From NCBI RefSeq assembly GCF_035573695.1, contig NZ_CP121694.1, forward strand, positions 162,501 through 226,500: a DNA stretch of 64,000 nucleotides. Direction: 5' to 3'. The notes below the pieces were generated by a model. That model worked only from the letters and a program-made list of their open reading frames with translations. It did not search any database and was not told the origin of the DNA. Shown here one piece after another: positions 1 through 64,000 of the stretch (positions are counted from its first letter, which is position 1; each line of letters begins with the position of its first letter). A program made the translations under genes and the position numbers. This DNA is from Metallumcola ferriviriculae. GTDB lineage: Bacteria; Bacillota; JADQBR01.

Positions 1-1854
<1,854 letters not shown>

Positions 1855-2079
1855 ATTATCTTAAGCTCATTTGAGCTTAATTATCTTAACTTGAAGTTCT
1901 CTCCGGCTCCTCTTTGCTTTATTTTCTTACAAAAAGGGTCCGCTTAAATCTTTTGCCTCGGTACTTCAAACGCTTATCACGCTTGGTTGCCGCTGCTTCA
2001 AAATTTAGGCTTTAAAACTTTCTTTCCGCTGTTCAGTTTTCAAAGACCTCTCTCGCCGCCGCTTTCGGCGACAAATACT

Positions 2080-2108
2080 ATCTTATCATATTTCTTCCCG
2101 CGTTTCAA
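2080..2108 (-). promoter_or_regulatory. rRNA promoter P3 (sigma-A type)
   Basis: On the minus strand TTGAAA (2103-2108) is followed after 17 nt by TAAGAT (2080-2085). It lies within the downstream copy of the duplicated leader unit, closest to the 16S gene. The spacing is ideal and the -10 and -35 each differ by one base from consensus. Confidence 0.62.
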
Positions 2109-2167
2109 CTGGTATTTTCTACCTCGTCTCTCCGCTTCTTCCGCCGCCTCTAAAAGCGACAAAATCT

Positions 2168-2196
2168 ATCCTATCATCTCTCGCCTTACTTTGCAA
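2168..2196 (-). promoter_or_regulatory. rRNA promoter P2 (sigma-A type)
   Basis: On the minus strand TTGCAA (2191-2196) is followed after 17 nt by TAGGAT (2168-2173). It sits at the equivalent place in the upstream copy of the duplicated leader unit, so P2 and P3 appear to be duplicates of one promoter. Confidence 0.55.
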
Positions 2197-2266
2197 CTGG
2201 TAGTTTTTGCTCTCAGTTGCTCTGCTGCGAGAAAAGTCGGTGCCATATCCCGGCACCTGGAATTAT

Positions 2267-2296
2267 ATAATAGCACATATTTTCGCAGCGTGTCAA
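2267..2296 (-). promoter_or_regulatory. rRNA promoter P1 (sigma-A type)
   Basis: On the minus strand a perfect TTGACA (2291-2296) is followed after 18 nt by TATTAT (2267-2272). It is the strongest of three tandem promoters driving the rRNA operon and lies just downstream of the lysS terminator. Confidence 0.72.
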
Positions 2297-2389
2297 CATT
2301 TCTCCCTTCTTGGTCCATGTTAAACCATAAAAGCTAAGACCGCACTTTCCCACGTATTTTACCCCCAAGTTTCAACGGTAATTGAGAAA

Positions 2390-2408
2390 AGCGGGCCGAG
2401 GGCCCGCT
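2390..2408 (-). terminator. Intrinsic terminator after lysS
   Basis: On the minus strand a GC-rich hairpin, AGCGGGCC-CTC-GGCCCGCT, is followed by TTTTCTC. It starts 9 bp after the lysS stop codon and separates greA-lysS from the rRNA promoters. Confidence 0.85.
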
Positions 2409-2416
2409 GCTATTAG

Positions 2417-4377
<1,961 letters not shown>

Positions 4378-4487
4378 ATTCGGTTTCGCTCCCTTTCTAA
4401 ATAACTTGCTGAATCACTATGTCAATATATGTTATTGCCCCATTCTTTATACTGTCAAATACTAGTATCCAGCTAACCACGAAACAA

Positions 4488-4525
4488 GCACTGGCTGGCC
4501 AAAAAATTGAGCGGCAGTCAGTGCT
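4488..4525 (-). other. Hairpin in greA 5' leader
   Basis: Inverted repeats agcactggctg and cagtcagtgct flank a U-rich loop. The element lies downstream of the greA promoter and about 110 nt before the greA start, so it would form in the leader RNA. No long U-tract follows it, so it does not look like a terminator. Its role is unknown. Confidence 0.45.
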
Positions 4526-4547
4526 CCCTCTATTTTGCTTATTGGGT

Positions 4548-4576
4548 ATTATATAGAGCAACCTAATTTTTGTCAA
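4548..4576 (-). promoter_or_regulatory. Promoter of greA-lysS
   Basis: On the minus strand TTGACA (4571-4576), a 17-nt spacer and TATAAT (4548-4553) match the sigma-A consensus perfectly. The -35 lies just 12 bp past the stop of the upstream dehydrogenase-like gene. Confidence 0.85.
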
Positions 4577-4588
4577 GGACTTTCGGCC

Positions 4589-5665
4589 TTAGCCAGCTTT
4601 TTTCTTTTTAGCACGGTCACATATTTGACCAATTTCCTGATTATCCACCGGCCGGTCGAAAGAACGAAACCCAGCCAGTTTAAATTTGTGTTTATCTGCC
4701 AGTGCCGCTATTTCCGTAACTCTTTCAATTGATAATTCTCTCCCTAAACTATATGATTCCCGGCGTCCTTCCAAGGCCAAAATCATAGTTTCGGCCATAC
4801 ATGCATAAGCCATTCCTGTCGGATAGCCAAAATTAAAATTAAAATTGGCGGGCCCCGGAACTTGAACTACTCCACCTTCAATAACTAAGACATCATCTCT
4901 TTCAGCCGCCACCCGCTTGGAAACATCCCTGGGTCTAGCAACATCGCATACTATCGCGCCCGGTTTAAGATCCTCAGGAAAAATCAATTCATCTACCGCA
5001 GCAGTAACAGCTATAATTATATCGGCTCGTTTTAATGCAGTACGGACATCTGTAGCAATGCGCACAGATAAACCGGTCTGATAGAACACCCGGTGGGCCA
5101 GTCGCTCAAGCTTTGCTTTATTCCGACCAGCAACAGTCATATATTTAGCATCTTGGGCCAAAATTTGCGCACAAACAGCGCCAATAGACCCGGTAGCACC
5201 CAGAACCAGGATTTCAGCGTTTTTCAAATCTACCTCCATCAATTCGGAAGCTTTCTTCACTGCCTGACAGGCCACAGCAACAGTGTAACTGTTCCCCGTG
5301 GTCACGGCAATATCTAATTCCCTGTTTACGGTAATTCCTGCGTCGCCAACAACTGATGTCATCGCTCCTAATCCTAAAATATCAGCCCCAAGTTTTTCAG
5401 CTAAACGACCAGTTTTGATAATCTTTTTTAAGACATAATCCTGGGGTAAACTTAGCATTTGTTGACTGGTCAAAGGACACCCGACAAACCAACCAGAAGT
5501 TTCTGCATGAGGAGAAACCACCCCCTCAATATCGGAAACATGAAGTGGAGGGAAAAGTTTGGTCACATTCGAAATAAGCTGCTCAGGCATCTTTCCCAGT
5601 AATGGGAACTTCCTGGTATAATCAGTTATATCTAATGGGTGGATCATAAAAGCAAACTTACTCAA
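4589..5665 (-). CDS. Acyl-ACP reductase-like NAD(P)-dependent oxidoreductase (COG5322)
   Basis: A 358-aa Rossmann-fold protein of the 'predicted amino acid dehydrogenase' group. It resembles cyanobacterial long-chain acyl-ACP reductase (AAR) over its length. Shared features are LGADILGLGAMTS, the block TTGNSYTVAVAC (122-133), the nucleotide-binding loop LGATGSIG (155-162) and YACMAETMILALEG, where Cys289 aligns with the AAR catalytic cysteine. AAR reduces fatty acyl-ACP or acyl-CoA to aldehyde; whether this protein does so is not known. The TTG start at 5665 is fixed by GGAGGA seven bases upstream. It is the last gene of a three-gene operon, 18 bp after a quinate dehydrogenase-like gene. Databases may label it shikimate dehydrogenase-like. 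Confidence 0.7.
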   Translation of the reverse strand: MSKFAFMIHPLDITDYTRKFPLLGKMPEQLISNVTKLFPPLHVSDIEGVVSPHAETSGWFVGCPLTSQQMLSLPQDYVLKKIIKTGRLAEKLGADILGLGAMTSVVGDAGITVNRELDIAVTTGNSYTVAVACQAVKKASELMEVDLKNAEILVLGATGSIGAVCAQILAQDAKYMTVAGRNKAKLERLAHRVFYQTGLSVRIATDVRTALKRADIIIAVTAAVDELIFPEDLKPGAIVCDVARPRDVSKRVAAERDDVLVIEGGVVQVPGPANFNFNFGYPTGMAYACMAETMILALEGRRESYSLGRELSIERVTEIAALADKHKFKLAGFRSFDRPVDNQEIGQICDRAKKKKAG

Positions 5666-5683
5666 GACAAATTCCTCCGTTCA

Positions 5684-6589
5684 TTAATCAAAATACTCGA
5701 TCCTCGGTAAGAAGTTCATTTCGGTCAATACCCGCTCGTAATCCTCAGTGTTGATATCTTGAAGCCTTTTACTGGTTAGAGCTACCATCACCGCTTCCAT
5801 TACATTGGTGCCAAAGGACCTACCGTTTAATTCGGGCGTTGTGGTAACAAGCAGCTTGGCTCCTCTCTTTTTCAATTCTGCCACATCGTCAACAGTAACT
5901 GTATTGGTTATAATAATCTTTCCTTCAATATGTCCCGGAAGGTACTTTTTTATGTAATGGAAGTCACCCGCAATTATATCTGCCTCATCGTAATAATTAG
6001 CAAATTTATTGTTATTATTGGCCTGCTCTTGCTTGCTCCCTGTGGGATAAAGGTATTTAAAAGGCATTCTGCACACTACCGGTGCAATTATTCTGGCCAC
6101 CCGGTTCAATGCCTTTAAAGAATTGAGGGGCACGGGAATCCCCAGTCCAAATATCAAATCACCATAAACCGTCTGCCCGCCCAGTTGGTGAATCGCTTCA
6201 GCCATACCAAACCGGTCAACTGCACACACCATTAAAGTTTTCTTATCATTGAATTTGATGCCGGCGTCATGATGCAGATGGTTTATTACCCGGCGCTCCA
6301 ATGTATTCTTCAAGCCGCTGCCATCTACAATGGGAGTTTTCTGTGCAGCCCTGGCAATCTTGGCTGCATCCTTAATAGTGTAGCGTCGCTTCCCGGCGAA
6401 AATGTATAAATCAGCGCCTCCAAGACCAAAGGCATCCACCTTACCGTCCAATTCCTTTATCAAATTTATAGCAGCGTCCATATCCCCATCAGTGCCGCGT
6501 CGTTCTATTATAAACTTTTCTCCTAAAAATGTAGTTTCCACATAATGATCACGTTTAGAGGAACCCAAGCTTATACTTACTACTTTCAT
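5684..6589 (-). CDS. Quinate 5-dehydrogenase-like protein
   Basis: A 301-aa protein that matches, from memory, a family annotated in Moorella and Desulfotomaculum relatives as quinate 5-dehydrogenase. The biochemical support for that label is weak. A GLGGADLYIF segment near residue 57 and VCAVDRFGMAEA near residue 123 suggest a nucleotide- or substrate-binding fold, but no classical GxGxxG is obvious. The middle holds a low-complexity run of asparagines (QANNNNKFANYY). The ATG at 6589 overlaps the HTH gene stop by one base (TGATG) and has a purine-rich site upstream, so translation is coupled. It sits between a regulator and an AAR-like reductase; the substrate is unknown. Confidence 0.6.
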   Translation of the reverse strand: MKVVSISLGSSKRDHYVETTFLGEKFIIERRGTDGDMDAAINLIKELDGKVDAFGLGGADLYIFAGKRRYTIKDAAKIARAAQKTPIVDGSGLKNTLERRVINHLHHDAGIKFNDKKTLMVCAVDRFGMAEAIHQLGGQTVYGDLIFGLGIPVPLNSLKALNRVARIIAPVVCRMPFKYLYPTGSKQEQANNNNKFANYYDEADIIAGDFHYIKKYLPGHIEGKIIITNTVTVDDVAELKKRGAKLLVTTTPELNGRSFGTNVMEAVMVALTSKRLQDINTEDYERVLTEMNFLPRIEYFD

Positions 6590-7122
6590 CAACTGTCCCC
6601 TCCCCCTTTCAGGATCTTGATAACTCTTCGCACTTCTTCTAGCGAGACCAGCTTGTCTTCTTCAATGGGTGATTTGCCAATTTCCAGCCCCACGACATCC
6701 CGACCAATAACTGCTGACATCAGTTCAATCCGGTAGTTTGAACCTATTACCACCACCTGGTCATACTCTTTTAGCTGGGCAATAATATCCATAACGTAGT
6801 TAAAAAGTTCAAGTCCGTTCTGATGTAAAAACCCCCGACGTTGTTCCTCGGTAAGAATAAGGTAAAATTCGACTCCTTCTTTATTCAGTACTGCTTCCAC
6901 TTCATCCCTATTTTTAATGGGAAAACCTAAAACAGCAATAGGGGCGCCTTTGCGTACTTCCCCCAAGCTTTCCAGGCGCGACACCAGCGTTCGGTCCACG
7001 CCAACCTTTTTTGCGGTTTCTGTTTGTGATATACCCATGGCCCGCAACTCAAAAATCTTATCAACACTTCTTAGCACCCTTTTCTTACTAATAACCTTTT
7101 CCCCAATGCGTAGTAGATCCAT
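6589..7122 (-). CDS. Helix-turn-helix transcriptional regulator
   Basis: A 177-aa protein with an N-terminal helix-turn-helix, FELRAMGISQTETAKKVGVD, at about residues 23-42. The C-terminal part looks like a ligand-binding or Rossmann-like domain (VVVIGSNYRIELMSAV). The ATG at 7122 is preferred over the upstream in-frame start because GGGAGG lies seven to eight bases before it. It heads the operon with the quinate dehydrogenase-like and AAR-like genes, so it probably controls them. Its effector is unknown. Confidence 0.7.
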   Translation of the reverse strand: MDLLRIGEKVISKKRVLRSVDKIFELRAMGISQTETAKKVGVDRTLVSRLESLGEVRKGAPIAVLGFPIKNRDEVEAVLNKEGVEFYLILTEEQRRGFLHQNGLELFNYVMDIIAQLKEYDQVVVIGSNYRIELMSAVIGRDVVGLEIGKSPIEEDKLVSLEEVRRVIKILKGGGDS

Positions 7123-7256
7123 TAGCAATCCTCCCATAGGTTACACAAGTGAGCAAGAATTTATGTGCACAAAACTGTGTACAGTAAATTTTAACAAATA
7201 TATCCCTGTTTCACAAGGGACCAAAAATGTAAGGGATTGTAGAAAAAAGAAATAAT

Positions 7257-8243
7257 CTACCGCAAGGGTAGATTATCGGGCATTTCTTTATACTGTTTTA
7301 GTACCCTTTTCAAGCTCATTACATCCTGCTGTTTATTAACAATTTCCCTAATTTTGGTGGCGTTCCACAAGCCTTTTATATACCAGGCGACGTGTTTACG
7401 CATTTCCCTTACGGCAGTGTATTGTCCTTTGGCGTCCACCATCATATCCAGATGGCGCAAAGCCATATTAATCTTCTCCTCAGCGGTGGGGGGCGGAACC
7501 ATTTCCCCGGTTATTAAGAATTTTGTTATTCGATTGAAAATCCAGGGGTTACCCAAGGCGCCACGACCAACCATTACACCGTCACAGCCGGTAACCGCTA
7601 ACATTCTCGCCGCATCTGCTGGCGCCCATATATCACCGTTACCCACGACTGGTACCGGCACCGAATTCTTTACCTCTTTGATAACCTCCCAAGAAGCCTT
7701 TCCTGAATAAAATTGCTCCCGGGTGCGGCCGTGTACCGTAACCATAGCGGCCCCGGCATCCACCATGGCAGCTGCAAAGGATGGGGCATTAACATTATCC
7801 TTGTCCCACCCAGCACGTATTTTTACTGATACCGGAATAGTCACGGCATGGCTGACTGAAGCAACGATTCTTTTAGCTAGCAGCGGCGTTTTCATTAGGG
7901 CGGACCCCTCTCCGCTTCTAACTATCTTGGGAGTGGGACAGCCCATATTAATATCCACCATATCAGCGCCTAAGCCTTGTATAATGACTGCTGCTTCAGC
8001 CATAGCCACAGGATCTGAGCCAAATAACTGCACAGCTATAGGCGGTTTCTCACCAGCAATTTCCACTAATTTGAAGGTACGCTGGTTATTATAAACCAAT
8101 GCTTTTGCACTTACCATTTCCGTGACCACTAAGCCGCATCCCGCTTCCTTGGCCAAAACCCGATAAGTTTTATCGGTTACTCCAGCCATAGGTGCGGCAA
8201 TCACCGAGTTATTTTTTAGCATTCCTGCAGGGGTCAATCCCAT
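7257..8243 (-). CDS. dusB: tRNA-dihydrouridine synthase
   Basis: FMN-dependent TIM-barrel enzyme that reduces uridines in the tRNA D-loop to dihydrouridine. The family motif VDINMGCPTPKIV holds the catalytic cysteine (Cys102 counted from the ATG), and GVMVGRGALGNPWIF is the C-terminal FMN phosphate-binding motif. The length of about 328 aa is typical. The ATG at 8243 is preferred to the GTG two codons earlier because of the GAGGGTG site. It lies 13 bp after coaX, and in B. subtilis the homologue also sits between the folate genes and lysS. The gene ends close to the start of an intergenic gap before the HTH regulator. Confidence 0.96.
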   Translation of the reverse strand: MGLTPAGMLKNNSVIAAPMAGVTDKTYRVLAKEAGCGLVVTEMVSAKALVYNNQRTFKLVEIAGEKPPIAVQLFGSDPVAMAEAAVIIQGLGADMVDINMGCPTPKIVRSGEGSALMKTPLLAKRIVASVSHAVTIPVSVKIRAGWDKDNVNAPSFAAAMVDAGAAMVTVHGRTREQFYSGKASWEVIKEVKNSVPVPVVGNGDIWAPADAARMLAVTGCDGVMVGRGALGNPWIFNRITKFLITGEMVPPPTAEEKINMALRHLDMMVDAKGQYTAVREMRKHVAWYIKGLWNATKIREIVNKQQDVMSLKRVLKQYKEMPDNLPLR

Positions 8244-8256
8244 ATTCACCCTCGCT

Positions 8257-9027
8257 TCACTTCAACAAATTTCGTTGATAAATCAGCCTCAGTCCCTCTA
8301 AAGTCAAAAACTCATCTATAACTTCCACTGTCGCCGAGTGCTTTCCAATCAAAGGTGCAAGGCCGCCAGTAGCTATTACCCGGGCCCTTTCAGTCATTTC
8401 TTCCTGCATCCTGTTTACTATTCCTTCTACTTGGCCGACAAAGCCGTAAAGAATACCCGACTGCATACTGTTGACAGTGTTTCTTCCCACCACATTGGGG
8501 GGTGGTGCCAACTCCACCCTGGGCAGCTTCGCTGCTCTTTGGAACAATGCCTCCATCGAAATACCAATACCCGGTGCAATTGCCCCGCCCAAATACTCCC
8601 CATCACGAGATACGAGGTCGAATGTAGTGGCCGTGCCGAAATCAACCACTATAGCCGGACCCCCATACTGTGAGTATGCCCCAACAGCATTGACAATCCT
8701 ATCCGCGCCCACTTCCCGGGGGTTGTCAAAACGTAATGGCATTCCTGTTTTGATGCCCGGCCCGATTAGAAGAGGGGTCATGCTAAAATATTTTTCCGTC
8801 ATCTCCAAAAGTGCAACCTGCATTTGGGGTACCACGGAAGAGATAGCAATTCCGGTGATATCTAAAAAACTTAATTTTTCAAATTGGAAAAGATTCTTAA
8901 GCAAAATAGCAAATTCATCAGCGGTTCGTTCACGGTAAGTGGAAACCCGCCAATGATTTGTTAGCTGCTCTCCCTGGTATGTACCCAATAAAATATTTGT
9001 ATTCCCCACATCAAAGGTTAAAAGCAT
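8257..9027 (-). CDS. coaX: Type III pantothenate kinase
   Basis: Phosphorylates pantothenate, the first step of coenzyme A synthesis, using the ASKHA fold. Phosphate-binding motif DVGNTNILLG is at residues 6-15, GADRIVNAVGA holds the pantothenate-binding aspartate, and VDFGTATTFDLV is the adenosine/phosphate 2 motif. The 256-aa length is normal. The ATG start has TAGGAGGT upstream. CoaX is placed between the vitamin block (panD-panC) and dusB, and B. subtilis also has coaX in this conserved region. Confidence 0.96.
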   Translation of the reverse strand: MLLTFDVGNTNILLGTYQGEQLTNHWRVSTYRERTADEFAILLKNLFQFEKLSFLDITGIAISSVVPQMQVALLEMTEKYFSMTPLLIGPGIKTGMPLRFDNPREVGADRIVNAVGAYSQYGGPAIVVDFGTATTFDLVSRDGEYLGGAIAPGIGISMEALFQRAAKLPRVELAPPPNVVGRNTVNSMQSGILYGFVGQVEGIVNRMQEEMTERARVIATGGLAPLIGKHSATVEVIDEFLTLEGLRLIYQRNLLK

Positions 9028-9185
9028 TCTACACCTACCTCCTAGTGCGCCGCGTGCGCGGTCTCCCCTAGGTCAATTCGCTCTATTATGACATTTTCCT
9101 TTATTTTTCCCTAATTTGCAATCGTTAAACCCAGCATCAGTTAAGGTTGTTTAATTGCGGTAATACAAAGATAAATATTCACGAT

Positions 9186-9743
9186 TTATAATTCGCCGGG
9201 AACCAACAAACCGCCGGACACCAGTGAACTGCGGAGGTTGACTGCTACTCCCGCTGCTAAAAATACTTTTACTGCATCCAGTGGCAAAAACCAACCAACT
9301 CCAGCAACAATTGCTTCACGAGCAGTAAGGCCCATTACGTAAGCCAGTTGGACGGTACCGGTAGTATAAATGATAACCAACCCGACAAGCATGGCCGCCA
9401 GCATGGTCCCGTAACCCGGACTTTTTACGTGTTCGACAATCCAACCAATGATAAAGGCGGCAATAATATAACCCCAGATATACCCGCCCGAATAGCCAAA
9501 TATTACAGGAATTCCACCCTTTAACTGTGCGAAAACCGGTGCCCCCGCAGCACCTAAAAGCAGATATACCAACATACTTAAGCTACCCAAGCGAGCACCT
9601 AAAATTCCCGCCGTCAGGCAAACCGCAAATACTTGCATCGTGATAGGTACCGGAGAGAAAGGTATGGGTATTGATATCTGTGCCATTACTCCGGTAACAG
9701 CAGCAAACATGCCTGCCAGTATCATTGACTTCAGTTTCATCAT
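9186..9743 (-). CDS. bioY: Biotin transporter substrate-binding subunit BioY
   Basis: Integral membrane S-component that captures biotin for an ECF-type importer. The 185-aa protein has about six hydrophobic segments, and the BioY hallmarks PIPFSPVPITMQVFAV (26-41) and GYIWGYIIAAFIIGW are clear. The first of two adjacent ATGs at 9743 is used. A BirA-type operator lies 17 bp before the start. No energising ecfAT genes are visible in the window, so the protein either borrows a shared module encoded elsewhere or works alone. Confidence 0.95.
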   Translation of the reverse strand: MMKLKSMILAGMFAAVTGVMAQISIPIPFSPVPITMQVFAVCLTAGILGARLGSLSMLVYLLLGAAGAPVFAQLKGGIPVIFGYSGGYIWGYIIAAFIIGWIVEHVKSPGYGTMLAAMLVGLVIIYTTGTVQLAYVMGLTAREAIVAGVGWFLPLDAVKVFLAAGVAVNLRSSLVSGGLLVPGEL

Positions 9744-9759
9744 TATATCCCCCTTAGTA

Positions 9760-9788
9760 TGTAAACCAGTTTTATATTCAGGTTGACG
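9760..9788 (-). promoter_or_regulatory. BirA operator upstream of bioY
   Basis: An inverted repeat, TGTAAACC-N13-GGTTGACG, fits the BirA consensus with two mismatches in the second arm. The spacer length is identical to the site before birA. It lies between bioY and birA, just upstream of the bioY start, so biotin-charged BirA should repress the transporter. Confidence 0.7.
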
Positions 9789-9804
9789 TTGACAATAAAT
9801 TTTT

Positions 9805-10767
9805 TTACCGGCTTAGGGTCACCTCGCCAGATAGAAACTCTTTCAGCTCATCACCATCCGTTCTAACAACAAGCCCTCCCCCGTCACCCAGTGCCACTGC
9901 TTCCCCGGAAACAGTACCGCTATGGGAAGTGACTGTTACCATTTTGCCTAACGTTACGTTAAGCTCCTCCCATTTGCCTCGTATAGGACTAAACCCTTTG
10001 GACAAGAAAAGCAGGTAGTTTTTTTCAAATGCATTTAAAATACATGCCAGCAACCCAACCCTGTTAAGCTTTTTACCCAATACTCCTTCTAAGGTAATTG
10101 CCTTGCCTTTTACCTCCTCAGGAAAATCAACAAGCTTAATATTTATACCAAAACCCAAAGTGACATAATTAATACTATCCACTTCTGCACGCATTTCGGT
10201 AAGAAGCCCGCAGACCTTTTTGCCTTCGACCAAAAGGTCGTTGGGCCACTTTATTCCCGGCTGTAACCCTGTATATTTTTCAATACCCTCAGCAACTGCC
10301 ACAGCACCTAATAGGGTTAGTTTGGGCGCATGGGCGGGTGAAACAGTTGGTCGCAGCAACACCGAGCACCAAATACCGGCACCAGGCGGCGAAAACCAGC
10401 TGCGTCCCAGCCGCCCTTTTCCGGCAGTTTGTTGTTCCGCGACTACCACTGTCCCCTCACCCTTACCTTCATCAGCCAACTTTTTAAGCTGGTCATTTGT
10501 TGAAGTAAGATGGTTATAATGATAAATTTTTTTACCGATAAAATTGGTGGTAAGCAGCGAATAAATTTCCTCAGCATAAAGCTTATCCGGAATATGCAAA
10601 ATTTTATATCCTAATCTGGGCACTGACTCTATTTTGTACCCTTCCTGACGCAGGTAATTAATGTGCTTCCAAATAGCCGTTCGGCTTACCCCCATCTCTT
10701 TACTCAGCCATTCACCGGACACATATTCATCGGATTTTTTTAGTAATGCCAATATTTTACCCTTCAT
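9805..10767 (-). CDS. birA: Bifunctional biotin-protein ligase / biotin repressor
   Basis: Activates biotin to biotinyl-AMP and attaches it to carboxylase carrier proteins, and when idle represses biotin genes. The N-terminal winged helix (about 15-60, KEMGVSRTAIWKHINYLRQE) marks a class II, DNA-binding BirA. The ligase motif GKGRLGRSWFSPPGAG (116-131), KWPNDLLVEGKKVCG and a C-terminal SH3-like domain follow. The 320-aa length is typical. It starts at an ATG behind a promoter overlapped by a perfect palindromic operator, so it should autoregulate. BioY lies downstream under its own operator. Confidence 0.97.
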   Translation of the reverse strand: MKGKILALLKKSDEYVSGEWLSKEMGVSRTAIWKHINYLRQEGYKIESVPRLGYKILHIPDKLYAEEIYSLLTTNFIGKKIYHYNHLTSTNDQLKKLADEGKGEGTVVVAEQQTAGKGRLGRSWFSPPGAGIWCSVLLRPTVSPAHAPKLTLLGAVAVAEGIEKYTGLQPGIKWPNDLLVEGKKVCGLLTEMRAEVDSINYVTLGFGINIKLVDFPEEVKGKAITLEGVLGKKLNRVGLLACILNAFEKNYLLFLSKGFSPIRGKWEELNVTLGKMVTVTSHSGTVSGEAVALGDGGGLVVRTDGDELKEFLSGEVTLSR

Positions 10768-10786
10768 CGCAACCTCACCCCAATAT

Positions 10787-10815
10787 TGTTAACCTCATTT
10801 TATCATAGGTTAACA
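10787..10815 (-). promoter_or_regulatory. BirA operator on the birA promoter
   Basis: A perfect inverted repeat, TGTTAACC-N13-GGTTAACA, matches the Firmicute BirA consensus. It covers the -10 element of the birA promoter, so binding would block RNA polymerase. The same N13 spacing occurs before bioY. Confidence 0.85.
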
Positions 10816-10825
10816 TTGCTGACAA
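10797..10825 (-). promoter_or_regulatory. Promoter of birA
   Basis: On the minus strand TTGTCA (10820-10825), 17 nt, TAAAAT (10797-10802). The BirA palindrome at 10787-10815 straddles the -10 element. Confidence 0.7.
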
Positions 10826-10878
10826 TACTCTTGTTACACTAAAATATCTTGCTTGGGCAAGCTGGAGCCAATCACAAA

Positions 10879-11259
10879 CTAATTATTATCCCTGGCGTCC
10901 TCTTCCAGCATCCGCTCAATTCGATTATTTTCGTCCACCAAAGCAACTTTAGGCTTAAATCCAGCCAGTTCGTCATTGTTCAACATTCCATAAGCTATAA
11001 TAATTACCAAATCGCCTTTTTGAACCAACCGGGCGGCAGCACCGTTTACACAAATTACACCACTGCCCCTCTCTCCGGGAATAACATAAGTCTCAAACCG
11101 CTGCCCATTGTTATTATCTACTACTTGTACTTTTTCATTGGGTAAGATGTCTACCGCTTCTATTAGATCAAGGTCGATGGTAATACTACCTACATAGTTT
11201 AAATCCGCTTGGGTAACCGTTGCTCTATGAAGTTTTGATTTCATAATCATACGCATCAT
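10879..11259 (-). CDS. panD: Aspartate 1-decarboxylase
   Basis: Makes beta-alanine from aspartate for pantothenate synthesis. The proenzyme cleaves itself at Gly24-Ser25 in NYVGSITID to form the pyruvoyl group, and both residues are present with the usual KLHRATVT upstream (9-16). The 126-aa length is normal. The first ATG, with GGAGGT seven bases upstream, gives the family's usual start ahead of [10 protein letters not shown]. It follows panC by 3 bp and is the last gene of the DUF2520-panC-panD unit. The usual partner panB is not in the window. Confidence 0.97.
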
Positions 11260-11262
11260 ATT

Positions 11263-12111
11263 TTAGACCTCCAAAATAATATTATCTATCAGGCGAGTTT
11301 TACCCAGCCAAATGGCGCCAGCCAAAGCAATACTGCCTGCCAATGTTTTCGGCGTACTCAAGTTCTCTACATTCAATACTTCTAGATAATCTAACCGTAT
11401 ACCGCTGTTTTGGGTCTTGAGGAATTCTTTCATTCTGGTTTTCAGTTCTTCCGTATTACGCAATCCCTTATCCAGCAATTCGCGGCCAAATCTCAGTGTC
11501 TGGTACAGCGCTAGAGCATTATGCCTTTCATCTGGACTGAGGTAAACATTTCGGGAACTAAGAGCTAACCCGTCTGCTTCCCTAATAATGGGCAGACCTA
11601 CTACTTCTACGGGCTGATTTAAGTCCTTGACCATCCTTTTAATTACCACCAACTGCTGCAGATCTTTTTGGCCGAAATAGGCCCGTTGAGGCTGGATAAT
11701 ATTAAACAATTTTGTAACTACTGTAGCCACACCCTGAAAATGCCCAGGCCGAGAAGCGCCGCATAATCGATTGGTCAATTCCTCAGGCGCTTGCACATAA
11801 AAGCCAAAATCGTCTTCATACATTTCATCCGCCCCCGGGGTAAAAATAATATCAACCCCGGCATCACGAGCCAGCTTGAAATCCCTTTTTTCATCTCTTG
11901 GATAGCTTTCGAAATCTTCACCCTGACCGAACTGAGTCGGGTTAACAAAAAGACTGGTGACTACAAGATCACATTCTTTTCTAGCGTGCGCCATTAGGGA
12001 TAAATGCCCGACATGGAAGTAGCCCATTGTGGGTACCAAACCAACAGTCTTGGAGGGGCGGCAGGGTGCCAACGCTTCCCTAATCTCTTTAATGGTACGA
12101 ACAACCTTCAT
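11263..12111 (-). CDS. panC: Pantothenate synthetase
   Basis: Joins pantoate and beta-alanine using ATP. The nucleotidyltransferase motif PTMGYFHVGHLSLM has HVGH at residues 33-36, followed by PTQFGQGEDFESYPR and the KMSKS-equivalent LSSRNVYLS. The length is 282 aa. The ATG at 12111 is chosen because the five codons before it form the GGAGGAG ribosome site; that also leaves it just clear of the upstream DUF2520 stop. It is co-transcribed with panD. Confidence 0.97.
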   Translation of the reverse strand: MKVVRTIKEIREALAPCRPSKTVGLVPTMGYFHVGHLSLMAHARKECDLVVTSLFVNPTQFGQGEDFESYPRDEKRDFKLARDAGVDIIFTPGADEMYEDDFGFYVQAPEELTNRLCGASRPGHFQGVATVVTKLFNIIQPQRAYFGQKDLQQLVVIKRMVKDLNQPVEVVGLPIIREADGLALSSRNVYLSPDERHNALALYQTLRFGRELLDKGLRNTEELKTRMKEFLKTQNSGIRLDYLEVLNVENLSTPKTLAGSIALAGAIWLGKTRLIDNIILEV

Positions 12112-12112
12112 C

Positions 12113-12985
12113 TTAAACTCCTCCATTTTCTAGAAGTTTCTTAATGACTGCACCTTTTTCGTTACTTAAGCTGCCTTTTTCTAAAGCCAACCCAATTGTT
12201 TCCTTACCCAAAGTTCGGTACAAGCTGTCTGCGTCCTTTACCTCTTTGGCAATTCGTGCCAAGTGATCCTTAATGGTTTCCACATCGCCTCTGGCGATAG
12301 GGCCAGTAAGAGCATCCGGAATACCCAATTTCTCAATATTCGCCAAGGTCCCTTCTATCAGCGGGTAAATTGCAGGTACAAATTGATCTTCAGGCATTCC
12401 CGCCTCTACCATTAATCGTTTACTTAAATCTATCAGGGTGACCAAATAATTTGATGCCACCACCGCAGCCGCATGATATAAAGCCTTCTTATCACAATCG
12501 ATGAAAAAGTAAATGGCGCCTAGTGCTTCCACTAATTTTACGCCAATTACCCGGGCGTCGTTACCACCTTCAATACTGAAGACGGCGCCAGGAAGCTTCT
12601 CTACCGCAAACTCCGCCGAAGCACAAGACTGCAGTGGATGTAATGATAACACCCGGGCACCATCCTCCCGGGCCGGTGCCAGCACCGACAAGGTTAATGA
12701 CCCGCTACAATGAATTACCGTATGCCGACCATTAATCAATCCTTCTTCACTAAGCTGCTCCACAACCGGAGTAATAGCATCATCATTGGTTGTAACAAAC
12801 AGCGTGTCAATATTCTCAAGCAGCGCTGCCTTACTTTTAAAGTACCGGGAATTAGTTATTTCAGCAGCACGGGCAGCACTAGATACGGAGCGGCTATAAT
12901 AACCTACAATGTCAAAACCTCTTTCACCAAATAGTTTACCCAGTGCAGTACCTACCACCCCCGCACCAATAAAACCCATACGCAT
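12113..12985 (-). CDS. Rossmann-like and DUF2520 domain protein
   Basis: A 290-aa protein with an N-terminal Rossmann fold (GFIGAGVVGTALGKLF, 4-19) and a C-terminal helical DUF2520 domain. The family (COG5495) resembles the NADP-dependent F420/6-phosphogluconate-type oxidoreductases. The motif LHPLQSCA near residue 135 is typical. No substrate is established. It is translationally adjacent to panC and panD, in the position where a ketopantoate reductase (panE) would be useful, but that is inference from context only; panE itself has a different C-terminal domain. Confidence 0.85.
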   Translation of the reverse strand: MRMGFIGAGVVGTALGKLFGERGFDIVGYYSRSVSSAARAAEITNSRYFKSKAALLENIDTLFVTTNDDAITPVVEQLSEEGLINGRHTVIHCSGSLTLSVLAPAREDGARVLSLHPLQSCASAEFAVEKLPGAVFSIEGGNDARVIGVKLVEALGAIYFFIDCDKKALYHAAAVVASNYLVTLIDLSKRLMVEAGMPEDQFVPAIYPLIEGTLANIEKLGIPDALTGPIARGDVETIKDHLARIAKEVKDADSLYRTLGKETIGLALEKGSLSNEKGAVIKKLLENGGV

Positions 12986-13032
12986 CTGTCATAACTCCCT
13001 CTCTTTTAGCTACATAAACATACAAATGCCCC

Positions 13033-13060
13033 CTGAACACACGTCCAGAAGGCATATCAG
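13033..13060 (-). other. Hairpin upstream of the DUF2520-panC-panD unit
   Basis: On the minus strand GCCTTCTGGAC-GTGT-GTTCAGGGGGC forms a stem, followed by ATTTGTATGTTT. It lies between folK and the DUF2520 gene. The U-tract is interrupted, so it is at best a weak terminator for the fol operon or a leader element for the pan genes. Confidence 0.4.
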
Positions 13061-13062
13061 TC

Positions 13063-13170
13063 CTATTCCCTCCGTCCCGGTCCCATAGGCTCCAAGCGGC
13101 AATCATGTCGATATTCTTTTATCAGGGATACATCGTGTAAACAGTACGGTACGACATAAATCGTTACCAT
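13063..13170 (-). CDS. Possible 35-aa small ORF after folK
   Basis: A minus-strand ATG at 13170 opens 35 codons (begins MVTIYVVPYCLHDVSL, contains EYRHDCRLEPMG) and ends with TAG at 13063. It starts 7 bp after the folK stop, consistent with coupling, and its cysteine/histidine-containing sequence looks less random than the surrounding frames. No clear Shine-Dalgarno site is visible and I recognise no family, so it may be noise. Confidence 0.25.
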   Translation of the reverse strand: MVTIYVVPYCLHDVSLIKEYRHDCRLEPMGPGRRE

Positions 13171-13176
13171 CTGCCA

Positions 13177-13677
13177 CTATATTTTAACATCCAACCTCCC
13201 GAAAAACAAGACTTTTTGTTCAGAATATTCTAATTCGTTGAGTAACTGCGAAGCCCTTGTCCCGCCGGGAAATCTTAAGTCGGGGTTTAATTCTAGCATG
13301 GGCACCAGCACAAAGCCACGCTGCCAGGCCCGAGGATGCGGCACAGTCAAACGGGTTGAATTTAATACCAATTTATCATAAAGAATTATATCTAAGTCTA
13401 AAGTACGCGGGCCCCACCGTTCCAATCGCCTTCTTCCCAACTGCGCCTCTACTTGCTGTAAATAATTTAGGAGATTTAAAGGCGAAAAAGTTGTGGTTAA
13501 TGCCGCGGCCGCATTGAGAAACCAACCTTGGTCGGTTTTTCCCACGGGCTGGGTCTCATACAAAGCAGAGACCTGCAGCAGCCGAATATCCCGATGTTCA
13601 CCAATTAATGCCAATGCTTTAGTTATTGTGTGTTCCCGGTCCCCAAGGTTAGAGCCTAGACTAATATAAATAGACAT
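13177..13677 (-). CDS. folK: 2-amino-4-hydroxy-6-hydroxymethyldihydropteridine diphosphokinase (HPPK)
   Basis: Transfers pyrophosphate from ATP to 6-hydroxymethyl-dihydropterin in folate synthesis. SLGSNLGDRE near the N-terminus, the ATP/Mg motif RWGPRTLDLDIILYD and HPRAWQRGFVLVPM are diagnostic. The ATG at 13677 gives a 166-aa protein starting MSIYISLGSN; the longer reading frame would run 24 codons back into folB and is rejected. Only one base separates it from the folB stop, so the two are translationally coupled. Last gene of the HD-folP-folB-folK run. Confidence 0.97.
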   Translation of the reverse strand: MSIYISLGSNLGDREHTITKALALIGEHRDIRLLQVSALYETQPVGKTDQGWFLNAAAALTTTFSPLNLLNYLQQVEAQLGRRRLERWGPRTLDLDIILYDKLVLNSTRLTVPHPRAWQRGFVLVPMLELNPDLRFPGGTRASQLLNELEYSEQKVLFFGRLDVKI

Positions 13678-13678
13678 G

Positions 13679-14035
13679 CTACCTACTCCGCTCAATTTCC
13701 ACAGCAAAACTATCAAACTTACCATCAACAGGAGCCTGGGGCTTATCAATCCTTACTTTAACATGCGATACTGCAAAGCGGCTGAGCACTTCGTATGCAA
13801 TATTTTCAGCTACGGCTTCAATTAAGTGATATGTTCGTCCTTCTACTACATTTTTTGCCGTGAGATATACATTACTGTAATCTACAGTAAACTCTAAATT
13901 ATCAGTTTGCCCCGCGCGCTCCAACTCTTTCCAAAGCTCCAGATGGACAATGAATTTTTGCCCTTGAACCTTTTCATGAGGAAGGCACCCATGGAAACCA
14001 TAGAATTCTAATCCGGACATAATGATTTTATCCAT
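13679..14035 (-). CDS. folB: Dihydroneopterin aldolase
   Basis: Cleaves dihydroneopterin to 6-hydroxymethyl-dihydropterin and glycolaldehyde. The 118-aa protein shows FYGFHGCLPHEKVQGQKF (11-28), with the catalytic glutamate, and the conserved RTYHLIEAVAENIA. It sits 7 bp after folP and overlaps nothing. The order folP-folB-folK matches B. subtilis. Confidence 0.97.
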   Translation of the reverse strand: MDKIIMSGLEFYGFHGCLPHEKVQGQKFIVHLELWKELERAGQTDNLEFTVDYSNVYLTAKNVVEGRTYHLIEAVAENIAYEVLSRFAVSHVKVRIDKPQAPVDGKFDSFAVEIERSR

Positions 14036-14042
14036 TAAGCTA

Positions 14043-15230
14043 TCACCGCCGCACCATGGAGTCCGTCATCCTAGTTACCCGTGCCATTTCTTTTACGTCA
14101 TGAACTCTGACAATATCAATACCTAAAGAAATACCTAAAGTCAACGTAGCTGCAGTGCCTTCCATCCTTTCACTTACCGGTAAATCCAGCGTCTTACCTA
14201 TCATAGACTTCCGCGATGTTCCCAGCAGCACAGGCTTGCCTAGGGCTTGAAATTCTTTCAAACGCCGCATTACCTCCAGATTCTGGTCCGTATCTTTACC
14301 AAAGCCGATACCCGGGTCAATGATAATATTGTCCGGAGCAATACCGGCACCCTCCGCGATAGTAACACTTTCAGCTAAACTGGAAATAATATCACCCATA
14401 AGGTCTTGGTAATGGTTTCCCGACTGATTATGCATGAGTATCACTGGTACATCGGGATATTGCGCCACCACTTCAGCCATTTCTGAGTCTTTTTTCAAAC
14501 CCCAGACATCGTTAATAATTTCCACACCCATAGCCAATACTTCCCTTGCAGTTTCACTCTTATATGTATCAACGGAAATAGGTATGGGGATTTCCGGAAT
14601 CAGACGTTCCAGCACGGGCTTCAATCGGGCAATTTCTTCTTCTGCCGATACTTGGGCCGCTTGAGGTCTGGTAGATTCAGCGCCCACATCTAAGATATCC
14701 GCTCCCTCATCTACCAATCTCTTCGCCTGTTCTAGGGCTTCCTCCAAACGATCAAACCGACCACCATCAGAAAAGGAATCAGGTGTCACATTTAAAATTC
14801 CCATTACCAAAGTGCGCTCCCCCAACATGACCTTTTTGCCACGACAGCGCAATTCCCGGCAGGACCGGCCCTCTATGTTTAATAATACATTCTTAATTGC
14901 CTCTGCCGTTTCCTGCAGCCCAAAAGGATACATGCGTAGTTTGTAAATTAGCTGTTCGTATTGTTTCAAAGTTCCCATCAGTAAAGCGTCAGTCTTTTCC
15001 ACTGAATTATCTATCACACCACGGTGTACCGCTGCATCCCCTCCGTGAGCCAGCATTTCCTGTTTGATAACATTGGCAGCCGCAACGGGTAATCCCGCCA
15101 ACTTCAATGTCCGATGTACCGCCTTTGGTGCCATCGCATTGATACCCGCCAAGTCACAGCCAACGGCCCGGATATATTCTTTTACCTCCTTCTCATTTTC
15201 AATTATTACCGCTCTCACTCGCCCACTCAC
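14043..15230 (-). CDS. folP: Dihydropteroate synthase with N-terminal extension
   Basis: Condenses p-aminobenzoate with dihydropterin diphosphate. The TIM-barrel core shows NVTPDSFSDGG (about 147-157), DVGAESTRP, SVDTYKSE, NDVWG, IDPGIGFGKD and GTSRKSMIG. The protein is about 395 aa, whereas the core family is 260-290 aa. Roughly 120 residues precede the core, and that part is not obviously a known domain. The GTG at 15230, eight bases after AGGAGG, is preferred over the upstream GTG that touches the ribosome site. Second in the operon after the HD-domain gene. Confidence 0.95.
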   Translation of the reverse strand: MSGRVRAVIIENEKEVKEYIRAVGCDLAGINAMAPKAVHRTLKLAGLPVAAANVIKQEMLAHGGDAAVHRGVIDNSVEKTDALLMGTLKQYEQLIYKLRMYPFGLQETAEAIKNVLLNIEGRSCRELRCRGKKVMLGERTLVMGILNVTPDSFSDGGRFDRLEEALEQAKRLVDEGADILDVGAESTRPQAAQVSAEEEIARLKPVLERLIPEIPIPISVDTYKSETAREVLAMGVEIINDVWGLKKDSEMAEVVAQYPDVPVILMHNQSGNHYQDLMGDIISSLAESVTIAEGAGIAPDNIIIDPGIGFGKDTDQNLEVMRRLKEFQALGKPVLLGTSRKSMIGKTLDLPVSERMEGTAATLTLGISLGIDIVRVHDVKEMARVTRMTDSMVRR

Positions 15231-15242
15231 GGGCAACACCTC

Positions 15243-15731
15243 CTAGTAGATATCCTGCTCTTTCAGGTAATGGTACTTGTAGCATTCATCCTGCACTGGG
15301 CAAACGTGACATAGCCGAGATAATTTATCTGCGCGGTACAACATTCTTCCCAATACCGTTTCCCTGCCGTTAATTTTTCTATGAACTGAAATCGCTTGGG
15401 TGATTATACTAATCTCCCCACGATTGAATCCTAGTCTTTCCAGTATAGTATGCGCCATCTCGCTGCTGATTAACGCATGATCCCCTGCACCGTCGTACTC
15501 CTGCCAACGACCAATGTCATGTAATAGTGCTGCTGTGTAAATAATCTCTTTATCTATGTTTTCCTGATCAGGACATTTTTCCTCCAGCCACAGCTGATAG
15601 CAAATACGCGCGACATCCAGGAAATGATGCAAGTCATGCCGGCAAAACTGCCGTTCCTTTTCTTTTGAGGCAATTTTAGCAATATTTTCTTTAAATTCAT
15701 TATCTGCCAGTAATGTACGCACCCTCTGCAT
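15243..15731 (-). CDS. HD-domain phosphohydrolase with C-terminal cysteine cluster
   Basis: A 162-aa HD-superfamily protein with the metal ligands HH (DLHHFLDVAR) and HD (LLHDIGRW). It therefore probably hydrolyses a phosphate ester of a nucleotide or a pterin. The C-terminus carries CHVCPVQDEC (C-x2-C-x5-C), which could bind zinc or an iron-sulfur cluster and is not part of the basic HD fold. It heads the fol operon with a short gap to folP, suggesting a role near folate synthesis; that is inference. Substrate unknown. Confidence 0.8.
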   Translation of the reverse strand: MQRVRTLLADNEFKENIAKIASKEKERQFCRHDLHHFLDVARICYQLWLEEKCPDQENIDKEIIYTAALLHDIGRWQEYDGAGDHALISSEMAHTILERLGFNRGEISIITQAISVHRKINGRETVLGRMLYRADKLSRLCHVCPVQDECYKYHYLKEQDIY

Positions 15732-15877
15732 AACAAAGCTCCTTCAAAAAATTTGTTCATTATCGATACTTATACTATTTTAGACAAAATTTTATTTACT
15801 CCTGCTCAGCGGCTTAGGCAATTATTGACTTCCAGACGCGCTATTACATTGCATTTAAATGTTCCTGTTATGTAAAA

Positions 15878-15910
15878 AAAAGACAGCTTGGAAAATCCAA
15901 GCTGTCTTTT
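15878..15910 (-). terminator. Intrinsic terminator after fhs
   Basis: Near-perfect stem aaaagacagcttgg / ccaagctgtctttt with a 5-nt loop. It lies 9 bp past the fhs stop and ends in a U-tract on the minus strand. The symmetric A/T flanks make it potentially bidirectional. Confidence 0.9.
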
Positions 15911-15918
15911 GAGCTATC

Positions 15919-17679
15919 TTAGAATAGACCTGATACTTTACCGGTCTTCGTATCCACATCAATTCTCCTGTAAGCCGGGTCAGAACCGGTTCCAGGCATT
16001 AGACTGATGGTTCCAGCCATAGGACAAAGGAATTTAGCACCGCTGTACACCAGGATATCACGAATAGGCAGCCTCCAGCCTGTAGGCACACCCTTAAGTG
16101 TAGGGTCATGAGTCAGACTCAAGTGAGTCTTAACCATCATCGTTTGGAAATCAGCGAATTTGGGATCAGATTCGAAGCGCTTAGCTTTTTCTTCAGCCAA
16201 AGGCGACCAATCCACACCATCCGCTCCGTAAACTTCCCTAGCGATAGCATCTACCCGCTCGCGCAAAGGCATGTCAAGCGGATAAAGCGGTTTGTACTCG
16301 TTGGGTTCTTCGCATGCTTCCGCTACTACGTCCGCTAATTCCAGTGCGCCTTCACCGCCCTTGAGCCAATGTTCGGAAACAGCTACACGAGTATTAGTTT
16401 CTTCTACCAGTTTACGTACCAATTTAACTTCTTCTTCCGTATCAGTGTAGAAGCTGTTAATACATACTACCGGTGTGATACCGGACTTTTTCACAACTTC
16501 AATCATATGCTTCAGGTTGCAGAAACCTTTTTCCACCAATTCAAGGTTCTGAGTAGTGTACTCTTCGGGAATGGGACGACCGGGAACAACCTTAGGTCCG
16601 CCGCCATGCATCTTAAGAGCACGAACAGTAGCAACCAGTACAGAAACATTGGGCTTCAATCCACTTAAGCGGCACTTAACGTTCCAGAATTTCTCAAAGC
16701 CGATATCAGCGGCAAAGCCAGACTCAGTCACATGGTAGTCAAACATTTTCAAGCCAACGCGGTCACCAATAATGGAAGACTGACCAATAGCGATATTGGC
16801 AAAAGGACCAGCGTGTACCATTACCGGCTGCCCTTCAACTGTGGCACAAAGAGTTGGGTTAATGGTATTGCGCATCCATGCAGTCATAGCACCGGCAACT
16901 TCTAAGTCTTCTGCAGTTACCGGGTTGCCCTTCTTATCATAGGCAACAGTCATTTCGCCGATACGCTTTCGCAGGTCAGCTAAATCCGTAGCAACAGCCA
17001 AAATAGCCATCAATTCGGAGCTGACAGAAATAGCAAAACGGGACTGCATCATATAACCGTCTCTCTGTGCGCCGATACCCATGATTATGTTACGCAAACC
17101 TTGAGCCGCAAAGTCAATTACCCAACCCATCTCAACATTGGTGGGGTCAATGTCCAAACGCTTAAGTCCACGAGTGGCTAAAGTTTCATCATCATAGTTG
17201 CGTTCGTGCTGCATCCGCGCATTAAGCGCCACCATAGCCAGGTTATGGGCATTGGTAATGTCGTTGATATCACCTGTCAGACCAAGAGAAAATTCAGTCA
17301 TGGGAATAAGCAGGGCGTTTCCGCCACCAGCTGCAGTACCCTTAATATTCATGGTCGGTCCGCCGGAAGGCTGACGCAAACAACCGCCTACGTTTTTACC
17401 TCTCTTACCCAATCCTTCAATCAATCCCAGAGAAGTGGTGGATTTACCTTCACCCAGCGGTGTAGGAGTAATGGCGGTAACTTCAATGAATTTACCGTCA
17501 GGTTTGTTTTCCATCCGGTCCATAATCTTGATGAAATCAAGTTTAGGAGTCCTCCCCATGGGGATAAGTTCATCTTTTTCCAGCCCTAATCTTTCTATCC
17601 AGTCTTCATTTGTGGGCAGGGATTTTTCCGCCTCTTCGGCGATTTGCCAATCTTTTAATTTTGTTGGATCAAACGGCAT
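15919..17679 (-). CDS. fhs: Formate-tetrahydrofolate ligase
   Basis: Forms 10-formyl-tetrahydrofolate from formate, THF and ATP, feeding the methyl branch of the Wood-Ljungdahl pathway or purine synthesis. The P-loop [11 protein letters not shown] is at residues 71-81, and [22 protein letters not shown] and the C-terminal [14 protein letters not shown] are family signatures. At 586 aa it is about 30 residues longer than many homologues (about 556) but fits those of Desulfotomaculum type. The ATG start has GGAG upstream. It is a single-gene unit with its own terminator. In an anaerobe this enzyme is often central to one-carbon energy metabolism. Confidence 0.98.
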
Positions 17680-17916
17680 TAAATATCTCTCCTTTCAATA
17701 GTAAAAATAAAAAATTCCTCATCTTGTACATCGCAACAAAAGAAAAAAACTTAAAACTTTCCCCCCTTCAACGCACCCTTCAATAACAAAGTTCCTCAGT
17801 AAAAACCAATACCAAACAACTTAATGTATGTCCATTTCTAAATTGCACTAACATTTAAATATTTCTCTTAATTTTATTCATTTCCTGCAAAAGCGGAAAA
17901 ATTTTTACCAGTACTG

Positions 17917-18225
17917 CTAACTAATAGGAGTTACCTCAATCAGGCGGCACTTTAGAAAATGTGATAGCTCCTTCATCGAGGAATCAAGGGATAACCTACC
18001 CTCGAGGTATGTCTCTACTATGTTTACATTTACACTCTTAGCATCTAATTCCGCTTGTTCCAGCACCTGCCACAGCCTTAGCCGCGTCTGATTAATTATC
18101 CTGCAGACCACCTCAGCCTGACTATCTGCACTTGTTTGAGCGGCAAAAAAAGCATCTGCTTTACTTATTGTTTTTTGCAGTCTGGCAGCGATGAAATCCG
18201 CTAAACGCATATCATCAGTATCCAA
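17917..18225 (-). CDS. Hypothetical protein, 102 aa
   Basis: I do not recognise this protein. It is mostly predicted helical (ADFIAARLQKTISKADAFFA, EVVCRIINQTRLRLWQVLE), soluble, with no signal peptide or membrane segment. The TTG start at 18225 is uncertain; an ATG five codons on at 18210 is the alternative. It stands alone between the symporter terminator and fhs, on the same strand. Composition looks coding-like rather than random, but support is moderate. Confidence 0.5.
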   Translation of the reverse strand: MDTDDMRLADFIAARLQKTISKADAFFAAQTSADSQAEVVCRIINQTRLRLWQVLEQAELDAKSVNVNIVETYLEGRLSLDSSMKELSHFLKCRLIEVTPIS

Positions 18226-18309
18226 GCAGATGGTGAATATTATCTCCCCACCTTTCTCCCCCCTCTCACCCTTTATTATATTGTAAACTCTAACTTGTCA
18301 TGCAAAAAA

Positions 18310-18327
18310 AAGCCCCTTCCGGGGCTT
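18310..18327 (-). terminator. Intrinsic terminator after the symporter
   Basis: Stem AAGCCCC-GGAA-GGGGCTT (minus strand) followed by TTTTTTTT at 18304-18311. It lies 38 bp after the symporter stop. Confidence 0.9.
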
Positions 18328-18365
18328 ACCTTAATTATTTAATGCCTATTGAGCTCTTTTTCCCT

Positions 18366-19844
18366 TTAAACAACACCCTTTTCCTTCAACTCCTTGCTTA
18401 GGTACCCTAAAAATTCCTCCGCTACCTGTTCGGGTGGTTGTGTTAGATAACTTACCAAGTAGTAAAGTGTTGTCGCAACTAACAGTGCCCATACCCCGGG
18501 CCAGTGCCCCAATGGCTTAAACCCGCTAAACTGAAGAAAAATACTGACCGCTCCACCGCCTAAAATCGAGGTGATGGCCCCTGCTGCCGTACCCCGTTTC
18601 CAAAAGAAGGCACCAAAAATAGCCGGTACCGTAACCAGAAGTCCAGCAGAAGAAGCTACAGACAATACCGCAATCAGCCCTAGCTTTAATCTGGCAAAGA
18701 GAAGGGCCAAAACGGCAATGAACGGTATCGCGAGCTTGCCAAACCTCAGTTGTTTGGCTTCAGAAGTATCTTTCCTTAAATTGCCGTAAACATCCCTGGA
18801 CAATACCGATGATAATGTCAGCAAAATTGAGTCAATAGTAGATATCGCAGCGGCGGTAATACCCACCATTACTACCAGCGCTAATGCTTTAGGGACAATA
18901 GGCAGCGCCAGCAAAGTCGGTGTAGCCAAGTCGGCGTTTTCTAAATTGGGCAGAAGCACCTTGGCACTAAAACCCCATATTATAGAAACCAGTGTATAGA
19001 TGAGGCCAAACCCCAAAAATCCCATAACCGTCAACCGCATGCTTTTCATGGATTTAGGCACAAATAAGCGCTGACTTACCTGAGGATTACTAATGCTGAA
19101 GAAAAACCACGGCAGACTTAATCCCAAAAAGGTTTTAAACGAGAATAAACCGGGCCCCGGTACCACTAACCACTGGGGATAGTCATTTTCTAGGGTGTTG
19201 GCCAGAGAGCCAAATCCTCCTAGCCCTTTATAAACCACCGTGTAAACAACCACCAATGAAGCGATAATCATTAAAAGTGATTGCAGCGAGTCCGTCCATG
19301 CGACTGAACGAAGCCCGGCAATCCACGCCCAGATAATAGCAAGAATCGTAGCCAATATTACCCCGGTCATGAAAGAGATGCTGCCGCCGGACATGCCCGT
19401 AACCAGGTAGCCTACCCCCATTAACTGAACAGCGCTGTAGGGTATTAGAAAGATGCTGTACGCCACCGCGGCAACTAAGGCAAGAGTCCTGCTGTCATAG
19501 CGGTGCCCTAACATTTCCGCCGGCGTAACGTAGTTATACTTTTTCCCCACTAGCCAAAAACGCGGCCCAAAAAACGCCACCAGTACCAGCCCAGATAAAT
19601 ATATCAGTTCAAACCCCATCGCCCCTACACCGCCGGTGAAAGTGAGGCCTGCTAAACCCACCATCATGAAAGCGCTATAAGTAGTGGCACTATAGGTCAA
19701 TGCCCCGACAAAGCCACCTAACGTCCTGCCGGCCAAAAAATAATCAGTCATAGACTTACCCATTCCTTGACGAGAGACAAATGCTACAATTGTTCCTAAT
19801 ACAATATAGATAGCTAAAGCAGTATAAATATGTGTCTGACTCAT
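18366..19844 (-). CDS. Sodium:solute symporter family protein
   Basis: A 492-aa integral membrane protein with about 13 hydrophobic segments, typical for the SSS family (Na+-coupled uptake of proline, pantothenate or organic acids). Segments such as GGFVGALTYSATTYSAFMMVG and a central GITAAAISTIDSILLTLSSVLSRDVY, with the SSS signature, support the call. The substrate cannot be told from sequence; proximity to niaR might suggest a cofactor-related solute, but that is speculative. One base after the stop of a small membrane protein, so the two form one unit ending at the terminator at 18310. Confidence 0.88.
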   Translation of the reverse strand: MSQTHIYTALAIYIVLGTIVAFVSRQGMGKSMTDYFLAGRTLGGFVGALTYSATTYSAFMMVGLAGLTFTGGVGAMGFELIYLSGLVLVAFFGPRFWLVGKKYNYVTPAEMLGHRYDSRTLALVAAVAYSIFLIPYSAVQLMGVGYLVTGMSGGSISFMTGVILATILAIIWAWIAGLRSVAWTDSLQSLLMIIASLVVVYTVVYKGLGGFGSLANTLENDYPQWLVVPGPGLFSFKTFLGLSLPWFFFSISNPQVSQRLFVPKSMKSMRLTVMGFLGFGLIYTLVSIIWGFSAKVLLPNLENADLATPTLLALPIVPKALALVVMVGITAAAISTIDSILLTLSSVLSRDVYGNLRKDTSEAKQLRFGKLAIPFIAVLALLFARLKLGLIAVLSVASSAGLLVTVPAIFGAFFWKRGTAAGAITSILGGGAVSIFLQFSGFKPLGHWPGVWALLVATTLYYLVSYLTQPPEQVAEEFLGYLSKELKEKGVV

Positions 19845-19845
19845 A

Positions 19846-20052
19846 TCAGTCCCTCCAACCTGCAGTTAATATTCCCACTGCTATAACGGCCACTATGGCA
19901 AAAGCAGCCCAAAACAAAAATGCACCATATACTTTAGCCACCGATGTCAAAAGAGTGAACGGAACCACGTACCCCAGAATAACTAAAGCGAGGAAAAAGA
20001 GCGTCCACCCTCTTATATGTTTTTGCTTATGTTTATTTTCTACCACTGCCAT
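19846..20052 (-). CDS. Small two-segment membrane protein paired with the symporter
   Basis: A 68-aa protein with a basic N-terminus (KHKQKHIRGW) and two hydrophobic segments (about 16-36 and 41-62). Small membrane proteins of this kind are often encoded directly before SSS transporters and may be accessory subunits (DUF3311-like); I do not assign it firmly. ATG start with GGGGGA upstream. The symporter begins one base after its stop, indicating coupled translation. Confidence 0.7.
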   Translation of the reverse strand: MAVVENKHKQKHIRGWTLFFLALVILGYVVPFTLLTSVAKVYGAFLFWAAFAIVAVIAVGILTAGWRD

Positions 20053-20139
20053 TCCCCCATTTCCTTTGATTTTAGTTATCCCCGAAATCCCTTATTTATA
20101 ATGAGCACCGTGAGTATCCAGCTGTCTTTACACCTCCGA

Positions 20140-20196
20140 GCAAAAAAAAGGCGCCCCTCTATTAAGCACTATTATAGCAGAGCCCCTTCCCGTTGA
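20140..20196 (-). terminator. Weak terminator-like hairpin after niaR
   Basis: On the minus strand GGGGCTCT and AGAGGGGCGCC flank an AU-rich loop, followed by an eight-base U-tract (aaaaaaaa at 20141-20148 on the plus strand). The stem is imperfect, so this is a likely but unproven terminator for niaR. Confidence 0.5.
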
Positions 20197-20248
20197 CAAG
20201 ACCGAAATGATCTTTGAGCATAATACTAACGTCAGAAGAAAATCGACG

Positions 20249-20773
20249 CTATTGTTCATTTAATAGGCGCAGGCCAGTTTTTTCCAGCTTCCTTTCTATG
20301 CGGTCAAACACGCTTTCTTCCTCTGATCTGATGGTATGCAGATGGACACCCTCAGTTAATGATGAAAGAAGTGCCGCCCCGCTTTGTTCTATTTTATTGC
20401 AAAAGTTTTCTACATCGTCCCGCGACTTTAACATTAAAGAACCGGATATCTGCCCATAGATAGCATGCTCGACAATAACATCTACCACAGTCCCACCGCA
20501 GTCAACGAAAATATTTAGTTCTTCCTGGGTACGTTCTAAATCGTGTTGACATGCAAATGTGCGCTGTAAGAGTTGGTTTGATGCGGGAGAGAGATAGATA
20601 TAGCCCTGTGGGGTAGCAAGTATCTCAAACCCTTGCGCACGAAGAATAGCTATGTCCTGGACAACCACCTGCCGGCTCACCGCAAAACTTTCTGCTAAGT
20701 CTCCTCCAGTAATAGGCCTTTGCGTCTCGCTTAAAGATTGAACAATTTTTTCCCTCCGTTTAGCGGCATTCAA
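20249..20773 (-). CDS. niaR: Transcriptional repressor NiaR (YrxA family)
   Basis: Nicotinate-responsive repressor of NAD biosynthesis and niacin transport genes. The N-terminal winged helix (about 1-60; GGDLAESFAVSRQVVVQDIAI) is followed by the 3H domain (about 70-174), named for three conserved histidines; HDLERTQEEL, EHAIYGQ and HLHTI are present. Length 174 aa is typical. The TTG start at 20773 has AAAGGGGGTGG six bases upstream. No nad or niaP genes are in the window, so its targets lie elsewhere. Confidence 0.93.
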   Translation of the reverse strand: MNAAKRREKIVQSLSETQRPITGGDLAESFAVSRQVVVQDIAILRAQGFEILATPQGYIYLSPASNQLLQRTFACQHDLERTQEELNIFVDCGGTVVDVIVEHAIYGQISGSLMLKSRDDVENFCNKIEQSGAALLSSLTEGVHLHTIRSEEESVFDRIERKLEKTGLRLLNEQ

Positions 20774-20788
20774 CTGCGTCCACCCCCT

Positions 20789-21178
20789 TTACTCTAAACT
20801 CTTTGCCTTATTTAAAAACCTTTCTGTTTCCACTATGAACCGTTGATGTTCTCCTGTACCAATTTTTTTATTACTGTCATAAGCATCAACAGCAAAGACC
20901 AGTCGTCCGCCATCAATCTCTTTTAGACTAGCTTTTGCCTTGACAGGGAATCCCACAGGTGTAGCGGCCAGGTGCTTCACGGAAATAGAGATGCCGACCG
21001 TAGTCTTTCCCTCATCCAGCAAGTGATCAACCGCACTTAAAGCAGCATTTTCCATAAGACCAATCATTGCGGGGGTCGCATAGACCTCTATCTGGCCGCT
21101 TCCATATGCCTGAGCAGTCTTATCTCTGGTCACCGTTTCTCCGGCTTCGCCGGCCAAGCCTACCTTTAATTTACTCAT
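20789..21178 (-). CDS. Hot-dog thioesterase of the fluoroacetyl-CoA thioesterase type
   Basis: A 129-aa single hot-dog domain protein. The FlK-type catalytic set is visible: Thr35 in YATPAMIG, Glu43 in LMENAA and His69 in VKHLAATPVG. FlK hydrolyses fluoroacetyl-CoA in Streptomyces, but Firmicute homologues probably act on other short acyl-CoAs. ATG start with GGAGGGG upstream. It lies 15 bp before niaR on the same strand. Confidence 0.85.
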   Translation of the reverse strand: MSKLKVGLAGEAGETVTRDKTAQAYGSGQIEVYATPAMIGLMENAALSAVDHLLDEGKTTVGISISVKHLAATPVGFPVKAKASLKEIDGGRLVFAVDAYDSNKKIGTGEHQRFIVETERFLNKAKSLE

Positions 21179-21221
21179 TATGACCCCTCCACTTGATTTT
21201 TAAATGCCCCTTACACCACAC

Positions 21222-21271
21222 CAACCCCCATGTATAGAAAATTATCCACAGCCGATAATCTCATATACATC
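21222..21271. repeat. Dispersed palindromic repeat, copy D (terminal module only)
   Basis: The sequence accccca-tgtatag-aaaattatccacag..ataatctcatatacatc matches the terminal module of copies A and B (near 29036 and 29365). It includes a perfect DnaA-box consensus TTATCCACA at 21242-21250. It fills the gap between ndk and the thioesterase and is followed at once by the ndk terminator. Confidence 0.72.
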
Positions 21272-21278
21272 AAGAAAG

Positions 21279-21300
21279 AGCCCGGGATTCATTCCCGGGC
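21279..21300 (-). terminator. Intrinsic terminator after ndk
   Basis: GCCCGGGAATGAATCCCGGGC hairpin followed by TCTTTCTT on the minus strand, starting 6 bp after the ndk stop. Confidence 0.8.
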
Positions 21301-21305
21301 GCGCC

Positions 21306-21755
21306 TTACTCGTATTGCCACTCTTCTATCGTCTTTTCGTAAGAGGTGCTTTCATCTTCCTTAAAGTAAATGGCGATTTCTCTTTGAGCACTTTCCACAG
21401 AGTCAGCGCCGTGTATTACATTGCGTCCGATATCTAACCCATAATCGCCTCGGATGGTACCAGGTTCCGCTTCCAAAGGATTGGTTTTACCCATCATCTT
21501 TCGGGCAGCGCTCACCACATCTTTCCCTGCCCATACCATGGCCACCACAGGACCCGAGGTGATGTATCCCAGCAAGCCGGGGAAAAATGGTTTGCCAACA
21601 TGTTCACGATAATGTTCCTTAGCTTGCTCTTCGGTTAATAGTAATAATTTTATCGCTACAAGCTTGTACCCTTTTTTTTCAAACCTACCGATAACATCCC
21701 CCACCAAATTTCGTTGTACGCCATCGGGTTTAATCATTACGTATGTCTGTTCCAT
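21306..21755 (-). CDS. ndk: Nucleoside diphosphate kinase
   Basis: Transfers the gamma phosphate between nucleotides through a phosphohistidine. The catalytic motif NVIHGADS is present (the common form is NxxHGSD; Ala replaces Ser here), along with [13 protein letters not shown] at the N-terminus (consensus ERTFVMIKPDG). The 149-aa length is normal. ATG start with a GGGG-rich site upstream. It follows ftsH by 16 bp and ends in its own terminator. Confidence 0.97.
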
Positions 21756-21771
21756 AAAGGTTCCCCTCCAA

Positions 21772-23697
21772 TTATTTAAATTTAAATGTTATGACCGTGT
21801 CCGGCCCGCCAATAGGAGGTCGGGGGCGTTCGCCAACTCCATCATCCTCCCAGTCGCTGCTATTATCTTCTTGATCTCCCTTGGTGACGGAATCCCCATC
21901 CAAATTTTCCAGCAACTGCTGGAAATCATCTGCCTCCAGCGTTTCTTTTTGCATGAGGTTCTCGGCGACCAAGTGCAGTGCCTTCATGTTGTCCATTAAT
22001 AGCTGCTTGGCCTGATTATAACGCTCATCCATAATCTTTCTTGCTTCCTTATCTATCGAAAAGGCTACCGCTTCACTGTAGTTGCGATCACGGGATATGT
22101 CCCGGCCAAGAAATACCTGTTCCTGCTTTCTGCCAAAAGTCAGCGGGCCCAGTGCATCGGACATACCAAATTCTGTAATCATCTTGCGTACCAATTCGGT
22201 GGCCCGCTCCAAATCATTCTGCGCTCCGGTACTTACTTCTTTAAGCACCAGCGCTTCAGCAACACGACCACCCAAAAGCATGGTCACCTGATCCATTATT
22301 TGCGATTTGGTCATATAACGCCGATCTTCCTTGGGCAGCAGCAGTGTATATCCACCCGCACGCCCTCTGGGAATAATAGACACCTTATGCAGCGGATCAG
22401 TATGCGGCAGGTAGTGCCCGATCAATGCGTGGCCTGCTTCGTGATAGGCCACTAATCTGCGTTCATAATCACTGATAACCCGAGATTTCTTCTCCGGGCC
22501 GGCAATTACTCTCTCAACTGAATCCTCTAGGGATTCCATGCTAATTGTCGTATCGCCTTTACGGGCAGATAATAATGCCCCTTCATTAACTAGGTTAGCT
22601 AAATCTGCACCGGTAAACCCGGGCGTGCGTCTAGCCAGCACTCCGAGACTTACATCTTCCTTCATTGGCTTACCCTTAACATGGACGCCCAAAATCGCTT
22701 CCCGGCCTGTCACATCCGGAACATCCACCGTAATCTGGCGGTCAAAACGTCCCGGACGCAAAAGTGCCGGGTCTAAAATATCCGGGCGGTTAGTGGCAGC
22801 AATGATAATGATGCCCTCATTAGCAGCAAAGCCGTCCATCTCCACCAAAAGTTGGTTCAATGTCTGCTCACGCTCATCATGACCGCCGCCTAATCCCGCA
22901 CCCCGTTGCCTACCAACCGCATCAATCTCATCGATAAAAACAATACATGGGGCACTCTTTTTTGCTTGTTCAAACAAATCCCTTACCCTAGATGCACCAA
23001 CACCCACAAACATTTCCACAAAGTCTGATCCGCTGATAGAGAAAAACGGCACTCCCGCTTCACCCGCCACGGCCCTTGCTAACAGGGTTTTTCCCGTTCC
23101 CGGGGGTCCATAAAGGAGCACCCCTTTGGGTATCCGTGCGCCTAAATCATTAAACTTCTTGGGACTTTTTAAAAACTCTATTACTTCTTCTAACTCTTCT
23201 TTAACTTCATCAGCACCGGCAACATCAGCAAAAGTTACTCGTTTCTTTTCTTCAGTATGCAGTTTGGCCTTGCTCTTACCAAACTGCATCACTTTACTGC
23301 CGCCACCCTGAGTTTGCTGCATCATAAAGAAAATCAGGCCAACCAATAATAAGATAGGCAGAAAAGTGCCTAATAAACTGGTCCACCAAGGGGGTTCTGG
23401 CGCAGGACTGGTATTAACAGCCACCCCTTTCTCACGCATTAAAGCCAACAGTTGCTGGTCTTGCACAGTCTTTGCCGAAAATTCCGTACCATCCTTTTTA
23501 ACACCTTTTATCCGGTAGACATCCCGCTCAACAATTATGTCCGCTGATTCCACCTGCCCCTGCTGAACGGCTTTATATATTTGTGAATAATTCCAAGCTT
23601 CCGCTTCCTGCTGCTCAGGCGTAGTCCATTTAATAATGGATATAGCAATTAAAACAATCAGCAAGTATATTGCCAGGTTTTTAAAAATGCCTCTCAA
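21772..23697 (-). CDS. ftsH: ATP-dependent zinc metalloprotease FtsH
   Basis: Membrane-anchored AAA+ protease that degrades misfolded membrane proteins and regulators. Two membrane segments (about 7-24 and 108-127) flank an extracytoplasmic loop. Walker A GPPGTGKT is at 197-204, Walker B FIDEIDA near 254-260, the second region of homology follows, and the zinc motif HEAGH is at 419-423. The 641-aa length is typical. TTG start at 23697 behind GGAGGG with a six-base gap. The position after tilS agrees with B. subtilis, but hprT, which usually lies between them, is missing. Confidence 0.98.
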
Positions 23698-23820
23698 TCA
23701 ATACCCTCCTCCCGCAAGCTTCCTTATATAATATAATGCGGTATTGTATCACAGTTTAATCCTATTTTCAAACTAGACAACTTATTCATTTGTGACACCA
23801 AAAGTAGCTAAAAGTCTTAA

Positions 23821-25203
23821 CTAACATTCATCTCCTATATTTACCGCCTGTAATTCTAACAAGTTTTTACTCCTCTCTGTCACCCGCACCCTATTGTTGA
23901 TAGCATACCCAACTACCCAAATAATTTCATTTTTAGCATCTACCAGCAGGGGAATATTATCCCGTTTATCAACCCTAACTTTTTTGTCAATAAAAAAATC
24001 TTTTAATTTTTTCTCTCCCGGTGCACCAAGGGGATAGATACGGTCTCCCGGCAGTCGGTTTCTCAGCGTTAGAGGCAGGGCGACCTTTCCCTTATCCAAA
24101 ACCACTAGCAAATCCCCACTATCATAAGTTTGAACAGTACTTATTTCCCTAACCTTTATCGCCAAACCTGCTTCCTTCAAAATTACTGTGCCAGTCAGCG
24201 GCAATGGATACCTGTAGCGCTCAACCCTACTTGGTTTACTTTTCTTCCGCAATATTAATCTGTGATAACTTATTTCGAGAATTACTCCCCCGGGTAGTTC
24301 CAGCATCTTCCCAGATTGGCCACTTAGGCTAAATTCAAGTATACGCCGCACTTGGAGGTAATCCAAGGCTCTGCCGCTTAACTTACGGGCAGCTAAGCGC
24401 AATACCCGACTGGCCAATGCAGGGTGGAGGGAGTTCAATTCACCCGTGTTAAAAGACAGCGTCTCATTTTTTTTGTCACACAGCTGTGTATACTTTTGCC
24501 AAACAACTTCCTCCAAATAATTATTTTCTGCCTGAAAAATTTCCGCTGTTTGTGAAAGAATATTTACCAACTGAGGATTATATTCTTCTAAATAAGGTAT
24601 CAATTCGTTTCTAATCTTATTACGACGGTAAACTGACTTTTTATTACTGGGGTCATTCCGCCAGGAAAGACCCTGTTCACTACAATAAGTTTCAATTTCG
24701 TTTCGGTCAACCGCCAGCAGGGGCCTAATAAGATCATTATGCTGAGGCAGCATACCTGCCAACCCCTCCGGGCCGCTCCCTCGCAACAAATTATGTAGTA
24801 AGGTTTCCGCCTGGTCATTACGATGATGCCCCAATGCTATCTTATTACAGTCAAAAAGTTTGGCCACTCTTCGGAGATATCGATAACGAACAATTCTGGC
24901 CACTTCTTGGGAAGACCCCCCATCTTCCAAAAGTGCCGGTATATCCGCCGAAGCATATGTGACACAAATACCTAAAGAGCTCGCATATTCCTGCACAAAA
25001 AAAGCATCCGCCAGGCTTTCTTCCCCACGAAACATATGGTTCAGATGAGCTACATGCAAGCTGCATTGATAATCTCCCTGCAACTTAGTCAAAATATCAA
25101 GTAATGCAATAGAATCCGGCCCACCGGATACCGCTGCCAAGATTTTATCTCCCAGCTGCAACATATTCTGTTTTTTAATAAAGTCTTTTACCTTATCAAG
25201 CAT
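23821..25203 (-). CDS. tilS: tRNA(Ile)-lysidine synthase
   Basis: Modifies C34 of the CAU-anticodon tRNA-Ile to lysidine so that it reads AUA. The PP-loop SGGPDS is at residues 26-31, followed by LNHMFRGEES and GHHRNDQAETLL, and a C-terminal TilS domain ending near KDFFIDKKV. Length 460 aa is typical. ATG start. The downstream gap to ftsH holds 123 bp with no gene. Essential in most bacteria. Confidence 0.97.
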   Translation of the reverse strand: MLDKVKDFIKKQNMLQLGDKILAAVSGGPDSIALLDILTKLQGDYQCSLHVAHLNHMFRGEESLADAFFVQEYASSLGICVTYASADIPALLEDGGSSQEVARIVRYRYLRRVAKLFDCNKIALGHHRNDQAETLLHNLLRGSGPEGLAGMLPQHNDLIRPLLAVDRNEIETYCSEQGLSWRNDPSNKKSVYRRNKIRNELIPYLEEYNPQLVNILSQTAEIFQAENNYLEEVVWQKYTQLCDKKNETLSFNTGELNSLHPALASRVLRLAARKLSGRALDYLQVRRILEFSLSGQSGKMLELPGGVILEISYHRLILRKKSKPSRVERYRYPLPLTGTVILKEAGLAIKVREISTVQTYDSGDLLVVLDKGKVALPLTLRNRLPGDRIYPLGAPGEKKLKDFFIDKKVRVDKRDNIPLLVDAKNEIIWVVGYAINNRVRVTERSKNLLELQAVNIGDEC

Positions 25204-25327
25204 ACTTTAACCTTTTCTTCCCATAAAACGGCAGTCTGTCTATATTTCGTCAAAAAACTAGTCATTCCTGCCCCCTTACGGTTTTTTACACTGTTTCCTC
25301 ATATCTTTCCCCATTTAAAACAAAATA

Positions 25328-25354
25328 AAACTTCAAGCTGTTGTACTTGAAGTT
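25328..25354 (-). terminator. Intrinsic terminator after spoIIE
   Basis: Stem AAACTTCAAG / CTTGAAGTTT with a short loop, followed by TATTTTG on the minus strand, about 70 bp past the spoIIE stop. Confidence 0.78.
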
Positions 25355-25425
25355 TAAGTATTTCGGCAAAACCTAATGTGTTACCGTATACCCCGCCCAA
25401 AACAACCGACCTGTATATTCACCTA

Positions 25426-27879
25426 TTACATTTGAGGCAAATTTCGGTCCATCCTGGCTACTAAGATCGTCATGTCATCCGCCGCTTGACCTTGATTATG
25501 TTTCAAGCCGAATGCCAATAATTGGTCTGCTATATGCTGAGGGTCATCGCTTTGTATTTGGTTTAAAACATTGAGCAAACCACGTTCACCTTCTTGCTGG
25601 TCAAGAATGCCGTCCGAAGCCATCACCAGTATGTCCCCCAGCTGCAGCGTCATAGTCAGACTCTCCACTTCGATGGTTTGAAATATCCCCATGGGCAAAT
25701 TGCCGCGGGAAACAGCTTCAACCCGGTGTCCTCTCTTAATCCAACTAGGTGCTGCACCTATTTTTACAAATTCAGCTTCTCCGGAATAAAGGTCTATCAT
25801 TACCAAGTCCAGGGTGGTAAAGCTGTCATCCACCGAACGCATGGTCATAATTGAATTTGCCGTCTTCACAGCAACATCTGTAGAAAACCCCGTCTCCAGA
25901 AGTTTATGCAGCAAATTAACCGTAACGTTACTCTCCCTGGCTGCCTTGGGACCAACACCCATACCGTCACTAATTAGCAACGCTGCTTTCCCTTCTGGTA
26001 AATTAAATGTCGCTACCTTGTCACCGCAGATAGCGCTGCCCTTCTTTGCCGTTTGGGCCACACCGGTTTCTAAATGATATGTCCAGGAAGGAATTAATCT
26101 TAGATGGCAATTCACAGCACCGGAATGTATCGGACATACCCGTTTATCCACATCATATGGTCTGCCTACTATTCTAGTTACCACCGGCAGTATTTTGGCG
26201 TAACATGTATCAATTCCACCACAGGGCTTATGTTTTAAATTAACTTCTAAATCCTTCCTACCCCTTCTAAAAACAATTAGTTCGTAAGGAGTAATTCCTA
26301 TGGTGCTAAGTTCCCGAGCCAATACAGCTTCTAAATCTCCGCGTTTTTCAACTTCTAAAAGGAGCGAATCCACCAGTTTTTGCATTACTTCGGCAACACC
26401 GTTAAGCTGCAGCGCGACTACCCCTTTACTTTCTTCCAATCTTTTCCGCCAAAATCGATCCACCTGGTATGTCTCCACCATAAAGTTAACTGCTGTGGCG
26501 ATCTCTCCCGAACGAGTGCAGCGGCCATTTATGTGCGCTGAAATATCTTTCTTGGTTACCCGCCCGCTATTCTCCGCCAGGGTAAACAATCGGATCAGAT
26601 TTTTATAAGTGCGGTAAACATCGTTATCCCAACATTTTTTAGTCATCGGGCACTGATGACATACCTTTTGGGCAATCAAATTCATAATATTAGCCATGTC
26701 ATCATCCAAACTATGTTCTTGGGTCGTGCTGGCAGTTTCATTAAAACTCCTGGCCAGTTCAGCAAACACCCGCGACAAATCCTTTACTTTCTTTCCACTG
26801 ATGCCAGCTAATTGGGTGTGTATTTCCATGTCATCATTTGCCTTAAATAATCCTCTTAAGTGCTTATGCCACCCCGGTACCGCCAATAACAGCAGGGAAG
26901 CGGCAAGTATTTCTGCAAATCTTATCACAGCGTCAACCTGACCCAAAAGATATACTGACAAAATCATATTACCCAAAATATATCCGCCAACCGTTCCAAC
27001 CTTCCCATAATCGTTGAAAATACCAGCTAGCAGACCACCCAATGCATATGCACCCACAAGAGAAGGTGCCATGATTTTAGTGATACTAGGCACTACCCCC
27101 ATTAAAGTTCCGGCAGCGGCTCCTGCGCCCGGTCCTCCGCCCAATGCTACCAACATGGTTACCCAATTGGCAGCCAAACGCTGCAGTGAGAAGTACCCCA
27201 AGGTAATATCCTCCATGCCGCTTAGTACGCCCACAAACAAGATAACCAGGCATAATGTCTCTTCCGGTGATAAGGCGCGTAAACCCTTATTACTTAAAGC
27301 ATTGATTATCAGCGTAAATGCCACACCCATGGCTGCGGCAAAAGTAGCTTCAAAAAACACAGCTACCCACTGATATAAAGTAGGCTGAAAAAATATTGCC
27401 AGAACTCCTTTGCCCAGAATGGTTGTAACAAACACCACCAGCGAAATTATCAGCCACCTTCGTTCGTAATTGATCGGATAAAGCACACCGACGGTAGCAA
27501 GCAGCACCAGCACAAAAAAATGTTCCCACATGGCCAAACCACTTAAAGTAGTGAACACCCCAGCTCCAATAGCCGTCAACGCCAGAGGAAGATGTTTCCT
27601 CTGTACAGCAATTATGGCAATTAAAAAAGCCGGCCCAAAAGGCATCAGCTCTTTTAATATTACCGCCCGACCTAAAAAAAATGCTGTGAAAGCAATCAGA
27701 ACCCCTTGCCAGGAAAAGCTTGCAACTATGCTTTGACATTGTTTCACCAGTATTGGTCCCAGCTTCCCTCCAATATAATTCTTAAAATTTCTAGTACTAT
27801 TATTTGCTTTTGACTCCCGCTTTATTTTTTTCTTCTTATATTCACTGCGATAAGGATAGACATCGCTTTGATTATACAT
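25426..27879 (-). CDS. spoIIE: Stage II sporulation protein E, PP2C phosphatase
   Basis: Dephosphorylates SpoIIAA to activate sigma-F in the forespore, and localises to the polar septum. The 817-aa length is typical. The N-terminal third (about residues 50-335) carries about ten hydrophobic segments, a central region follows, and the C-terminal PP2C domain (from about 590) has SDGMGVGPKAARES with the metal-binding Asp-Gly and ILVMASDGILDQ. ATG start with a GGTGG site. Adjacent to the tRNA pair as in B. subtilis. Spo0A-like boxes and a TATAAT lie upstream. Confidence 0.96.
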   Translation of the reverse strand: MYNQSDVYPYRSEYKKKKIKRESKANNSTRNFKNYIGGKLGPILVKQCQSIVASFSWQGVLIAFTAFFLGRAVILKELMPFGPAFLIAIIAVQRKHLPLALTAIGAGVFTTLSGLAMWEHFFVLVLLATVGVLYPINYERRWLIISLVVFVTTILGKGVLAIFFQPTLYQWVAVFFEATFAAAMGVAFTLIINALSNKGLRALSPEETLCLVILFVGVLSGMEDITLGYFSLQRLAANWVTMLVALGGGPGAGAAAGTLMGVVPSITKIMAPSLVGAYALGGLLAGIFNDYGKVGTVGGYILGNMILSVYLLGQVDAVIRFAEILAASLLLLAVPGWHKHLRGLFKANDDMEIHTQLAGISGKKVKDLSRVFAELARSFNETASTTQEHSLDDDMANIMNLIAQKVCHQCPMTKKCWDNDVYRTYKNLIRLFTLAENSGRVTKKDISAHINGRCTRSGEIATAVNFMVETYQVDRFWRKRLEESKGVVALQLNGVAEVMQKLVDSLLLEVEKRGDLEAVLARELSTIGITPYELIVFRRGRKDLEVNLKHKPCGGIDTCYAKILPVVTRIVGRPYDVDKRVCPIHSGAVNCHLRLIPSWTYHLETGVAQTAKKGSAICGDKVATFNLPEGKAALLISDGMGVGPKAARESNVTVNLLHKLLETGFSTDVAVKTANSIMTMRSVDDSFTTLDLVMIDLYSGEAEFVKIGAAPSWIKRGHRVEAVSRGNLPMGIFQTIEVESLTMTLQLGDILVMASDGILDQQEGERGLLNVLNQIQSDDPQHIADQLLAFGLKHNQGQAADDMTILVARMDRNLPQM

Positions 27880-27904
27880 TTTATGCCACCACCTTTACTA
27901 AATC

Positions 27905-27972
27905 ATTATAGTACAAGCCCCTTGCAATCTTTGTCGGGGACAGGCGGTAGCACAGATGTAATTTCCGACAAA
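27905..27972 (-). promoter_or_regulatory. Putative Spo0A-controlled promoter of spoIIE
   Basis: A TATAAT -10 element (27905-27910) lies 26 bp before the spoIIE start, without a good -35. Two 0A-box-like sequences of the TTTGTCGG kind lie upstream in opposite orientations: 27930-27937 on the plus strand and 27965-27972 on the minus strand. The consensus is TGTCGAA. B. subtilis spoIIE is activated by Spo0A-P with sigma-A. The match is partial. Confidence 0.45.
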
Positions 27973-27980
27973 AACACGAA

Positions 27981-28005
27981 AACCTCGCATTAAAATGCGA
28001 GGTTT
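27981..28005 (-). terminator. Intrinsic terminator after the tRNA pair
   Basis: Stem AAACCTCGCAT / ATGCGAGGTTT with a 3-4-nt loop followed by TTCGTGTTTTT on the minus strand. It lies 29 bp past the tRNA-Met 3' end. Confidence 0.82.
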
Positions 28006-28033
28006 ATCCATTTGCCGCAACACTGCGGTTATC

Positions 28034-28110
28034 TGGTAGCGGTGGTAGGACTCGAACCTACGACTCTACGGGTATGAACCGTATGCTCTCACCAGCTGAG
28101 CTACACCGCC
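28034..28110 (-). tRNA. tRNA-Met (CAT), elongator
   Basis: A 77-nt cloverleaf on the minus strand with an encoded CCA at 28034-28036. The anticodon loop TTCATAC sits in stem TACGG/CCGTA, the T-arm has GGTTCGAGTCC, and the D-arm AGCTCAGCTGGTGAGAGC is typical of elongator tRNA-Met. The acceptor stem pairs fully with one G-U. It lacks the three G-C pairs of initiator tRNA. C34 lysidine modification would make it a tRNA-Ile, but its body is Met-like. Confidence 0.92.
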
Positions 28111-28115
28111 ATCTT

Positions 28116-28191
28116 TGGTTGCGGGGATAGGATTCGAACCTATGACCTCCGGGTTATGAGCCCGACGAGCTGCCAACTGCTCCACCCCGCA
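28116..28191 (-). tRNA. tRNA-fMet (CAT), initiator
   Basis: A 76-nt cloverleaf on the minus strand with encoded CCA. The anticodon stem CGGG-CTCATAA-CCCG holds the three consecutive G-C pairs that mark initiator tRNA. The acceptor stem begins TGCGGGG and ends CCCCGCA, so base 1 is U facing A72, a possible U-A pair rather than the usual C1-A72 mismatch. It is transcribed first, five bases before the elongator tRNA-Met. Confidence 0.93.
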
Positions 28192-28204
28192 CCGTACCTT
28201 ATAA

Positions 28205-28233
28205 AGTATGCCGTATTTCCATCCTATTGTCAA
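28205..28233 (-). promoter_or_regulatory. Promoter of the tRNA pair
   Basis: On the minus strand TTGACA (28228-28233), 17 nt, CATACT (28205-28210). It lies 13 bp before the initiator tRNA and within 25 bp of the preceding gene's stop. Confidence 0.65.
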
Positions 28234-28256
28234 GGGTCTGTGCCTGCTTATTTCCG

Positions 28257-28697
28257 TCAGTTAAGCATCAATTTGGTACCTATAGCAAGTAATACCAATC
28301 CAGCACCTTTCCACCAACTGAAGCAAATCCTTTCTAACCCAAACATACCAAAATGATCAATAAGAAGCGCAGTAGACACCTGTCCCACAATGATAGCAGT
28401 AGTTGCCGGGGCCACACCTACCCTCGGTATTGCCGCTATAACACCATAAATAATTAGGACATTTATCAGTCCGCCCAGATACACGTACCACGGTGCTTCA
28501 GGTATCTTAGAGAAATCACCGTTTCCAAACCGAAAAAGCAGAATAAGACCAACCACTATTGTAGCCAGTACATGCACTATTAGGGTTGCTTCCATACGCC
28601 CCACCACTTTACCTAATACGGAATTTATGGACCCCTGTACAGCCATAGCAACCCCGGCAGTTGCGGCGAGAAGAAGAGCGAACAAATTTGTAGTCAT
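28257..28697 (-). CDS. DMT-family transporter (YdcZ/DUF606 type)
   Basis: A membrane protein of 146 aa with four or five hydrophobic segments: LFALLLAATAGVAMAVQG, ATLIVHVLATIVVGLILLF, LGGLINVLIIYGVIAAIP, ATTAIIVGQVSTALLI and GAGLVLLAIGTKLML. It fits the half-sized DMT transporters of the DUF606 family. The ATG at 28697, behind AAGGGG, is chosen; the longer frame adds 45 non-membrane residues that run into the adjacent repeat. Substrate unknown. Single gene, upstream of the tRNAs. Confidence 0.82.
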   Translation of the reverse strand: MTTNLFALLLAATAGVAMAVQGSINSVLGKVVGRMEATLIVHVLATIVVGLILLFRFGNGDFSKIPEAPWYVYLGGLINVLIIYGVIAAIPRVGVAPATTAIIVGQVSTALLIDHFGMFGLERICFSWWKGAGLVLLAIGTKLMLN

Positions 28698-28773
28698 CCG
28701 TATACCCCTTTTAACTAGGCTATTAAAAAACAATACCTCCGTAGTATAACCAAAGGGCACCACCTTAAACAAA

Positions 28774-29083
28774 GAACAAAAGCATTTCATGCCTTCGGCC
28801 TCAAAAGGTAATGCTTTTGCACCCAAGGGCATTAAGAGAGACTAGGCAACAAGTTGCCAAGTCTCTCTATATTCTTACCCAGGGAACCCCTTGGCGTCAC
28901 TTATCCGTGACGCCACTCGCCCTAGATCGCTTTGCTGTTGCAAAACTCTTAGCAACTTGTTGCTGTAGAGTTTTGGCATGCCCCTTGCGGGTAGACCCTC
29001 CTGCATTTAACATAAGGGGGCATGCCCCCTTAACAACCCCCATGTATAGGAAATTATCCACAACCCATAATTTCCTATACATC
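28774..29083. repeat. Dispersed composite palindromic repeat, copy A
   Basis: A 310-bp non-coding element, occupying most of the gap between the DMT transporter and the kinase gene. In order it holds: an AAAGCATTTCATGCC / GGTAATGCTTTT stem (28778-28817); a separate hairpin, gagagact.. / ..gtctctc (28836-28867); a ggcgtcac / gtgacgcc hairpin (28892-28913); a segment rich in gcaac/gttgc; an acccctcc/ggggg block; and a terminal palindrome aggaaattat / ataatttcct (29048-29077) that encloses a perfect TTATCCACA DnaA box (29054-29062). Copy B lacks the internal hairpins, so they are separate modules. Confidence 0.85.
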
Positions 29084-29092
29084 AAAAAAATA

Positions 29093-29114
29093 ATGGTGCC
29101 CTAGGGCACCATTA
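29093..29114. terminator. Symmetric hairpin with T-tract
   Basis: The stem AATGGTGCC-CTA-GGGCACCATT has AAAAAA before it and ATTTTTT after it, so it could terminate transcription from either side. It follows copy A of the repeat. On the minus strand it could end read-through from the two-component operon. Confidence 0.65.
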
Positions 29115-29232
29115 ACGATTTTTTGCTTGTACTTCCTGCCACATAACACACACCACTGTGTTAAATACATTATAAACGTCAATTGTGAATAATCTATGAA
29201 TAAAGTGTAAAATAGATTTAAACATTATCATG

Positions 29233-29410
29233 GAACAAAAGCATTTCATGCCTTTCGGCACTTAAAGGTAATGCTTTTGTTCTTACCCAGGGAACCCCTG
29301 GTTCCCTAGGTCGCTTCGCTATGACCCTCCTGCATTTAACATAAGGGGGCAAGCCCCCTTAACAACCCCCATGTATAGTAAATTATCCACAACCCATAAT
29401 TTCCTATGCA
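29233..29410. repeat. Dispersed composite palindromic repeat, copy B
   Basis: A shorter, near-identical relative of copy A, 460 bp away and in the same orientation. It keeps the gcatttcatgcc/ggtaatgcttttg stem, the cccagggaacccc segment, the tgcatttaacataaggggg block and the terminal palindrome with a perfect TTATCCACA (29383-29391). It lacks the two internal hairpin modules. It ends 10 bp before the histidine kinase stop. Confidence 0.85.
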
Positions 29411-29419
29411 TATGTAAAA

Positions 29420-30835
29420 TTAACTCTTGCTGACGGTAAACGTAAATCTGCTGCCCTGACCCTGTTCACTTTCTACCGTAATAGTTTCATCCATTGCTTG
29501 CACAAGTTTTTTTACAATGGCCAGACCCAACCCCGTGCCACCCTTAGACCGGGTACGGGCTTTATCCGCTTTATGAAACCTTTCCCAAATGTCCTTCAGT
29601 TGTTCCGGCGGTATACCAGTTCCCTCATCTTCCACACTTATTAATATTTTTTCAGCTTTGCTTTCAACTGCAACGGTAATACTTTTCCCTGAAGGAGTAA
29701 ATCGTAGAGCGTTGTCCAATAAATTAACTATAATTTGCTCCAGACGATCAGGATCAGTGGTGACCCATACTTCGTCTTCCTTTGTATCTAAGCTCACTTC
29801 TAATTGTTTTTCTTCAACCCGCGGGATAAATTTTAAAATTACCCCTCTTAGCAGCCGATTGAGTTCAACCCGCTGCCATGATAATTCTACCTTGCCCGCT
29901 TCAATCCTCGCTAAATCAAGAAGGTCATTAACCAGGCGGCTGAGCCGGTTAGTTTCACTGCTGACAATCTGTAAATAGCGGTGCTGGTCTGAGCCGTTAA
30001 TGGTGCCATCCAGCATACCGCTGACAAAACCTTTAATAGAAGTGAGCGGCGAACGCAATTCGTGGGATACATTCGCAATAAATTCGCGCCGCATATCTTC
30101 TAACTGCTGTAGTTGTTGAGCCATATAATTAAAACTTTCTGCTAAGCGACCAATCTCATCTTCACTATTTACCGTTACCTGTTTATTGAAATCGCCATCC
30201 GCCATCTGCAAAGCTGCATGGCTTATCTCTTGAAGAGGAGACGAAATACGTCTGGACATAAAATAGCCGATTAGTACAGCAAAAATACTAGTAATTATGG
30301 CCGCGATAAGAATAAGCCGGTTTACCTGCTGCAGCGTACTTTCGATGCCGTAAATGGGCGAGTGTAAGAATATCGCCCCCGCCACCTCGTCTTCCAAAAA
30401 TAATGGAATACCTACTGATATAACCGCAACATCAAATCGGTTGCCAAAAAAGCCGGTCCGTGTAACAACATTAGCTCGCAATACCCGGGCCATATCTTCC
30501 GCACCCAAATGGTTGCTAAACCACTGTTCTTCCCCAGGTCTAGAATCCAAATAAACCCTCCCCTCAGAATCCACCAGCCATATTTCGGCATTCATAGACC
30601 TATCTATACCATGTATTACATAGCTAACCTGATCCCAACTTATCTGACCCTGCCGGTAGTTCAGCAATATACTGTTAATTCGCTGGCCCGCTTCCAACAA
30701 GGCCTGCTTCCTTTCGTGCAGATAAAAATTTTGAAACAATTGAGAAAATAATATCCCTAAAACCAGCACAGTAATTAAAATGACCACCAAATATGTGGTC
30801 ATTAACTTGCCAAAAATACTGCGAAAGGCTTTCAT
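29420..30835 (-). CDS. Sensor histidine kinase
   Basis: A 471-aa membrane sensor kinase, probably of the PhoR/ResE/YycG type. Membrane segments lie at about 12-32 and 172-192, with an extracytoplasmic sensor region between them. HAMP follows (194-246), then the H-box FIANVSHELRSPLTSIKG with phosphoacceptor His258, and N, G1 (EDEGTGIPPEQL) and G2 (GGTGLGLAIVKKLV) boxes in the HATPase domain. It starts at the ATG overlapping the response regulator stop by four bases (ATGA), so the two are translationally coupled. Signal unknown. Confidence 0.94.
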   Translation of the reverse strand: MKAFRSIFGKLMTTYLVVILITVLVLGILFSQLFQNFYLHERKQALLEAGQRINSILLNYRQGQISWDQVSYVIHGIDRSMNAEIWLVDSEGRVYLDSRPGEEQWFSNHLGAEDMARVLRANVVTRTGFFGNRFDVAVISVGIPLFLEDEVAGAIFLHSPIYGIESTLQQVNRLILIAAIITSIFAVLIGYFMSRRISSPLQEISHAALQMADGDFNKQVTVNSEDEIGRLAESFNYMAQQLQQLEDMRREFIANVSHELRSPLTSIKGFVSGMLDGTINGSDQHRYLQIVSSETNRLSRLVNDLLDLARIEAGKVELSWQRVELNRLLRGVILKFIPRVEEKQLEVSLDTKEDEVWVTTDPDRLEQIIVNLLDNALRFTPSGKSITVAVESKAEKILISVEDEGTGIPPEQLKDIWERFHKADKARTRSKGGTGLGLAIVKKLVQAMDETITVESEQGQGSRFTFTVSKS

Positions 30836-31527
30836 TGCTTCACCTCAAATTTATAGCCAACACCCCAAACGGTCTTAATGCTCCAGATTTGTTCACCCTT
30901 TTCTAATTTACTGCGCAGCCTTTTTACATGCACATCTATCGTGCGCGAATCGCCTAAGTAATCATAATCCCATACTTTCTCTATCAGCTGCTCTCTAGTA
31001 AACACCTGATTTACATTGGTTGCTAGAAGGTAAAGCAGTTCAATTTCTTTTGGCGCCAGTTCGATGGTTTCCCCATTTAATCTAACGACATATTCCTCTA
31101 GGTCAATGACCAGATTGGGAAAGGTAAGCAGCCTTTTTTGTTTTAATTGTTGTGGTTGATAGCGGCGGAGAACTGCTTTAATACGAGCCAATAATTCTTT
31201 TGGTTCAAAGGGCTTTACCAAGTAATCATCCGCCCCCAATTCTAAACCGAGAATTCTATCGAAACTTTCCCCTTTGGCAGATAACATCAGAATAGGCACA
31301 TCACTAATTTTTCTTATCTCTTTGCAAGTATCCCAACCATCCATTTCCGGCATCATGATATCCAGAACCACGATATCAATCGGTATGCTCTTGAATAGAT
31401 GAACGGCTGCATCACCATTTTCGGCCATACAAACCATATATCCCTCTTTTTCAAGATATAGCTTTATGATTTCCCTGATGTTATCGTCATCGTCCACAAC
31501 CATTACCTGTGTCTTTTCGTCACCCAC
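30832..31527 (-). CDS. Response regulator, OmpR/PhoB family
   Basis: A 231-aa DNA-binding response regulator with a receiver domain (about 1-120, phosphorylated Asp56 in VLDIMMPEMDGW; acidic pair DDDD at 12-15; conserved Lys in YLVKPFEPKELLARI) and a winged-helix output domain (FTREQLIEKVWDYDYLGDSRTIDVH). GTG start with a GGAGAGG site. It is the first gene of the pair with the histidine kinase. It diverges from the L,D-transpeptidase gene, 100 bp apart, so it could control that cell-wall gene; this is inference. Confidence 0.95.
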   Translation of the reverse strand: MGDEKTQVMVVDDDDNIREIIKLYLEKEGYMVCMAENGDAAVHLFKSIPIDIVVLDIMMPEMDGWDTCKEIRKISDVPILMLSAKGESFDRILGLELGADDYLVKPFEPKELLARIKAVLRRYQPQQLKQKRLLTFPNLVIDLEEYVVRLNGETIELAPKEIELLYLLATNVNQVFTREQLIEKVWDYDYLGDSRTIDVHVKRLRSKLEKGEQIWSIKTVWGVGYKFEVKQ

Positions 31528-31629
31528 ACCAAAGCACCTCTCCGCTGGCTAAATTTTTCAGTATAACAAGCCCCCAATTGGAAAAATTATAAATGCGTTA
31601 AAATTGTAGCTAAAATGGAGGGAACCCCA

Positions 31630-32592
31630 TTGTCTAAGAATGCTCATTACTGCCTTGTTATACTATTTGCGTTTATGCTTATATTTTACGGTATAGCGTC
31701 TGTTGAAGCAAGTCCAGTAGTTACCAATCATTATGCCAATAAAGGGTGTACTGATATCACCAGAACACTTCTTTATACAGACCCGCCCATGACCGGAGAG
31801 GATATTTTAGAACTGCAGCAGCGCCTAGTGGAGTTAAAATACAATTCACCACAGAACGGTATATATGATAAGAGAACCGCAGAAATAATACGAAAATTCA
31901 AGACCGCCAATAACCTGTCTCCTACCACGGAAGTCGGCCCTCTAACTTGGGCTCAGTTAGGGAAAGATGCATCCACTTCGCCTTCGTCTACTAATCAAAG
32001 TTTAGGCAAACCGGAACACCCTGTGCAAATGCTAATAGAGGTAACCAAACAAAGGTTAACCGTTTTTTCCAAAGGAAAACCGTTTCATTCTTTTCCCATT
32101 GCGGTTGGCAAGCAAGAAACCCCTACGCCCCACGGTGAATTTAAAATTGTAAGTAAGGGTGCATGGGGCGGTGGATTTGGTACCCGTTGGAATGGTTTAA
32201 ATGTACCCTGGGGAATTTTTGGTATTCACGGGACTAATAAGCCTTGGTCTATTGGCCGCTATGCATCCCATGGCTGCATTCGGATGTTAAATCGCGATGT
32301 GGAAACCCTCTTTCCCTGGGTGGCCATCGGTACACCGGTAAAAATAGTTAATTCTAATTTAAAACCACCAAACAAAATTTCTCGGACTTTTAAGCCAAAA
32401 AGTTCCGGCCAATTAATAGTTTTTGTGCAGGAAGCTCTAAAGAAACAGCGTTTTCTAGCAGGGCTGGCGGATGGAATTTATGGCACTTCCACTACTATTG
32501 CCGTCTCATATTTCCAAGCATTTAATAATTTGCCCATCACCGGCGAAGTAGACCCAAAGACTTACGACTTAATTATGGCAAAGGGGCAATAA
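31630..32592 (+). CDS. L,D-transpeptidase with peptidoglycan-binding domains
   Basis: A 320-aa exported enzyme that cross-links or modifies peptidoglycan through an active-site cysteine. The order is a signal peptide (hydrophobic LVILFAFMLIFYGIA), a peptidoglycan-binding domain (about 50-110), a YkuD domain with HGTNKPWSIG and SHGCIRM (catalytic Cys216) and a second peptidoglycan-binding domain at the C-terminus. The TTG at 31630 is chosen because GGAGGG lies seven bases upstream and the earlier ATG has no site. It is transcribed away from the two-component system. In spore formers such enzymes may act in cortex or spore coat. Confidence 0.92.
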   Translation: MSKNAHYCLVILFAFMLIFYGIASVEASPVVTNHYANKGCTDITRTLLYTDPPMTGEDILELQQRLVELKYNSPQNGIYDKRTAEIIRKFKTANNLSPTTEVGPLTWAQLGKDASTSPSSTNQSLGKPEHPVQMLIEVTKQRLTVFSKGKPFHSFPIAVGKQETPTPHGEFKIVSKGAWGGGFGTRWNGLNVPWGIFGIHGTNKPWSIGRYASHGCIRMLNRDVETLFPWVAIGTPVKIVNSNLKPPNKISRTFKPKSSGQLIVFVQEALKKQRFLAGLADGIYGTSTTIAVSYFQAFNNLPITGEVDPKTYDLIMAKGQ

Positions 32593-32593
32593 G

Positions 32594-33007
32594 ATGACTT
32601 TAACACCTGAAAACCTGCTGGGAAAACTAAAAAAAGAAGGAAGCTTTGAAGAATATTATCGTTATTTGGGCCAGCTTTACGGTATTGCCGAATACGGTAC
32701 CCATTTCAATCTTCAAATTAAGGATGAGGAATGCACCGTAGTTTCGCGGGATGAAGATTTTGCCTTAGCTGCCCTGGAAACCGATATCCAACATAAATCT
32801 TTAGAAAAAATCAATTGGATTGCAGAAGCCGAAGCCGATTATACGGCTAAGGCTTACCTTGCTGCATTAGATCGATACCATCGCCTTAATGCTGACACCT
32901 ATGTTCACAAAGAGGATCTTCAGGAGGCAGTGAGAAAATTTGAAAAGGTGCATAACGGCAAAGCAAGCTTCGCATATGCACCTGAACACGAACATAAGGA
33001 TGATTAA
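32594..33007 (+). CDS. Hypothetical protein downstream of the L,D-transpeptidase
   Basis: An acidic 137-aa protein, soluble, without signal peptide or clear domain, ending in the charged tail APEHEHKDD. I do not recognise it. It starts one base after the stop of the L,D-transpeptidase, so it is probably translated together with it, and its end overlaps the convergent phosphatase gene by four bases. The composition, rich in Glu, Ala and Tyr, and its tight coupling argue it is a real gene. Confidence 0.7.
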   Translation: MTLTPENLLGKLKKEGSFEEYYRYLGQLYGIAEYGTHFNLQIKDEECTVVSRDEDFALAALETDIQHKSLEKINWIAEAEADYTAKAYLAALDRYHRLNADTYVHKEDLQEAVRKFEKVHNGKASFAYAPEHEHKDD

Positions 33008-33891
33008 ATAGTTGTTTGCCTATAAATTAACCCATATAGCAAATCCGCTTCACTCACTATAATCTCTTCTACTTCTAGTTGATCCATAATTAGCATTAAA
33101 ATACGTATGCCTGCTATGATGATATCTGCTCGTTCCGGCTGCAGCCCCTTCACCAGTTTCCTCTCGGGTAGGGGCAGTAAAGCCAAATGATCAAATATCC
33201 ATCTGATTTCATCAATTGAAAGTTTACTCCCATGTACTTTATCCGGGTCGTACTGAGCCAATCCTTTTTTAATAGCTACCAAAGTAGTGACAGTACCACC
33301 CACTCCAACTAATACTTTCTTGTCACCCATAGCAGCGATTTCCGCCAAGGTAGGACCTAACTCCTGCATCATCTCTACTGGCGAGGTGCAATGCTCCGTG
33401 CATCTGACCGCTCCCAATTGATGGCTGCTTGCGACTTGTGCCCCGTTTGATAAATAGGATAATTCAGTACTGCCTCCCCCTATATCAATTACAATCGCCT
33501 GGTTTTTGATCACTCCTGGCAAGCCACCCACTGCTCCGATAAAAGATAGCCTCGCTTCTTCATTTCCAGAAATCACTTGAAACTCAAGACCAATTTTATC
33601 TTTAATTTGTTTTAAGAACGCAGCTCCATCAACAGCATCCCTTATAGCACTAGTAGCTACCGCATCCACTGAAACTGGTTGAAATCTTTCCAGTAATTTG
33701 CTGCACTCTTTTAGGGCATTTAAAGTACGCCGCTTGGCATTATTCTGAAGAACACCAGTATTTTTAAGTTCTTCCCCAATGCGAGTAATCTTTTGATACG
33801 TATGCAGGCGCACTAGATTGTCGCGGTCCCTTTTTGCCAACAGAACCCTTACGGAGTTGGTGCCTAAATCCACCGCTGCATGAATAGACAT
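33004..33891 (-). CDS. Ppx/GppA family phosphatase
   Basis: A 295-aa ASKHA-fold exopolyphosphatase / guanosine pentaphosphatase family protein. The phosphate 1 loop DLGTNSVRVLLAK (8-20), VATSAIRD and the phosphate 2 motif VIDIGGGSTELSY (138-150) are present. It is short relative to two-domain Ppx (about 500 aa), as is common in Firmicutes. The real substrate could be polyphosphate or (p)ppGpp. ATG start with an AGAGGTG site. It is minus-strand and convergent with the L,D-transpeptidase pair. Confidence 0.9.
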   Translation of the reverse strand: MSIHAAVDLGTNSVRVLLAKRDRDNLVRLHTYQKITRIGEELKNTGVLQNNAKRRTLNALKECSKLLERFQPVSVDAVATSAIRDAVDGAAFLKQIKDKIGLEFQVISGNEEARLSFIGAVGGLPGVIKNQAIVIDIGGGSTELSYLSNGAQVASSHQLGAVRCTEHCTSPVEMMQELGPTLAEIAAMGDKKVLVGVGGTVTTLVAIKKGLAQYDPDKVHGSKLSIDEIRWIFDHLALLPLPERKLVKGLQPERADIIIAGIRILMLIMDQLEVEEIIVSEADLLYGLIYRQTTI

Positions 33892-33916
33892 AATGTCACC
33901 TCTGTTTTAAAAAATA

Positions 33917-33939
33917 AAAGCACCTGTATAAGGTGCTTT
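33917..33939 (-). terminator. Intrinsic terminator overlapping the yabR stop
   Basis: AAAGCACCTTATACAGGTGCTTT hairpin followed by TATTTTTT on the minus strand. The stem overlaps the yabR stop codon by two bases. Confidence 0.8.
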
Positions 33940-34339
33940 AAATTCTTCCTTTACCGCCACCGCGCTTGGCATCAGTATTCTTTTTCAAATCTTGCTGTCT
34001 TTCATCACTTTCCTTCATAAACTTAGCTAATTTATCTTCAAAGCTAAAGCTAGGCTTAATACGCTTCTTAGAATTATTCCTGTTTTTGTTATGCGGCTTG
34101 TAATCAGGCTTCGCCTGTTTAATGGATAACCCAATCTTGCCACTATCATCAATATTAATAACCTTGACAGTAACCTTTTCGCTCTCTTTTACATAATCCT
34201 TTACATCCTTAACATACGCATCTGCCACTTCGGAAATATGAACTAGACCTGTAACCCCACCGGGCAGCTCCACAAATGCACCAAACTTAGTTATTCCTGT
34301 CACTACCCCTTCAAGAATGTTACCTACAGCGATGGACAT
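33938..34339 (-). CDS. yabR: S1 RNA-binding domain protein (YabR family)
   Basis: A 133-aa protein with one S1 domain (about 1-75: VGNILEGVVTGITKFGAFVELPGG, VHISEVADAYVKD) and a basic, lysine/asparagine-rich tail. YabR-type S1 proteins are general RNA-binding factors whose exact role is unclear. The ATG at 34339 has TCCTCCT (SD AGGAGGA) upstream, while the longer frame runs into the promoter. The promoter at 34380-34408 is perfectly consensus. In relatives it follows divIC directly; here an insertion sequence separates the two. Confidence 0.88.
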   Translation of the reverse strand: MSIAVGNILEGVVTGITKFGAFVELPGGVTGLVHISEVADAYVKDVKDYVKESEKVTVKVINIDDSGKIGLSIKQAKPDYKPHNKNRNNSKKRIKPSFSFEDKLAKFMKESDERQQDLKKNTDAKRGGGKGRI

Positions 34340-34379
34340 ACGAAAAAATACTCCTCCTATCGTAATTAACATTAACCTC

Positions 34380-34408
34380 ATTATAGACTAGGCAGGAGCA
34401 CGTGTCAA
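34380..34408 (-). promoter_or_regulatory. Promoter of yabR, inside the left direct repeat
   Basis: On the minus strand TTGACA (34403-34408), 17 nt, TATAAT (34380-34385) is a perfect sigma-A promoter. All but its last -10 base lies in the 162-bp duplicated segment, so a second copy (TTGACA-17-TATAAC) exists at 36553-36581 and points into the right end of the insertion sequence. Confidence 0.82.
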
Positions 34409-34542
34409 TAATGTTCGCGTAAGACATACATCTAGTCACCAGCCAGGAATTATTAGTCTCGAATATCCGCATTTCTCTCCGTTTCCTTTAAAACCTTTAC
34501 TTCACCAGGATAAGCAGGAACCATTACCGTCTCACCGGGTTT
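34381..34542. repeat. Left copy of the 162-bp direct repeat flanking the insertion sequence
   Basis: Identical base for base to 36554-36715. It includes a truncated remnant of the 3' end of divIC (34453-34542, 30 codons) and the yabR promoter. Such long duplications are the hallmark of IS1634/IS1549-type transposition. Confidence 0.97.
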
Positions 34543-34580
34543 CCGTTGTTTTACACCAACTACATATAAAAAACCGCTCT

Positions 34581-34603
34581 GAAGCCCGAGAAGTCGGGCT
34601 TTT
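34581..34603 (+). terminator. Terminator at the left end of the insertion sequence
   Basis: The stem aagcccga / tcgggctt with a short gaag loop is followed by TTCTTTT on the plus strand. It would stop transcription entering the transposase gene from the left, a common protection in insertion sequences. Confidence 0.72.
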
Positions 34604-34631
34604 CTTTTGTCAATCTTTATGCATTTATATG

Positions 34632-34660
34632 TTGTATATCGTCGTGTATTGTGATATTAT
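34632..34660 (+). promoter_or_regulatory. Likely transposase promoter
   Basis: TTGTAT (34632-34637), 17 nt, TATTAT (34655-34660), with GAGGTG as ribosome site before the ATG at 34679. The -35 is imperfect, as expected for a weak transposase promoter. Confidence 0.55.
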
Positions 34661-34678
34661 GGGATTAGAGGTGAATTT

Positions 34679-36451
34679 ATGTATGTAAAGAAAAGTATCA
34701 GTAATGGTAAGGTCTATTTGTCTTTTGTCCAAGGTTATAGACAGAATGGAAAGGTAAAACAAAAAACAGTTGAGAAACTTGGCTATCTTGAAGATCTGGA
34801 AAAGGAATATCCTGATCCTATTGCACATTTCAAGCGGGTTGCAAAGGAACGTACCAAGAACGAAGTTCCGCAAAAAAAACTAGAACTTGACCTGTTAGCT
34901 AAGCTTCCGGATCAAGCAGCATTGCGCAAAAATCTTGGTTATACTGTGCCAAAATCAGTATACTCTCTACTTGGTCTTAGAGAATATTTCCAGAACAAGC
35001 AAAGGCATTTAATCGTAGATTATAACCTAAACAGCATATTCAGTCTGCTCATTTTCAACCGCTTTTTATTTCCTTCATCAAAAAGACACGCCTTTGAAAC
35101 CAAGGATTATTTCTTTGAATCCTTTGACTTTTCACTGGCTGACATTTACCGTGCTCTGGATTACTTTGCCGGATATTCAAATGAGATCCAACGGCATCTC
35201 CATAGTAGAATATCGGAACTTATAGCAAGAGATAACCAGCTTGGATATTATGATGTCACCAACTACTACTTCGAGATCCCTTATGAGGATGAAGATGAAT
35301 ACGATGAAGACGGGAATATGATTAAAAAGGGTCAAAAAAAACGTGGCCCATCTAAAGAGCACCGTAAAGATCCCATCATTCAAATGGGACTCCTGATGGA
35401 TACTAATGGAATCCCCATGGCCTTCAATACTTTTTCTGGTGGCGAAAGTGAAAAACTCTCTCTACTTCCAACAATTCGCCGTGTAAAGAGAGATTTCGCC
35501 TTGGAACGTATTATCGTTGTAGCAGACAGGGGGCTTAACACTAGTGATAATACCACTTTTCTTTCGGGAAAGAACCATGATGACATGGCAGGTAATGACG
35601 GCTATGTTTATGGACAGAGTGTTCTCGGTGCTGACAAAGAATTTAAAGAATGGGTATTAAATCAGGAAGATTATTTAATAGACAAAGAAGAAGATAAGGA
35701 TGGAAATACCGTCTTTTTTAAGCACAAATTCCGCATTCATGCAAAGAAAATACAGTTAAAGGGAACAGATGGCAAGCGTGCCCAAAAGATGGAAATATTT
35801 CAGAAACAGATGGTCTACTATTCCGATAAATACGCCAAAAAACAGAAAAAAGACAGAGATAAGGCTATTGCGAAGGCAAAGGAACTGATTGCCAAACCCG
35901 GAAAATATACAAGAGCTACCAGCATTGGAGCTGCCGGCTATGTAAGCAATATCAAATTCTTAAAACAAACAGGTGAAATACCTGACGGGCTTGTTCTTTC
36001 CCTGAATGAAGCAAGAATTCAGAAGGAAGAAAAATATGATGGATACTATTCCATTGTTACCAGTGAAAAGCATTTATCAGATAGAGAAATTCGTGATATT
36101 TACAAGGGACTTTGGGAAATCGAAGAATCCTTTAAAGTAATCAAGAGTGAATTCAAGGCGAGACCTGTATATGTAAAAAAAGATGCACATGTAGAAGCAC
36201 ATTTTCTGGTATGTTTTGTAGCACTCGTAATCATGCGGGTTCTTGAACAGATGCTAGAGAAAAAACATACTGTGAAGCAGATTCGCAATTCTTTGATTAG
36301 CTATTCCTGCTCCTATTTGGAACAAAACTATTACCTGTTTGATTATCGAGATGATGTAATAGAATCCATTGAGTCTGTCTTTGGCTTTGACTTAAGTAAA
36401 AAGATTATGTCTCAGGCAGCGATCAAAAAAATTTTGCAATACAAAAAATAA
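34679..36451 (+). CDS. IS1634 family transposase
   Basis: A 590-aa DDE transposase that cuts and rejoins the insertion sequence ends. Catalytic acids can be placed at Asp192 (GYYDVTNYYFE), Asp283 (VVADRGLNT) and a Glu in the YKGLWEIEESFKVIK segment (about 480-483), which is the IS4-type YREK region. The N-terminus MYVKKSISNGKVYLSFVQ is typical for the family. A highly acidic stretch (EDEDEYDEDG) lies near 203. The gene is intact and full length. Ribosome site AGAGGTG precedes the ATG. Confidence 0.95.
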   Translation: MYVKKSISNGKVYLSFVQGYRQNGKVKQKTVEKLGYLEDLEKEYPDPIAHFKRVAKERTKNEVPQKKLELDLLAKLPDQAALRKNLGYTVPKSVYSLLGLREYFQNKQRHLIVDYNLNSIFSLLIFNRFLFPSSKRHAFETKDYFFESFDFSLADIYRALDYFAGYSNEIQRHLHSRISELIARDNQLGYYDVTNYYFEIPYEDEDEYDEDGNMIKKGQKKRGPSKEHRKDPIIQMGLLMDTNGIPMAFNTFSGGESEKLSLLPTIRRVKRDFALERIIVVADRGLNTSDNTTFLSGKNHDDMAGNDGYVYGQSVLGADKEFKEWVLNQEDYLIDKEEDKDGNTVFFKHKFRIHAKKIQLKGTDGKRAQKMEIFQKQMVYYSDKYAKKQKKDRDKAIAKAKELIAKPGKYTRATSIGAAGYVSNIKFLKQTGEIPDGLVLSLNEARIQKEEKYDGYYSIVTSEKHLSDREIRDIYKGLWEIEESFKVIKSEFKARPVYVKKDAHVEAHFLVCFVALVIMRVLEQMLEKKHTVKQIRNSLISYSCSYLEQNYYLFDYRDDVIESIESVFGFDLSKKIMSQAAIKKILQYKK

Positions 36452-36483
36452 GTGTCAATACACTACAAGTTTTTGACAAAATA

Positions 36484-36527
36484 CAAAACCCGCTAGCCCT
36501 TGGTAATACTGGGGCAACGGGTTTTTT
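36484..36527 (+). terminator. Terminator at the right end of the insertion sequence
   Basis: The stem aaaacccg / cgggtttt, with an inner ccctt..ctgggg pairing, is followed by TTTTTT on the plus strand and preceded by AAAA. It ends transposase mRNA and, read from the other strand, could stop transcription from the duplicated yabR promoter. Confidence 0.72.
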
Positions 36528-36553
36528 TAATCGTTTTTGCTGTAAAACTCAGG

Positions 36554-36715
36554 TTATAGACTAGGCAGGAGCACGTGTCAATAATGTTCGCGTAAGACAT
36601 ACATCTAGTCACCAGCCAGGAATTATTAGTCTCGAATATCCGCATTTCTCTCCGTTTCCTTTAAAACCTTTACTTCACCAGGATAAGCAGGAACCATTAC
36701 CGTCTCACCGGGTTT
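36554..36715. repeat. Right copy of the 162-bp direct repeat
   Basis: Perfect duplicate of 34381-34542. Here it forms part of the intact divIC gene (36626-36715 is the last 30 codons) and of the sequence downstream of it. Confidence 0.97.
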
Positions 36716-37021
36716 TACCATACCGAAGTCCTCCCTGGCCAATCTTTCTATATAAGCGTCTGTTTGAACCAGATAAGCCTTTTCATGCAAGTTTCCATTT
36801 TCCACCTTCAACTGGTTTAACTGCTGCTTAAGCTCCTCCTTCTGTAAAGTCAAGCGATGAATTTGGTAATATACTTGACCAAAAGAAAACATGACATACC
36901 CTAGCACAGCAAGCAGTATTATTGACCCCGGTTTCCATCGAAACCTCCACCGTTTCTTTGGTGTACGGCTGACCTCCGGGACCCTATAGGTTTCTTGGGA
37001 GTATAAATTAGGCGCTTCCAC
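36626..37021 (-). CDS. divIC: Septum formation initiator family protein (DivIC/FtsL-like)
   Basis: A 131-aa bitopic membrane protein of the divisome. A basic cytoplasmic N-terminus precedes one membrane segment (about 31-50), followed by a coiled coil (IHRLTLQKEELKQQLNQL) and a C-terminal extracytoplasmic domain with AREDFGMVKPGE. The GTG start directly follows the stop of the HTH gene and uses a GAGGAGGA site inside it, so translation is coupled. The gene is intact; its 3' end was copied during insertion of the neighbouring element. Placed between yabQ and yabR as in B. subtilis. Confidence 0.9.
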   Translation of the reverse strand: MEAPNLYSQETYRVPEVSRTPKKRWRFRWKPGSIILLAVLGYVMFSFGQVYYQIHRLTLQKEELKQQLNQLKVENGNLHEKAYLVQTDAYIERLAREDFGMVKPGETVMVPAYPGEVKVLKETERNADIRD

Positions 37022-37246
37022 TTACACTTCCTCCTCTTCCCCAAATATTCCCAAAGCATCACCCGGGAGCACAATTACCACTTGATACCCCTTAGTACGG
37101 GCCCTATGTAAGAGCGTAGCAACCGAGCTTGCAGATAGCTTCAACTGTTTGGCTATCTCCTCACTGGATTTCCCCATCTCTTTTAGTGCAACTACCTGCC
37201 GCTCCCGAAAGCTTAACTTCTCCACACCACGTATTTCGATCTTCAT
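37022..37246 (-). CDS. Sigma-70 region 4-type HTH protein
   Basis: A 74-aa protein with a helix-turn-helix of the sigma region 4 / LuxR kind: LSFRERQVVALKEMGKSSEE and IAKQLKLSASSVATLLHRAR. The C-terminal tail (GIFGEEEEV) is acidic. It is too short to be a sigma factor. The ATG start is clear, and its stop abuts the divIC start. A cluster of DnaA-box-like sequences lies 16-47 bp upstream. Function unknown; a role in controlling its own operon is possible. Confidence 0.7.
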   Translation of the reverse strand: MKIEIRGVEKLSFRERQVVALKEMGKSSEEIAKQLKLSASSVATLLHRARTKGYQVVIVLPGDALGIFGEEEEV

Positions 37247-37261
37247 CGGCTATCCCCAAGG

Positions 37262-37293
37262 TTGTCCACAAGTTATCTACATACTGTGGATAT
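37262..37293. promoter_or_regulatory. Cluster of three DnaA-box-like sequences
   Basis: TTGTCCACA (37262-37270), TTATCTACA (37273-37281) and, on the other strand, ATATCCACA (37285-37293) each differ by one base from the TTATCCACA consensus. They lie immediately upstream of the HTH-divIC operon, so DnaA might bind here and regulate it. The rest of the gap to the ABC transporter (to 37515) holds only that operon's terminator. Confidence 0.5.
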
Positions 37294-37456
37294 TTTTGCT
37301 ACATATTTCTATTTCTCTGCCTGATTTAATATTCCTGCTACTACTGGTAATTTTCAGAAAGAAAACTTTGCCCTATCAACTGGCTCTAACGCCATTAGGA
37401 AGCCCCGTCTCATTTCGCCCACTAAAAATAAAGTAACCGGATTGCGTACGATGGCA

Positions 37457-37494
37457 AAAAAAAATAGCCCCTCCAATTAAAATCAGAGAGCTAC
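37457..37494 (-). terminator. Terminator of the ABC transporter operon
   Basis: On the minus strand TAGCTCTC / GAGGGGCTA enclose a 12-nt loop, followed by a nine-base U-tract. The stem has a mismatch, but the U-tract is long. Confidence 0.65.
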
Positions 37495-37515
37495 AAAACA
37501 ATGACAAAACTTATT

Positions 37516-38238
37516 TTATAAGATTTGACTTAAGAACGCCTGGGTCCGTTCATTCTTTGGTGCTGAAAAAATATCGTCCGGTTTCCCCTGCTCAACAATT
37601 TTCCCATCGTCCATATAAATTACGCGATCCGCCGCTTCCTTTGCGAACCACATTTCATGGGTGACTACCACCATAGTCATCCCCTCTTTTGCCAAGTGCT
37701 CCATCACCACCAACACCTCTCCCACAAGTTCAGGGTCCAGTGCCGAAGTAGGTTCGTCAAAAAGCATAACCTTGGGCTGCATAGCCAGCGCCCTGGCAAT
37801 TGCCACCCTCTGTTTCTGTCCACCGGAAAGCATGGCAGGGTAAGTATCCAGTTTATCAGATAGACCTACTTTCTCAAGCAGGTCTTTTCCCAGCTCGGTT
37901 GCCTGACCCTTTGGCATCCCTTTTACCTGAGTCGGCCCTTCAATTACATTTTGAAGCACGGTCATATGCGGGAAAAGATTGAAGTGTTGAAAAACCATAC
38001 CGACCTCTTGACGCAATCGGTTTACCACTTTAGGCTGGGATATCATTTTCTCACCGTCTATATAGATATCCCCCTTCTGTGCCTTCTCTAAAAAGTTTAT
38101 ACAGCGGAGAAGCGTGCTTTTCCCCGAACCACTGGCTCCGATGATCACCACTACTTCTCTCTCTTTGATTTCCAAGTCAATCCCCTTGAGGACATGCAGG
38201 TTACCAAACCACTTATTTACTCCTTCAATTTTTATCAA
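37516..38238 (-). CDS. Polar amino acid ABC transporter, ATP-binding protein
   Basis: A 240-aa GlnQ-type ATPase that powers amino-acid uptake. Walker [10 protein letters not shown] is at 34-42, the signature [15 protein letters not shown] near 137-151, Walker [13 protein letters not shown] and the H-loop VVTHEMWFA follow. TTG start at 38238 with GGGGG upstream. Third gene of a substrate-binding protein / permease / ATPase operon. Specificity (for example glutamine, cystine or arginine) cannot be told from this subunit. Confidence 0.95.
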
Positions 38239-38260
38239 AGCAATAATACCCCCATCCTTA

Positions 38261-38935
38261 TTAATCCTGGTATTCGCTTACTTTAAGGCGATTCTCTATT
38301 TTATTAACGATAATAGTCAATGTGGTAGTCATTAGTAAGTACCAAATGGCTACTGTAACCAGCATCTCCATGTAAAGGAATGTTGACGACCCTATCTGCC
38401 TGGCCTTTAATATTAATTCCGGCACGGCTATGGTGCTAGCCAAAGAAGAATCCTTCGTAGCGATAATAAACTGATTACCCAAAGGAGGGATTGCTCTTTT
38501 AAAGGCCTGAGGTAGAATAATACGCCGCATTGCCTTCGCCTGGGTCATTCCTAAAGAGCGTGCTGCTTCCATTTGACCCCGGTCAATGGATTGAATCGCT
38601 CCGCGCAGGATTTCTGCAAGATAAGCACCATTATGTATACCCAATGCAATAAAGGCGGAAGGTATTTCTGGTATTCGTATAACGCTTGCTAAACCGTAAT
38701 AGATAACGAATAACTGGAGCAGCAATGGTGTCCCTCTAATTATATAAATGTAAGATGCGGCCGGAACATTAAAAATTTTCAACCGTGAGATTTTCGCAAA
38801 AGCTACTATTAGTCCAATTATAAAACCCACTAATATCCCTAAAGTAGTAATTTCCAAAGTCATTAAGGCAGCATCTTTGAAAAAAAGAAATTTCCCGGGA
38901 ACGACGGAAAAATCATATGGCAAGTTCCAATTCAA
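38261..38935 (-). CDS. Polar amino acid ABC transporter, permease
   Basis: A His/Glu/Gln/Arg/opine-type permease of about 224 aa with about five membrane segments and the EAA-like loop [35 protein letters not shown] is the family N-terminal signature. The start is ambiguous: the GTG at 38944 touches its ribosome site, so the TTG three codons later (38935, AGGAG about eight bases upstream) is preferred. Middle gene of the operon. Confidence 0.92.
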
Positions 38936-39050
38936 GTCGTTCACTCCTCTGGCTTTTTTTGGGAAAAAGAATAAAAAATTAGATTATGCATAGCGCCGAA
39001 GCACTATGCACAATCAAGCATAGTAAACTTAATCCCTGTTGTTTGTCAGG

Positions 39051-39890
39051 TTACTGTTTAGTAATATCTTCACCATCAAACCACTTAGCACTGATCTCAG
39101 TTAAAGTACCGTCTTGATGCATTTCTTCTAATATTGCATCCACTTTTTCTCTTAATTCATCGTCATCACTATGGAATGCAATACCCATGGTCTCTTGGCG
39201 TAAAAGCTTACCAGCTAACGTAAGTCGGTCACCGTTTTTAATCTCCTTAATAGCGTTTAATCCTACCACCCGGTCAGTAATCACGCCAGCAAGTCGGCCA
39301 TTTTGGAGCTCCATCAAAGTCTGGAAATCATCTTCGTAGGTCCGAGCTTGAGCCCCTAGCTTTTCCACATCATCAGCAAAGGTCGTTCCGGTAGCCACAC
39401 CAATTACAGATTCTGCCGTCAAATCATCAGGGGTTTTAATGTCAGAATCCTTCATGACTATTAACTGGGCGCCAGAATAGTAATAAGGAATGGAAAAGTC
39501 TACTTGCTTTTCCCTATCTTCAGTAATTGCCATACTACCTAATATCCCATCATATCTTTTTGCTCTTAACCCTTCAATAATTCCGTCCCAAGCAGTAGTT
39601 ACATACTTCATATCCATCCCTAACCTTGTGGCTATTTCATTGGCCACGTCCACATCAAAACCAACCACTTCATCTTTCTCGTTGACGAAGTTAAAGGGCG
39701 GATATCCGCCGGATCCGGCAAAACTAATTACCTCTTTTTCCGGTTTCGCTTCCTCTTTGGGCTGCTCCTTTTCTGCCTGTTCCTTATCCGGCCCTGCACC
39801 ATTATCCGTCTGGCTGCTGCATCCAACTACTGCCGCTAAGCTTAATATCATCAAGCTAATCAGCAAATACATGCTAAGTTTTTTAAACAT
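39051..39890 (-). CDS. Polar amino acid ABC transporter, substrate-binding lipoprotein
   Basis: A 279-aa family 3 solute-binding protein. The signal peptide ends at a lipobox (AAVVGCSS), giving a lipid-anchored Cys24, followed by a charged linker rich in Glu and Lys. GYPPFNFVNEKDEVVGFDVDVANEIATRLG (family 3 signature; key part GFDVDVANEI) and a later ATGTTFADDVEKLGAQ are typical. First gene of the operon, behind a 370-nt structured leader with a terminator. Probably imports a polar or cysteine-related amino acid. Confidence 0.92.
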   Translation of the reverse strand: MFKKLSMYLLISLMILSLAAVVGCSSQTDNGAGPDKEQAEKEQPKEEAKPEKEVISFAGSGGYPPFNFVNEKDEVVGFDVDVANEIATRLGMDMKYVTTAWDGIIEGLRAKRYDGILGSMAITEDREKQVDFSIPYYYSGAQLIVMKDSDIKTPDDLTAESVIGVATGTTFADDVEKLGAQARTYEDDFQTLMELQNGRLAGVITDRVVGLNAIKEIKNGDRLTLAGKLLRQETMGIAFHSDDDELREKVDAILEEMHQDGTLTEISAKWFDGEDITKQ

Positions 39891-39994
39891 TTATATCTCC
39901 ACTCCCTTTTCTTAATGTTTATGTTAGTTAAACCCTTGTCCAACTGCTTCACGCTACCCCCCTGCTAGCGCATCCCTCCTTTTTTTGATATAAA

Positions 39995-40047
39995 AAATCC
40001 AGGCACAATAACCCTCTACTAAGTAGAGAGTTAGAGTACCTGGATTT
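39995..40047 (-). terminator. Leader terminator before the ABC transporter
   Basis: A long stem on the minus strand, AAATCCAGG..TAACTCTCTACT / AGTAGAGGGTTA..CCTGGATTT, followed by a U-tract. It lies in the mRNA leader, about 105 nt before the binding-protein start, so it can act as an attenuator. Confidence 0.85.
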
Positions 40048-40262
40048 CGCCAAAACGACTCATCCTAAACCATGTTTAAACATAGTCTATTCCTGGCCCA
40101 CATGACCCAGAAAAGATCCCAGCTCCCATTGTGTTTTTCAGCTTCCGGTTTCCCCGTAAGTCAAAGGGACACTTACAATTATCCGCCTGAGGTAAGGCAT
40201 ACAACTGCTCGTGCCTGCGAATACTCCCGGACCCTACTTCACAATAATTTCCCTCAATTTTC
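40048..40262 (-). ncRNA. Structured leader RNA of unknown class (candidate riboswitch)
   Basis: About 215 nt between a consensus promoter and a terminator. Local hairpins: GGCA-N12-TGCC, GTAAGT-N9-ACTTAC and CTGGG..GCCAG. Upstream segments TTCGC and GAGTA are complementary to GCGAA and TACTC in the terminator's 5' arm, so an alternative antiterminator is possible. It lacks T-box (TGGNACCGCG), SAM-I, lysine (GCCGAAG), glycine and cobalamin signatures. A 6S-like RNA was considered but not supported. The class is unknown; the amino-acid transporter downstream suggests amino-acid sensing. Confidence 0.5.
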
Positions 40263-40269
40263 CATATGA

Positions 40270-40298
40270 ATTATATAATAAATATCAGTTAAAGTCAA
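40270..40298 (-). promoter_or_regulatory. Promoter of the leader RNA and ABC transporter
   Basis: On the minus strand TTGACT (40293-40298), 17 nt, TATAAT (40270-40275). Transcription should begin near 40262. The -35 overlaps the yabQ stop region. Confidence 0.85.
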
Positions 40299-40804
40299 GA
40301 TTTTCGTTTTTTCAGAATACGCCATAAACGCTTTGGTACGGTTGCTAATCCTCTTAATAATTTTGTAAATTTTTTAATAATTCCATTAAGTTTGTACAAC
40401 AATAGCGTAAGTAAGCCCAAGGGAATTTTAAGAATTCTTTTTAAGATTTTAAAAGGAAATAAAGCAATGCGCCACGAGGTAAAAATTATCCGTCTGCAGA
40501 TATCAAAAATTTGCAGCCATAGCTTAAAGACGGTACGACTGCCAACAGCGTAATAAACCAGGGCACCCAATCCTATACCCAAAAGAACATATAGACGAAC
40601 CTCACCCCAATTAATTTTTAGCAGCGCAAAATAGCCAATGATAGTAGCCAATACCCAGAAAGTAAAATCCCCAGCGTGTCCAATCCACCGCGGCGGCCTG
40701 AATTCTGCTCGCAGAGCACGGTAAAAATCAAATGCAAATGCTATTGCCAGGCCGATGGCTACAGTCCAAAGAAAATATTGCACCTGGGTGATCACCGAAA
40801 CCAC
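40295..40804 (-). CDS. yabQ: Spore cortex biosynthesis protein YabQ
   Basis: A 169-aa membrane protein needed for the spore cortex in B. subtilis. Four or five hydrophobic segments are seen (FLWTVAIGLAIAFAFDF, FTFWVLATIIGYFALL, YVLLGIGLGALVYYAVG and two in the second half), and the C-terminus is very basic (LWRILKKRKS). GTG start behind GGGAGG. It is 38 bp after yabP and transcribed with it from a sigma-E-type promoter. Order yabP-yabQ is conserved. Confidence 0.9.
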   Translation of the reverse strand: MVSVITQVQYFLWTVAIGLAIAFAFDFYRALRAEFRPPRWIGHAGDFTFWVLATIIGYFALLKINWGEVRLYVLLGIGLGALVYYAVGSRTVFKLWLQIFDICRRIIFTSWRIALFPFKILKRILKIPLGLLTLLLYKLNGIIKKFTKLLRGLATVPKRLWRILKKRKS

Positions 40805-40842
40805 CTATCCCACCTCCCGGCTCAGATCTATTAGGATAGACA

Positions 40843-41109
40843 TTACTTGAGCAGCTTTTGCATTATACCCTTACCTTTTTTTACCTGGTGCTCATCCAGG
40901 TACTGGATATTACCGATATTTCCGGTAATGGAAACCTTTCCTTCATCAAGGTTAAGCTGATTAACATTAAGGCTTTCTCCTTTTAAGACCAAAATCCCCA
41001 AACTGGTGTTCAGCATTATTTTCCCCTCATCAAAACTATCCACATGCTTTACCCCGGATACCGATAATGCCTTTCTATCAGTAAGTGTCAATTGGTGTCC
41101 TTGGCTCAT
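40843..41109 (-). CDS. yabP: Sporulation protein YabP
   Basis: An 88-aa protein of the YabP/YqfC family, required for spore cortex assembly. It starts MSQGHQLTLTDRKALSVSGV and has the repeated-strand pattern seen in this family (LGILVLKGESLNVNQLNLDEGKVSITG). The ATG at 41109 is chosen because GGAGGCG lies 7-13 bases upstream; the longer frame crosses the promoter. First gene of yabP-yabQ, with a clear sigma-E promoter. Confidence 0.93.
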   Translation of the reverse strand: MSQGHQLTLTDRKALSVSGVKHVDSFDEGKIMLNTSLGILVLKGESLNVNQLNLDEGKVSITGNIGNIQYLDEHQVKKGKGIMQKLLK

Positions 41110-41133
41110 GGGTATTCGCCTCCTTTTTTGATA

Positions 41134-41162
41134 AATGTATGTCCGATAAGTGGGCCTTATGA
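41134..41162 (-). promoter_or_regulatory. Sigma-E-type promoter of yabP-yabQ
   Basis: On the minus strand TCATAAG (41156-41162), 14 nt, CATACATT (41134-41141). The -10 fits the sigma-E consensus CATACAHT and the 14-nt spacer is standard; the -35 is a weaker match. B. subtilis yabP is also sigma-E dependent. Confidence 0.65.
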
Positions 41163-41170
41163 CAAAAAAA

Positions 41171-41190
41171 GAAGCGCTTGCAAGCGCCTC
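41171..41190 (-). terminator. Intrinsic terminator after the SpoIID-like gene
   Basis: AGGCGCTTGCAAGCGCTT on the minus strand, followed by CTTTTTTT. The stem is the complement of 41171-41188. Confidence 0.78.
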
Positions 41191-41195
41191 TTTCA

Positions 41196-42185
41196 CTACT
41201 CCCAAACCTTTTGGACCTGAACATCTTTGAAGAAATACTTCACAATTTCTTCAGGCGATTTACCTTCTTCCGCTAGTGCTCTAGCACCCCATTGGCTCAT
41301 TCCTACACCATGTCCGTATCCTTTACCTTTAACAACTAGGTTGTTCCCCTGAACAGTGATGCTATCCAATAAGGTGGAACGCATCTCCGTACTGCCCAAT
41401 GCTAAGCGTAATGCCGGTCCACTTACGGTAGTGTTTCCTAGCTTTATAACCGTCGCTCTACCCGAAGGACCTTTCTTTGTTATTTTCACCGTGTTGACCG
41501 CGCCCGGATCTTTGCCGGCTTTCTCCTTTACCGCTTGCCGTACTTCACTTAATGGGAAACTCGCAGTCCATGCTTTATTGTCTTTCTCAGTAATAGCAAA
41601 ACCAGGGTCCTTCACACTATGTATATATGGTGCTGGTTCTTTTCTAAACGCCAAACCTTCATCAGCCGAATCAGAAGTTACCCCACCCGCATCAGCAAAA
41701 AACCATCCGTTTATATAATCACCTTTATAGGTAACCACTTCCCCCCGGGTCTGCTTTACCGCCTGCTCAACCCGGCTATTAATTCTTTTGACATCATAAG
41801 CCTGAAACTCCTCTACGCTAGTAGAGGCATCCGTGCCACGCTTCTCGACTCCGCCTTCCTGAATTTTTTTCATGGTAAACGTGCGAGCAAGGATAGCTTG
41901 TGCTGCCAATGCTTCCGCCGGCCAGGAAGTGTCCATTTCCGCTGCAACCACACCCTTTAAATATTCTTCAATTTTCAATTCCTTCTTTTCACCAGTTTCG
42001 CTGATAAATAAAGTGATTTTAGGTTCTTTACCGCCGGCGACTTGCGGTTTTTTCTGCTGGTTATCTTGTTGCTTATTTTTGGGTAAATTGGGTTTTTGTG
42101 AAGTATTCGGACACCCCACGGCAGTGATAATAAACATTGCACCTACTACAATTAACAAAGCTAATTTAATCTGACGTTTTAACAT
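41196..42185 (-). CDS. SpoIID/LytB-domain lipoprotein
   Basis: A 329-aa exported protein with the SpoIID domain, which cleaves denuded glycan in the engulfment machinery. A signal peptide ends in ITAVGC, giving a likely lipoprotein. The SpoIID core shows EIEEYLKGVVAAEM-like sequence (IEEYLKGVVAAEMDTSWPAE), QAILARTF, GKGYGHGVGMSQWGA and GKSPEEIVKYFF. The canonical spoIID gene lies elsewhere in most genomes, so this may be a paralogue. ATG start with GGAGGA. It lies between hup and yabP, replacing yabO. Confidence 0.9.
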   Translation of the reverse strand: MLKRQIKLALLIVVGAMFIITAVGCPNTSQKPNLPKNKQQDNQQKKPQVAGGKEPKITLFISETGEKKELKIEEYLKGVVAAEMDTSWPAEALAAQAILARTFTMKKIQEGGVEKRGTDASTSVEEFQAYDVKRINSRVEQAVKQTRGEVVTYKGDYINGWFFADAGGVTSDSADEGLAFRKEPAPYIHSVKDPGFAITEKDNKAWTASFPLSEVRQAVKEKAGKDPGAVNTVKITKKGPSGRATVIKLGNTTVSGPALRLALGSTEMRSTLLDSITVQGNNLVVKGKGYGHGVGMSQWGARALAEEGKSPEEIVKYFFKDVQVQKVWE

Positions 42186-42378
42186 TCTTCTTCCTCCTAA
42201 TACCAGGTTTTATCTTATTTTTTCCTTATGGAGGAAATTTAATGAATGGCAAATGTTAACTTAGTATTAATGAAGATTTGGCTTGCCATATAATACTTGC
42301 CAACCCACCACCCTCGCATGTGCTCTGGGGCCTAGGTCCTTCCTAAAAATTATCCTTTCTGACTGGTGCACCAAAAAA

Positions 42379-42404
42379 GCCAGGTTCCTGAGGAACCTGA
42401 CTTT
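42379..42404 (-). terminator. Intrinsic terminator after hup
   Basis: AGTCAGGTTCCTCAGGAACCTGGCT on the minus strand, with a run of T after it (aaaaaa at 42373-42378 on the plus strand). Between this and the SpoIID-like start (42186-42372) no gene is seen. Confidence 0.85.
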
Positions 42405-42420
42405 TCCAGTGATACGCTAT

Positions 42421-42693
42421 TTAGTTAACCGCGTCTTTCAAAGCTTTACCAGCTTTAAACGCAGGCACCTTAGTAGCATCAATTTTAATTTCTTCCCCAG
42501 TCTTGGGGTTACGACCAGTACGGGCAGCTCGTTCCCTCACTTCAAAGGTTCCAAATCCAACTAACTGCACCTTTTCACCAGCTGCCAAAGCGTCTTTGAT
42601 GGAATCCAAGAGTGCACCGACAACTTTTTCAGCGTCCTTCTTTGTGATTTCTGCTTTGTCTGAAACGCTGCTTACTAAATCTGTTTTGTTCAA
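42421..42693 (-). CDS. hup: DNA-binding protein HU
   Basis: A 90-aa histone-like protein that bends and compacts DNA. The beta-arm signature [22 protein letters not shown] (46-67) with RNPKTGEE is present, the length is standard and the last residues KALKDAVN are typical. ATG start with AGGAGGG nearby. It sits between mazG and the SpoIID-like gene, where many Clostridia keep hup and an S4-domain gene; only hup is here. Confidence 0.97.
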
Positions 42694-42810
42694 GGCAATC
42701 CCTCCTAAACGTTTTTCATGGTACCCCCATAAAAGTTACCTTACTGGTTATTCGAGATGTTGCAGGGAATTCCTGCTAAAAAACCAAGTTTTTCTAGGAA
42801 ATTCCCTATG

Positions 42811-44262
42811 TTACCCAATTTCTTGCTTAGATTTTTGCCAAAGCTCTTCCAACTGGTCCAAACTCAGTGCCCGCATCGATACATTTTGCTGTTTTACTTC
42901 CTGTTCCATATATCTAAAGCGCCGGATAAATTTACCCACCGCTTCCTTAAGCACCTCCTCAGGTTCGAGTTTTAGCAACCTGCTGACGTTTACCGCTGCG
43001 AAGAGCATATCACCCATTTCTTCCCTTATTCTTGCCATGTTTCCAGTTTCTATCACTGCTAAAAGTTCATTCACTTCCTCCGTCACCTTTTTCAACGCTT
43101 CCTGCGGTTTGTCCCAATCAAACCCCACCCTAGAAACCTGAGACTGCACCTTTTCCGCCAACATCAAGCTGGGCATTGCCATAGGGACATTGATTATACC
43201 TGTATCCCCAAGGCCCTCCCGCTCCTTTGCCTTGATTTCTTCCCAGTTATGTATAACTTCACCGGCATCATGCACTTCAATGTTATCGAACACATGGGGA
43301 TGTCGGCGTATCATTTTAGCAACTATTTCCTTAATCACATCATTCATATCAAACTGTCTATTCTCTTCTGCTATATGCGCATGGAAGACAACCTGTAGTA
43401 GTAAGTCTCCCAATTCCTCACATAATTTATTCATATCACCCAGATCGATGGCGTCCGCTACCTCATAGGCCTCTTCAATCACATAGCGCCTTAGCGACCG
43501 GTGATTCTGTTCTTTGTCCCACGGGCATCCATTGTCACTACGCAGCTGACTCATAATCTCTGTCAATGGGTCTAACGGCGTAAGACAGGACTGCTCCTCC
43601 CCCACGGCCGGCACATAGACGCTGGTCAAGTGGTCAACCCATGACTGCCTGTCCAATTGATATAAGGGCAGCCATGATATCCTTTCCTGACCGGATACCC
43701 CTGCCGCCTTAATCAGGCAAACCTGCGTATCGTCGGGATAGCTATCCATCAGGGTTAACTTTAGGTCAGAGCAAACCTGCCTGTTGTAAGTCTGGAGCAG
43801 CAGCATCGACCGCGAAGGCAGCAAAGCAGCATTGTCCAGTGTTAACGCATCAACAATGGCTACCCCCCCTGAATCCACGGGATCGATACCAATAGCTGCA
43901 AAGATAGTATCTATACAGCTCATAGCGGCATAGATACGAATCTCCACCTGCTCATCAGCAAACAGCATTTTTACCGTCTTTTCAGCAATTAGCGGATGCC
44001 CGGGCACTGCATAGGTAATGGGCCCTTTGAGAGACATTTCCTTTAGCTGTTGAACTATTTCGTGATAAAGTTCGTCAAATTCCCCCGCCTGTTGATAAAG
44101 TTCATCGAACGTTTGATAATTTACCCCCTGGCTGGATAAATCGTCCGCTACGGGGTGCCTGCCGGTACGCAGCCATAAATTCTTCGCCTGACGTAATCGT
44201 TCCAAATTTTCCACCGGCAACTGCCCAAGACCACCAGGCCCTAATCCAATAATCTCAATCAT
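42811..44262 (-). CDS. mazG: Nucleoside triphosphate pyrophosphohydrolase MazG with SAM-methylase-like domain (YabN)
   Basis: A 483-aa two-domain protein. Residues 1 to about 220 form a tetrapyrrole-methylase-like domain (IIGLGPGGLGQLP, TYAVPGHPLIAEKTV). The C-terminal half holds the MazG NTP-PPase with EEAYEVADAIDLGDMNKLCEELGDLLLQ, which carries the metal-binding Glu and Asp residues, and a second EExxE-like copy near the end. It probably removes aberrant NTPs. ATG start; it begins 4 bp after the spoVB stop. Confidence 0.94.
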   Translation of the reverse strand: MIEIIGLGPGGLGQLPVENLERLRQAKNLWLRTGRHPVADDLSSQGVNYQTFDELYQQAGEFDELYHEIVQQLKEMSLKGPITYAVPGHPLIAEKTVKMLFADEQVEIRIYAAMSCIDTIFAAIGIDPVDSGGVAIVDALTLDNAALLPSRSMLLLQTYNRQVCSDLKLTLMDSYPDDTQVCLIKAAGVSGQERISWLPLYQLDRQSWVDHLTSVYVPAVGEEQSCLTPLDPLTEIMSQLRSDNGCPWDKEQNHRSLRRYVIEEAYEVADAIDLGDMNKLCEELGDLLLQVVFHAHIAEENRQFDMNDVIKEIVAKMIRRHPHVFDNIEVHDAGEVIHNWEEIKAKEREGLGDTGIINVPMAMPSLMLAEKVQSQVSRVGFDWDKPQEALKKVTEEVNELLAVIETGNMARIREEMGDMLFAAVNVSRLLKLEPEEVLKEAVGKFIRRFRYMEQEVKQQNVSMRALSLDQLEELWQKSKQEIG

Positions 44263-44266
44263 ATTC

Positions 44267-45850
44267 TCACCTCACAAAACCTAGCCTAACCAATATTTTA
44301 ATTATCCTGCTGCCTGCAAAGGGAAGGGCTTCCACATCTTTCAACCGCAAAGCACCGGTCCCTGCCAGCATTATTAAGTAAGCGAAGACAGCAATGATAA
44401 TAACACCCATTACTGCTATAGCATTTCCCCATAACAATAAAAAGCGCCCATAACTAAATACCACTATACCCGTCATTATTGTAACAGCCAGCATCGGTTT
44501 AAACAAATATCGCTTTATTGCCATTCCGGGCAAAAATATCTTTAAGCTTAGATAATTTAGCATAAACGCGGTAAAGAAACCCAATACGGTTGACATCGCC
44601 GCCCCTCGTATACCTACAGTAGGTATGGCAGTTAACCAATAACTTAATAAAAGCTTCACTGCTGCACCAATGAATAGGTTAATTACCGGGATATATGTTT
44701 TGCTCATTCCCTGTAATACCCCGGCAGTTACCTGATACAACCCCAGAAAGACCACTCCCCCTGCCAAGTACCTTAGGGGTACTCCTACCTCACTGATACT
44801 AAATAAAAATATGCTGATTGGTTCAGCCAATGCCCACAGCCCCGCAGCGGCAGGCAGCAGAAGTACCGTTGTTACCCGAAGCGCAGCATTACCTCGATGG
44901 GCTGCTTGCTCTAAGTATCCCCGAGAGGAAGCCTCCGCGATGGCAGGTACTAAACTAACCGCAAGGGACAAAGTTATGATCGTGGGCAAATTAATCAAAG
45001 TCCCGGCCATCCCCGTAAACTGACCGAATAATTCCGTTGCTCTGTTTACTGCATAACCGGCGGCCCTTAATCTTTGGGGTACCACAACTGCATCTATCAA
45101 CTGCATGATAGGCATAATTAGATTTCCTAGAGACAACGGCAGCGCTATAACTATGATTCTCTTGACCAATACACGTTTTCTTTCTTGGGGTAAAAACCCT
45201 ATTCGCTTAAAGTCAGTATTTCTCTTTCTAAGAAAATACCAGATCAAAAAGGCCAATCCAACGGCGCTGCCCGTCACCGCCCCAAAAGTAGCACCTGCAG
45301 CAATTAAAGTAATATTTCCTGAATATACAAAGACTGCTATGAAAACCGTAATCACCCGAATAGACTGCTCCAACACCTGGGATATGGCTGTAGGATGCAT
45401 AACCTGCTGACCTTGGAAAAAACCCCGTAGGGAAGACATGACTCCGGTGATAAAGATAGCCGGCGCAATTGCCTTTATAGCCAATTGTGCTCTAGGCTCT
45501 TTTAGAACCTCTGTTGCTAAAAAATCTGCACCCATCATTAAAGCGGCTGCAAACAAAAGGCTCGCTACCGATAAAAGAATTAAGGCCACCTTAAATATCC
45601 TATTGGCGCCGTAATAATCTCCCTGCGCCGTTTTTTCCGCTACCAATACGCTAATCGCAACGGGAATGCCCGCGGTAGATAAAGCCAATACCACTGTGTA
45701 TATGGGGTAAACCATTTGGTATAACCCTACACCTTCACCGCCTACCAGGCGAGCGAAGGGTATGCGGTAAAATGCACCTATACTTTTAGAAATAAAACCC
45801 GCCAATGCTAAAATCGCTGCACCACGGATAAATCCGTCCCTACCGGTCAC
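44267..45850 (-). CDS. spoVB: Stage V sporulation protein B-like lipid flippase (YabM)
   Basis: A 527-aa MATE/MOP-superfamily membrane protein with about 14 hydrophobic segments, probably exporting lipid-linked peptidoglycan precursors or polysaccharide units for the cortex. GFISKSIGAFYRIPFARLVG and GEGVGLYQMVYPIYTV at the N-terminus are family features. The GTG at 45850 is chosen because GGAGG lies six bases upstream; the earlier GTG overlaps the site. It corresponds to yabM of B. subtilis in gene order. Confidence 0.9.
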   Translation of the reverse strand: MTGRDGFIRGAAILALAGFISKSIGAFYRIPFARLVGGEGVGLYQMVYPIYTVVLALSTAGIPVAISVLVAEKTAQGDYYGANRIFKVALILLSVASLLFAAALMMGADFLATEVLKEPRAQLAIKAIAPAIFITGVMSSLRGFFQGQQVMHPTAISQVLEQSIRVITVFIAVFVYSGNITLIAAGATFGAVTGSAVGLAFLIWYFLRKRNTDFKRIGFLPQERKRVLVKRIIVIALPLSLGNLIMPIMQLIDAVVVPQRLRAAGYAVNRATELFGQFTGMAGTLINLPTIITLSLAVSLVPAIAEASSRGYLEQAAHRGNAALRVTTVLLLPAAAGLWALAEPISIFLFSISEVGVPLRYLAGGVVFLGLYQVTAGVLQGMSKTYIPVINLFIGAAVKLLLSYWLTAIPTVGIRGAAMSTVLGFFTAFMLNYLSLKIFLPGMAIKRYLFKPMLAVTIMTGIVVFSYGRFLLLWGNAIAVMGVIIIAVFAYLIMLAGTGALRLKDVEALPFAGSRIIKILVRLGFVR

Positions 45851-45981
45851 ATTGCTCCTCCCCCAAAGCACCTTTGCTTATACACCCTATCTTTTACATC
45901 CCCGGGGTGTTAATAAAGTTATGTATTAATAGACTCCTTCACCTTTTTTTTATAAATTCCTACTCCTTCCCTAAACATATT

Positions 45982-46006
45982 TTAAGGCGGCATTTAGCCG
46001 CCTTAA
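45982..46006 (-). terminator. Intrinsic terminator after spoVT
   Basis: Stem TTAAGGCGGC / GCCGCCTTAA with loop TAAAT. Short A/T flanks on both sides. It lies 16 bp past the spoVT stop. The gap to spoVB (45851-45981) holds nothing else clear. Confidence 0.78.
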
Positions 46007-46021
46007 AATACTTTTATTCGA

Positions 46022-46585
46022 TTATTGTTCCATTTGTTTAGCCAGGAATCCCGCCGCTGTTTCCGCAAGTTTCATCTCCATGTCACCCATTTTTACATTG
46101 GGTTCCTTTGAACAAAGAATTACTGCACCAATGGGATCACCTTCGGCAATGATAGGTGCCACCACTTCGGCTGAATACTTGCATGGTTCGTTTTCGTCTT
46201 CTGTAGCACAAATACGGCAGTGCCCATGTTCACCGGGGTTATTGATTAGTACCGACTTTCTATCTTCCATAACTTTCTCTACAGCCGGTCCTACCGGTTT
46301 ATCCAAAAACTCTTTTTTAGGAGCTCCGGAAACTGCAATAATGTTATCCCGATCTGCTATACATGCAATATGTCCAATCGCCTCGTAAAGAGAATCAGCA
46401 TATTCCTTGGCAAAGTCGCCTAGTTCCCCGATAGGAGAGTACTTTTTCAAAATAACTTCACCATCTCGGTCAACAAATATCTCCAACGGGTCACCCTCAC
46501 GAATTCGTAATGTCCTACGGATTTCTTTGGGAATAACAACTCTTCCTAGGTCATCAATACGCCGTACAATTCCTGTTGCTTTCAT
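46022..46585 (-). CDS. spoVT: Stage V sporulation protein T
   Basis: A 187-aa transcriptional regulator of late forespore genes. The AbrB-type swapped-hairpin DNA-binding domain is at 1-50 (GIVRRIDDLGRVVIPKEIRRTLRIREG) and the C-terminal GAF-like domain covers about 60-187. The gene is preceded by a sigma-G-like promoter, as in B. subtilis, and SpoVT feeds back on sigma-G genes. ATG start with GGAGGG upstream. Confidence 0.97.
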   Translation of the reverse strand: MKATGIVRRIDDLGRVVIPKEIRRTLRIREGDPLEIFVDRDGEVILKKYSPIGELGDFAKEYADSLYEAIGHIACIADRDNIIAVSGAPKKEFLDKPVGPAVEKVMEDRKSVLINNPGEHGHCRICATEDENEPCKYSAEVVAPIIAEGDPIGAVILCSKEPNVKMGDMEMKLAETAAGFLAKQMEQ

Positions 46586-46647
46586 CGACTGTTATCCCTC
46601 CTTCTTGCTTAAACTTTACAGCCACTTATTTTAGTCTCCTGTACAGA

Positions 46648-46678
46648 TAGTATATATCTACCTGTTACTATTTATTCA
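46648..46678 (-). promoter_or_regulatory. Sigma-G/F-type promoter of spoVT
   Basis: On the minus strand TGAATA (46673-46678), 18 nt, TATACTA (46648-46654), close to the forespore consensus GHATR-N18-CATNHTA. spoVT is a sigma-G gene in B. subtilis, so the fit of site and gene is good. Confidence 0.65.
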
Positions 46679-46749
46679 TTATTTTCCAACCTGCTGAAAG
46701 CAAATATTTTACAAAAAAGCCCACAACTCTCAGAAAATTATCATAGAAA

Positions 46750-46781
46750 AGAGAACCTCGAATAATATTTCGAGGTTCTCT
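46750..46781 (-). terminator. Intrinsic terminator after the foldase gene
   Basis: A long stem, AGAGAACCTCGAAATA / TATTCGAGGTTCTCT with a short loop, followed by TTCTAT on the minus strand, 30 bp past the stop codon. Confidence 0.88.
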
Positions 46782-46810
46782 TCACTGTACACAAAAGCTG
46801 TTTTTACTTT

Positions 46811-47788
46811 TTAGAGAAGTTTCTCAATCTCTGCGTCTGCTTTTAGCTCCTCGAAATATTTCGTAAAGGCATCGCCTTTTTCATTCGTCATCAGCTTTTC
46901 ATTTACCACCGGCTTCATTTCTTCAAAAGAATCCAATTTCTCGTCTACCTTAATAATGTGGTAGCCGAACTGACTCTTTACCGGTTCCTTGCTAAATTCG
47001 CCTTGCGCCAGTTGAAATGCCCCGTCCACAAATGGTCTTACCAAGCCGGTTTCATTTTCAGTGAAGTACATGTCAATCAACCCACCGTTAACGGCAGAGC
47101 CGGTATCATCAGATTTTTCTTTAGCTAATTCAGCAAAATCTGCTCCTGCTTCCAATTCGCCAATAATCTGCTTTGCCTTCTCTTCAGCCTGCTGCAATTC
47201 TTCTTCAGTAGCCTTACCTTCTTCTGCCTTAACCAAGATATGGCTCACCTTAACTTTTATCAAGTCAGCTTTATTTTCTTCAAAATAACTGCGCATGTCG
47301 CCTTCGTTTACCTTGATATCTTTGGTAACTTCTTCATATAATGCCTGTTCCGTAGATTGGTACTGGAAGTATTGCTTCAAACCCTCTTCAGTAATATTAG
47401 CCTTCGTTAGCATCTGTTTGTACTCATCTTCAGAATTATACTGCTTCTTCATTTCCTCCAGCTGCGTAGCTGCTTCTTCCTCACTAACTACTACGTCCTT
47501 TTCTTCAGCACCCTGAAAAATAAGCTGCTTAATGATTGCGTTTTCTAGAGCCTTTTGCTCCAGTCCTTCATCAAAAGCTTTTTGTTGTTCTTCTTCCATT
47601 GAATAATAACCGTTTGTAGCCTTGAGCCATTGTATCTCGGTGTCCAATTGCGTCCTAGAAATTTCATTGCTGTTAACCTTGGCTACCACTTCATCATCTT
47701 TATCGCTTGCCTGTTTCCCGCACCCTGTTAACAGAAGCACCAGCGTTACTAGCACAGTGGCAAAAATCAGCAGGTTCTTCTTACGCAT
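46811..47788 (-). CDS. prsA: Peptidylprolyl isomerase, PrsA/SurA-like lipoprotein
   Basis: A 325-aa extracytoplasmic foldase. The signal peptide ends in a lipobox, LLLTGCGKQ, for lipid anchoring. A SurA-like N-terminal region (about 30-160) precedes a parvulin domain (VSHILVKAEEGKA to about 300: ADFAELAKEKSDD, GGLIDMYF, FGYHIIKVDEK). It assists secreted proteins in folding. The B. subtilis region lacks it here, but Peptococcaceae often have it between mfd and spoVT. ATG start. Confidence 0.92.
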   Translation of the reverse strand: MRKKNLLIFATVLVTLVLLLTGCGKQASDKDDEVVAKVNSNEISRTQLDTEIQWLKATNGYYSMEEEQQKAFDEGLEQKALENAIIKQLIFQGAEEKDVVVSEEEAATQLEEMKKQYNSEDEYKQMLTKANITEEGLKQYFQYQSTEQALYEEVTKDIKVNEGDMRSYFEENKADLIKVKVSHILVKAEEGKATEEELQQAEEKAKQIIGELEAGADFAELAKEKSDDTGSAVNGGLIDMYFTENETGLVRPFVDGAFQLAQGEFSKEPVKSQFGYHIIKVDEKLDSFEEMKPVVNEKLMTNEKGDAFTKYFEELKADAEIEKLL

Positions 47789-47841
47789 AAATTCACAACC
47801 TTCCTAAAGCAAAATATAGTCTCATTATATCAGCAGTCAAA

Positions 47842-50800
47842 CTAGCCTACAAGGGCTTTAGCCTCCACGAGGATACTTTCCAGCAGCACCAATAATTCCC
47901 TATCCTGCAGGCGTTTGCTGCGCACCTGCAACTTTAGACCTTGAACCACCGAGATACTTAAACGCCGCGGAAACTTCTGAGCCAGTTCCATCAGCTTTTC
48001 AGCTCCTATATCCACACCCCTATTAAACAGAAGTTCTACCCGTTCCTCACTCACTTGTTTAATGGCTTCCAATCCTAGTTGTATTCCCAGCACCCTCATT
48101 TTAGCAAGTAGAAGCAAATTTCCCACCGGCGCCGGCGGTTTACCATATCGGTCCGTTACTGATTGTACAGCATTTTCAACTGCTGACAAGCTGTTCACTA
48201 AAGTAAGCATCCGATAGAACTCAATCTTTTCCCCGGAGTCGGTAATATATTCATTGGAAATATAAGCATTCACCTTCAACTCTATCAACGGCGGTTTGTC
48301 GGCTGCGGGCGCTATTTCCCCACGCAGGTTTTTGACTGCATCCTCCAACAGCTGACAGTATAGGTCAAAACCTACCGCCAGCATATGGCCGTGTTGTTCC
48401 GGTCCCAAGATGTTGCCGGCGCCGCGAATTTCCAAATCTCTCATGGCAATTTTAAATCCTGAACCCAATTCAGTAAATTCCCTGATTGCGGATAACCTTT
48501 TTTCCGCGACAGCGTTCAGCACTTTATCCTTTCTATATGTAAGATAGGCATAAGCAACACGATTACTGCGCCCCACCCTGCCCCGAAGTTGGTAAAGCTG
48601 TGATAACCCCATGCGGTCTGCCTCATCTACCAGCAAAGTATTGGCATTTTGTATGTCCAAGCCATTCTCCACAATGGTTGTACATACCAGCACATCGTAC
48701 TTGGCATTGATAAAATCCAACATTACTTGTTCCAGCTCACGCTCTGGCAGCTGTCCATGTCCGACACCTACAGAAGCCTCCGGTACCATCTCTTGGATTT
48801 CCGCCGCCTTTTTTTGCAGCCCCCGCACCCGGTTAAAGACATAGAATACCTGTCCGCCCCGGTTTATTTCCCGATAAATGGCATCCCGTACCAATTCCGG
48901 ACTGTGCTCCACCACATAAGTCTGTACCGGGTATCTTTCTTCCGGTGCGGTCTCAATTACACTCATATCCCGCACACCGATCAGAGACATGTGCAGCGTT
49001 CTTGGAATGGGAGTGGCGGTCAGCGTAAGTGCGTCTACCTGATGCCTCAACTCTTTTAACCGCTCCTTATGCTTCACACCGAAACGTTGTTCCTCATCGA
49101 TTATTAAAAGACCAATATCTTTAAAGCGGACATCACCAGACAGCAGCCGATGTGTCCCAATGACAATGTCGACCTCACCCCGTTGTAATCCTTCAATAAT
49201 GTTTTTTTGCTCCCCCCTACTGGTGAAGCGGCTTAATACAGCTAATTTTATCGGAAAACGCTGAAACCGTTCCTGAAAGTTAAGATAATGCTGTTGAGCC
49301 AACACAGTTGTCGGTACCAAAATTGCTACCTGCTTACCTGCTTCACACACTTTAAACGCAGCACGCATCGCTACCTCTGTTTTACCATAACCCACATCTC
49401 CCACCAGTAAACGGTCCATCGGTTTCGGCTGTTCCATGTCTGCTTTCACTTCATCAATTGCTATTAGCTGGTCAGGTGTTTCCTCATAAGGGAACTGTTC
49501 TTCAAATTCCTTCTGCCATTCGCTGTCCGAAGGAAGAGCGTATCCCTTTGCAGTTTCCCGGGCGGCATAAAGTGCCAGCAGTTCCCCAGCCAAGTCCTCC
49601 ACAGACTGTTTCACCCGGCGTTTCACCCGGGCCCATTCATTGCCACCGAGCTTATTGAGCTTAGGGACTTTATCTTCAGCGCCAACGTAAGGTTTAATTA
49701 AAGAAGACTGTTCTGTGGGAAGGTATAATTTGTCTTCCCCGGCATATTGCAGATGCAAGTAATCCTTGAAGGCCCCACCCACTTCCAACTGTTCAATACC
49801 GAGATAACGCCCGACGCCATGGCTTTCGTGAACTACGTAATCACCGGCTTTTAAGTCATGTAAAATGTTCGTCTTCTTGCCTTTTTTAAATGACTTCCTG
49901 CTTTGCCGTTTGACCCCGTAAAGCTCTACATCTGTCAAAACAATTAATTTCTCTCCGAGTAGCTGAAAACCTTGCTGTAAGCCCGGCCAACAAATAACTG
50001 CTTTTCCCGCCTCCGGCGTCAGGTTTATCTTGTCGGCCAATTCCAATTCTATTCCCATGTCCCAAAGATGCGATTGCAGCCGCTTAGCTCGCTCCTGATC
50101 CGCAGTAAAAAGAAGGATGCGGTATTTCTTTTGTGACCACCGTTTTATGTCTGCCGCCAGCATATCCATTTTACCCAAGAAGGAGTGGGCCGCATGAATT
50201 TCAAAGTTTACCACCTGTCTGGGCTTGATTTCCTCCGGCAATCCCTTAGGTAACAACGACATATATATTCGACAGTGGCAGTTCTGGCTGTATAGTTCTT
50301 CAATTCTGAGGTAATTGTTGTTTTGGGAGGGCAGCAGGGCCCCGTCAATGAGAAGCTGTGCATAAGTGTCATTTCTTTCCTTGTTAAGACGCTTGGCTTC
50401 TTCCCCAATGCGTGAAATTTCGTTCCAAATTACCACCGGTGAGCGTCTAAAATAATCTATTAAGGTACTGGCGTCGGGATAAAAGAAAGTGTGAAACTGT
50501 TCCAAACCCGCTGTCCAGCGCCCGTCTTCTAGTTTATCAAGAGCGGATTGAACTTTATCACTTAGCCGCTCCACTGCGGCATGCTTTTTTCCTGCCAGCA
50601 GTTTCTGTTTAACACTAATGAACTCAGCTTCAATAGCCTGCCTGCCTAACTTCTTTCTCTCTTCAGTAATTATTAACTCCTGTGCGGGAGGTATGACTAT
50701 TTTCTCTAGCCTTTCCTGCGACCGTTGAGTTGTAGGATCAAAATATCTAATAGAATCAATCGTTTCCCCAAAAAGTTCTATCCTTACCGGCTTCTCATCC

Positions 50801-51360
50801 ACCGGATAAATATCCACAATCCCACCACGAATACTAAATTGAGCAGCATTTTCCACCCTGTCAACTCTTTCAAAACCTCTGCTCACTAATTGCTCTGACA
50901 AACTATTAAGGTCCAATGAATGCTCATTCTCAAAGTGCAGCATCGCCTTAGACAATATGTCAGCAGGTACAATTGATGCAGACAGTGCACCAACCGGAGT
51001 AACTACGCAATCCAATTCCCCTATTGCGAGCCTTTTCAAAACTGCCAAACGCTGGTTTTGAAGTTCATTACTATGAGCATAAACTTCGTAGGGCATTATT
51101 TCTCGAGCAGGGAAATAGGCTGTCCTGCCAGGTAAAAATACAGCTTCTAAGTCAGCATTAATCTTCTTTGCCTCTTCACTGTTAGCAGTAACTATCAGCA
51201 CCTGGTAACCACTATCAACCAAAGATGCAGCATATAAGGCCCTTGCCGAGCCGCTAATACCATAGGCCAGCATATCTTTCAAGCCGGTCCGAAGCCCGTG
51301 TGTCAGTGCCTTTGCCGGCGGACTATCTTTTAATAAACCAATCAACCCCGCAACATCCAT
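47842..51360 (-). CDS. mfd: Transcription-repair coupling factor Mfd
   Basis: Removes RNA polymerase stalled at DNA damage and recruits UvrA. 1172 aa, full length. Domains in order: UvrB-like N-terminal region (from YFPAREIMPYEVYAHS), the RNA-polymerase interaction domain with DLKAGDYVVHESHGVGRYLG (key: YVVHESHGVGRY), then the translocase with Walker A GDVGYGKTEVA, DEEQRFGVKHKE (DEEQ box), TATPIPRTL, and the C-terminal TRCF domain. ATG start. Followed upstream by the PrsW-like gene. Confidence 0.98.
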   Translation of the reverse strand: MDVAGLIGLLKDSPPAKALTHGLRTGLKDMLAYGISGSARALYAASLVDSGYQVLIVTANSEEAKKINADLEAVFLPGRTAYFPAREIMPYEVYAHSNELQNQRLAVLKRLAIGELDCVVTPVGALSASIVPADILSKAMLHFENEHSLDLNSLSEQLVSRGFERVDRVENAAQFSIRGGIVDIYPVDEKPVRIELFGETIDSIRYFDPTTQRSQERLEKIVIPPAQELIITEERKKLGRQAIEAEFISVKQKLLAGKKHAAVERLSDKVQSALDKLEDGRWTAGLEQFHTFFYPDASTLIDYFRRSPVVIWNEISRIGEEAKRLNKERNDTYAQLLIDGALLPSQNNNYLRIEELYSQNCHCRIYMSLLPKGLPEEIKPRQVVNFEIHAAHSFLGKMDMLAADIKRWSQKKYRILLFTADQERAKRLQSHLWDMGIELELADKINLTPEAGKAVICWPGLQQGFQLLGEKLIVLTDVELYGVKRQSRKSFKKGKKTNILHDLKAGDYVVHESHGVGRYLGIEQLEVGGAFKDYLHLQYAGEDKLYLPTEQSSLIKPYVGAEDKVPKLNKLGGNEWARVKRRVKQSVEDLAGELLALYAARETAKGYALPSDSEWQKEFEEQFPYEETPDQLIAIDEVKADMEQPKPMDRLLVGDVGYGKTEVAMRAAFKVCEAGKQVAILVPTTVLAQQHYLNFQERFQRFPIKLAVLSRFTSRGEQKNIIEGLQRGEVDIVIGTHRLLSGDVRFKDIGLLIIDEEQRFGVKHKERLKELRHQVDALTLTATPIPRTLHMSLIGVRDMSVIETAPEERYPVQTYVVEHSPELVRDAIYREINRGGQVFYVFNRVRGLQKKAAEIQEMVPEASVGVGHGQLPERELEQVMLDFINAKYDVLVCTTIVENGLDIQNANTLLVDEADRMGLSQLYQLRGRVGRSNRVAYAYLTYRKDKVLNAVAEKRLSAIREFTELGSGFKIAMRDLEIRGAGNILGPEQHGHMLAVGFDLYCQLLEDAVKNLRGEIAPAADKPPLIELKVNAYISNEYITDSGEKIEFYRMLTLVNSLSAVENAVQSVTDRYGKPPAPVGNLLLLAKMRVLGIQLGLEAIKQVSEERVELLFNRGVDIGAEKLMELAQKFPRRLSISVVQGLKLQVRSKRLQDRELLVLLESILVEAKALVG

Positions 51361-51382
51361 TAAGAATCCCCTACCTTAATTA

Positions 51383-51775
51383 TTACCTTAATTTTTTCCG
51401 CCTTCTATTAAACCAAAACATTACGCTGACATTCCAAGCCACGTGTACTAGCCCCGCGACAAACCACGCACCCCAAAAACCGAATATGTGTAATAAATAA
51501 TTGGTTAACCCGCCAAAAAAGGTGTGACTGAGTACACTTGCTGCCGCAGGAAGGAACCGCACCCCCGCTATAATATCATAAACCCCTTCAATAATACCAA
51601 AGATTCCATGCAACGCAACTAACGGTACTCCTAAAAGTACCGCGGCTGCAGATTTAAATAATTCTTCTATAAATGGTATCGCTGTAATGACAGCCTTATT
51701 ACCCAATAAATTGACAATCTGCCGGTTAATCAGCCAAACCATTAAGGCCACCATAACGGCAGAAAGTAAAATCAA
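51383..51775 (-). CDS. Small membrane protein with PrsW-like protease motifs
   Basis: A 130-aa protein with four hydrophobic segments. It carries the motif set of the PrsW / CAAX-like membrane protease group: EELFK (the EExxK motif), an inner GIIEG, SHTFFGG and HVAWN. True PrsW proteins are larger and cleave anti-sigma factors, so this is a minimal relative and its activity is unproven. TTG start at 51775 behind GGAGGA. It occupies the place between pth and mfd where B. subtilis has yabK/fin. Confidence 0.7.
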   Translation of the reverse strand: MILLSAVMVALMVWLINRQIVNLLGNKAVITAIPFIEELFKSAAAVLLGVPLVALHGIFGIIEGVYDIIAGVRFLPAAASVLSHTFFGGLTNYLLHIFGFWGAWFVAGLVHVAWNVSVMFWFNRRRKKLR

Positions 51776-51793
51776 AGAATATTCCTCCTAAAG

Positions 51794-52351
51794 CTAAGGA
51801 TTAAACTCATTCATTACAATATCCGCCGGTTCACTAATTAAAGCAGTCACTGCCTTAGCGGCATTACCCAACGCCGGCTTGATAACTTCCCATTGTTCAT
51901 CGTCAAAAACGCTGAGGACATAATCCACAGTATCATCTCTTTCAGAGCGGCCAACCCCCACCCTTACTCTGACAATATCCTCGCTGCCCAAATGCTGAAT
52001 AATCGATGCCAACCCCTTATGACCACCTGCCCCACCACTAGGTCTTATGCGTATCTTACCCAGCGGCAAATCCAAGTCATCATAGACAACAATCAAATCC
52101 TGTAAGGATAATTTGAAATAGCGGTAAACCTCCGACACTGCTTCTCCGCTCAAATTCATAAATGTTTGGGGCTTTACTACCATTACTTCTTGGCCTTGGT
52201 ATCTGCCCTTACCGTAACAGCTCCGCCAACGAGTACGATTAATGGCTACATTTAAGTAGTCTGCTACCAAATCCGCCACCATAAACCCCGCATTATGCCT
52301 GGTTGCTTCGTACTTTGCCCCCGGATTTCCAAGCCCTGCTATCAATTTCAC
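51794..52351 (-). CDS. pth: Peptidyl-tRNA hydrolase
   Basis: Frees tRNA from peptides released by stalled ribosomes. The 185-aa protein starts MKLIAGLGNPGAKYEATRHNAGF, whose histidine in TRHNAGF is catalytic, and also has VVVYDDLDLPLG (VYDDLDLP) and GGHKGLASI. The GTG at 52351 is chosen because GGAGGAG lies six to seven bases upstream; an in-frame TTG further out overlaps the site. It is placed between rplY and mfd as spoVC in B. subtilis. Confidence 0.97.
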   Translation of the reverse strand: MKLIAGLGNPGAKYEATRHNAGFMVADLVADYLNVAINRTRWRSCYGKGRYQGQEVMVVKPQTFMNLSGEAVSEVYRYFKLSLQDLIVVYDDLDLPLGKIRIRPSGGAGGHKGLASIIQHLGSEDIVRVRVGVGRSERDDTVDYVLSVFDDEQWEVIKPALGNAAKAVTALISEPADIVMNEFNP

Positions 52352-52507
52352 CCAGTCTCCTCCTCTCAATTATAGGGAGGTTCATATCTTTTAATATCCC
52401 CCAAAACATTGTTACAAACCTTTCAGTAGAAAATAATTTCTACCTTGGAAGTCCCCATCGGCACCAATTTAGTCATAAAAGGATACCTTTTAACAGAGGT
52501 AAGAAAA

Positions 52508-52529
52508 AACCTTCTCTCTGGAGAAGGTT
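52508..52529 (-). terminator. Intrinsic terminator after rplY
   Basis: AACCTTCTCCAGAGAGAAGGTT hairpin followed by TTTTTC on the minus strand, 10 bp past the rplY stop. Confidence 0.87.
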
Positions 52530-52539
52530 TTAAACAAAT

Positions 52540-53172
52540 CTATGCTTCTTCAGTTTCTTCTTCAGGTGACCCTTGTACTCCAACTTCATCAACCGCTTCT
52601 TCAGTGTCTTCCTCTTCTTCCATTCGTGGCGCAACGATGGTAGCAACCACTGAATTGGGGTCAGATATAATTTCTACATTTTCCTGAACATCTAAATCTG
52701 CAACCGTTAAGGTATCGCCGATTTTTAGCTCACTAATATCCGCCCTAATATATTCGGGAATATCCGTAGGCAAACACTCTACCTCCAGTTCCCTTAAACC
52801 ATGCTGCAGAATACCGCCTTCTTTAACACCTTCTGCATCCCCCGTAAGGTGAATCGGGGCCACAGTTTGCAGCTTATCCTTCATGGAGATTTGCATAAAG
52901 TCAACATGCACAACGTCTCCGCGCACCGGATTACGCTGTACTTCCCTAATCAAAGTGTTAAATTCGGTAACACCAACTTTTAACTTTACCAACGCATTGT
53001 CCCCAAAATTACTTAAAAGCTTTTCCATTTCCTTAGCAGAGATCTCCAAGGTTTGACTGTCAATTTCTTTACCATATACAACTGACGGAACTAACCCCTT
53101 ATCTCTCAGGCGGCGGGCATAGCCCTTACCACTCTTCGCCCTCTCTTTAGCATCTAACATAACAACATCCAT
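52540..53172 (-). CDS. rplY: 50S ribosomal protein L25/general stress protein Ctc
   Basis: A 210-aa CTC-type L25 that binds 5S rRNA. The L25 N-terminal domain (KSGKGYARRLRDKGLVPSVVYGK) is at about 12-34, and the C-terminal TL5 domain runs to about 185 (LEVECLPTDIPEYIRADIS). The last 25 residues are an acidic low-complexity tail (EEEEDTEEAVDE). ATG start. In B. subtilis ctc lies between prs and pth as here, and is part of the stress response. Confidence 0.95.
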   Translation of the reverse strand: MDVVMLDAKERAKSGKGYARRLRDKGLVPSVVYGKEIDSQTLEISAKEMEKLLSNFGDNALVKLKVGVTEFNTLIREVQRNPVRGDVVHVDFMQISMKDKLQTVAPIHLTGDAEGVKEGGILQHGLRELEVECLPTDIPEYIRADISELKIGDTLTVADLDVQENVEIISDPNSVVATIVAPRMEEEEDTEEAVDEVGVQGSPEEETEEA

Positions 53173-53344
53173 AAAGTTACCCTCACTCCTTTTATTTCTT
53201 GCTTTTTAAAAAAGCACGCAGACAAAAATTTATACTTTGTCTATAGTATAACACCATTTTAGCATACTAGCCCCAAGATGTGAATAAATTAGAATTAAAA
53301 TGTCTTTGACAACCTGCCTACTATGCCTTACGGAGGTGTTCGCC

Positions 53345-53992
53345 ATGTTGGCTAGTACACAGCTTATCGGACTGCCTGTGATTGCCCTCAGCAGCGGCAA
53401 TCAAATCGGAATTGTAAAGAAGATCGTTTTCCACCCGGACAAAAGAGTCCTGGCAGCCTTAGTATTGGAAGAAGATTCTAACCAAACCCTCACCCTGTTA
53501 CTGGAATTTCAAAATATTAAAGGAATTGGTGATTATGCAGTTACAACGGTCAGCAGCAAGTCCATTCGTCAAGCAAAAGAGCTACCCGAGTTAATGGAAA
53601 TTATGGAAAAACAGCAGCCCTTCAAAGGGCGTCGGGTAGTAACTGAAAACGGCCAGCTTCTCGGCAGTGTGGAACGAACCTTTATTGACCCCGTTACCGG
53701 CCAAATATCAGCACTGGAGCTTTCCGGCTCTATGCTGGCAACTGCCCTAAAGGGTCGATTGCTGCTCCCGGGTCAATTTTTAAGAATTATCGGCACCACA
53801 AATATTGTCACCACATCGAAGGCGGCCAGACACCTCCAGCCAGCCCCAACGAAGTTTCAAAAGACTCTCAAAAAAGTTCAGGGAAGTAGCAGTCAAACCT
53901 GGGAAACCACCAAACGCTGGGCGAATTCTTTAGGTAAAACCATTCAAGAAGTAACCGCGGATGATAAACCTGACGATGAAGTAAAACAATGA
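53345..53992 (+). CDS. PRC-barrel domain protein
   Basis: A 215-aa protein with two PRC-barrel repeats (IGLPVIALSSGNQIGIVKKIV; GRRVVTENGQLLGSVERTFI), then a basic tail. PRC-barrels occur in RNA-processing proteins such as RimM and in sporulation proteins of the YlmC/YrrD kind. The ATG at 53345 is chosen since CGGAGGTG lies six to seven bases upstream. It is on the plus strand, against the surrounding genes, convergent with prs and divergent from rplY. Confidence 0.85.
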   Translation: MLASTQLIGLPVIALSSGNQIGIVKKIVFHPDKRVLAALVLEEDSNQTLTLLLEFQNIKGIGDYAVTTVSSKSIRQAKELPELMEIMEKQQPFKGRRVVTENGQLLGSVERTFIDPVTGQISALELSGSMLATALKGRLLLPGQFLRIIGTTNIVTTSKAARHLQPAPTKFQKTLKKVQGSSSQTWETTKRWANSLGKTIQEVTADDKPDDEVKQ

Positions 53993-54012
53993 CGAAAAAT
54001 AAGTTTTTCTCT

Positions 54013-54960
54013 TTAATCAAATAACTTGCTCACAGATAAGTCTTCATGAACCCTAATTATGGCTTCACCCAGCAGCGGTGCCACGGACAATGTTTTTATC
54101 TTTGGAATCTGTTTTTCTTCCGGCAGAGGAATGGTATTAGTTACCACCAATTCCGTAATATCAGAAGTTTCAATACGCTCTATGGCAGGACCGGATAGCA
54201 CCGGGTGGGTACAGCATGCATAAATTCTTTTTGCCCCGCGCTCCATCAATGCCGCGGCACCACTTGCAATGGTTCCCGCTGTATCGATAATATCATCTGT
54301 CATGATCACATTTTTACCATCAACGTTGCCGATGATATTCATTACCTCAGATACATTAGGTGCAGGCCGACGCTTATCAATGATAGCTATATCAGCCCCC
54401 AATCGGTCCGCCAGCCCCCTGGCCCGGGTTACTCCACCAATGTCCGGTGATACCACCACCAGGTTGTCCAAGCCCAAATTAGAGTAATACTCGGCCAATA
54501 TAGGCACACCCGGAAGGTGGTCCACCGGAATGTCGAAAAAACCCTGGATTGCGTTGGCGTGAAAATCCATGGTCATTAACCGCCTTACACCTGCAGCTAC
54601 AAGAAGATTAGCAACGAGCTTTGCCGAGATCGGATCCCTGGCCCTAGCCTTTCTTTCCTGCCTTGCATAGCCATAATAAGGGGTCACAGCAGTAATTCTA
54701 CGTGCTGAAGCCCTTCGTAAACCATCAATCATTATTAATAGTTCCATCAAATTCTCGTTTACCGGTGCGCAGGTTGGCTGAACCACAAAAACATCTGCTC
54801 CCCGGACACTCTCATCATTGGCAACACTTATTTCACCATCACTAAAACGCTTCACCTTGGCATCGCCAAGGGGAACTCCCAGATATTCGCTTATTTCCTG
54901 CGCCAACATTGGATTGGCGTTGGCAGTAAATATCTTTAACTTACGGTTGAAAAAGGCCAT
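54013..54960 (-). CDS. prs: Ribose-phosphate pyrophosphokinase
   Basis: Makes PRPP from ribose 5-phosphate and ATP for nucleotide, His and Trp synthesis. 315 aa. [16 protein letters not shown], the Mg-binding [13 protein letters not shown], the catalytic loop [18 protein letters not shown] and the PRPP-binding [14 protein letters not shown] are present. ATG start with a GGAGG-like site upstream. It is 52 bp after glmU. Confidence 0.98.
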
Positions 54961-55012
54961 GGAAATCCTCCCAAATTAAAAATTTCATGACTAACTTTTT
55001 TCGAGCTTTTTC

Positions 55013-56413
55013 TTACATATCCTCTTTATTTTTTTCCTTTTTTGAAATTGTATTAGTTTTTCTGCCTCTTTCCTCGATATTTTTCTGCCTGCCCCTGGCT
55101 ACAGCCAAACTGTTAGCCGGTACATCCTTGGTTATTGTTGAGCCGGCACCAATAATTGCATCGGCAGATATCCTTATCGGTGCGACTAAATTTGTGCTGC
55201 TCCCGATAAATGCACCATCTTCTATTATTGTTTTCCATTTATTAACCCCATCATAGTTGCAAGTAATGGTGCCGGCGCCTACATTTACCCGTTTGCCGAT
55301 ATTAGCATCGCCAATATAAGTTAGATGGGGTATTTTAGTTCCATCCCCAATTACCGATTTCTTCACTTCTACAAAATCTCCAATTTTAACACCATCGCAA
55401 AGTTCCGTCCCCGGTCTCAAATAGCTGAAAGGACCTATGGTACAGTCTACCCCAATTCGACTCTTTTTGACGACAGAATTCGCAATTGTCGTGTTTCCCC
55501 CGACAATACTTTCCTGGATAGTGGTGTCCGGCCCAATTTCACAACCTCCCGCAATGACACTGGCGCCCATAATGCGCGTGTTGGGCTGTATTAGTGTATC
55601 CTCGCCAATTTTGGTATCTACATCTATATACGTGCTTTCAGGGGAAACCATTGTCACCCCACTCAGCATCAATCTTTCATTTATTCTTCGCCGCATAACC
55701 TTTTCCGCTTCAGCCAGTTGGCTGCGATTATTAATTCCCTGTAGTTCACGATAATCGTCCAGCTCAACAGCGGCCACTTTCATTTGTTGCTGTTGAAAGA
55801 ATTCCACCACATCAGTTAGGTAATACTCCCCTTGAGCATTTGACGGCTTAAGCCGTCTCAAAGCGACTCCTAATTCATTCCGGCTGAAACAATAGCACCC
55901 TGTATTAATCTCCTCGATTTCTTTTTCCCTCTTGTCAGCATCTTGTTCTTCAACAATTTTTTGTACGTAGCCCCGGTCATCACGAATAATACGTCCATAG
56001 CCATGGGAGTCGGGCACCTGGGCGGTAAGAACACTGCACACCGCTTCGCTTCGACGATGCTGTTCTACAACATTTTTTATCGTTTCAGCTGTTATTAACG
56101 GAGTGTCCGCACAAAGCACCAGCATGGGCCCTTCTTCTTGCGGCCAAAGATCAACTGTCTGCTGAACCGCATGCCCGGTTCCCAACTGCTTTTCCTGCAA
56201 TGCATACAGAAATTCTTCCCCTAGAGTCTCCTTGACATCATTCGCTTGATGTCCTACAACCACGATCCGCCGTTTTACCCCTGCATCTTGAACTGCCCGC
56301 AATACATGTAAGGCCATGGGTATTCCCGCTAAGGGGTGCAACACCTTGGCCACCTGCGATTTCATCCTGGTTCCTTTGCCAGCAGCTAAAATCACTGCAA
56401 CTATATCACTCAC
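55013..56413 (-). CDS. glmU: Bifunctional N-acetylglucosamine-1-phosphate uridyltransferase / glucosamine-1-phosphate acetyltransferase
   Basis: Makes UDP-GlcNAc for cell-wall synthesis. 466 aa. The pyrophosphorylase domain starts VILAAGKGTRMKS (the LxxGxGTxM-K motif), with LCADTPLI and EINTGCYCF; the C-terminal left-handed beta-helix with hexapeptide repeats covers about 250-450 (YIGDANIGKRVNVGAG, TITCNYDG). GTG start with GGGAGGT upstream. The C-terminus is a Lys/Glu tail (KKEKNKEDM). Confidence 0.98.
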   Translation of the reverse strand: MSDIVAVILAAGKGTRMKSQVAKVLHPLAGIPMALHVLRAVQDAGVKRRIVVVGHQANDVKETLGEEFLYALQEKQLGTGHAVQQTVDLWPQEEGPMLVLCADTPLITAETIKNVVEQHRRSEAVCSVLTAQVPDSHGYGRIIRDDRGYVQKIVEEQDADKREKEIEEINTGCYCFSRNELGVALRRLKPSNAQGEYYLTDVVEFFQQQQMKVAAVELDDYRELQGINNRSQLAEAEKVMRRRINERLMLSGVTMVSPESTYIDVDTKIGEDTLIQPNTRIMGASVIAGGCEIGPDTTIQESIVGGNTTIANSVVKKSRIGVDCTIGPFSYLRPGTELCDGVKIGDFVEVKKSVIGDGTKIPHLTYIGDANIGKRVNVGAGTITCNYDGVNKWKTIIEDGAFIGSSTNLVAPIRISADAIIGAGSTITKDVPANSLAVARGRQKNIEERGRKTNTISKKEKNKEDM

Positions 56414-56519
56414 AATTCTACCTCCCAGCCAGTTACATTTGACTATACTACTATTTAGTGTTTAACACTTACGATTTATTCTTGTTAAAGAAAGATAATT
56501 CCTGCGAAGGAAAAAAAAT

Positions 56520-56540
56520 AAAGGAGCACTTAGCTCCTTT
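56520..56540 (-). terminator. Intrinsic terminator after spoVG
   Basis: AAAGGAGCTAAGTGCTCCTTT followed by ATTTTTTTT on the minus strand, 7 bp past the spoVG stop. Confidence 0.88.
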
Positions 56541-56546
56541 AATCTC

Positions 56547-56807
56547 CTAACTGGCAACAGCTACTTCGTAAGCTTTAAGAACGGCCGACTGGATTAGTTC
56601 CCGGGCACCCGGGTTAATGGGATGCGCAATGTCCCTAAACTCCCCGTCAGGCGTGCGTCTACTAGGCATTGCCACAAATAACCCATTTTGGCCGTCTATT
56701 ACCTTGACGTCATGTATTACAAAAGATTCGTCAAAAGTAACAGATACTATTGCCTTCATCCGTCCCTCATCATAAATTTTTCGAATTCTAATGTCTGTTA
56801 TCTCCAT
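56547..56807 (-). CDS. spoVG: Septation protein SpoVG
   Basis: An 86-aa regulator of septation and sporulation that binds nucleic acid. It starts [20 protein letters not shown] and has [21 protein letters not shown], the diagnostic motif (key: [10 protein letters not shown]). ATG start with GAGGGG. Preceded by a sigma-H-like promoter, and spaced from glmU by its own terminator. Confidence 0.98.
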
Positions 56808-56855
56808 TACCCCTCACCACCCTTCAATAGCTGCTTATATGTAGAAGTATTGTAT

Positions 56856-56885
56856 TCATTCTTTATATTACCATAAAATACCTGC
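56856..56885 (-). promoter_or_regulatory. Sigma-H-type promoter of spoVG
   Basis: On the minus strand GCAGGTATT (56877-56885), 12 nt, AAAGAATGA (56856-56864), matching the sigma-H pattern RnAGGAwWW-N11-12-RnnGAATwW with one mismatch in the -35. spoVG is the classic sigma-H gene of B. subtilis. Confidence 0.7.
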
Positions 56886-56957
56886 TCCATTTAACAATAT
56901 TTTTGTACAAAAATAAAAAAATATATACCCCTTAGGCAGAAAAAGCCGGATGATGGC

Positions 56958-58184
56958 TTAAATAGTCTCCGTGGGGTAACCGCTTTGGTCCAATATATCG
57001 GCTATATTTTGTACATGCTGCGAATCTCTAGTCTCCATGGTAAGCTCTACCATCGTTTCCGTAATTGGTACCGTGGTTTTTAATCGGTCGTGATTAACAG
57101 TAATAATATTAGCTTTTGCTCGGGCTATTATGGACAAAAGCTGCTGTAATGACCCCGGCCTGTCAGGTATTATGGTACGGAACCGGGCCAAGCGCCCAGT
57201 CTTCACCAATCCCCGGTTAATAATCTGTGAAATGATATTAACATCTATATTACCGCCGCTGATGACGCAGGCCGCTTTTTGAATACCCGGTAAAGAAACC
57301 TTCCCTGCCAGCAGGGCAGCCAGAGTCACCGCACCGGATGCTTCCGCTACCATTTTACTGCGCTCTAAAAGCATCAATACTGCAGTGGCGATCTCTTCAT
57401 CATCAACAACCACAACATCATCCACCAATTCTTTAACTATTTTAAATGTGATATCTCCAGGTGTTTTTACGGCAATACCATCAGCAATGGTGTTGAAACC
57501 TTCTATTACATTGACCTTACCCTCTTTCAATGATGCCTTCATTGATGGAGCCCCGGCTGCTTCTACACCGATCACCTTAACCCCTGTCTTCTTAGCTTTC
57601 GCGGCAGTAGCAATTCCCGAAATAAGTCCACCACCACCCACAGGCACAAGGATAGCATCCAGGTCTGGCTGCTGATCAAGCATCTCTATTCCAATAGTGC
57701 CCTGCCCGGCAATAATGTGGGCATCATTAAACGCATGTACAAATGTTGCACCTGTCTCCTTTTGGATTTCTATCGCTTTTTCGTAGGCGGCATCATAATT
57801 CTCCCCAGCGAGAATTACTTCGGCACCATAACCCTTGGTAGCAGTCGCTTTGGTAATGGGCGCTCCTTCCGGCATGATAATGGTGGCCTTTGTGTTTAGC
57901 AATGCTGCGGCATAGGCCACTCCTTGAGCATGATTGCCGGCGGAAGCGGCAATTACCCCCTTTTGCCTCTCCTTAATAGAAAGATTATGAATTTTATTAT
58001 ATGCACCACGGATTTTAAAAGAGCCGGTCTTTTGGAAATTTTCTTGTTTGAGATACACATCCAAACCGGTAAGCTCACTGAATGTAGCGGAATGATCCAT
58101 AGCCGTCATATGGATTACAGGGTATAAGAGCTCGGCCGCATCTTTAATTGCTCCCACAGATACAGGCAAATGGTTCCTTATCAT
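56958..58184 (-). CDS. ilvA: Threonine ammonia-lyase
   Basis: PLP enzyme that deaminates threonine to 2-oxobutyrate (and serine to pyruvate). 408 aa. The PLP lysine is Lys57 in TGSFKIRGAYNK, the phosphate loop is VGGGGLISG, and a C-terminal ACT-like domain (FRTIIPDRPGSLQQLLSII) suggests feedback or activation. The ATG at 58184 is preferred, with GGGGGTG seven bases upstream; a GTG three codons earlier is the alternative. It may be the catabolic TdcB type or biosynthetic IlvA. Downstream of purR. Confidence 0.92.
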   Translation of the reverse strand: MIRNHLPVSVGAIKDAAELLYPVIHMTAMDHSATFSELTGLDVYLKQENFQKTGSFKIRGAYNKIHNLSIKERQKGVIAASAGNHAQGVAYAAALLNTKATIIMPEGAPITKATATKGYGAEVILAGENYDAAYEKAIEIQKETGATFVHAFNDAHIIAGQGTIGIEMLDQQPDLDAILVPVGGGGLISGIATAAKAKKTGVKVIGVEAAGAPSMKASLKEGKVNVIEGFNTIADGIAVKTPGDITFKIVKELVDDVVVVDDEEIATAVLMLLERSKMVAEASGAVTLAALLAGKVSLPGIQKAACVISGGNIDVNIISQIINRGLVKTGRLARFRTIIPDRPGSLQQLLSIIARAKANIITVNHDRLKTTVPITETMVELTMETRDSQHVQNIADILDQSGYPTETI

Positions 58185-58215
58185 AGCTATCACCCCCTTA
58201 TGTTTTGGTAACGAC

Positions 58216-59031
58216 CTAGTACCAACTTCCCGGGGCCACTTCTATTTGCTTGCCAACCGTGTCCACAGAAATAAGGTCCAAAATTGATACATAATTGGCT
58301 ACTAACTTTTCCTGGGGTTCCGAGGTTGCCACCATCACTCCGGTGGCCAGAACCTGGGCATTAAACTCTGCTAATAGATCATGCATTCCCCTGGCAGTTC
58401 CCCCTGCCTTCATGAAATCATCTATTATTATCACTTTAGCATTTGCCGGGATAGCTCGTCGGGCCAAAGACATGGACTGAATGCGCTGGGTGGACCCAGA
58501 AACGTAATTGATACTTACCGCCGACCCTTCGGTAACCTTGTTGTTAGCCCTAATAATCACGAGAGGTACATTAAAGGCATTGGCGGTCATCAAGGCCAAA
58601 GGGATCCCCTTTGTTTCCACAGTGACAATATAATCCGGCTTAAGGTCAGAAAAAATTGTAGCGAATAACTGTCCTACTCTACTGATCATTTGCGGATTGT
58701 AGCTTAAATCCGCCATATAAAGGTATCCGCCGGGCAATATTCTGTCTCCTCTAGCGATTTCCTGTTGGAGGTATTCGATCAATTCTTCGGTTTCCCTACG
58801 ATTTTGCTTGGGCACAAACTTGACCCCCCCTGCCGCACCAGGGATAGTGACCACTTCTCCCAATCCCCATTTGTGACAGGCATCTCGCATAATCGTTAAA
58901 TCCTCACTAATGGTAGACTTGGCAGCGGAAAAACTCTCCGAAAAATAATTTAATGAAAATAAATTCCTAGGGCGTTGGGTCAGTAGGCGGGTAATTACCA
59001 CCATTCGTTCACTTCTACGACTTTTACTCAT
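58216..59031 (-). CDS. purR: Purine operon repressor PurR
   Basis: A 271-aa Firmicute-type PurR, which represses purine genes and is released by PRPP. The N-terminal winged helix (about 1-75, RPRNLFSLNYFSESFSAAKS) precedes a phosphoribosyltransferase-fold domain with VIIIDDFMKAGGTARGM, the PRPP-binding motif. ATG start with GGGGG upstream. Near spoVG and ispE as in B. subtilis; yabJ is not adjacent. Confidence 0.95.
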   Translation of the reverse strand: MSKSRRSERMVVITRLLTQRPRNLFSLNYFSESFSAAKSTISEDLTIMRDACHKWGLGEVVTIPGAAGGVKFVPKQNRRETEELIEYLQQEIARGDRILPGGYLYMADLSYNPQMISRVGQLFATIFSDLKPDYIVTVETKGIPLALMTANAFNVPLVIIRANNKVTEGSAVSINYVSGSTQRIQSMSLARRAIPANAKVIIIDDFMKAGGTARGMHDLLAEFNAQVLATGVMVATSEPQEKLVANYVSILDLISVDTVGKQIEVAPGSWY

Positions 59032-59144
59032 TTGTTTTCCCCCTTAGCAGCCATAGTAACAGCCAATTTCCGAATATTATTCGGCCAACACTAAAATAAT
59101 ATTCACTTCTACGCAGAACTAGAATTCCCTGCATGGGGAAAAAA

Positions 59145-59411
59145 CTACTTAGCGGTCCCGTATAATACCAGTATCACACCTGATATGGTAATAACTATTT
59201 TTGCCCAAGATATATTTCCAGCCAAATCAGCAATACCCAGTACACTGACGGATACCATAATCAACGGTCCTACCAGCCCCAGAAAGGCATTTAATCGCAG
59301 TGCTTGAGGAATAGAGTTGTATTTTAACATCAATACTGCCGCTGAAAAAATCAACAGTGCAGAAATAAATCTTAATACAGCCATAAACAGTACTGTTCTG
59401 TCAAATGCCAT
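59145..59411 (-). CDS. YqhV family small membrane protein
   Basis: An 88-aa protein of DUF2619 with about three hydrophobic segments (FMAVLRFISALLIFSAAVLML, LNAFLGLVGPLIMVSVSVLG, IVITISGVILVLYG). YqhV is a sporulation-associated protein of unknown function in B. subtilis. The ATG at 59411 is preferred over a GTG three codons upstream, since GGGGTG lies six bases before it. Stands alone. Confidence 0.8.
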   Translation of the reverse strand: MAFDRTVLFMAVLRFISALLIFSAAVLMLKYNSIPQALRLNAFLGLVGPLIMVSVSVLGIADLAGNISWAKIVITISGVILVLYGTAK

Positions 59412-59486
59412 TTTTCTCACCCCAAATTACTCACTAGCGATATAATACCCGAACGGATAGTCAATTAACTCCTTAACTATAAAAAA

Positions 59487-59504
59487 CCTCTTAAAATTAA
59501 GAGG
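59487..59504 (-). terminator. Intrinsic terminator after the nucleotidyltransferase gene
   Basis: CCTCTTAATTTTAAGAGG followed by TTTTTTAT on the minus strand, with about 90 bp between it and the stop. Confidence 0.75.
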
Positions 59505-59596
59505 CGAATAGCAGTTGATTAAATTCAGCGACTGCCCTAATTGGTTAAAATACAGGGCGCAACATCATCCCCAGCGTCAACCATTCTGTACTAATT

Positions 59597-60346
59597 TCAA
59601 CCAGTCATATAGTTTTTGACCATTTCCAGGTCGCTGAGTTTGTCTACATCCAGACCTACTTCGGGGTAGGGACTAATAACTGCATAGCCATTAATACCTA
59701 AAAGTGAAGAAACCCTGCTCTCAGCTTCTGTAATACTTAAAGCACGAAGCAAGAACTTAATGAGAAAAGTCACCCCCACTAATTTACAAAGTTCAAATGG
59801 CTTTTTTCTAAGGCGCACAAAATCTTCAACCTTAGCGGCACACTGGGGGACCTTATTGGGATTTATCAAAAAAATGTTGCCCCCGGTAAAAGTTCCCTCT
59901 TTTAATTTAACATAAGTACGTTCCGACCCCGGATACCTTGCTTCATGAACCTCGCGGTTAATTATCGGATAAAAAAGATCCGCTTTTCTATCTTGGCACT
60001 GCCCCACAAAATGGTCCACTGCCTCTGTTGTTATTAAGGGAATGTCATCAGTAGCAACTAACACCATGCCGGCGCTGTCTGAATGCTTCAGCCCATTAAT
60101 GAGACTTTTCACCGGGGTACTTCCTGCCGGGGCAAGAACCACTTCAGGCCAATCCCGAAAATATTCTTGTACTTCCGGCAATCCCACTACAACCACGCTG
60201 TTAATGTTTTCTGATGCCAACAGCGCCTCCAACACATATTGAACCATGAGTTTGTTATGAATTTCTATCATGCCTTCCGCAGCAACTCCGCTAGCTTCCT
60301 GCAGTTTAGCGGAATTTGTACTTCCGGCTAAAATAATGGCATCCAT
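59597..60346 (-). CDS. Nucleotidyltransferase (MobA/GlmU-like NTP transferase)
   Basis: A 249-aa Rossmann-like NTP transferase. It begins MDAIILAGSTNSAK (a shortened form of the LAGGxGTR loop), with LVATDDIPLITTEAVDHFVG, the metal-binding aspartate, and GGNIFLINPNKV. Substrate not deducible; it may be a sugar-phosphate, molybdopterin or coenzyme F420-type guanylyltransferase. ATG start. 26 bp after a GntR gene, so one operon with it and ispE. Confidence 0.75.
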   Translation of the reverse strand: MDAIILAGSTNSAKLQEASGVAAEGMIEIHNKLMVQYVLEALLASENINSVVVVGLPEVQEYFRDWPEVVLAPAGSTPVKSLINGLKHSDSAGMVLVATDDIPLITTEAVDHFVGQCQDRKADLFYPIINREVHEARYPGSERTYVKLKEGTFTGGNIFLINPNKVPQCAAKVEDFVRLRKKPFELCKLVGVTFLIKFLLRALSITEAESRVSSLLGINGYAVISPYPEVGLDVDKLSDLEMVKNYMTG

Positions 60347-60371
60347 TTACTTGTTCCTCCTCCGTAACTGG

Positions 60372-61061
60372 TTATCTGCTCTCTTCCTGTTTTTCTATGG
60401 CATCTAGAATGCTGTTCTCAGCATTTTCAATATGCTCAAGAGCCAATTCTCTTGCCAAACTAGCATTTCTTTCTGAAATTGCCTCAACAATCTTCTTATG
60501 TTCCCGCAGCGTATCTTTCATTCGCCCTGGAGATGCCAGCGATGTGGTACGAAAACGCTGTATCTGCTCCCGCAAATTACTAACTATTTGCACCAAACGG
60601 TCATTCCGACTGGCCCGATATAAACAATCATGAAACTCCGTATCTATCTCGATTATCTTTTCCAAATTCCCGTTGGCTGCACAGTCGGCAACCTGTACCA
60701 ACAAGCGCTCCAACTCTTCCTGCTCTTCTTCGGTAATTCTATCCGCCGCCATACCCGCAGCTAAAGATTCTAATGCTGCACGTATTTCAAAAACATCAGC
60801 AATATCTTTAGTGGAAATGCCGGCTACATAAGCTCCTTTACGAGGTACCATGACAATAAAGCCTTCCAATTCCAGCTTACGAATTGCCTCTCGAACCGGA
60901 GTCCTGCTTACTCCCATTTCTTCTGCTAATTGTACTTCCATTAGCCGTTCACTAGGCCGAAGCTGCCCGCTGATAATAGCTTCTCGCATTGTTTCAAATA
61001 CTATCTCCCGCAACGGACGGTAGTTTTCAAGTTTTATGGGTAGTAACCTTTCTCTCGTCAT
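60372..61061 (-). CDS. GntR family transcriptional regulator (FadR subfamily)
   Basis: A 229-aa regulator with an N-terminal winged helix (LAEEMGVSRTPVREAIRKLELEGF) and a C-terminal FCD domain rich in helices, with the metal-binding Asp and His (IDTEFHDCLYRAS; LREHKKIVEAI) that bind an organic acid or zinc. ATG with GGGGGGAGG upstream. It is 16 bp after ispE, on the same strand. Confidence 0.92.
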   Translation of the reverse strand: MTRERLLPIKLENYRPLREIVFETMREAIISGQLRPSERLMEVQLAEEMGVSRTPVREAIRKLELEGFIVMVPRKGAYVAGISTKDIADVFEIRAALESLAAGMAADRITEEEQEELERLLVQVADCAANGNLEKIIEIDTEFHDCLYRASRNDRLVQIVSNLREQIQRFRTTSLASPGRMKDTLREHKKIVEAISERNASLARELALEHIENAENSILDAIEKQEESR

Positions 61062-61076
61062 ATGAAGTCCTCCCCC

Positions 61077-61934
61077 CTAAATAGTCTCAGCTACCTGAAC
61101 AAATATCCCGTTTCTCTCCTGCAATCTTCGTACTATCTCACTTGCGTGTGACTTGCCCCGAGCTATACCGAAAACCGTCGGCCCGCTGCCGCACATCATC
61201 GCCTTTTCCACACCGTACCGGTACATTAACTCCTTTATTTCCTCTACTTGAGGGTATAACCTGAAAGTACTACTTTCCAGCACATTTTCCATCCCTTGTA
61301 GTAATAATTCTCTGTCACCTGCTTCTATCGCTTTGACTGCCACCCGGTTATTCGGTCTCTTCTGCACTTTTTGAGGGTCGAAATTATCATAAACCTGGGC
61401 CGTAGGCACGCCAAAATCCGGTTTGGCCAACACTAACCAAAAATGCGGCGCCGGTGGAAGCAGCGTCAGACGTTCGCCCCGTTCAGTGGCCAAGCATGTA
61501 CCCCCCAATAAACAAAACGGGATATCGGAGCCTAACCGTCCCGCCAAATGCCCCAACCGTCCTATAGTCAACCGCAACCCCCATAAATTATTAAGTGCCA
61601 ACATCACCGCAGCAGCGTCACTACTACCGCCGGCAAGCCCTGCCGCTACCGGGATATTTTTATTAATAACAATGCGGGCGCCACCTTCGTAATTAGTTTC
61701 CCGTTTTAGCAATTCCGCAGCCTTGTAGGCCAAATTATCCGGTCCTGAAGGCACCGCCGCATTATTACATTCCACGGTCAAACCATTACTAGGGTATATA
61801 CTTACCTCATCATGAAGTGAAATACTCTGCATCAGCATTGATACCTGATGATAGCCGTCACTCCGTTTTCCCAAAACATCAATACTAAGATTCAACTTGG
61901 CATACGCATTAACTATTATCTGATTTTCACCCAA
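61077..61934 (-). CDS. ispE: 4-diphosphocytidyl-2-C-methyl-D-erythritol kinase
   Basis: GHMP kinase of the MEP isoprenoid pathway. 285 aa. N-terminal AYAKLNLSIDVLGKR, the ATP loop PVAAGLAGGSSDAAAV (key: AGLAGGSSDA), and GSGPTVFG at the C-terminus are diagnostic. TTG start behind GGAAGGTG. The gap to the yqhQ gene (61935-62151) holds no gene. Confidence 0.97.
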   Translation of the reverse strand: MGENQIIVNAYAKLNLSIDVLGKRSDGYHQVSMLMQSISLHDEVSIYPSNGLTVECNNAAVPSGPDNLAYKAAELLKRETNYEGGARIVINKNIPVAAGLAGGSSDAAAVMLALNNLWGLRLTIGRLGHLAGRLGSDIPFCLLGGTCLATERGERLTLLPPAPHFWLVLAKPDFGVPTAQVYDNFDPQKVQKRPNNRVAVKAIEAGDRELLLQGMENVLESSTFRLYPQVEEIKELMYRYGVEKAMMCGSGPTVFGIARGKSHASEIVRRLQERNGIFVQVAETI

Positions 61935-62151
61935 GGCAACTGCACCTTCCGTTAGTTTGTCTTCCTATTAAATTAGTTACCCGTTGGTAAAAATCCTTTT
62001 TTCCTCACCTCGATTTTGAACCGCATTCCTCGCCCTTTTATCGGCTTTAACTAAAAATTCGCCTTCCCTACTGTATATTTTTCCCATTAACATAGTCACT
62101 ATACCAAAAAGGAAACCACATCCATCTCAGAAGATTAATAAACTCTAAGGA

Positions 62152-62895
62152 TTAAATACTTTCCAACTCTACCAGCTTGTTAAATGCTTTTATAGCCAGG
62201 TTAAGCTCTTTTTCCGTTGGCTCTGAGGTAAATAAAAGATATTGTAGAACACCACCAATTTTACAAAGAAACCGGGATATCCCCCGAATGATTTTATTAT
62301 TACTTTTAAATAGCTCATACCCTAATGCCACGCTCAATAGGGGTGTAATATACGCCGGCAGGAAAAGGGCCAGTGGTAGATTAAGCAGGATGATAAAAAC
62401 CACAAGATTGGTCCCACATCTCGCCGATACCCTGCTTGCACTATTTACATTTTCAAATGTGATTTCCTTTCCCTTTAACCAGGTATTAAATACTTTATGC
62501 TCAGCACCATGCGACTTGCCCACGAAGTGTTTTATAAAAATTACTACTAGAGGAAACAGAATTAAATCAACCGGAGTGAACAGTCCGAATATCGGCCAAC
62601 TAACACCTAAAAATTGGTTGTTAAAGTCAAATAGTAATGTGAGACTGATATCCACTGCTGCTAAGCCCGCCAATAAAATCCAGGTTACCTTTGTGCCCAG
62701 CAGTAAAGTGAAAATTCGGACCAAGCCGCGAACAACCGGGATATCGTAAAGTTTTCCCGCCCTATTACCCGATGACCTATGATAAGAGACCAGAATCCTG
62801 TCTTTCGAGGCCCTGGCTGTAACTCGAAACCTTCTAGAAAAAAATGTGACCTGGTTGACGAAGGCCAATCCACCAATAACCTGCAAAAACCTCAC
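62152..62895 (-). CDS. DUF1385 (YqhQ family) membrane protein
   Basis: A 247-aa membrane protein with the DUF1385 hallmark KSHGAEHKVFNTWLKGK (HGAEHK) and SARCGTNLVVFI. About six hydrophobic segments. YqhQ of B. subtilis is uncharacterised; family members are metal-binding candidates because of the His/Cys set. The start is uncertain: GTG at 62895 or TTG three codons later. Single gene. Confidence 0.87.
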   Translation of the reverse strand: MRFLQVIGGLAFVNQVTFFSRRFRVTARASKDRILVSYHRSSGNRAGKLYDIPVVRGLVRIFTLLLGTKVTWILLAGLAAVDISLTLLFDFNNQFLGVSWPIFGLFTPVDLILFPLVVIFIKHFVGKSHGAEHKVFNTWLKGKEITFENVNSASRVSARCGTNLVVFIILLNLPLALFLPAYITPLLSVALGYELFKSNNKIIRGISRFLCKIGGVLQYLLFTSEPTEKELNLAIKAFNKLVELESI

Positions 62896-62992
62896 CCCTA
62901 ACCAAACTTAATCTTATTATATCTATTCTAGCCGGGTTTCACCAGCATATGGGACAATAGCAGTAAGCAATAAATTTATCCACCCCGAAAAA

Positions 62993-63106
62993 AGAACAAA
63001 AGCATTTCATGCCTTTCGGCACTTAAAAGGTATCGGGAATTATCCATACCCATAATTCCTATACAAAATAGACTAGGCGGATGCCACCTAGTCTATAATA
63101 TGATAT
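62993..63106. repeat. Dispersed palindromic repeat, copy C (deleted form)
   Basis: The gap between the partial LysM gene and yqhQ. It shares the gaacaaaagcatttcatgcctttcggcac head with copies A and B and the terminal-palindrome-like ggaattatccatacccataattcc, which has TTATCCATA in place of TTATCCACA. The central blocks are missing. A hairpin, agactaggcggatgccacctagtct (63069-63093), follows. Confidence 0.75.
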
Positions 63107-63152
63107 TTTTATTATTATTTGCATCTGTGATTTTTTGCATTAGCCACGTCTG

Positions 63153-64000
63153 TCAAAATGGTAACTTTAACTTTTGTCCGGCAAAAGCCTGATTTCCACT
63201 AAGACCGTTAATTCGTTGTATTTCCTCCACCGTACTATTATACTGTTGGGCCAATGTTACTAAGGTCTCCCCTTGGCGTACAATATGGTCAAATACACGT
63301 ATTTCCGCCACTATTACCACCTCTACCTCACGAGGCATCGACGGGTCAAAACGAGTATTAATAAATTCTACCCTCACATCCACATCGGCAAAATCACCCC
63401 GCCCAATGCCGGGCGCTTCAATAAAGTGAACAAAATTTACCCGTTCATCAAATTCAAAAACTTTGCGATCCGGTTTTCCAACATAGAGTACGGAAACCAC
63501 AAAAAAGCCCTTAACAATTATCTTCCCGGGAATGGTTCTAACCTCTTGAACTACTGTTTTACTCACCCTCGCTTCTGCCACCTTGATGGCGTCGGGAAGA
63601 CCATTAGGTATTGTAAGCTCCTCTTGAATAAGAAATTGGGTGCTGGCTTCAAATTGCTGCCTAAGAATAAAAATATTACCTTGTGCAGTACCTACAACAA
63701 TTTCCAAGAGACCGTCGTCGTTTACATCGCCTGCAGCAACGCTGCTGATGGTGCCCTCGACATTAATTCTAGCAATTTCAGTAAATGTTCTATCCCATTG
63801 AAAGATAAATACCCTGCGGGACGTGCCCACTATCAGTTCGTTGTCGCCATCTTCATCCCAGTCTCCCGCTGCAAATCCTTGTATTTGAGAACCGAGGGAA
63901 CTACTGACAAAACGTTCGCGGAGATTAGCTGTTCGTTCCAGAACCACAAACCGCGAGCCGGAATCAACCCCTACCACGATTTCTTCGTCAAAACTATCGA
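63153..64000 (-). CDS. VCBS/FG-GAP repeat, SPOCS and LysM domain protein (5' end outside window)
   Basis: The open frame runs to the window edge, so the N-terminus is missing. Visible order: FG-GAP/VCBS-like repeats (DEEIVVGVDSG; GDWDEDGDNELIVGTS; AGDVNDDGLLEIVVGTAQ), a SPOCS (DUF3794) domain with RTIPGKIIVKGFFVVSVLYVG (key: IPGKIIVKG), and a C-terminal LysM (VRQGETLVTLAQQYNSTVEE). SPOCS-LysM proteins are spore cortex or envelope proteins; combining them with VCBS repeats is uncommon. The stop at 63153 is fixed. Confidence 0.85.
   Translation of the reverse strand, partial: DSFDEEIVVGVDSGSRFVVLERTANLRERFVSSSLGSQIQGFAAGDWDEDGDNELIVGTSRRVFIFQWDRTFTEIARINVEGTISSVAAGDVNDDGLLEIVVGTAQGNIFILRQQFEASTQFLIQEELTIPNGLPDAIKVAEARVSKTVVQEVRTIPGKIIVKGFFVVSVLYVGKPDRKVFEFDERVNFVHFIEAPGIGRGDFADVDVRVEFINTRFDPSMPREVEVVIVAEIRVFDHIVRQGETLVTLAQQYNSTVEEIQRINGLSGNQAFAGQKLKLPF

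Follow-up and report, generated by a model that had tools for sequence, protein, structure and literature searches.

An IS1634-family insertion sequence of Metallumcola ferriviriculae flanked by a 162-bp target duplication, and a related clade that probably targets promoter -10 boxes

Two members of the IS1634 family, IS1634 of Mycoplasma mycoides and IS1549 of Mycobacterium smegmatis, produce target duplications of variable length, from 8 to 514 bp, and by 2008 no mechanistic model for these long duplications had been put forward in the account cited here (PMC2266710). The same account agrees with the first-pass annotation of the present locus, which had named such duplications for both elements. 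Other relatives share the transposase family and the end pattern C-----YT with the element described below (PMC2266710), but ISGka5 makes a 6-bp duplication (PMC8024623), as does ISPfe2 (PMC3281130). A more distant likeness is found in Tn5/IS50, of the IS4 superfamily, whose transposase shares its predicted fold with the enzyme studied here at 12% identity, although duplications in the IS50 subgroup are of 8-9 bp (PMC2266710). The copy-out/paste-in elements ISCth4 and IS911 also have -35/-10 elements at the IS junction; in those elements the boxes belong to the IS ends and serve to express the transposase (PMC7780238), whereas in the present case both are part of the target and point against the transposase gene.

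The element described here lies in a stretch of 64,000 nucleotides from Metallumcola ferriviriculae, the whole of which is called the window. It resembles IS1634 and IS1549 in family and in its long, variable duplications, and it probably belongs to a promoter-targeting clade of the IS1634 family, the promoter group, in which the right end is aimed at a sigma-A/sigma-70-type -10 box and a long duplication of variable length is made upstream. Sequence comparison points, beyond the earlier annotation, to the -10 box as the insertion site, to a promoter signal that recurs at right ends, and to a link between long duplication and one transposase clade. No earlier report of promoter insertion by the IS1634 family was found among the titles and abstract openings listed, a body of literature in which subscription journals are thinly covered and which lies apart from the founding descriptions of IS1634 and IS1549.

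The insertion at the divIC/yabR locus

The first-pass annotation had described a perfect 162-bp direct repeat around 2011 bp with terminal inverted repeats and an intact IS1634-type transposase gene, and all of this was borne out (Table 1). The inverted repeats are CCGTTGTTTTACACCAA and CCTGAGTTTTACAGCAA, and the runner-up direct repeat within the same 4 kb is of only 29 nt at 76% identity. Copy 1 of the duplication carries the yabR promoter minus the final base of its -10 box, together with a divIC fragment (the last 90 bp). Copy 2 completes divIC, and its own promoter copy points into the right end of the IS, against the transposase gene, with a -10 box that now reads TATAAC. Thus divIC is intact and yabR has kept its promoter, as had been claimed.

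Table 1. Features of the insertion at the divIC/yabR locus (positions in the window)
Feature	Position	Strand	Remark
yabR (name from the first-pass annotation), S1 RNA-binding domain, downstream of the promoter	33938..34339	-	PF00575
yabR -10 box TATAAT	34380..34385	-	12/12 promoter also in L402, L403
Target duplication, copy 1	34381..34542		identical to copy 2, 162/162
yabR -35 box TTGACA, spacer 17 bp	34403..34408	-	12/12 promoter also in L402, L403
Insertion sequence, IS1634 family, 2011 bp	34543..36553	+	ends fixed by four identical genomic copies
Left terminal inverted repeat	34543..34559	+	13/17 with right; relatives show C.....TT
Terminator-like hairpin in left end, facing transcription from the left	34582..34609	+	-14.6 kcal/mol before T run
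Transposase, 590 aa, DDE type	34679..36451	+	NF033559 349 bits; D192, D283, E482 by position
Two-way terminator-like hairpin about 65 nt inside right end	36485..36529		-16.9 inward, -17.1 outward
Right terminal inverted repeat	36537..36553	-	13/17 with left; relatives show C.....TT
Target duplication, copy 2	36554..36715		identical to copy 1
divIC, whole thanks to copy 2	36626..37021	-	PF04977

The genome (3.72 Mb, one contig) contains four copies of the IS, identical across all 2011 bp, and the perfect repeats around them all differ, being of 162, 229, 155 and 215 bp. Variation in duplication length, which the annotation had proposed to look for in other copies, is therefore present, and the 5-6 bp duplication of typical IS1634 members was not seen at any of the four. 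Two relatives from other genera of the same family (L402 and L403) have no IS and a single copy of the divIC end; a doubled 162-bp segment at an IS-free site, which would have spoken against a target duplication, was not seen in these two. The repeat is a true target duplication and a recent one, as four identical copies with perfect repeats indicate.

Followed along the strand leading into the right end, the target is TTGACA, 17 bases, TATAA, the junction and T; that is, the right end was joined between the fifth and sixth bases of the yabR -10 box. The promoter, TTGACA-N17-TATAAT, scores 12/12 in the window genome and also in L402 and L403, though spacer and surroundings differ, so that it very probably functioned as a promoter already before the insertion. 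Matches out of six to the -10 and -35 boxes are 6 and 6 for the window copy (L022), 5 and 6 for L024, and 6 and 3 for L023; at one of the four copies, L025, neither box is well matched (3 and 3).

A second IS1634-type element in the same genome (L026, G000:C1:1838695-1844281) is 35% identical and is flanked by a 410-bp perfect repeat. Its right end was not found by the end pattern, perhaps owing to a later deletion, and the ORF beside it is one that we take to resemble MurA.

Promoter sequence at right-end junctions

IS1634-family loci were collected within the same phylum, giving 142 rows with a nearly whole transposase, a few places still being double, and these were binned at >440, 279-440 and <200 bits with a profile (A1) made from the first five transposases. 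Exact junctions were obtained by searching for the IS ends with the pattern C.....TT and a short core; TATAAT was scored within -2 to +1 bases of the junction, and the -35 box at 16-18 bp. Scoring was identical in all three sets of junctions, the end-finding windows having been slightly widened after the first set, and the 440-bit limit was chosen after the first set had been seen and kept thereafter. The second set started from 85 loci, namely the best 80 of 552 from a search with the A2 profile plus L336, L226, L227, L233 and L234, mostly from named genomes; 36 were kept, being non-duplicate loci with a transposase above 440 bits and a right end that matched the pattern and was followed by 60 nt or more. 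From the 64 loci of the third set, 15 new promoter-group junctions were scored, mostly from genomes G306 and G419. A scan of genome contigs with a single protein as query found no relative, and a search of viral contigs gave one locus, whose ends were not located.

In many related insertions the right end lies at TATAAT or no more than 2 bases from it, often with TTGACA 17 bp upstream. A TATAAT match of at least 5/6 was found in the first set (non-duplicate) at 32/52 right junctions vs 0/49 left, in the second at 14/36 vs 0/27, and in the third at 9/15 vs 1/15, so that over all sets 55 of 103 right junctions carry it vs 1 of 90 left (p 3e-18). The joint -35/-10 score reached at least 9/12 at 42/103 right junctions, at 0/90 left junctions and at 1.3% of 43,428 background positions from the discovery loci, and it was 12/12 at 9/103 right junctions. 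The signal is tightly placed: the share scoring at least 9/12 is 0.408 at the junction, 0.049 when read three nucleotides upstream and 0.18 three nucleotides downstream (n=61).

The -35 box points the same way. Over the 46 good -10 sites of the first two sets, its mean match was 3.35 at a spacer of 17, and no other spacer between 8 and 29 exceeded 1.93. The second set was weaker than the first (14/36 vs 32/52), and on its own its -35 placement was not sharp, with mean matches of 2.36 at spacer 17, 2.29 at 26 and 2.14 at 14 (n=14). At 48 of the 103 right junctions the TATAAT match was below 5/6; hence either the targeting is incomplete or decay has affected many of the sites.

Transposase relationships and duplication length

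The transposase scores 349 bits against NF033559 (NCBIfam IS1634), well over the cut-off of 100, so the IS1634-type identity proposed from the first reading holds. The IS ends, CCGTTGTT and CCTGAGTT, fit the family pattern C-----YT, and the length of 2011 bp is just over the 1500-2000 bp stated for the family in the account cited (PMC2266710). Residues D192, D283 and E482, predicted to be catalytic by position, are invariant in 16 sequences; in 63 sequences D283 and E482 remain invariant and D192 is conserved in at least 90%. The predicted model (pLDDT 87.9) aligns with the Tn5 transposase over 350 residues (Z 19.9, rmsd 4.6, 12% identity), and by its predicted fold the protein would be a Tn5-like DDE enzyme. 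A search of PDB sequences with A2 for a promoter-recognition domain gave one weak match, 3r0a (E 0.05), and the fold comparison, in which the Tn5 family came top and residues before 115 were covered by few rows, gave no clue to promoter recognition. We know of no promoter rule for Tn5/IS50.

Long duplication follows the transposase. Among copies with a located right end, a duplication of at least 13 bp was present in 36/54 above 440 bits, with perfect or near-perfect repeats, and in 20/24 at 279-440 bits; the other 18 of the 54 have no duplication of that size, some being at contig ends or decayed. Among rows below 200 bits, only L064, L117 and L118 had a direct repeat longer than 14 bp at their edges; these repeats, of 32-35 bp, lie at inconsistent distances in repeat-rich flanks. 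Distant multi-copy families make duplications of 5-6 bp, as judged by eye from aligned copies (G236, G273, G154, G263, G071), and by the same inspection so do L028 and L029 of the window genome.

A tree of 79 transposases contains one branch with SH-aLRT 100 that separates 40 long-duplication sequences and 16 without an assigned length, the window transposase being on this side, from 7 short-duplication sequences and another 16 without an assigned length; the tree was made by a quick method, in which the Mycoplasmopsis sequences and the short-duplication L172 and L029 form long branches that are placed unsurely, and some long-duplication rows are likewise unsure in their placement. Both kinds of element occur together in three genomes, the window genome (G000), G273 and G071; length thus seems to be a property of the element and not of the host.

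Where both ends are exact, the duplications measure 13-505 bp in the promoter group (n=51, median 123) and 17-1129 bp in a sister group (n=20, median 107), with no difference between the two (p 0.88); the lists leave out L192 and L196, which are at contig ends, and L026, whose right end was not found. The longest, of 1129 bp with 3 differences, is a single case (L063, G071) and could be another kind of duplication. Helical phasing of the lengths was considered and dropped: it had p 0.01 in the 51 promoter-group copies and was gone at n=63, a sample that includes two sister-group copies (p 0.30). A promoter-group copy on a plasmid of Ligilactobacillus salivarius (L233, NZ_CP089852.1) has a 13-bp duplication and lies upstream of a predicted erm(C) gene. 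In G071, two copies of an IS1634 relative (L117 and L118, G071:C1:2444631-2449133 and 2456910-2461412) have a 5-bp duplication and lie among repeats of 32-36 bp that resemble CRISPR arrays.

The sister group comprises the elements at 279-440 bits and related ones found later. Despite its long duplications, a -10 box of at least 5/6 was present at 0/24 of its right ends; since long duplications occur there without promoter targeting, polymerase cannot be the cause of their length. The joined strand starts with A at both ends (18/20 each), and at least four T in the last five nucleotides were found at 17/31 left and 8/31 right junctions vs 3.6% of the background. Junctions resembling intrinsic terminators numbered 7/62 vs 163/13,984 background positions (p 9e-6), and such sequence occurred at 1/92 left junctions of the promoter group. 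Several sister elements (L376, L377 and L381-L383 of G419, L151 and L092) are often cut just past T runs, some of which belong to terminator-like hairpins.

Mycoplasmopsis gallopavonis (NZ_LR215032.1) has 13 IS1634-type matches (L239, L241, L244, L247-L255), whose frames carry TGA, the codon for tryptophan in mycoplasmas. Several of these elements are flanked by direct repeats of 44-341 bp, and inspection of their junctions by eye, unscored, revealed no -10 box.

A candidate mechanism, its alternatives and the neighbouring genes

The duplication begins at the right-end site and extends upstream, and the transposase gene is directed away from the gene downstream. In DDE chemistry a target strand is attacked by a 3'-OH end, on which the assignment of attacked strands is based, and the downstream edge of a -10 box is the region melted by RNA polymerase. 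On this basis the right 3'-OH would attack the template strand at the border of the melted region, the left 3'-OH would attack the opposite strand at a loosely constrained point upstream, and synthesis from both nicks would copy the segment between them. The left-end attack site shows a weak preference only, its first base being A in 19/36 and C in none, and the two attacks look independent. The open complex of RNA polymerase may mark the first site, the second being taken from nearby upstream DNA; of these steps, marking by the polymerase is the least certain. The proposal in its widest form is that the clade is guided by RNA polymerase, with the template strand attacked in the open complex and the other end joined independently up to hundreds of bases upstream, that the sister group, given its preference for T runs and intrinsic terminators, uses terminating polymerase likewise, and that the duplication is at once the price and the protection; we advance it as a tentative idea.

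For the length alone, an origin at a replication fork or gap, for example through the sliding clamp, would be compatible with promoter targeting; we regard it as doubtful. Other IS1634-family transposases are described as binding the beta clamp (PMC4549789), and the lack of 10.5-bp phasing (n=63, p 0.30) is expected if no single rigid complex holds both cuts, but a fork or gap leaves the promoter at one end unexplained.

Promoters might also be hit merely for containing an AT-rich, TATAAT-like sequence that the transposase itself reads. The strongest columns at the junction are those of the hexamer itself (-6 to -1), the sister group has its own preference for T runs, and the second set by itself shows a weak -35 peak, all of which would suit such a preference. 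It is nevertheless unlikely to be the explanation, as the -35 box at these targets goes far beyond what TATAAT-like sites offer: a match of at least 5/6 was found in 14/33 targets vs 77/3363 TATAAT-like sites of the same loci (p 2e-14, one duplicate locus included), and TTGACA in full at 16-18 bp in 11/33 (10/32 without the duplicate locus) vs 6/3363.

Fifty reconstructed targets, with ORFs of at least 80 codons called without annotation, were used to look at neighbouring genes. The right junction falls inside a predicted ORF in 4/50, at 42/46 intergenic right junctions the closest downstream ORF is oriented away from the IS, and the upstream cut lies within an ORF in 16/50. Copying of the DNA between the two cuts leaves the downstream gene with its promoter and the upstream gene with its end, as for yabR and divIC here; the annotation's view that a long duplication spares both neighbours thus holds at the window locus, and such sparing is common among related insertions. 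It might then be asked if insertion is random and only the gene-sparing cases, upstream of promoters and with a long duplication, are kept. The mostly spared neighbours would agree with survivorship of this kind, which is nonetheless very improbable, because gene sparing cannot explain positioning within a few bases of a -10 box, nor a signal at one end only (55/103 right vs 1/90 left). An old duplication, recombination between copies or an assembly error in place of transposition can be set aside almost entirely, despite flanks shared by copies L175 and L197 of G233, given four identical copies with the same IS ends in four different perfect repeats, repeats that are perfect or near-perfect at 36/54 discovery-set copies, and the single-copy empty sites of L402 and L403, which refute this reading for the window locus.

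Promoter targeting remains the preferred reading. The second promoter copy is directed into the right end. Of the promoter-group families, 11/18 have an inward-facing terminator-like hairpin within the outermost 170 nt of the right end, vs 15/274 within-element control windows, and in 10 of those 11, the window's included, it lies about 65 nt inside. Such a terminator would end transcription from the second promoter ahead of the transposase gene. On the outward strand of the right end, terminator-like hairpins were found in 15/18 promoter-group families, and in the left end in 9/18. The sister group also has right-end terminators (4/11 families), and these therefore need not be an answer to promoter targeting. 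The nearest downstream ORFs of the four copies in the window genome encode an S1-domain protein (yabR), an Abi-like domain, a LytS-type histidine kinase and TrkH.

A rule with one end at the -10 box and the other loose makes the origin of long duplications directly testable, and the promoter rule suggests a bacterial counterpart of the yeast elements that insert where transcription begins. Ty3 and Ty1 insert just upstream of genes, at the machinery of transcription start, and the gene is spared; they are retroelements that bind Pol III factors and make short duplications, unrelated to the present IS, and the likeness is one of outcome only. Insertions of this type would yield natural promoter calls in poorly studied bacteria and could become a tool for inserting DNA at promoters while leaving genes intact. 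They also call for caution: a repeat that runs to hundreds of bases next to an IS may be no more than a target duplication.

Flank exchange was rejected as a general cause of absent duplications: among 23 rows from both groups without a duplication of at least 13 bp, compared by 30-bp flanks, only the two rows of L175 found matches, to L175 itself and to L197. L175 consists of two neighbouring IS copies, and the flanks that these share with one another and with L197 are a sign of recombination or local duplication in genome G233.

Follow-up and report, generated by a model that had tools for sequence, protein, structure and literature searches.

A large unclassified leader RNA family upstream of osmoprotectant genes in Bacillota, a candidate riboswitch for an osmotic-stress signal

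Several structured RNAs have been described ahead of genes for osmotic and ion homeostasis. The Na+-I riboswitch (DUF1646 motif) controls osmoprotectant genes including ablA, owing to the role of N-epsilon-acetyl-beta-lysine as a compatible solute, and Na+ promotes the read-through of an intrinsic terminator (PMC9337991). The c-di-AMP (ydaO) riboswitch, RF00379, in turn is reported to switch OFF with its ligand and can share an ablA leader with the Na+ riboswitch (PMC9337991). Besides, two orphan riboswitch candidates are the opuB motif, found mostly in Enterobacteriaceae, and the proX motif, found mostly in Spiribacter, for both of which an action at the ribosome-binding site was suggested (PMC11109978, PMC8632094). 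Finally, the trpB motif (SRC-39-1), which comprises at least two hairpins and counts more than 900 copies in Firmicutes and Fusobacteria, is located in some cases before trpB but most often before an uncharacterised amino-acid ABC transporter, and carries a terminator with an antiterminator (PMC11109978).

The leader RNA considered here lies on the minus strand of a 64,000-nucleotide stretch of Metallumcola ferriviriculae DNA (hereafter the window), ahead of an amino-acid-type ABC transporter operon. Sequence evidence for its fold, for a strand claimed by two mutually exclusive structures, for a terminator and a promoter, and for an association with osmoprotectant genes places this leader in a large unclassified family of cis-regulatory RNAs found before such genes in many Bacillota. 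The reading favoured here, with some reserve, is that of an unclassified ON-type riboswitch candidate, which would respond to an osmotic-stress signal and control operons for osmoprotectant uptake or synthesis by transcription attenuation. With the Na+-I riboswitch, the leader RNA has in common the osmoprotectant genes, ablA among them, and the intrinsic terminator, but the Na+-I model (RF03071), which gave no match in the leader, counts 55 positions whereas the leader RNA is about four times longer and differently folded. With the c-di-AMP riboswitch, it shares the link to osmotic and ion homeostasis genes, the control through a terminator, and the presence in the same genomes. The opuB and proX candidates likewise precede compatible-solute transporters, but their host range and regulatory mode are different, a distinction drawn from their published descriptions. 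As for the trpB motif, the likeness concerns the Firmicutes hosts, the amino-acid ABC transporter genes and the terminator/antiterminator arrangement, whereas about nine helices and osmoprotectant genes would seem to set the leader RNA apart, as judged from the text description of that motif. Text searches of open-licence papers returned no description of the leader RNA.

The features of the locus are collected in Table 1. The main elements pointed out in the initial annotation are all present: the consensus promoter, with 17 nucleotides between its two hexamers; a structured leader, whose 279 nt are much more stably folded than their dinucleotide-shuffled versions (z = -5.6, 0/200 shuffles as good); and, ahead of the binding-protein gene, a long terminator, in which a 26-nt inverted repeat (39995-40047) precedes a run of T's, although this terminator was absent from the list of a simple terminator scan. 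The gene on the 5' side of the leader (40295-40804, minus strand) codes for the sporulation cortex protein YabQ (PF09578), and a YabQ-like gene occupies the same position relative to the leader in the relative L009.

Table 1. Features of the leader locus and of the downstream operon (window coordinates)
Feature	Position	Strand	Support or remark
Promoter, sigma-70-type, TTGACT-17-TATAAT	40298-40270	minus	11/12 consensus matches
Conserved part of leader	40025-40242	minus	
5' domain, GUGAAGUA ... GAAAAA; long arm with stems P1-P4 and conserved purine-rich internal loops	40135-40242	minus	model R2
Internal loop UGAAGUA, highly conserved, facing GAAAAA at 40134-40139	40235-40241	minus	
P1, 5' strand (partner 40142-40148)	40227-40233	minus	7/7 pairs covary in 29 homologues; 5/7 able to form in the Metallumcola leader (direct reading)
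3' domain, antiterminator stem around hairpins A, B and C	40025-40144	minus	model R1
Antiterminator 5' strand, GGGAGCUGGGAUCU	40114-40127	minus	covarying helices 1 and 2 of alignment A4
Hairpin A, CUGGGUCAUGUGGGCCAGGAA	40090-40110	minus	A4 helix 3, 9/11 pairs covary
Hairpin B, UAGACUAUGUUUAAACAUGGUUUA	40066-40089	minus	A4 helix 4, 8/8 pairs covary
Hairpin C, GGAU-GA-GUC(N)GGC-GAA-AUCC	40042-40065	minus	A4 helices 5 and 6
AGGUACUCUAACUCUC, antiterminator 3' strand and part of terminator 5' arm	40026-40041	minus	
Intrinsic terminator, hairpin 39995-40047 and U tract	39990-40047	minus	-33.0 kcal/mol
Family-3 solute-binding protein, amino-acid type	39051-39890	minus	PF00497, E = 4.7e-43
ABC permease	38261-38944	minus	PF00528
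GlnQ/TcyN-type ABC ATPase	37516-38238	minus	PF00005

When confined to genomes of the same class, or of the order and family inside it, BLAST returned a single homologue, since this class is made of 3 genomes only. Extended to 398 genomes across the phylum, it brought to light a core, GGUUUAGGGUGAGUC-N-GGCGAAACCCGGGYACUCUAACUCUC, that is conserved between Bacillota families not related to one another. The 126 positions on the 3' side were then made into a covariance model (R1), which recovered 35 copies in 30 of the 398 genomes, 34 of them with E values between 6e-27 and 2.6e-11 (about 3e-11) and one, L069, with a weak value of 5.5e-6. The latter copy (L069:1035-1157, 35.9 bits) has the terminator and the core strand without a match to the 5' domain, stands upstream of genes for a phosphoribosyltransferase and an ATP-grasp-like protein, and is either degenerate or a false positive. 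Over 84,980 species, the core pattern occurs at 29 loci, all from Bacillota judging by the titles of the records, apart from one titled Lutibacter that is probably misnamed; the hosts include Thermincola, Dethiobacter, Fusibacter paucivorans, F. ferrireducens, Tepidibacillus and Syntrophomonadaceae, among others. Whole-genome search of 17 of these carriers added six copies, which together with the 52 distinct rows of alignment A4 give the 58 distinct copies considered below.

A second covariance model (R2), built from the 5' half only and separately from R1, gave 32 matches in this set of 398 genomes, all of them immediately 5' of an R1 match, which indicates that the two halves form one RNA of about 210-275 nt. 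R2 also finds the Metallumcola copy (E = 7.4e-13 on that genome) and detects 20 loci in a set of 22, of which 21 have sequences that did not serve in exactly that form for building it. A riboswitch candidate missing from Rfam and yet carried by about 7.5% of the sampled Bacillota genomes is uncommon.

The initial annotation had made its proposal of an unclassified RNA depend on an empty Rfam scan and on covariation among homologues, and both were found. No family of Rfam 15 matched the leader when the window was scanned at gathering score, the Metallumcola leader had no credible match at E <= 10, and no match rose above threshold in the homologous leaders (seven scanned at E <= 2 and 20 at gathering score), nor did any of these leaders have a known riboswitch in tandem. 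A match to bglG-cis-reg (29.8 bits, the cut-off being 80) was rejected, as were microRNA and plastid matches far below their cut-offs, all of them being located on the terminator hairpin. Elsewhere in the window, the Rfam 'pan' motif, which is the usual leader of pantothenate genes, was recognised at 13068-13173 on the minus strand (RF01749, 47.4 bits), and a transposase-like ORF of 590 aa at 34679-36451 on the plus strand is, by eye, probably an insertion element.

Regarding covariation, 95.5% of cells in the 3' half are paired in A4 (52 distinct sequences), against 32-51% with slid partners, and compensatory changes affect 31 of the 37 pairs, against a shuffled mean of 18.2; none of 500 shuffles reached any of the five measures, these values carrying some bias in favour of the model to which A4 was fitted. 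The first MAFFT alignment, which comprised 13 sequences, already showed changes on both sides in 18 of the same 37 pairs. The closing stem of this half, formed by GGGAGCUGGGAUCU and AGGUACUCUAACUCUC, is the antiterminator. In the 5' half, laid out as GUGAAGUA-[P1]-AGUA-[P2..P4]-GAAA-[P1']-GAAAAA, 24 of 26 pairs covary in a MAFFT alignment of 29 sequences, in which 91% of cells are paired, compared with 35-41% when partners are slid; shuffled controls stayed far lower here as well. The leader is thus a conserved and structured 5' RNA with covariation in both halves. A mutual-information scan for contacts between the two domains led to only one additional helix being kept, P0, whose three pairs are present in 46, 45 and 33 of the 50 sequences, where shuffles gave at most 43, 36 and 31; the strongest new cross-domain pairs were discarded, their columns being present in both overlapping alignments. 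The UGAAGUA/GAAAAA loop, enclosed between P1 and this short outer helix (2-3 bp), is a candidate binding pocket.

In hairpin C, a conserved GA/GAA internal loop is flanked by two short helices. A hammerhead-like reading of its GAUGA...GAAA was dropped because positions that ought to be invariant are variable (GGUGA, GGCGA) and the covariation of the flanking stem is that of an ordinary helix. Two copies from Fusibacter-type genomes (L157 and L158), both before lysine 2,3-aminomutase, have a different hairpin, GCAAUACACGCGGAAGCGAGGUAUA, in its place, and such variants provide natural material for structure-function work.

The conserved fold and the expression platform exclude each other: each of the 52 distinct copies has a terminator hairpin (-10.8 to -52.3 kcal/mol, with a U tract) that takes its 5' arm from the antiterminator 3' strand, a count that comes from a search aimed at such hairpins, without a shuffled control. 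The kind of switch anticipated in the initial annotation is therefore retained, but not the pairing through which it was drawn, namely that of GCGAA and TACTC in the terminator arm with upstream TTCGC and GAGTA: among 50 homologues, only 5 have a complement to (T/C)ACTC in the 5' domain, and only 1 has a complement to NCGAA there. For 50 copies carrying the two domains, the median gap between the antiterminator fold and the optimum is 2 kcal/mol before the 3' arm of the terminator is made; in the presence of the full terminator, this fold is 19 kcal/mol above the optimum, making OFF the default unless the fold is stabilised. These energies suggest that the terminator would win by default and that read-through would need something to hold the conserved fold. 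In addition, 33 of 50 homologues have a promoter with at least 10/12 matches immediately on their 5' side, where shuffles would give 1.9.

As for the first genes downstream, 55 of the 58 copies fall in four classes, gene families having been assigned by HMM for representatives and by BLAST clustering or reading of translations for the others. Operons for an amino-acid-type binding protein, permease and ATPase (SBP_3 ABC) follow 22 copies, glycine-betaine/proline/choline ABC operons (ProV-OpuA or OpuC type) 17, lysine 2,3-aminomutase (AblA) 13, and BCCT betaine carriers three. AblB belongs to the second-gene cluster of five AblA loci and was confirmed for one representative. The three remaining copies precede a PALP-GNAT fusion, the phosphoribosyltransferase of the weak L069 locus and, for L155, a gene without class. 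Both N-epsilon-acetyl-beta-lysine and betaine rank among the classical compatible solutes, and the company kept by the amino-acid-type ABC operons, the largest single target group, suggests that they too are osmolyte transporters. Genomes of the Thermincola type have one copy before ablA and another before an ABC operon, and G369 has one before ProV and one before an ABC operon; such copies ahead of different osmolyte genes within one genome indicate that the RNA defines a regulon.

According to the proposed mechanism, transcription would begin at the sigma-70 promoter, and the nascent RNA would first form two parts, on the 5' side an arm that carries conserved internal loops and on the 3' side a multi-branched domain closed by the antiterminator, whose stem would hold AGGUACUCUAACUCUC, also required for the terminator 5' arm. 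Without signal, the much stronger terminator would capture this strand and transcription would stop before the transporter genes, whereas a signal associated with osmotic stress would stabilise the conserved fold and allow RNA polymerase to read through. The conservation of the antiterminated fold, together with energy estimates for single strands, argues for this ON sign.

The nature of the signal has to be considered in the light of the gene set. The initial annotation suspected amino-acid sensing, and a riboswitch for an amino acid or osmolyte (lysine, beta-lysine, glutamate or betaine) would suit the 22 copies before amino-acid-type ABC operons and the 13 before lysine 2,3-aminomutase. However, the same RNA also precedes betaine ABC and BCCT transporters (20 copies) besides the genes of N-epsilon-acetyl-beta-lysine synthesis, one ligand acting with one sign would be unsuited both to making one osmolyte and to importing another, and the lysine and glycine riboswitch families gave no match in the leader, all of which makes such a ligand unlikely. 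The long 5' domain followed by an antiterminator is also reminiscent of a T-box, but a T-box-like leader sensing tRNA is barely conceivable given that the T-box model (RF00230) matched neither the leader nor the homologous leaders scanned, while scans of this kind do detect T-boxes at other places in L088 and L079, and that the downstream gene set is not that of one amino acid. The mixed targets (betaine ABC, BCCT, acetyl-beta-lysine synthesis and amino-acid-type ABC) thus favour an osmotic-stress signal over an amino acid; this signal would presumably be a general one such as K+, Na+, another small solute or an osmotic second signal. In a more specific version, the RNA would be an osmosensor that binds K+ directly, or reads intracellular ionic strength, and turns osmoprotectant operons ON; this version is tentative and rather doubtful, and to our knowledge there is no riboswitch with K+ as its regulatory ligand.

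Another view would be that of a second, unrelated class of c-di-AMP riboswitches working as an OFF switch on osmolyte genes. In its favour, known c-di-AMP riboswitches control osmolyte and K+ genes (PMC9337991), in addition to the shared ablA leader mentioned above, and RF00379 is detectable in only 15 of the 30 carriers. Nevertheless, the RF00379 model matched neither the leader at E <= 10 nor the homologous leaders scanned, the position of the antiterminator inside the conserved fold fits an ON switch, and the Metallumcola genome already has two RF00379 riboswitches, so that this class appears quite improbable. A further explanation is a protein-dependent attenuator, in which an antiterminator- or TRAP-like RNA-binding protein would act on the conserved fold in osmotic stress, the RNA itself being non-sensing. 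Some conserved loops are indeed single-stranded purines, and the covariation tests do not separate a protein from a small-molecule mechanism. Known protein-binding leaders need less than a multi-domain structure of about 215 nt with many conserved non-helical positions, however, and the few loci read contain no cis-encoded regulator beside the leader. A protein is accordingly regarded as an improbable intermediary, albeit one that sequence data leave inseparable from the direct binding of the signal by the RNA, which we infer for the ON-type riboswitch candidate.

The Na+-I riboswitch is present in 1 of 30 carriers and in 11 of 338 genomes of the phylum, which indicates no association with the leader RNA, most carrier organisms being without it. 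RF00379 riboswitches occur in 260 of the 398 genomes, made up of 15 of the 30 carriers and 245 of the 368 other genomes (Fisher p = 0.07), and thus show no positive link. By the tests run, the leader RNA is unrelated to both. The two RF00379 copies of the Metallumcola genome (L135, C1:1930000-1939600) are about 4 kb apart; by eye, one precedes nhaA, coding for a Na+/H+ antiporter, and the other a small ORF of a different operon, followed at some distance by a TrkA-like gene. Both contain a GGGGUGARUC stretch that is similar to hairpin C, probably by chance.

With its length of about 215 nt, its exceptionally strong covariation and an unusually coherent gene set, the leader RNA is a candidate for a direct RNA route from osmotic-stress sensing to osmolyte genes, a long-standing question, and this gene set narrows the search for the ligand to a short list. 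It may also draw attention to less familiar genes: in Fusibacter ferrireducens (L092:6049-7350), the RNA precedes a threonine-synthase-like PLP enzyme fused to a GNAT acetyltransferase, which is possibly an undescribed osmolyte synthase.
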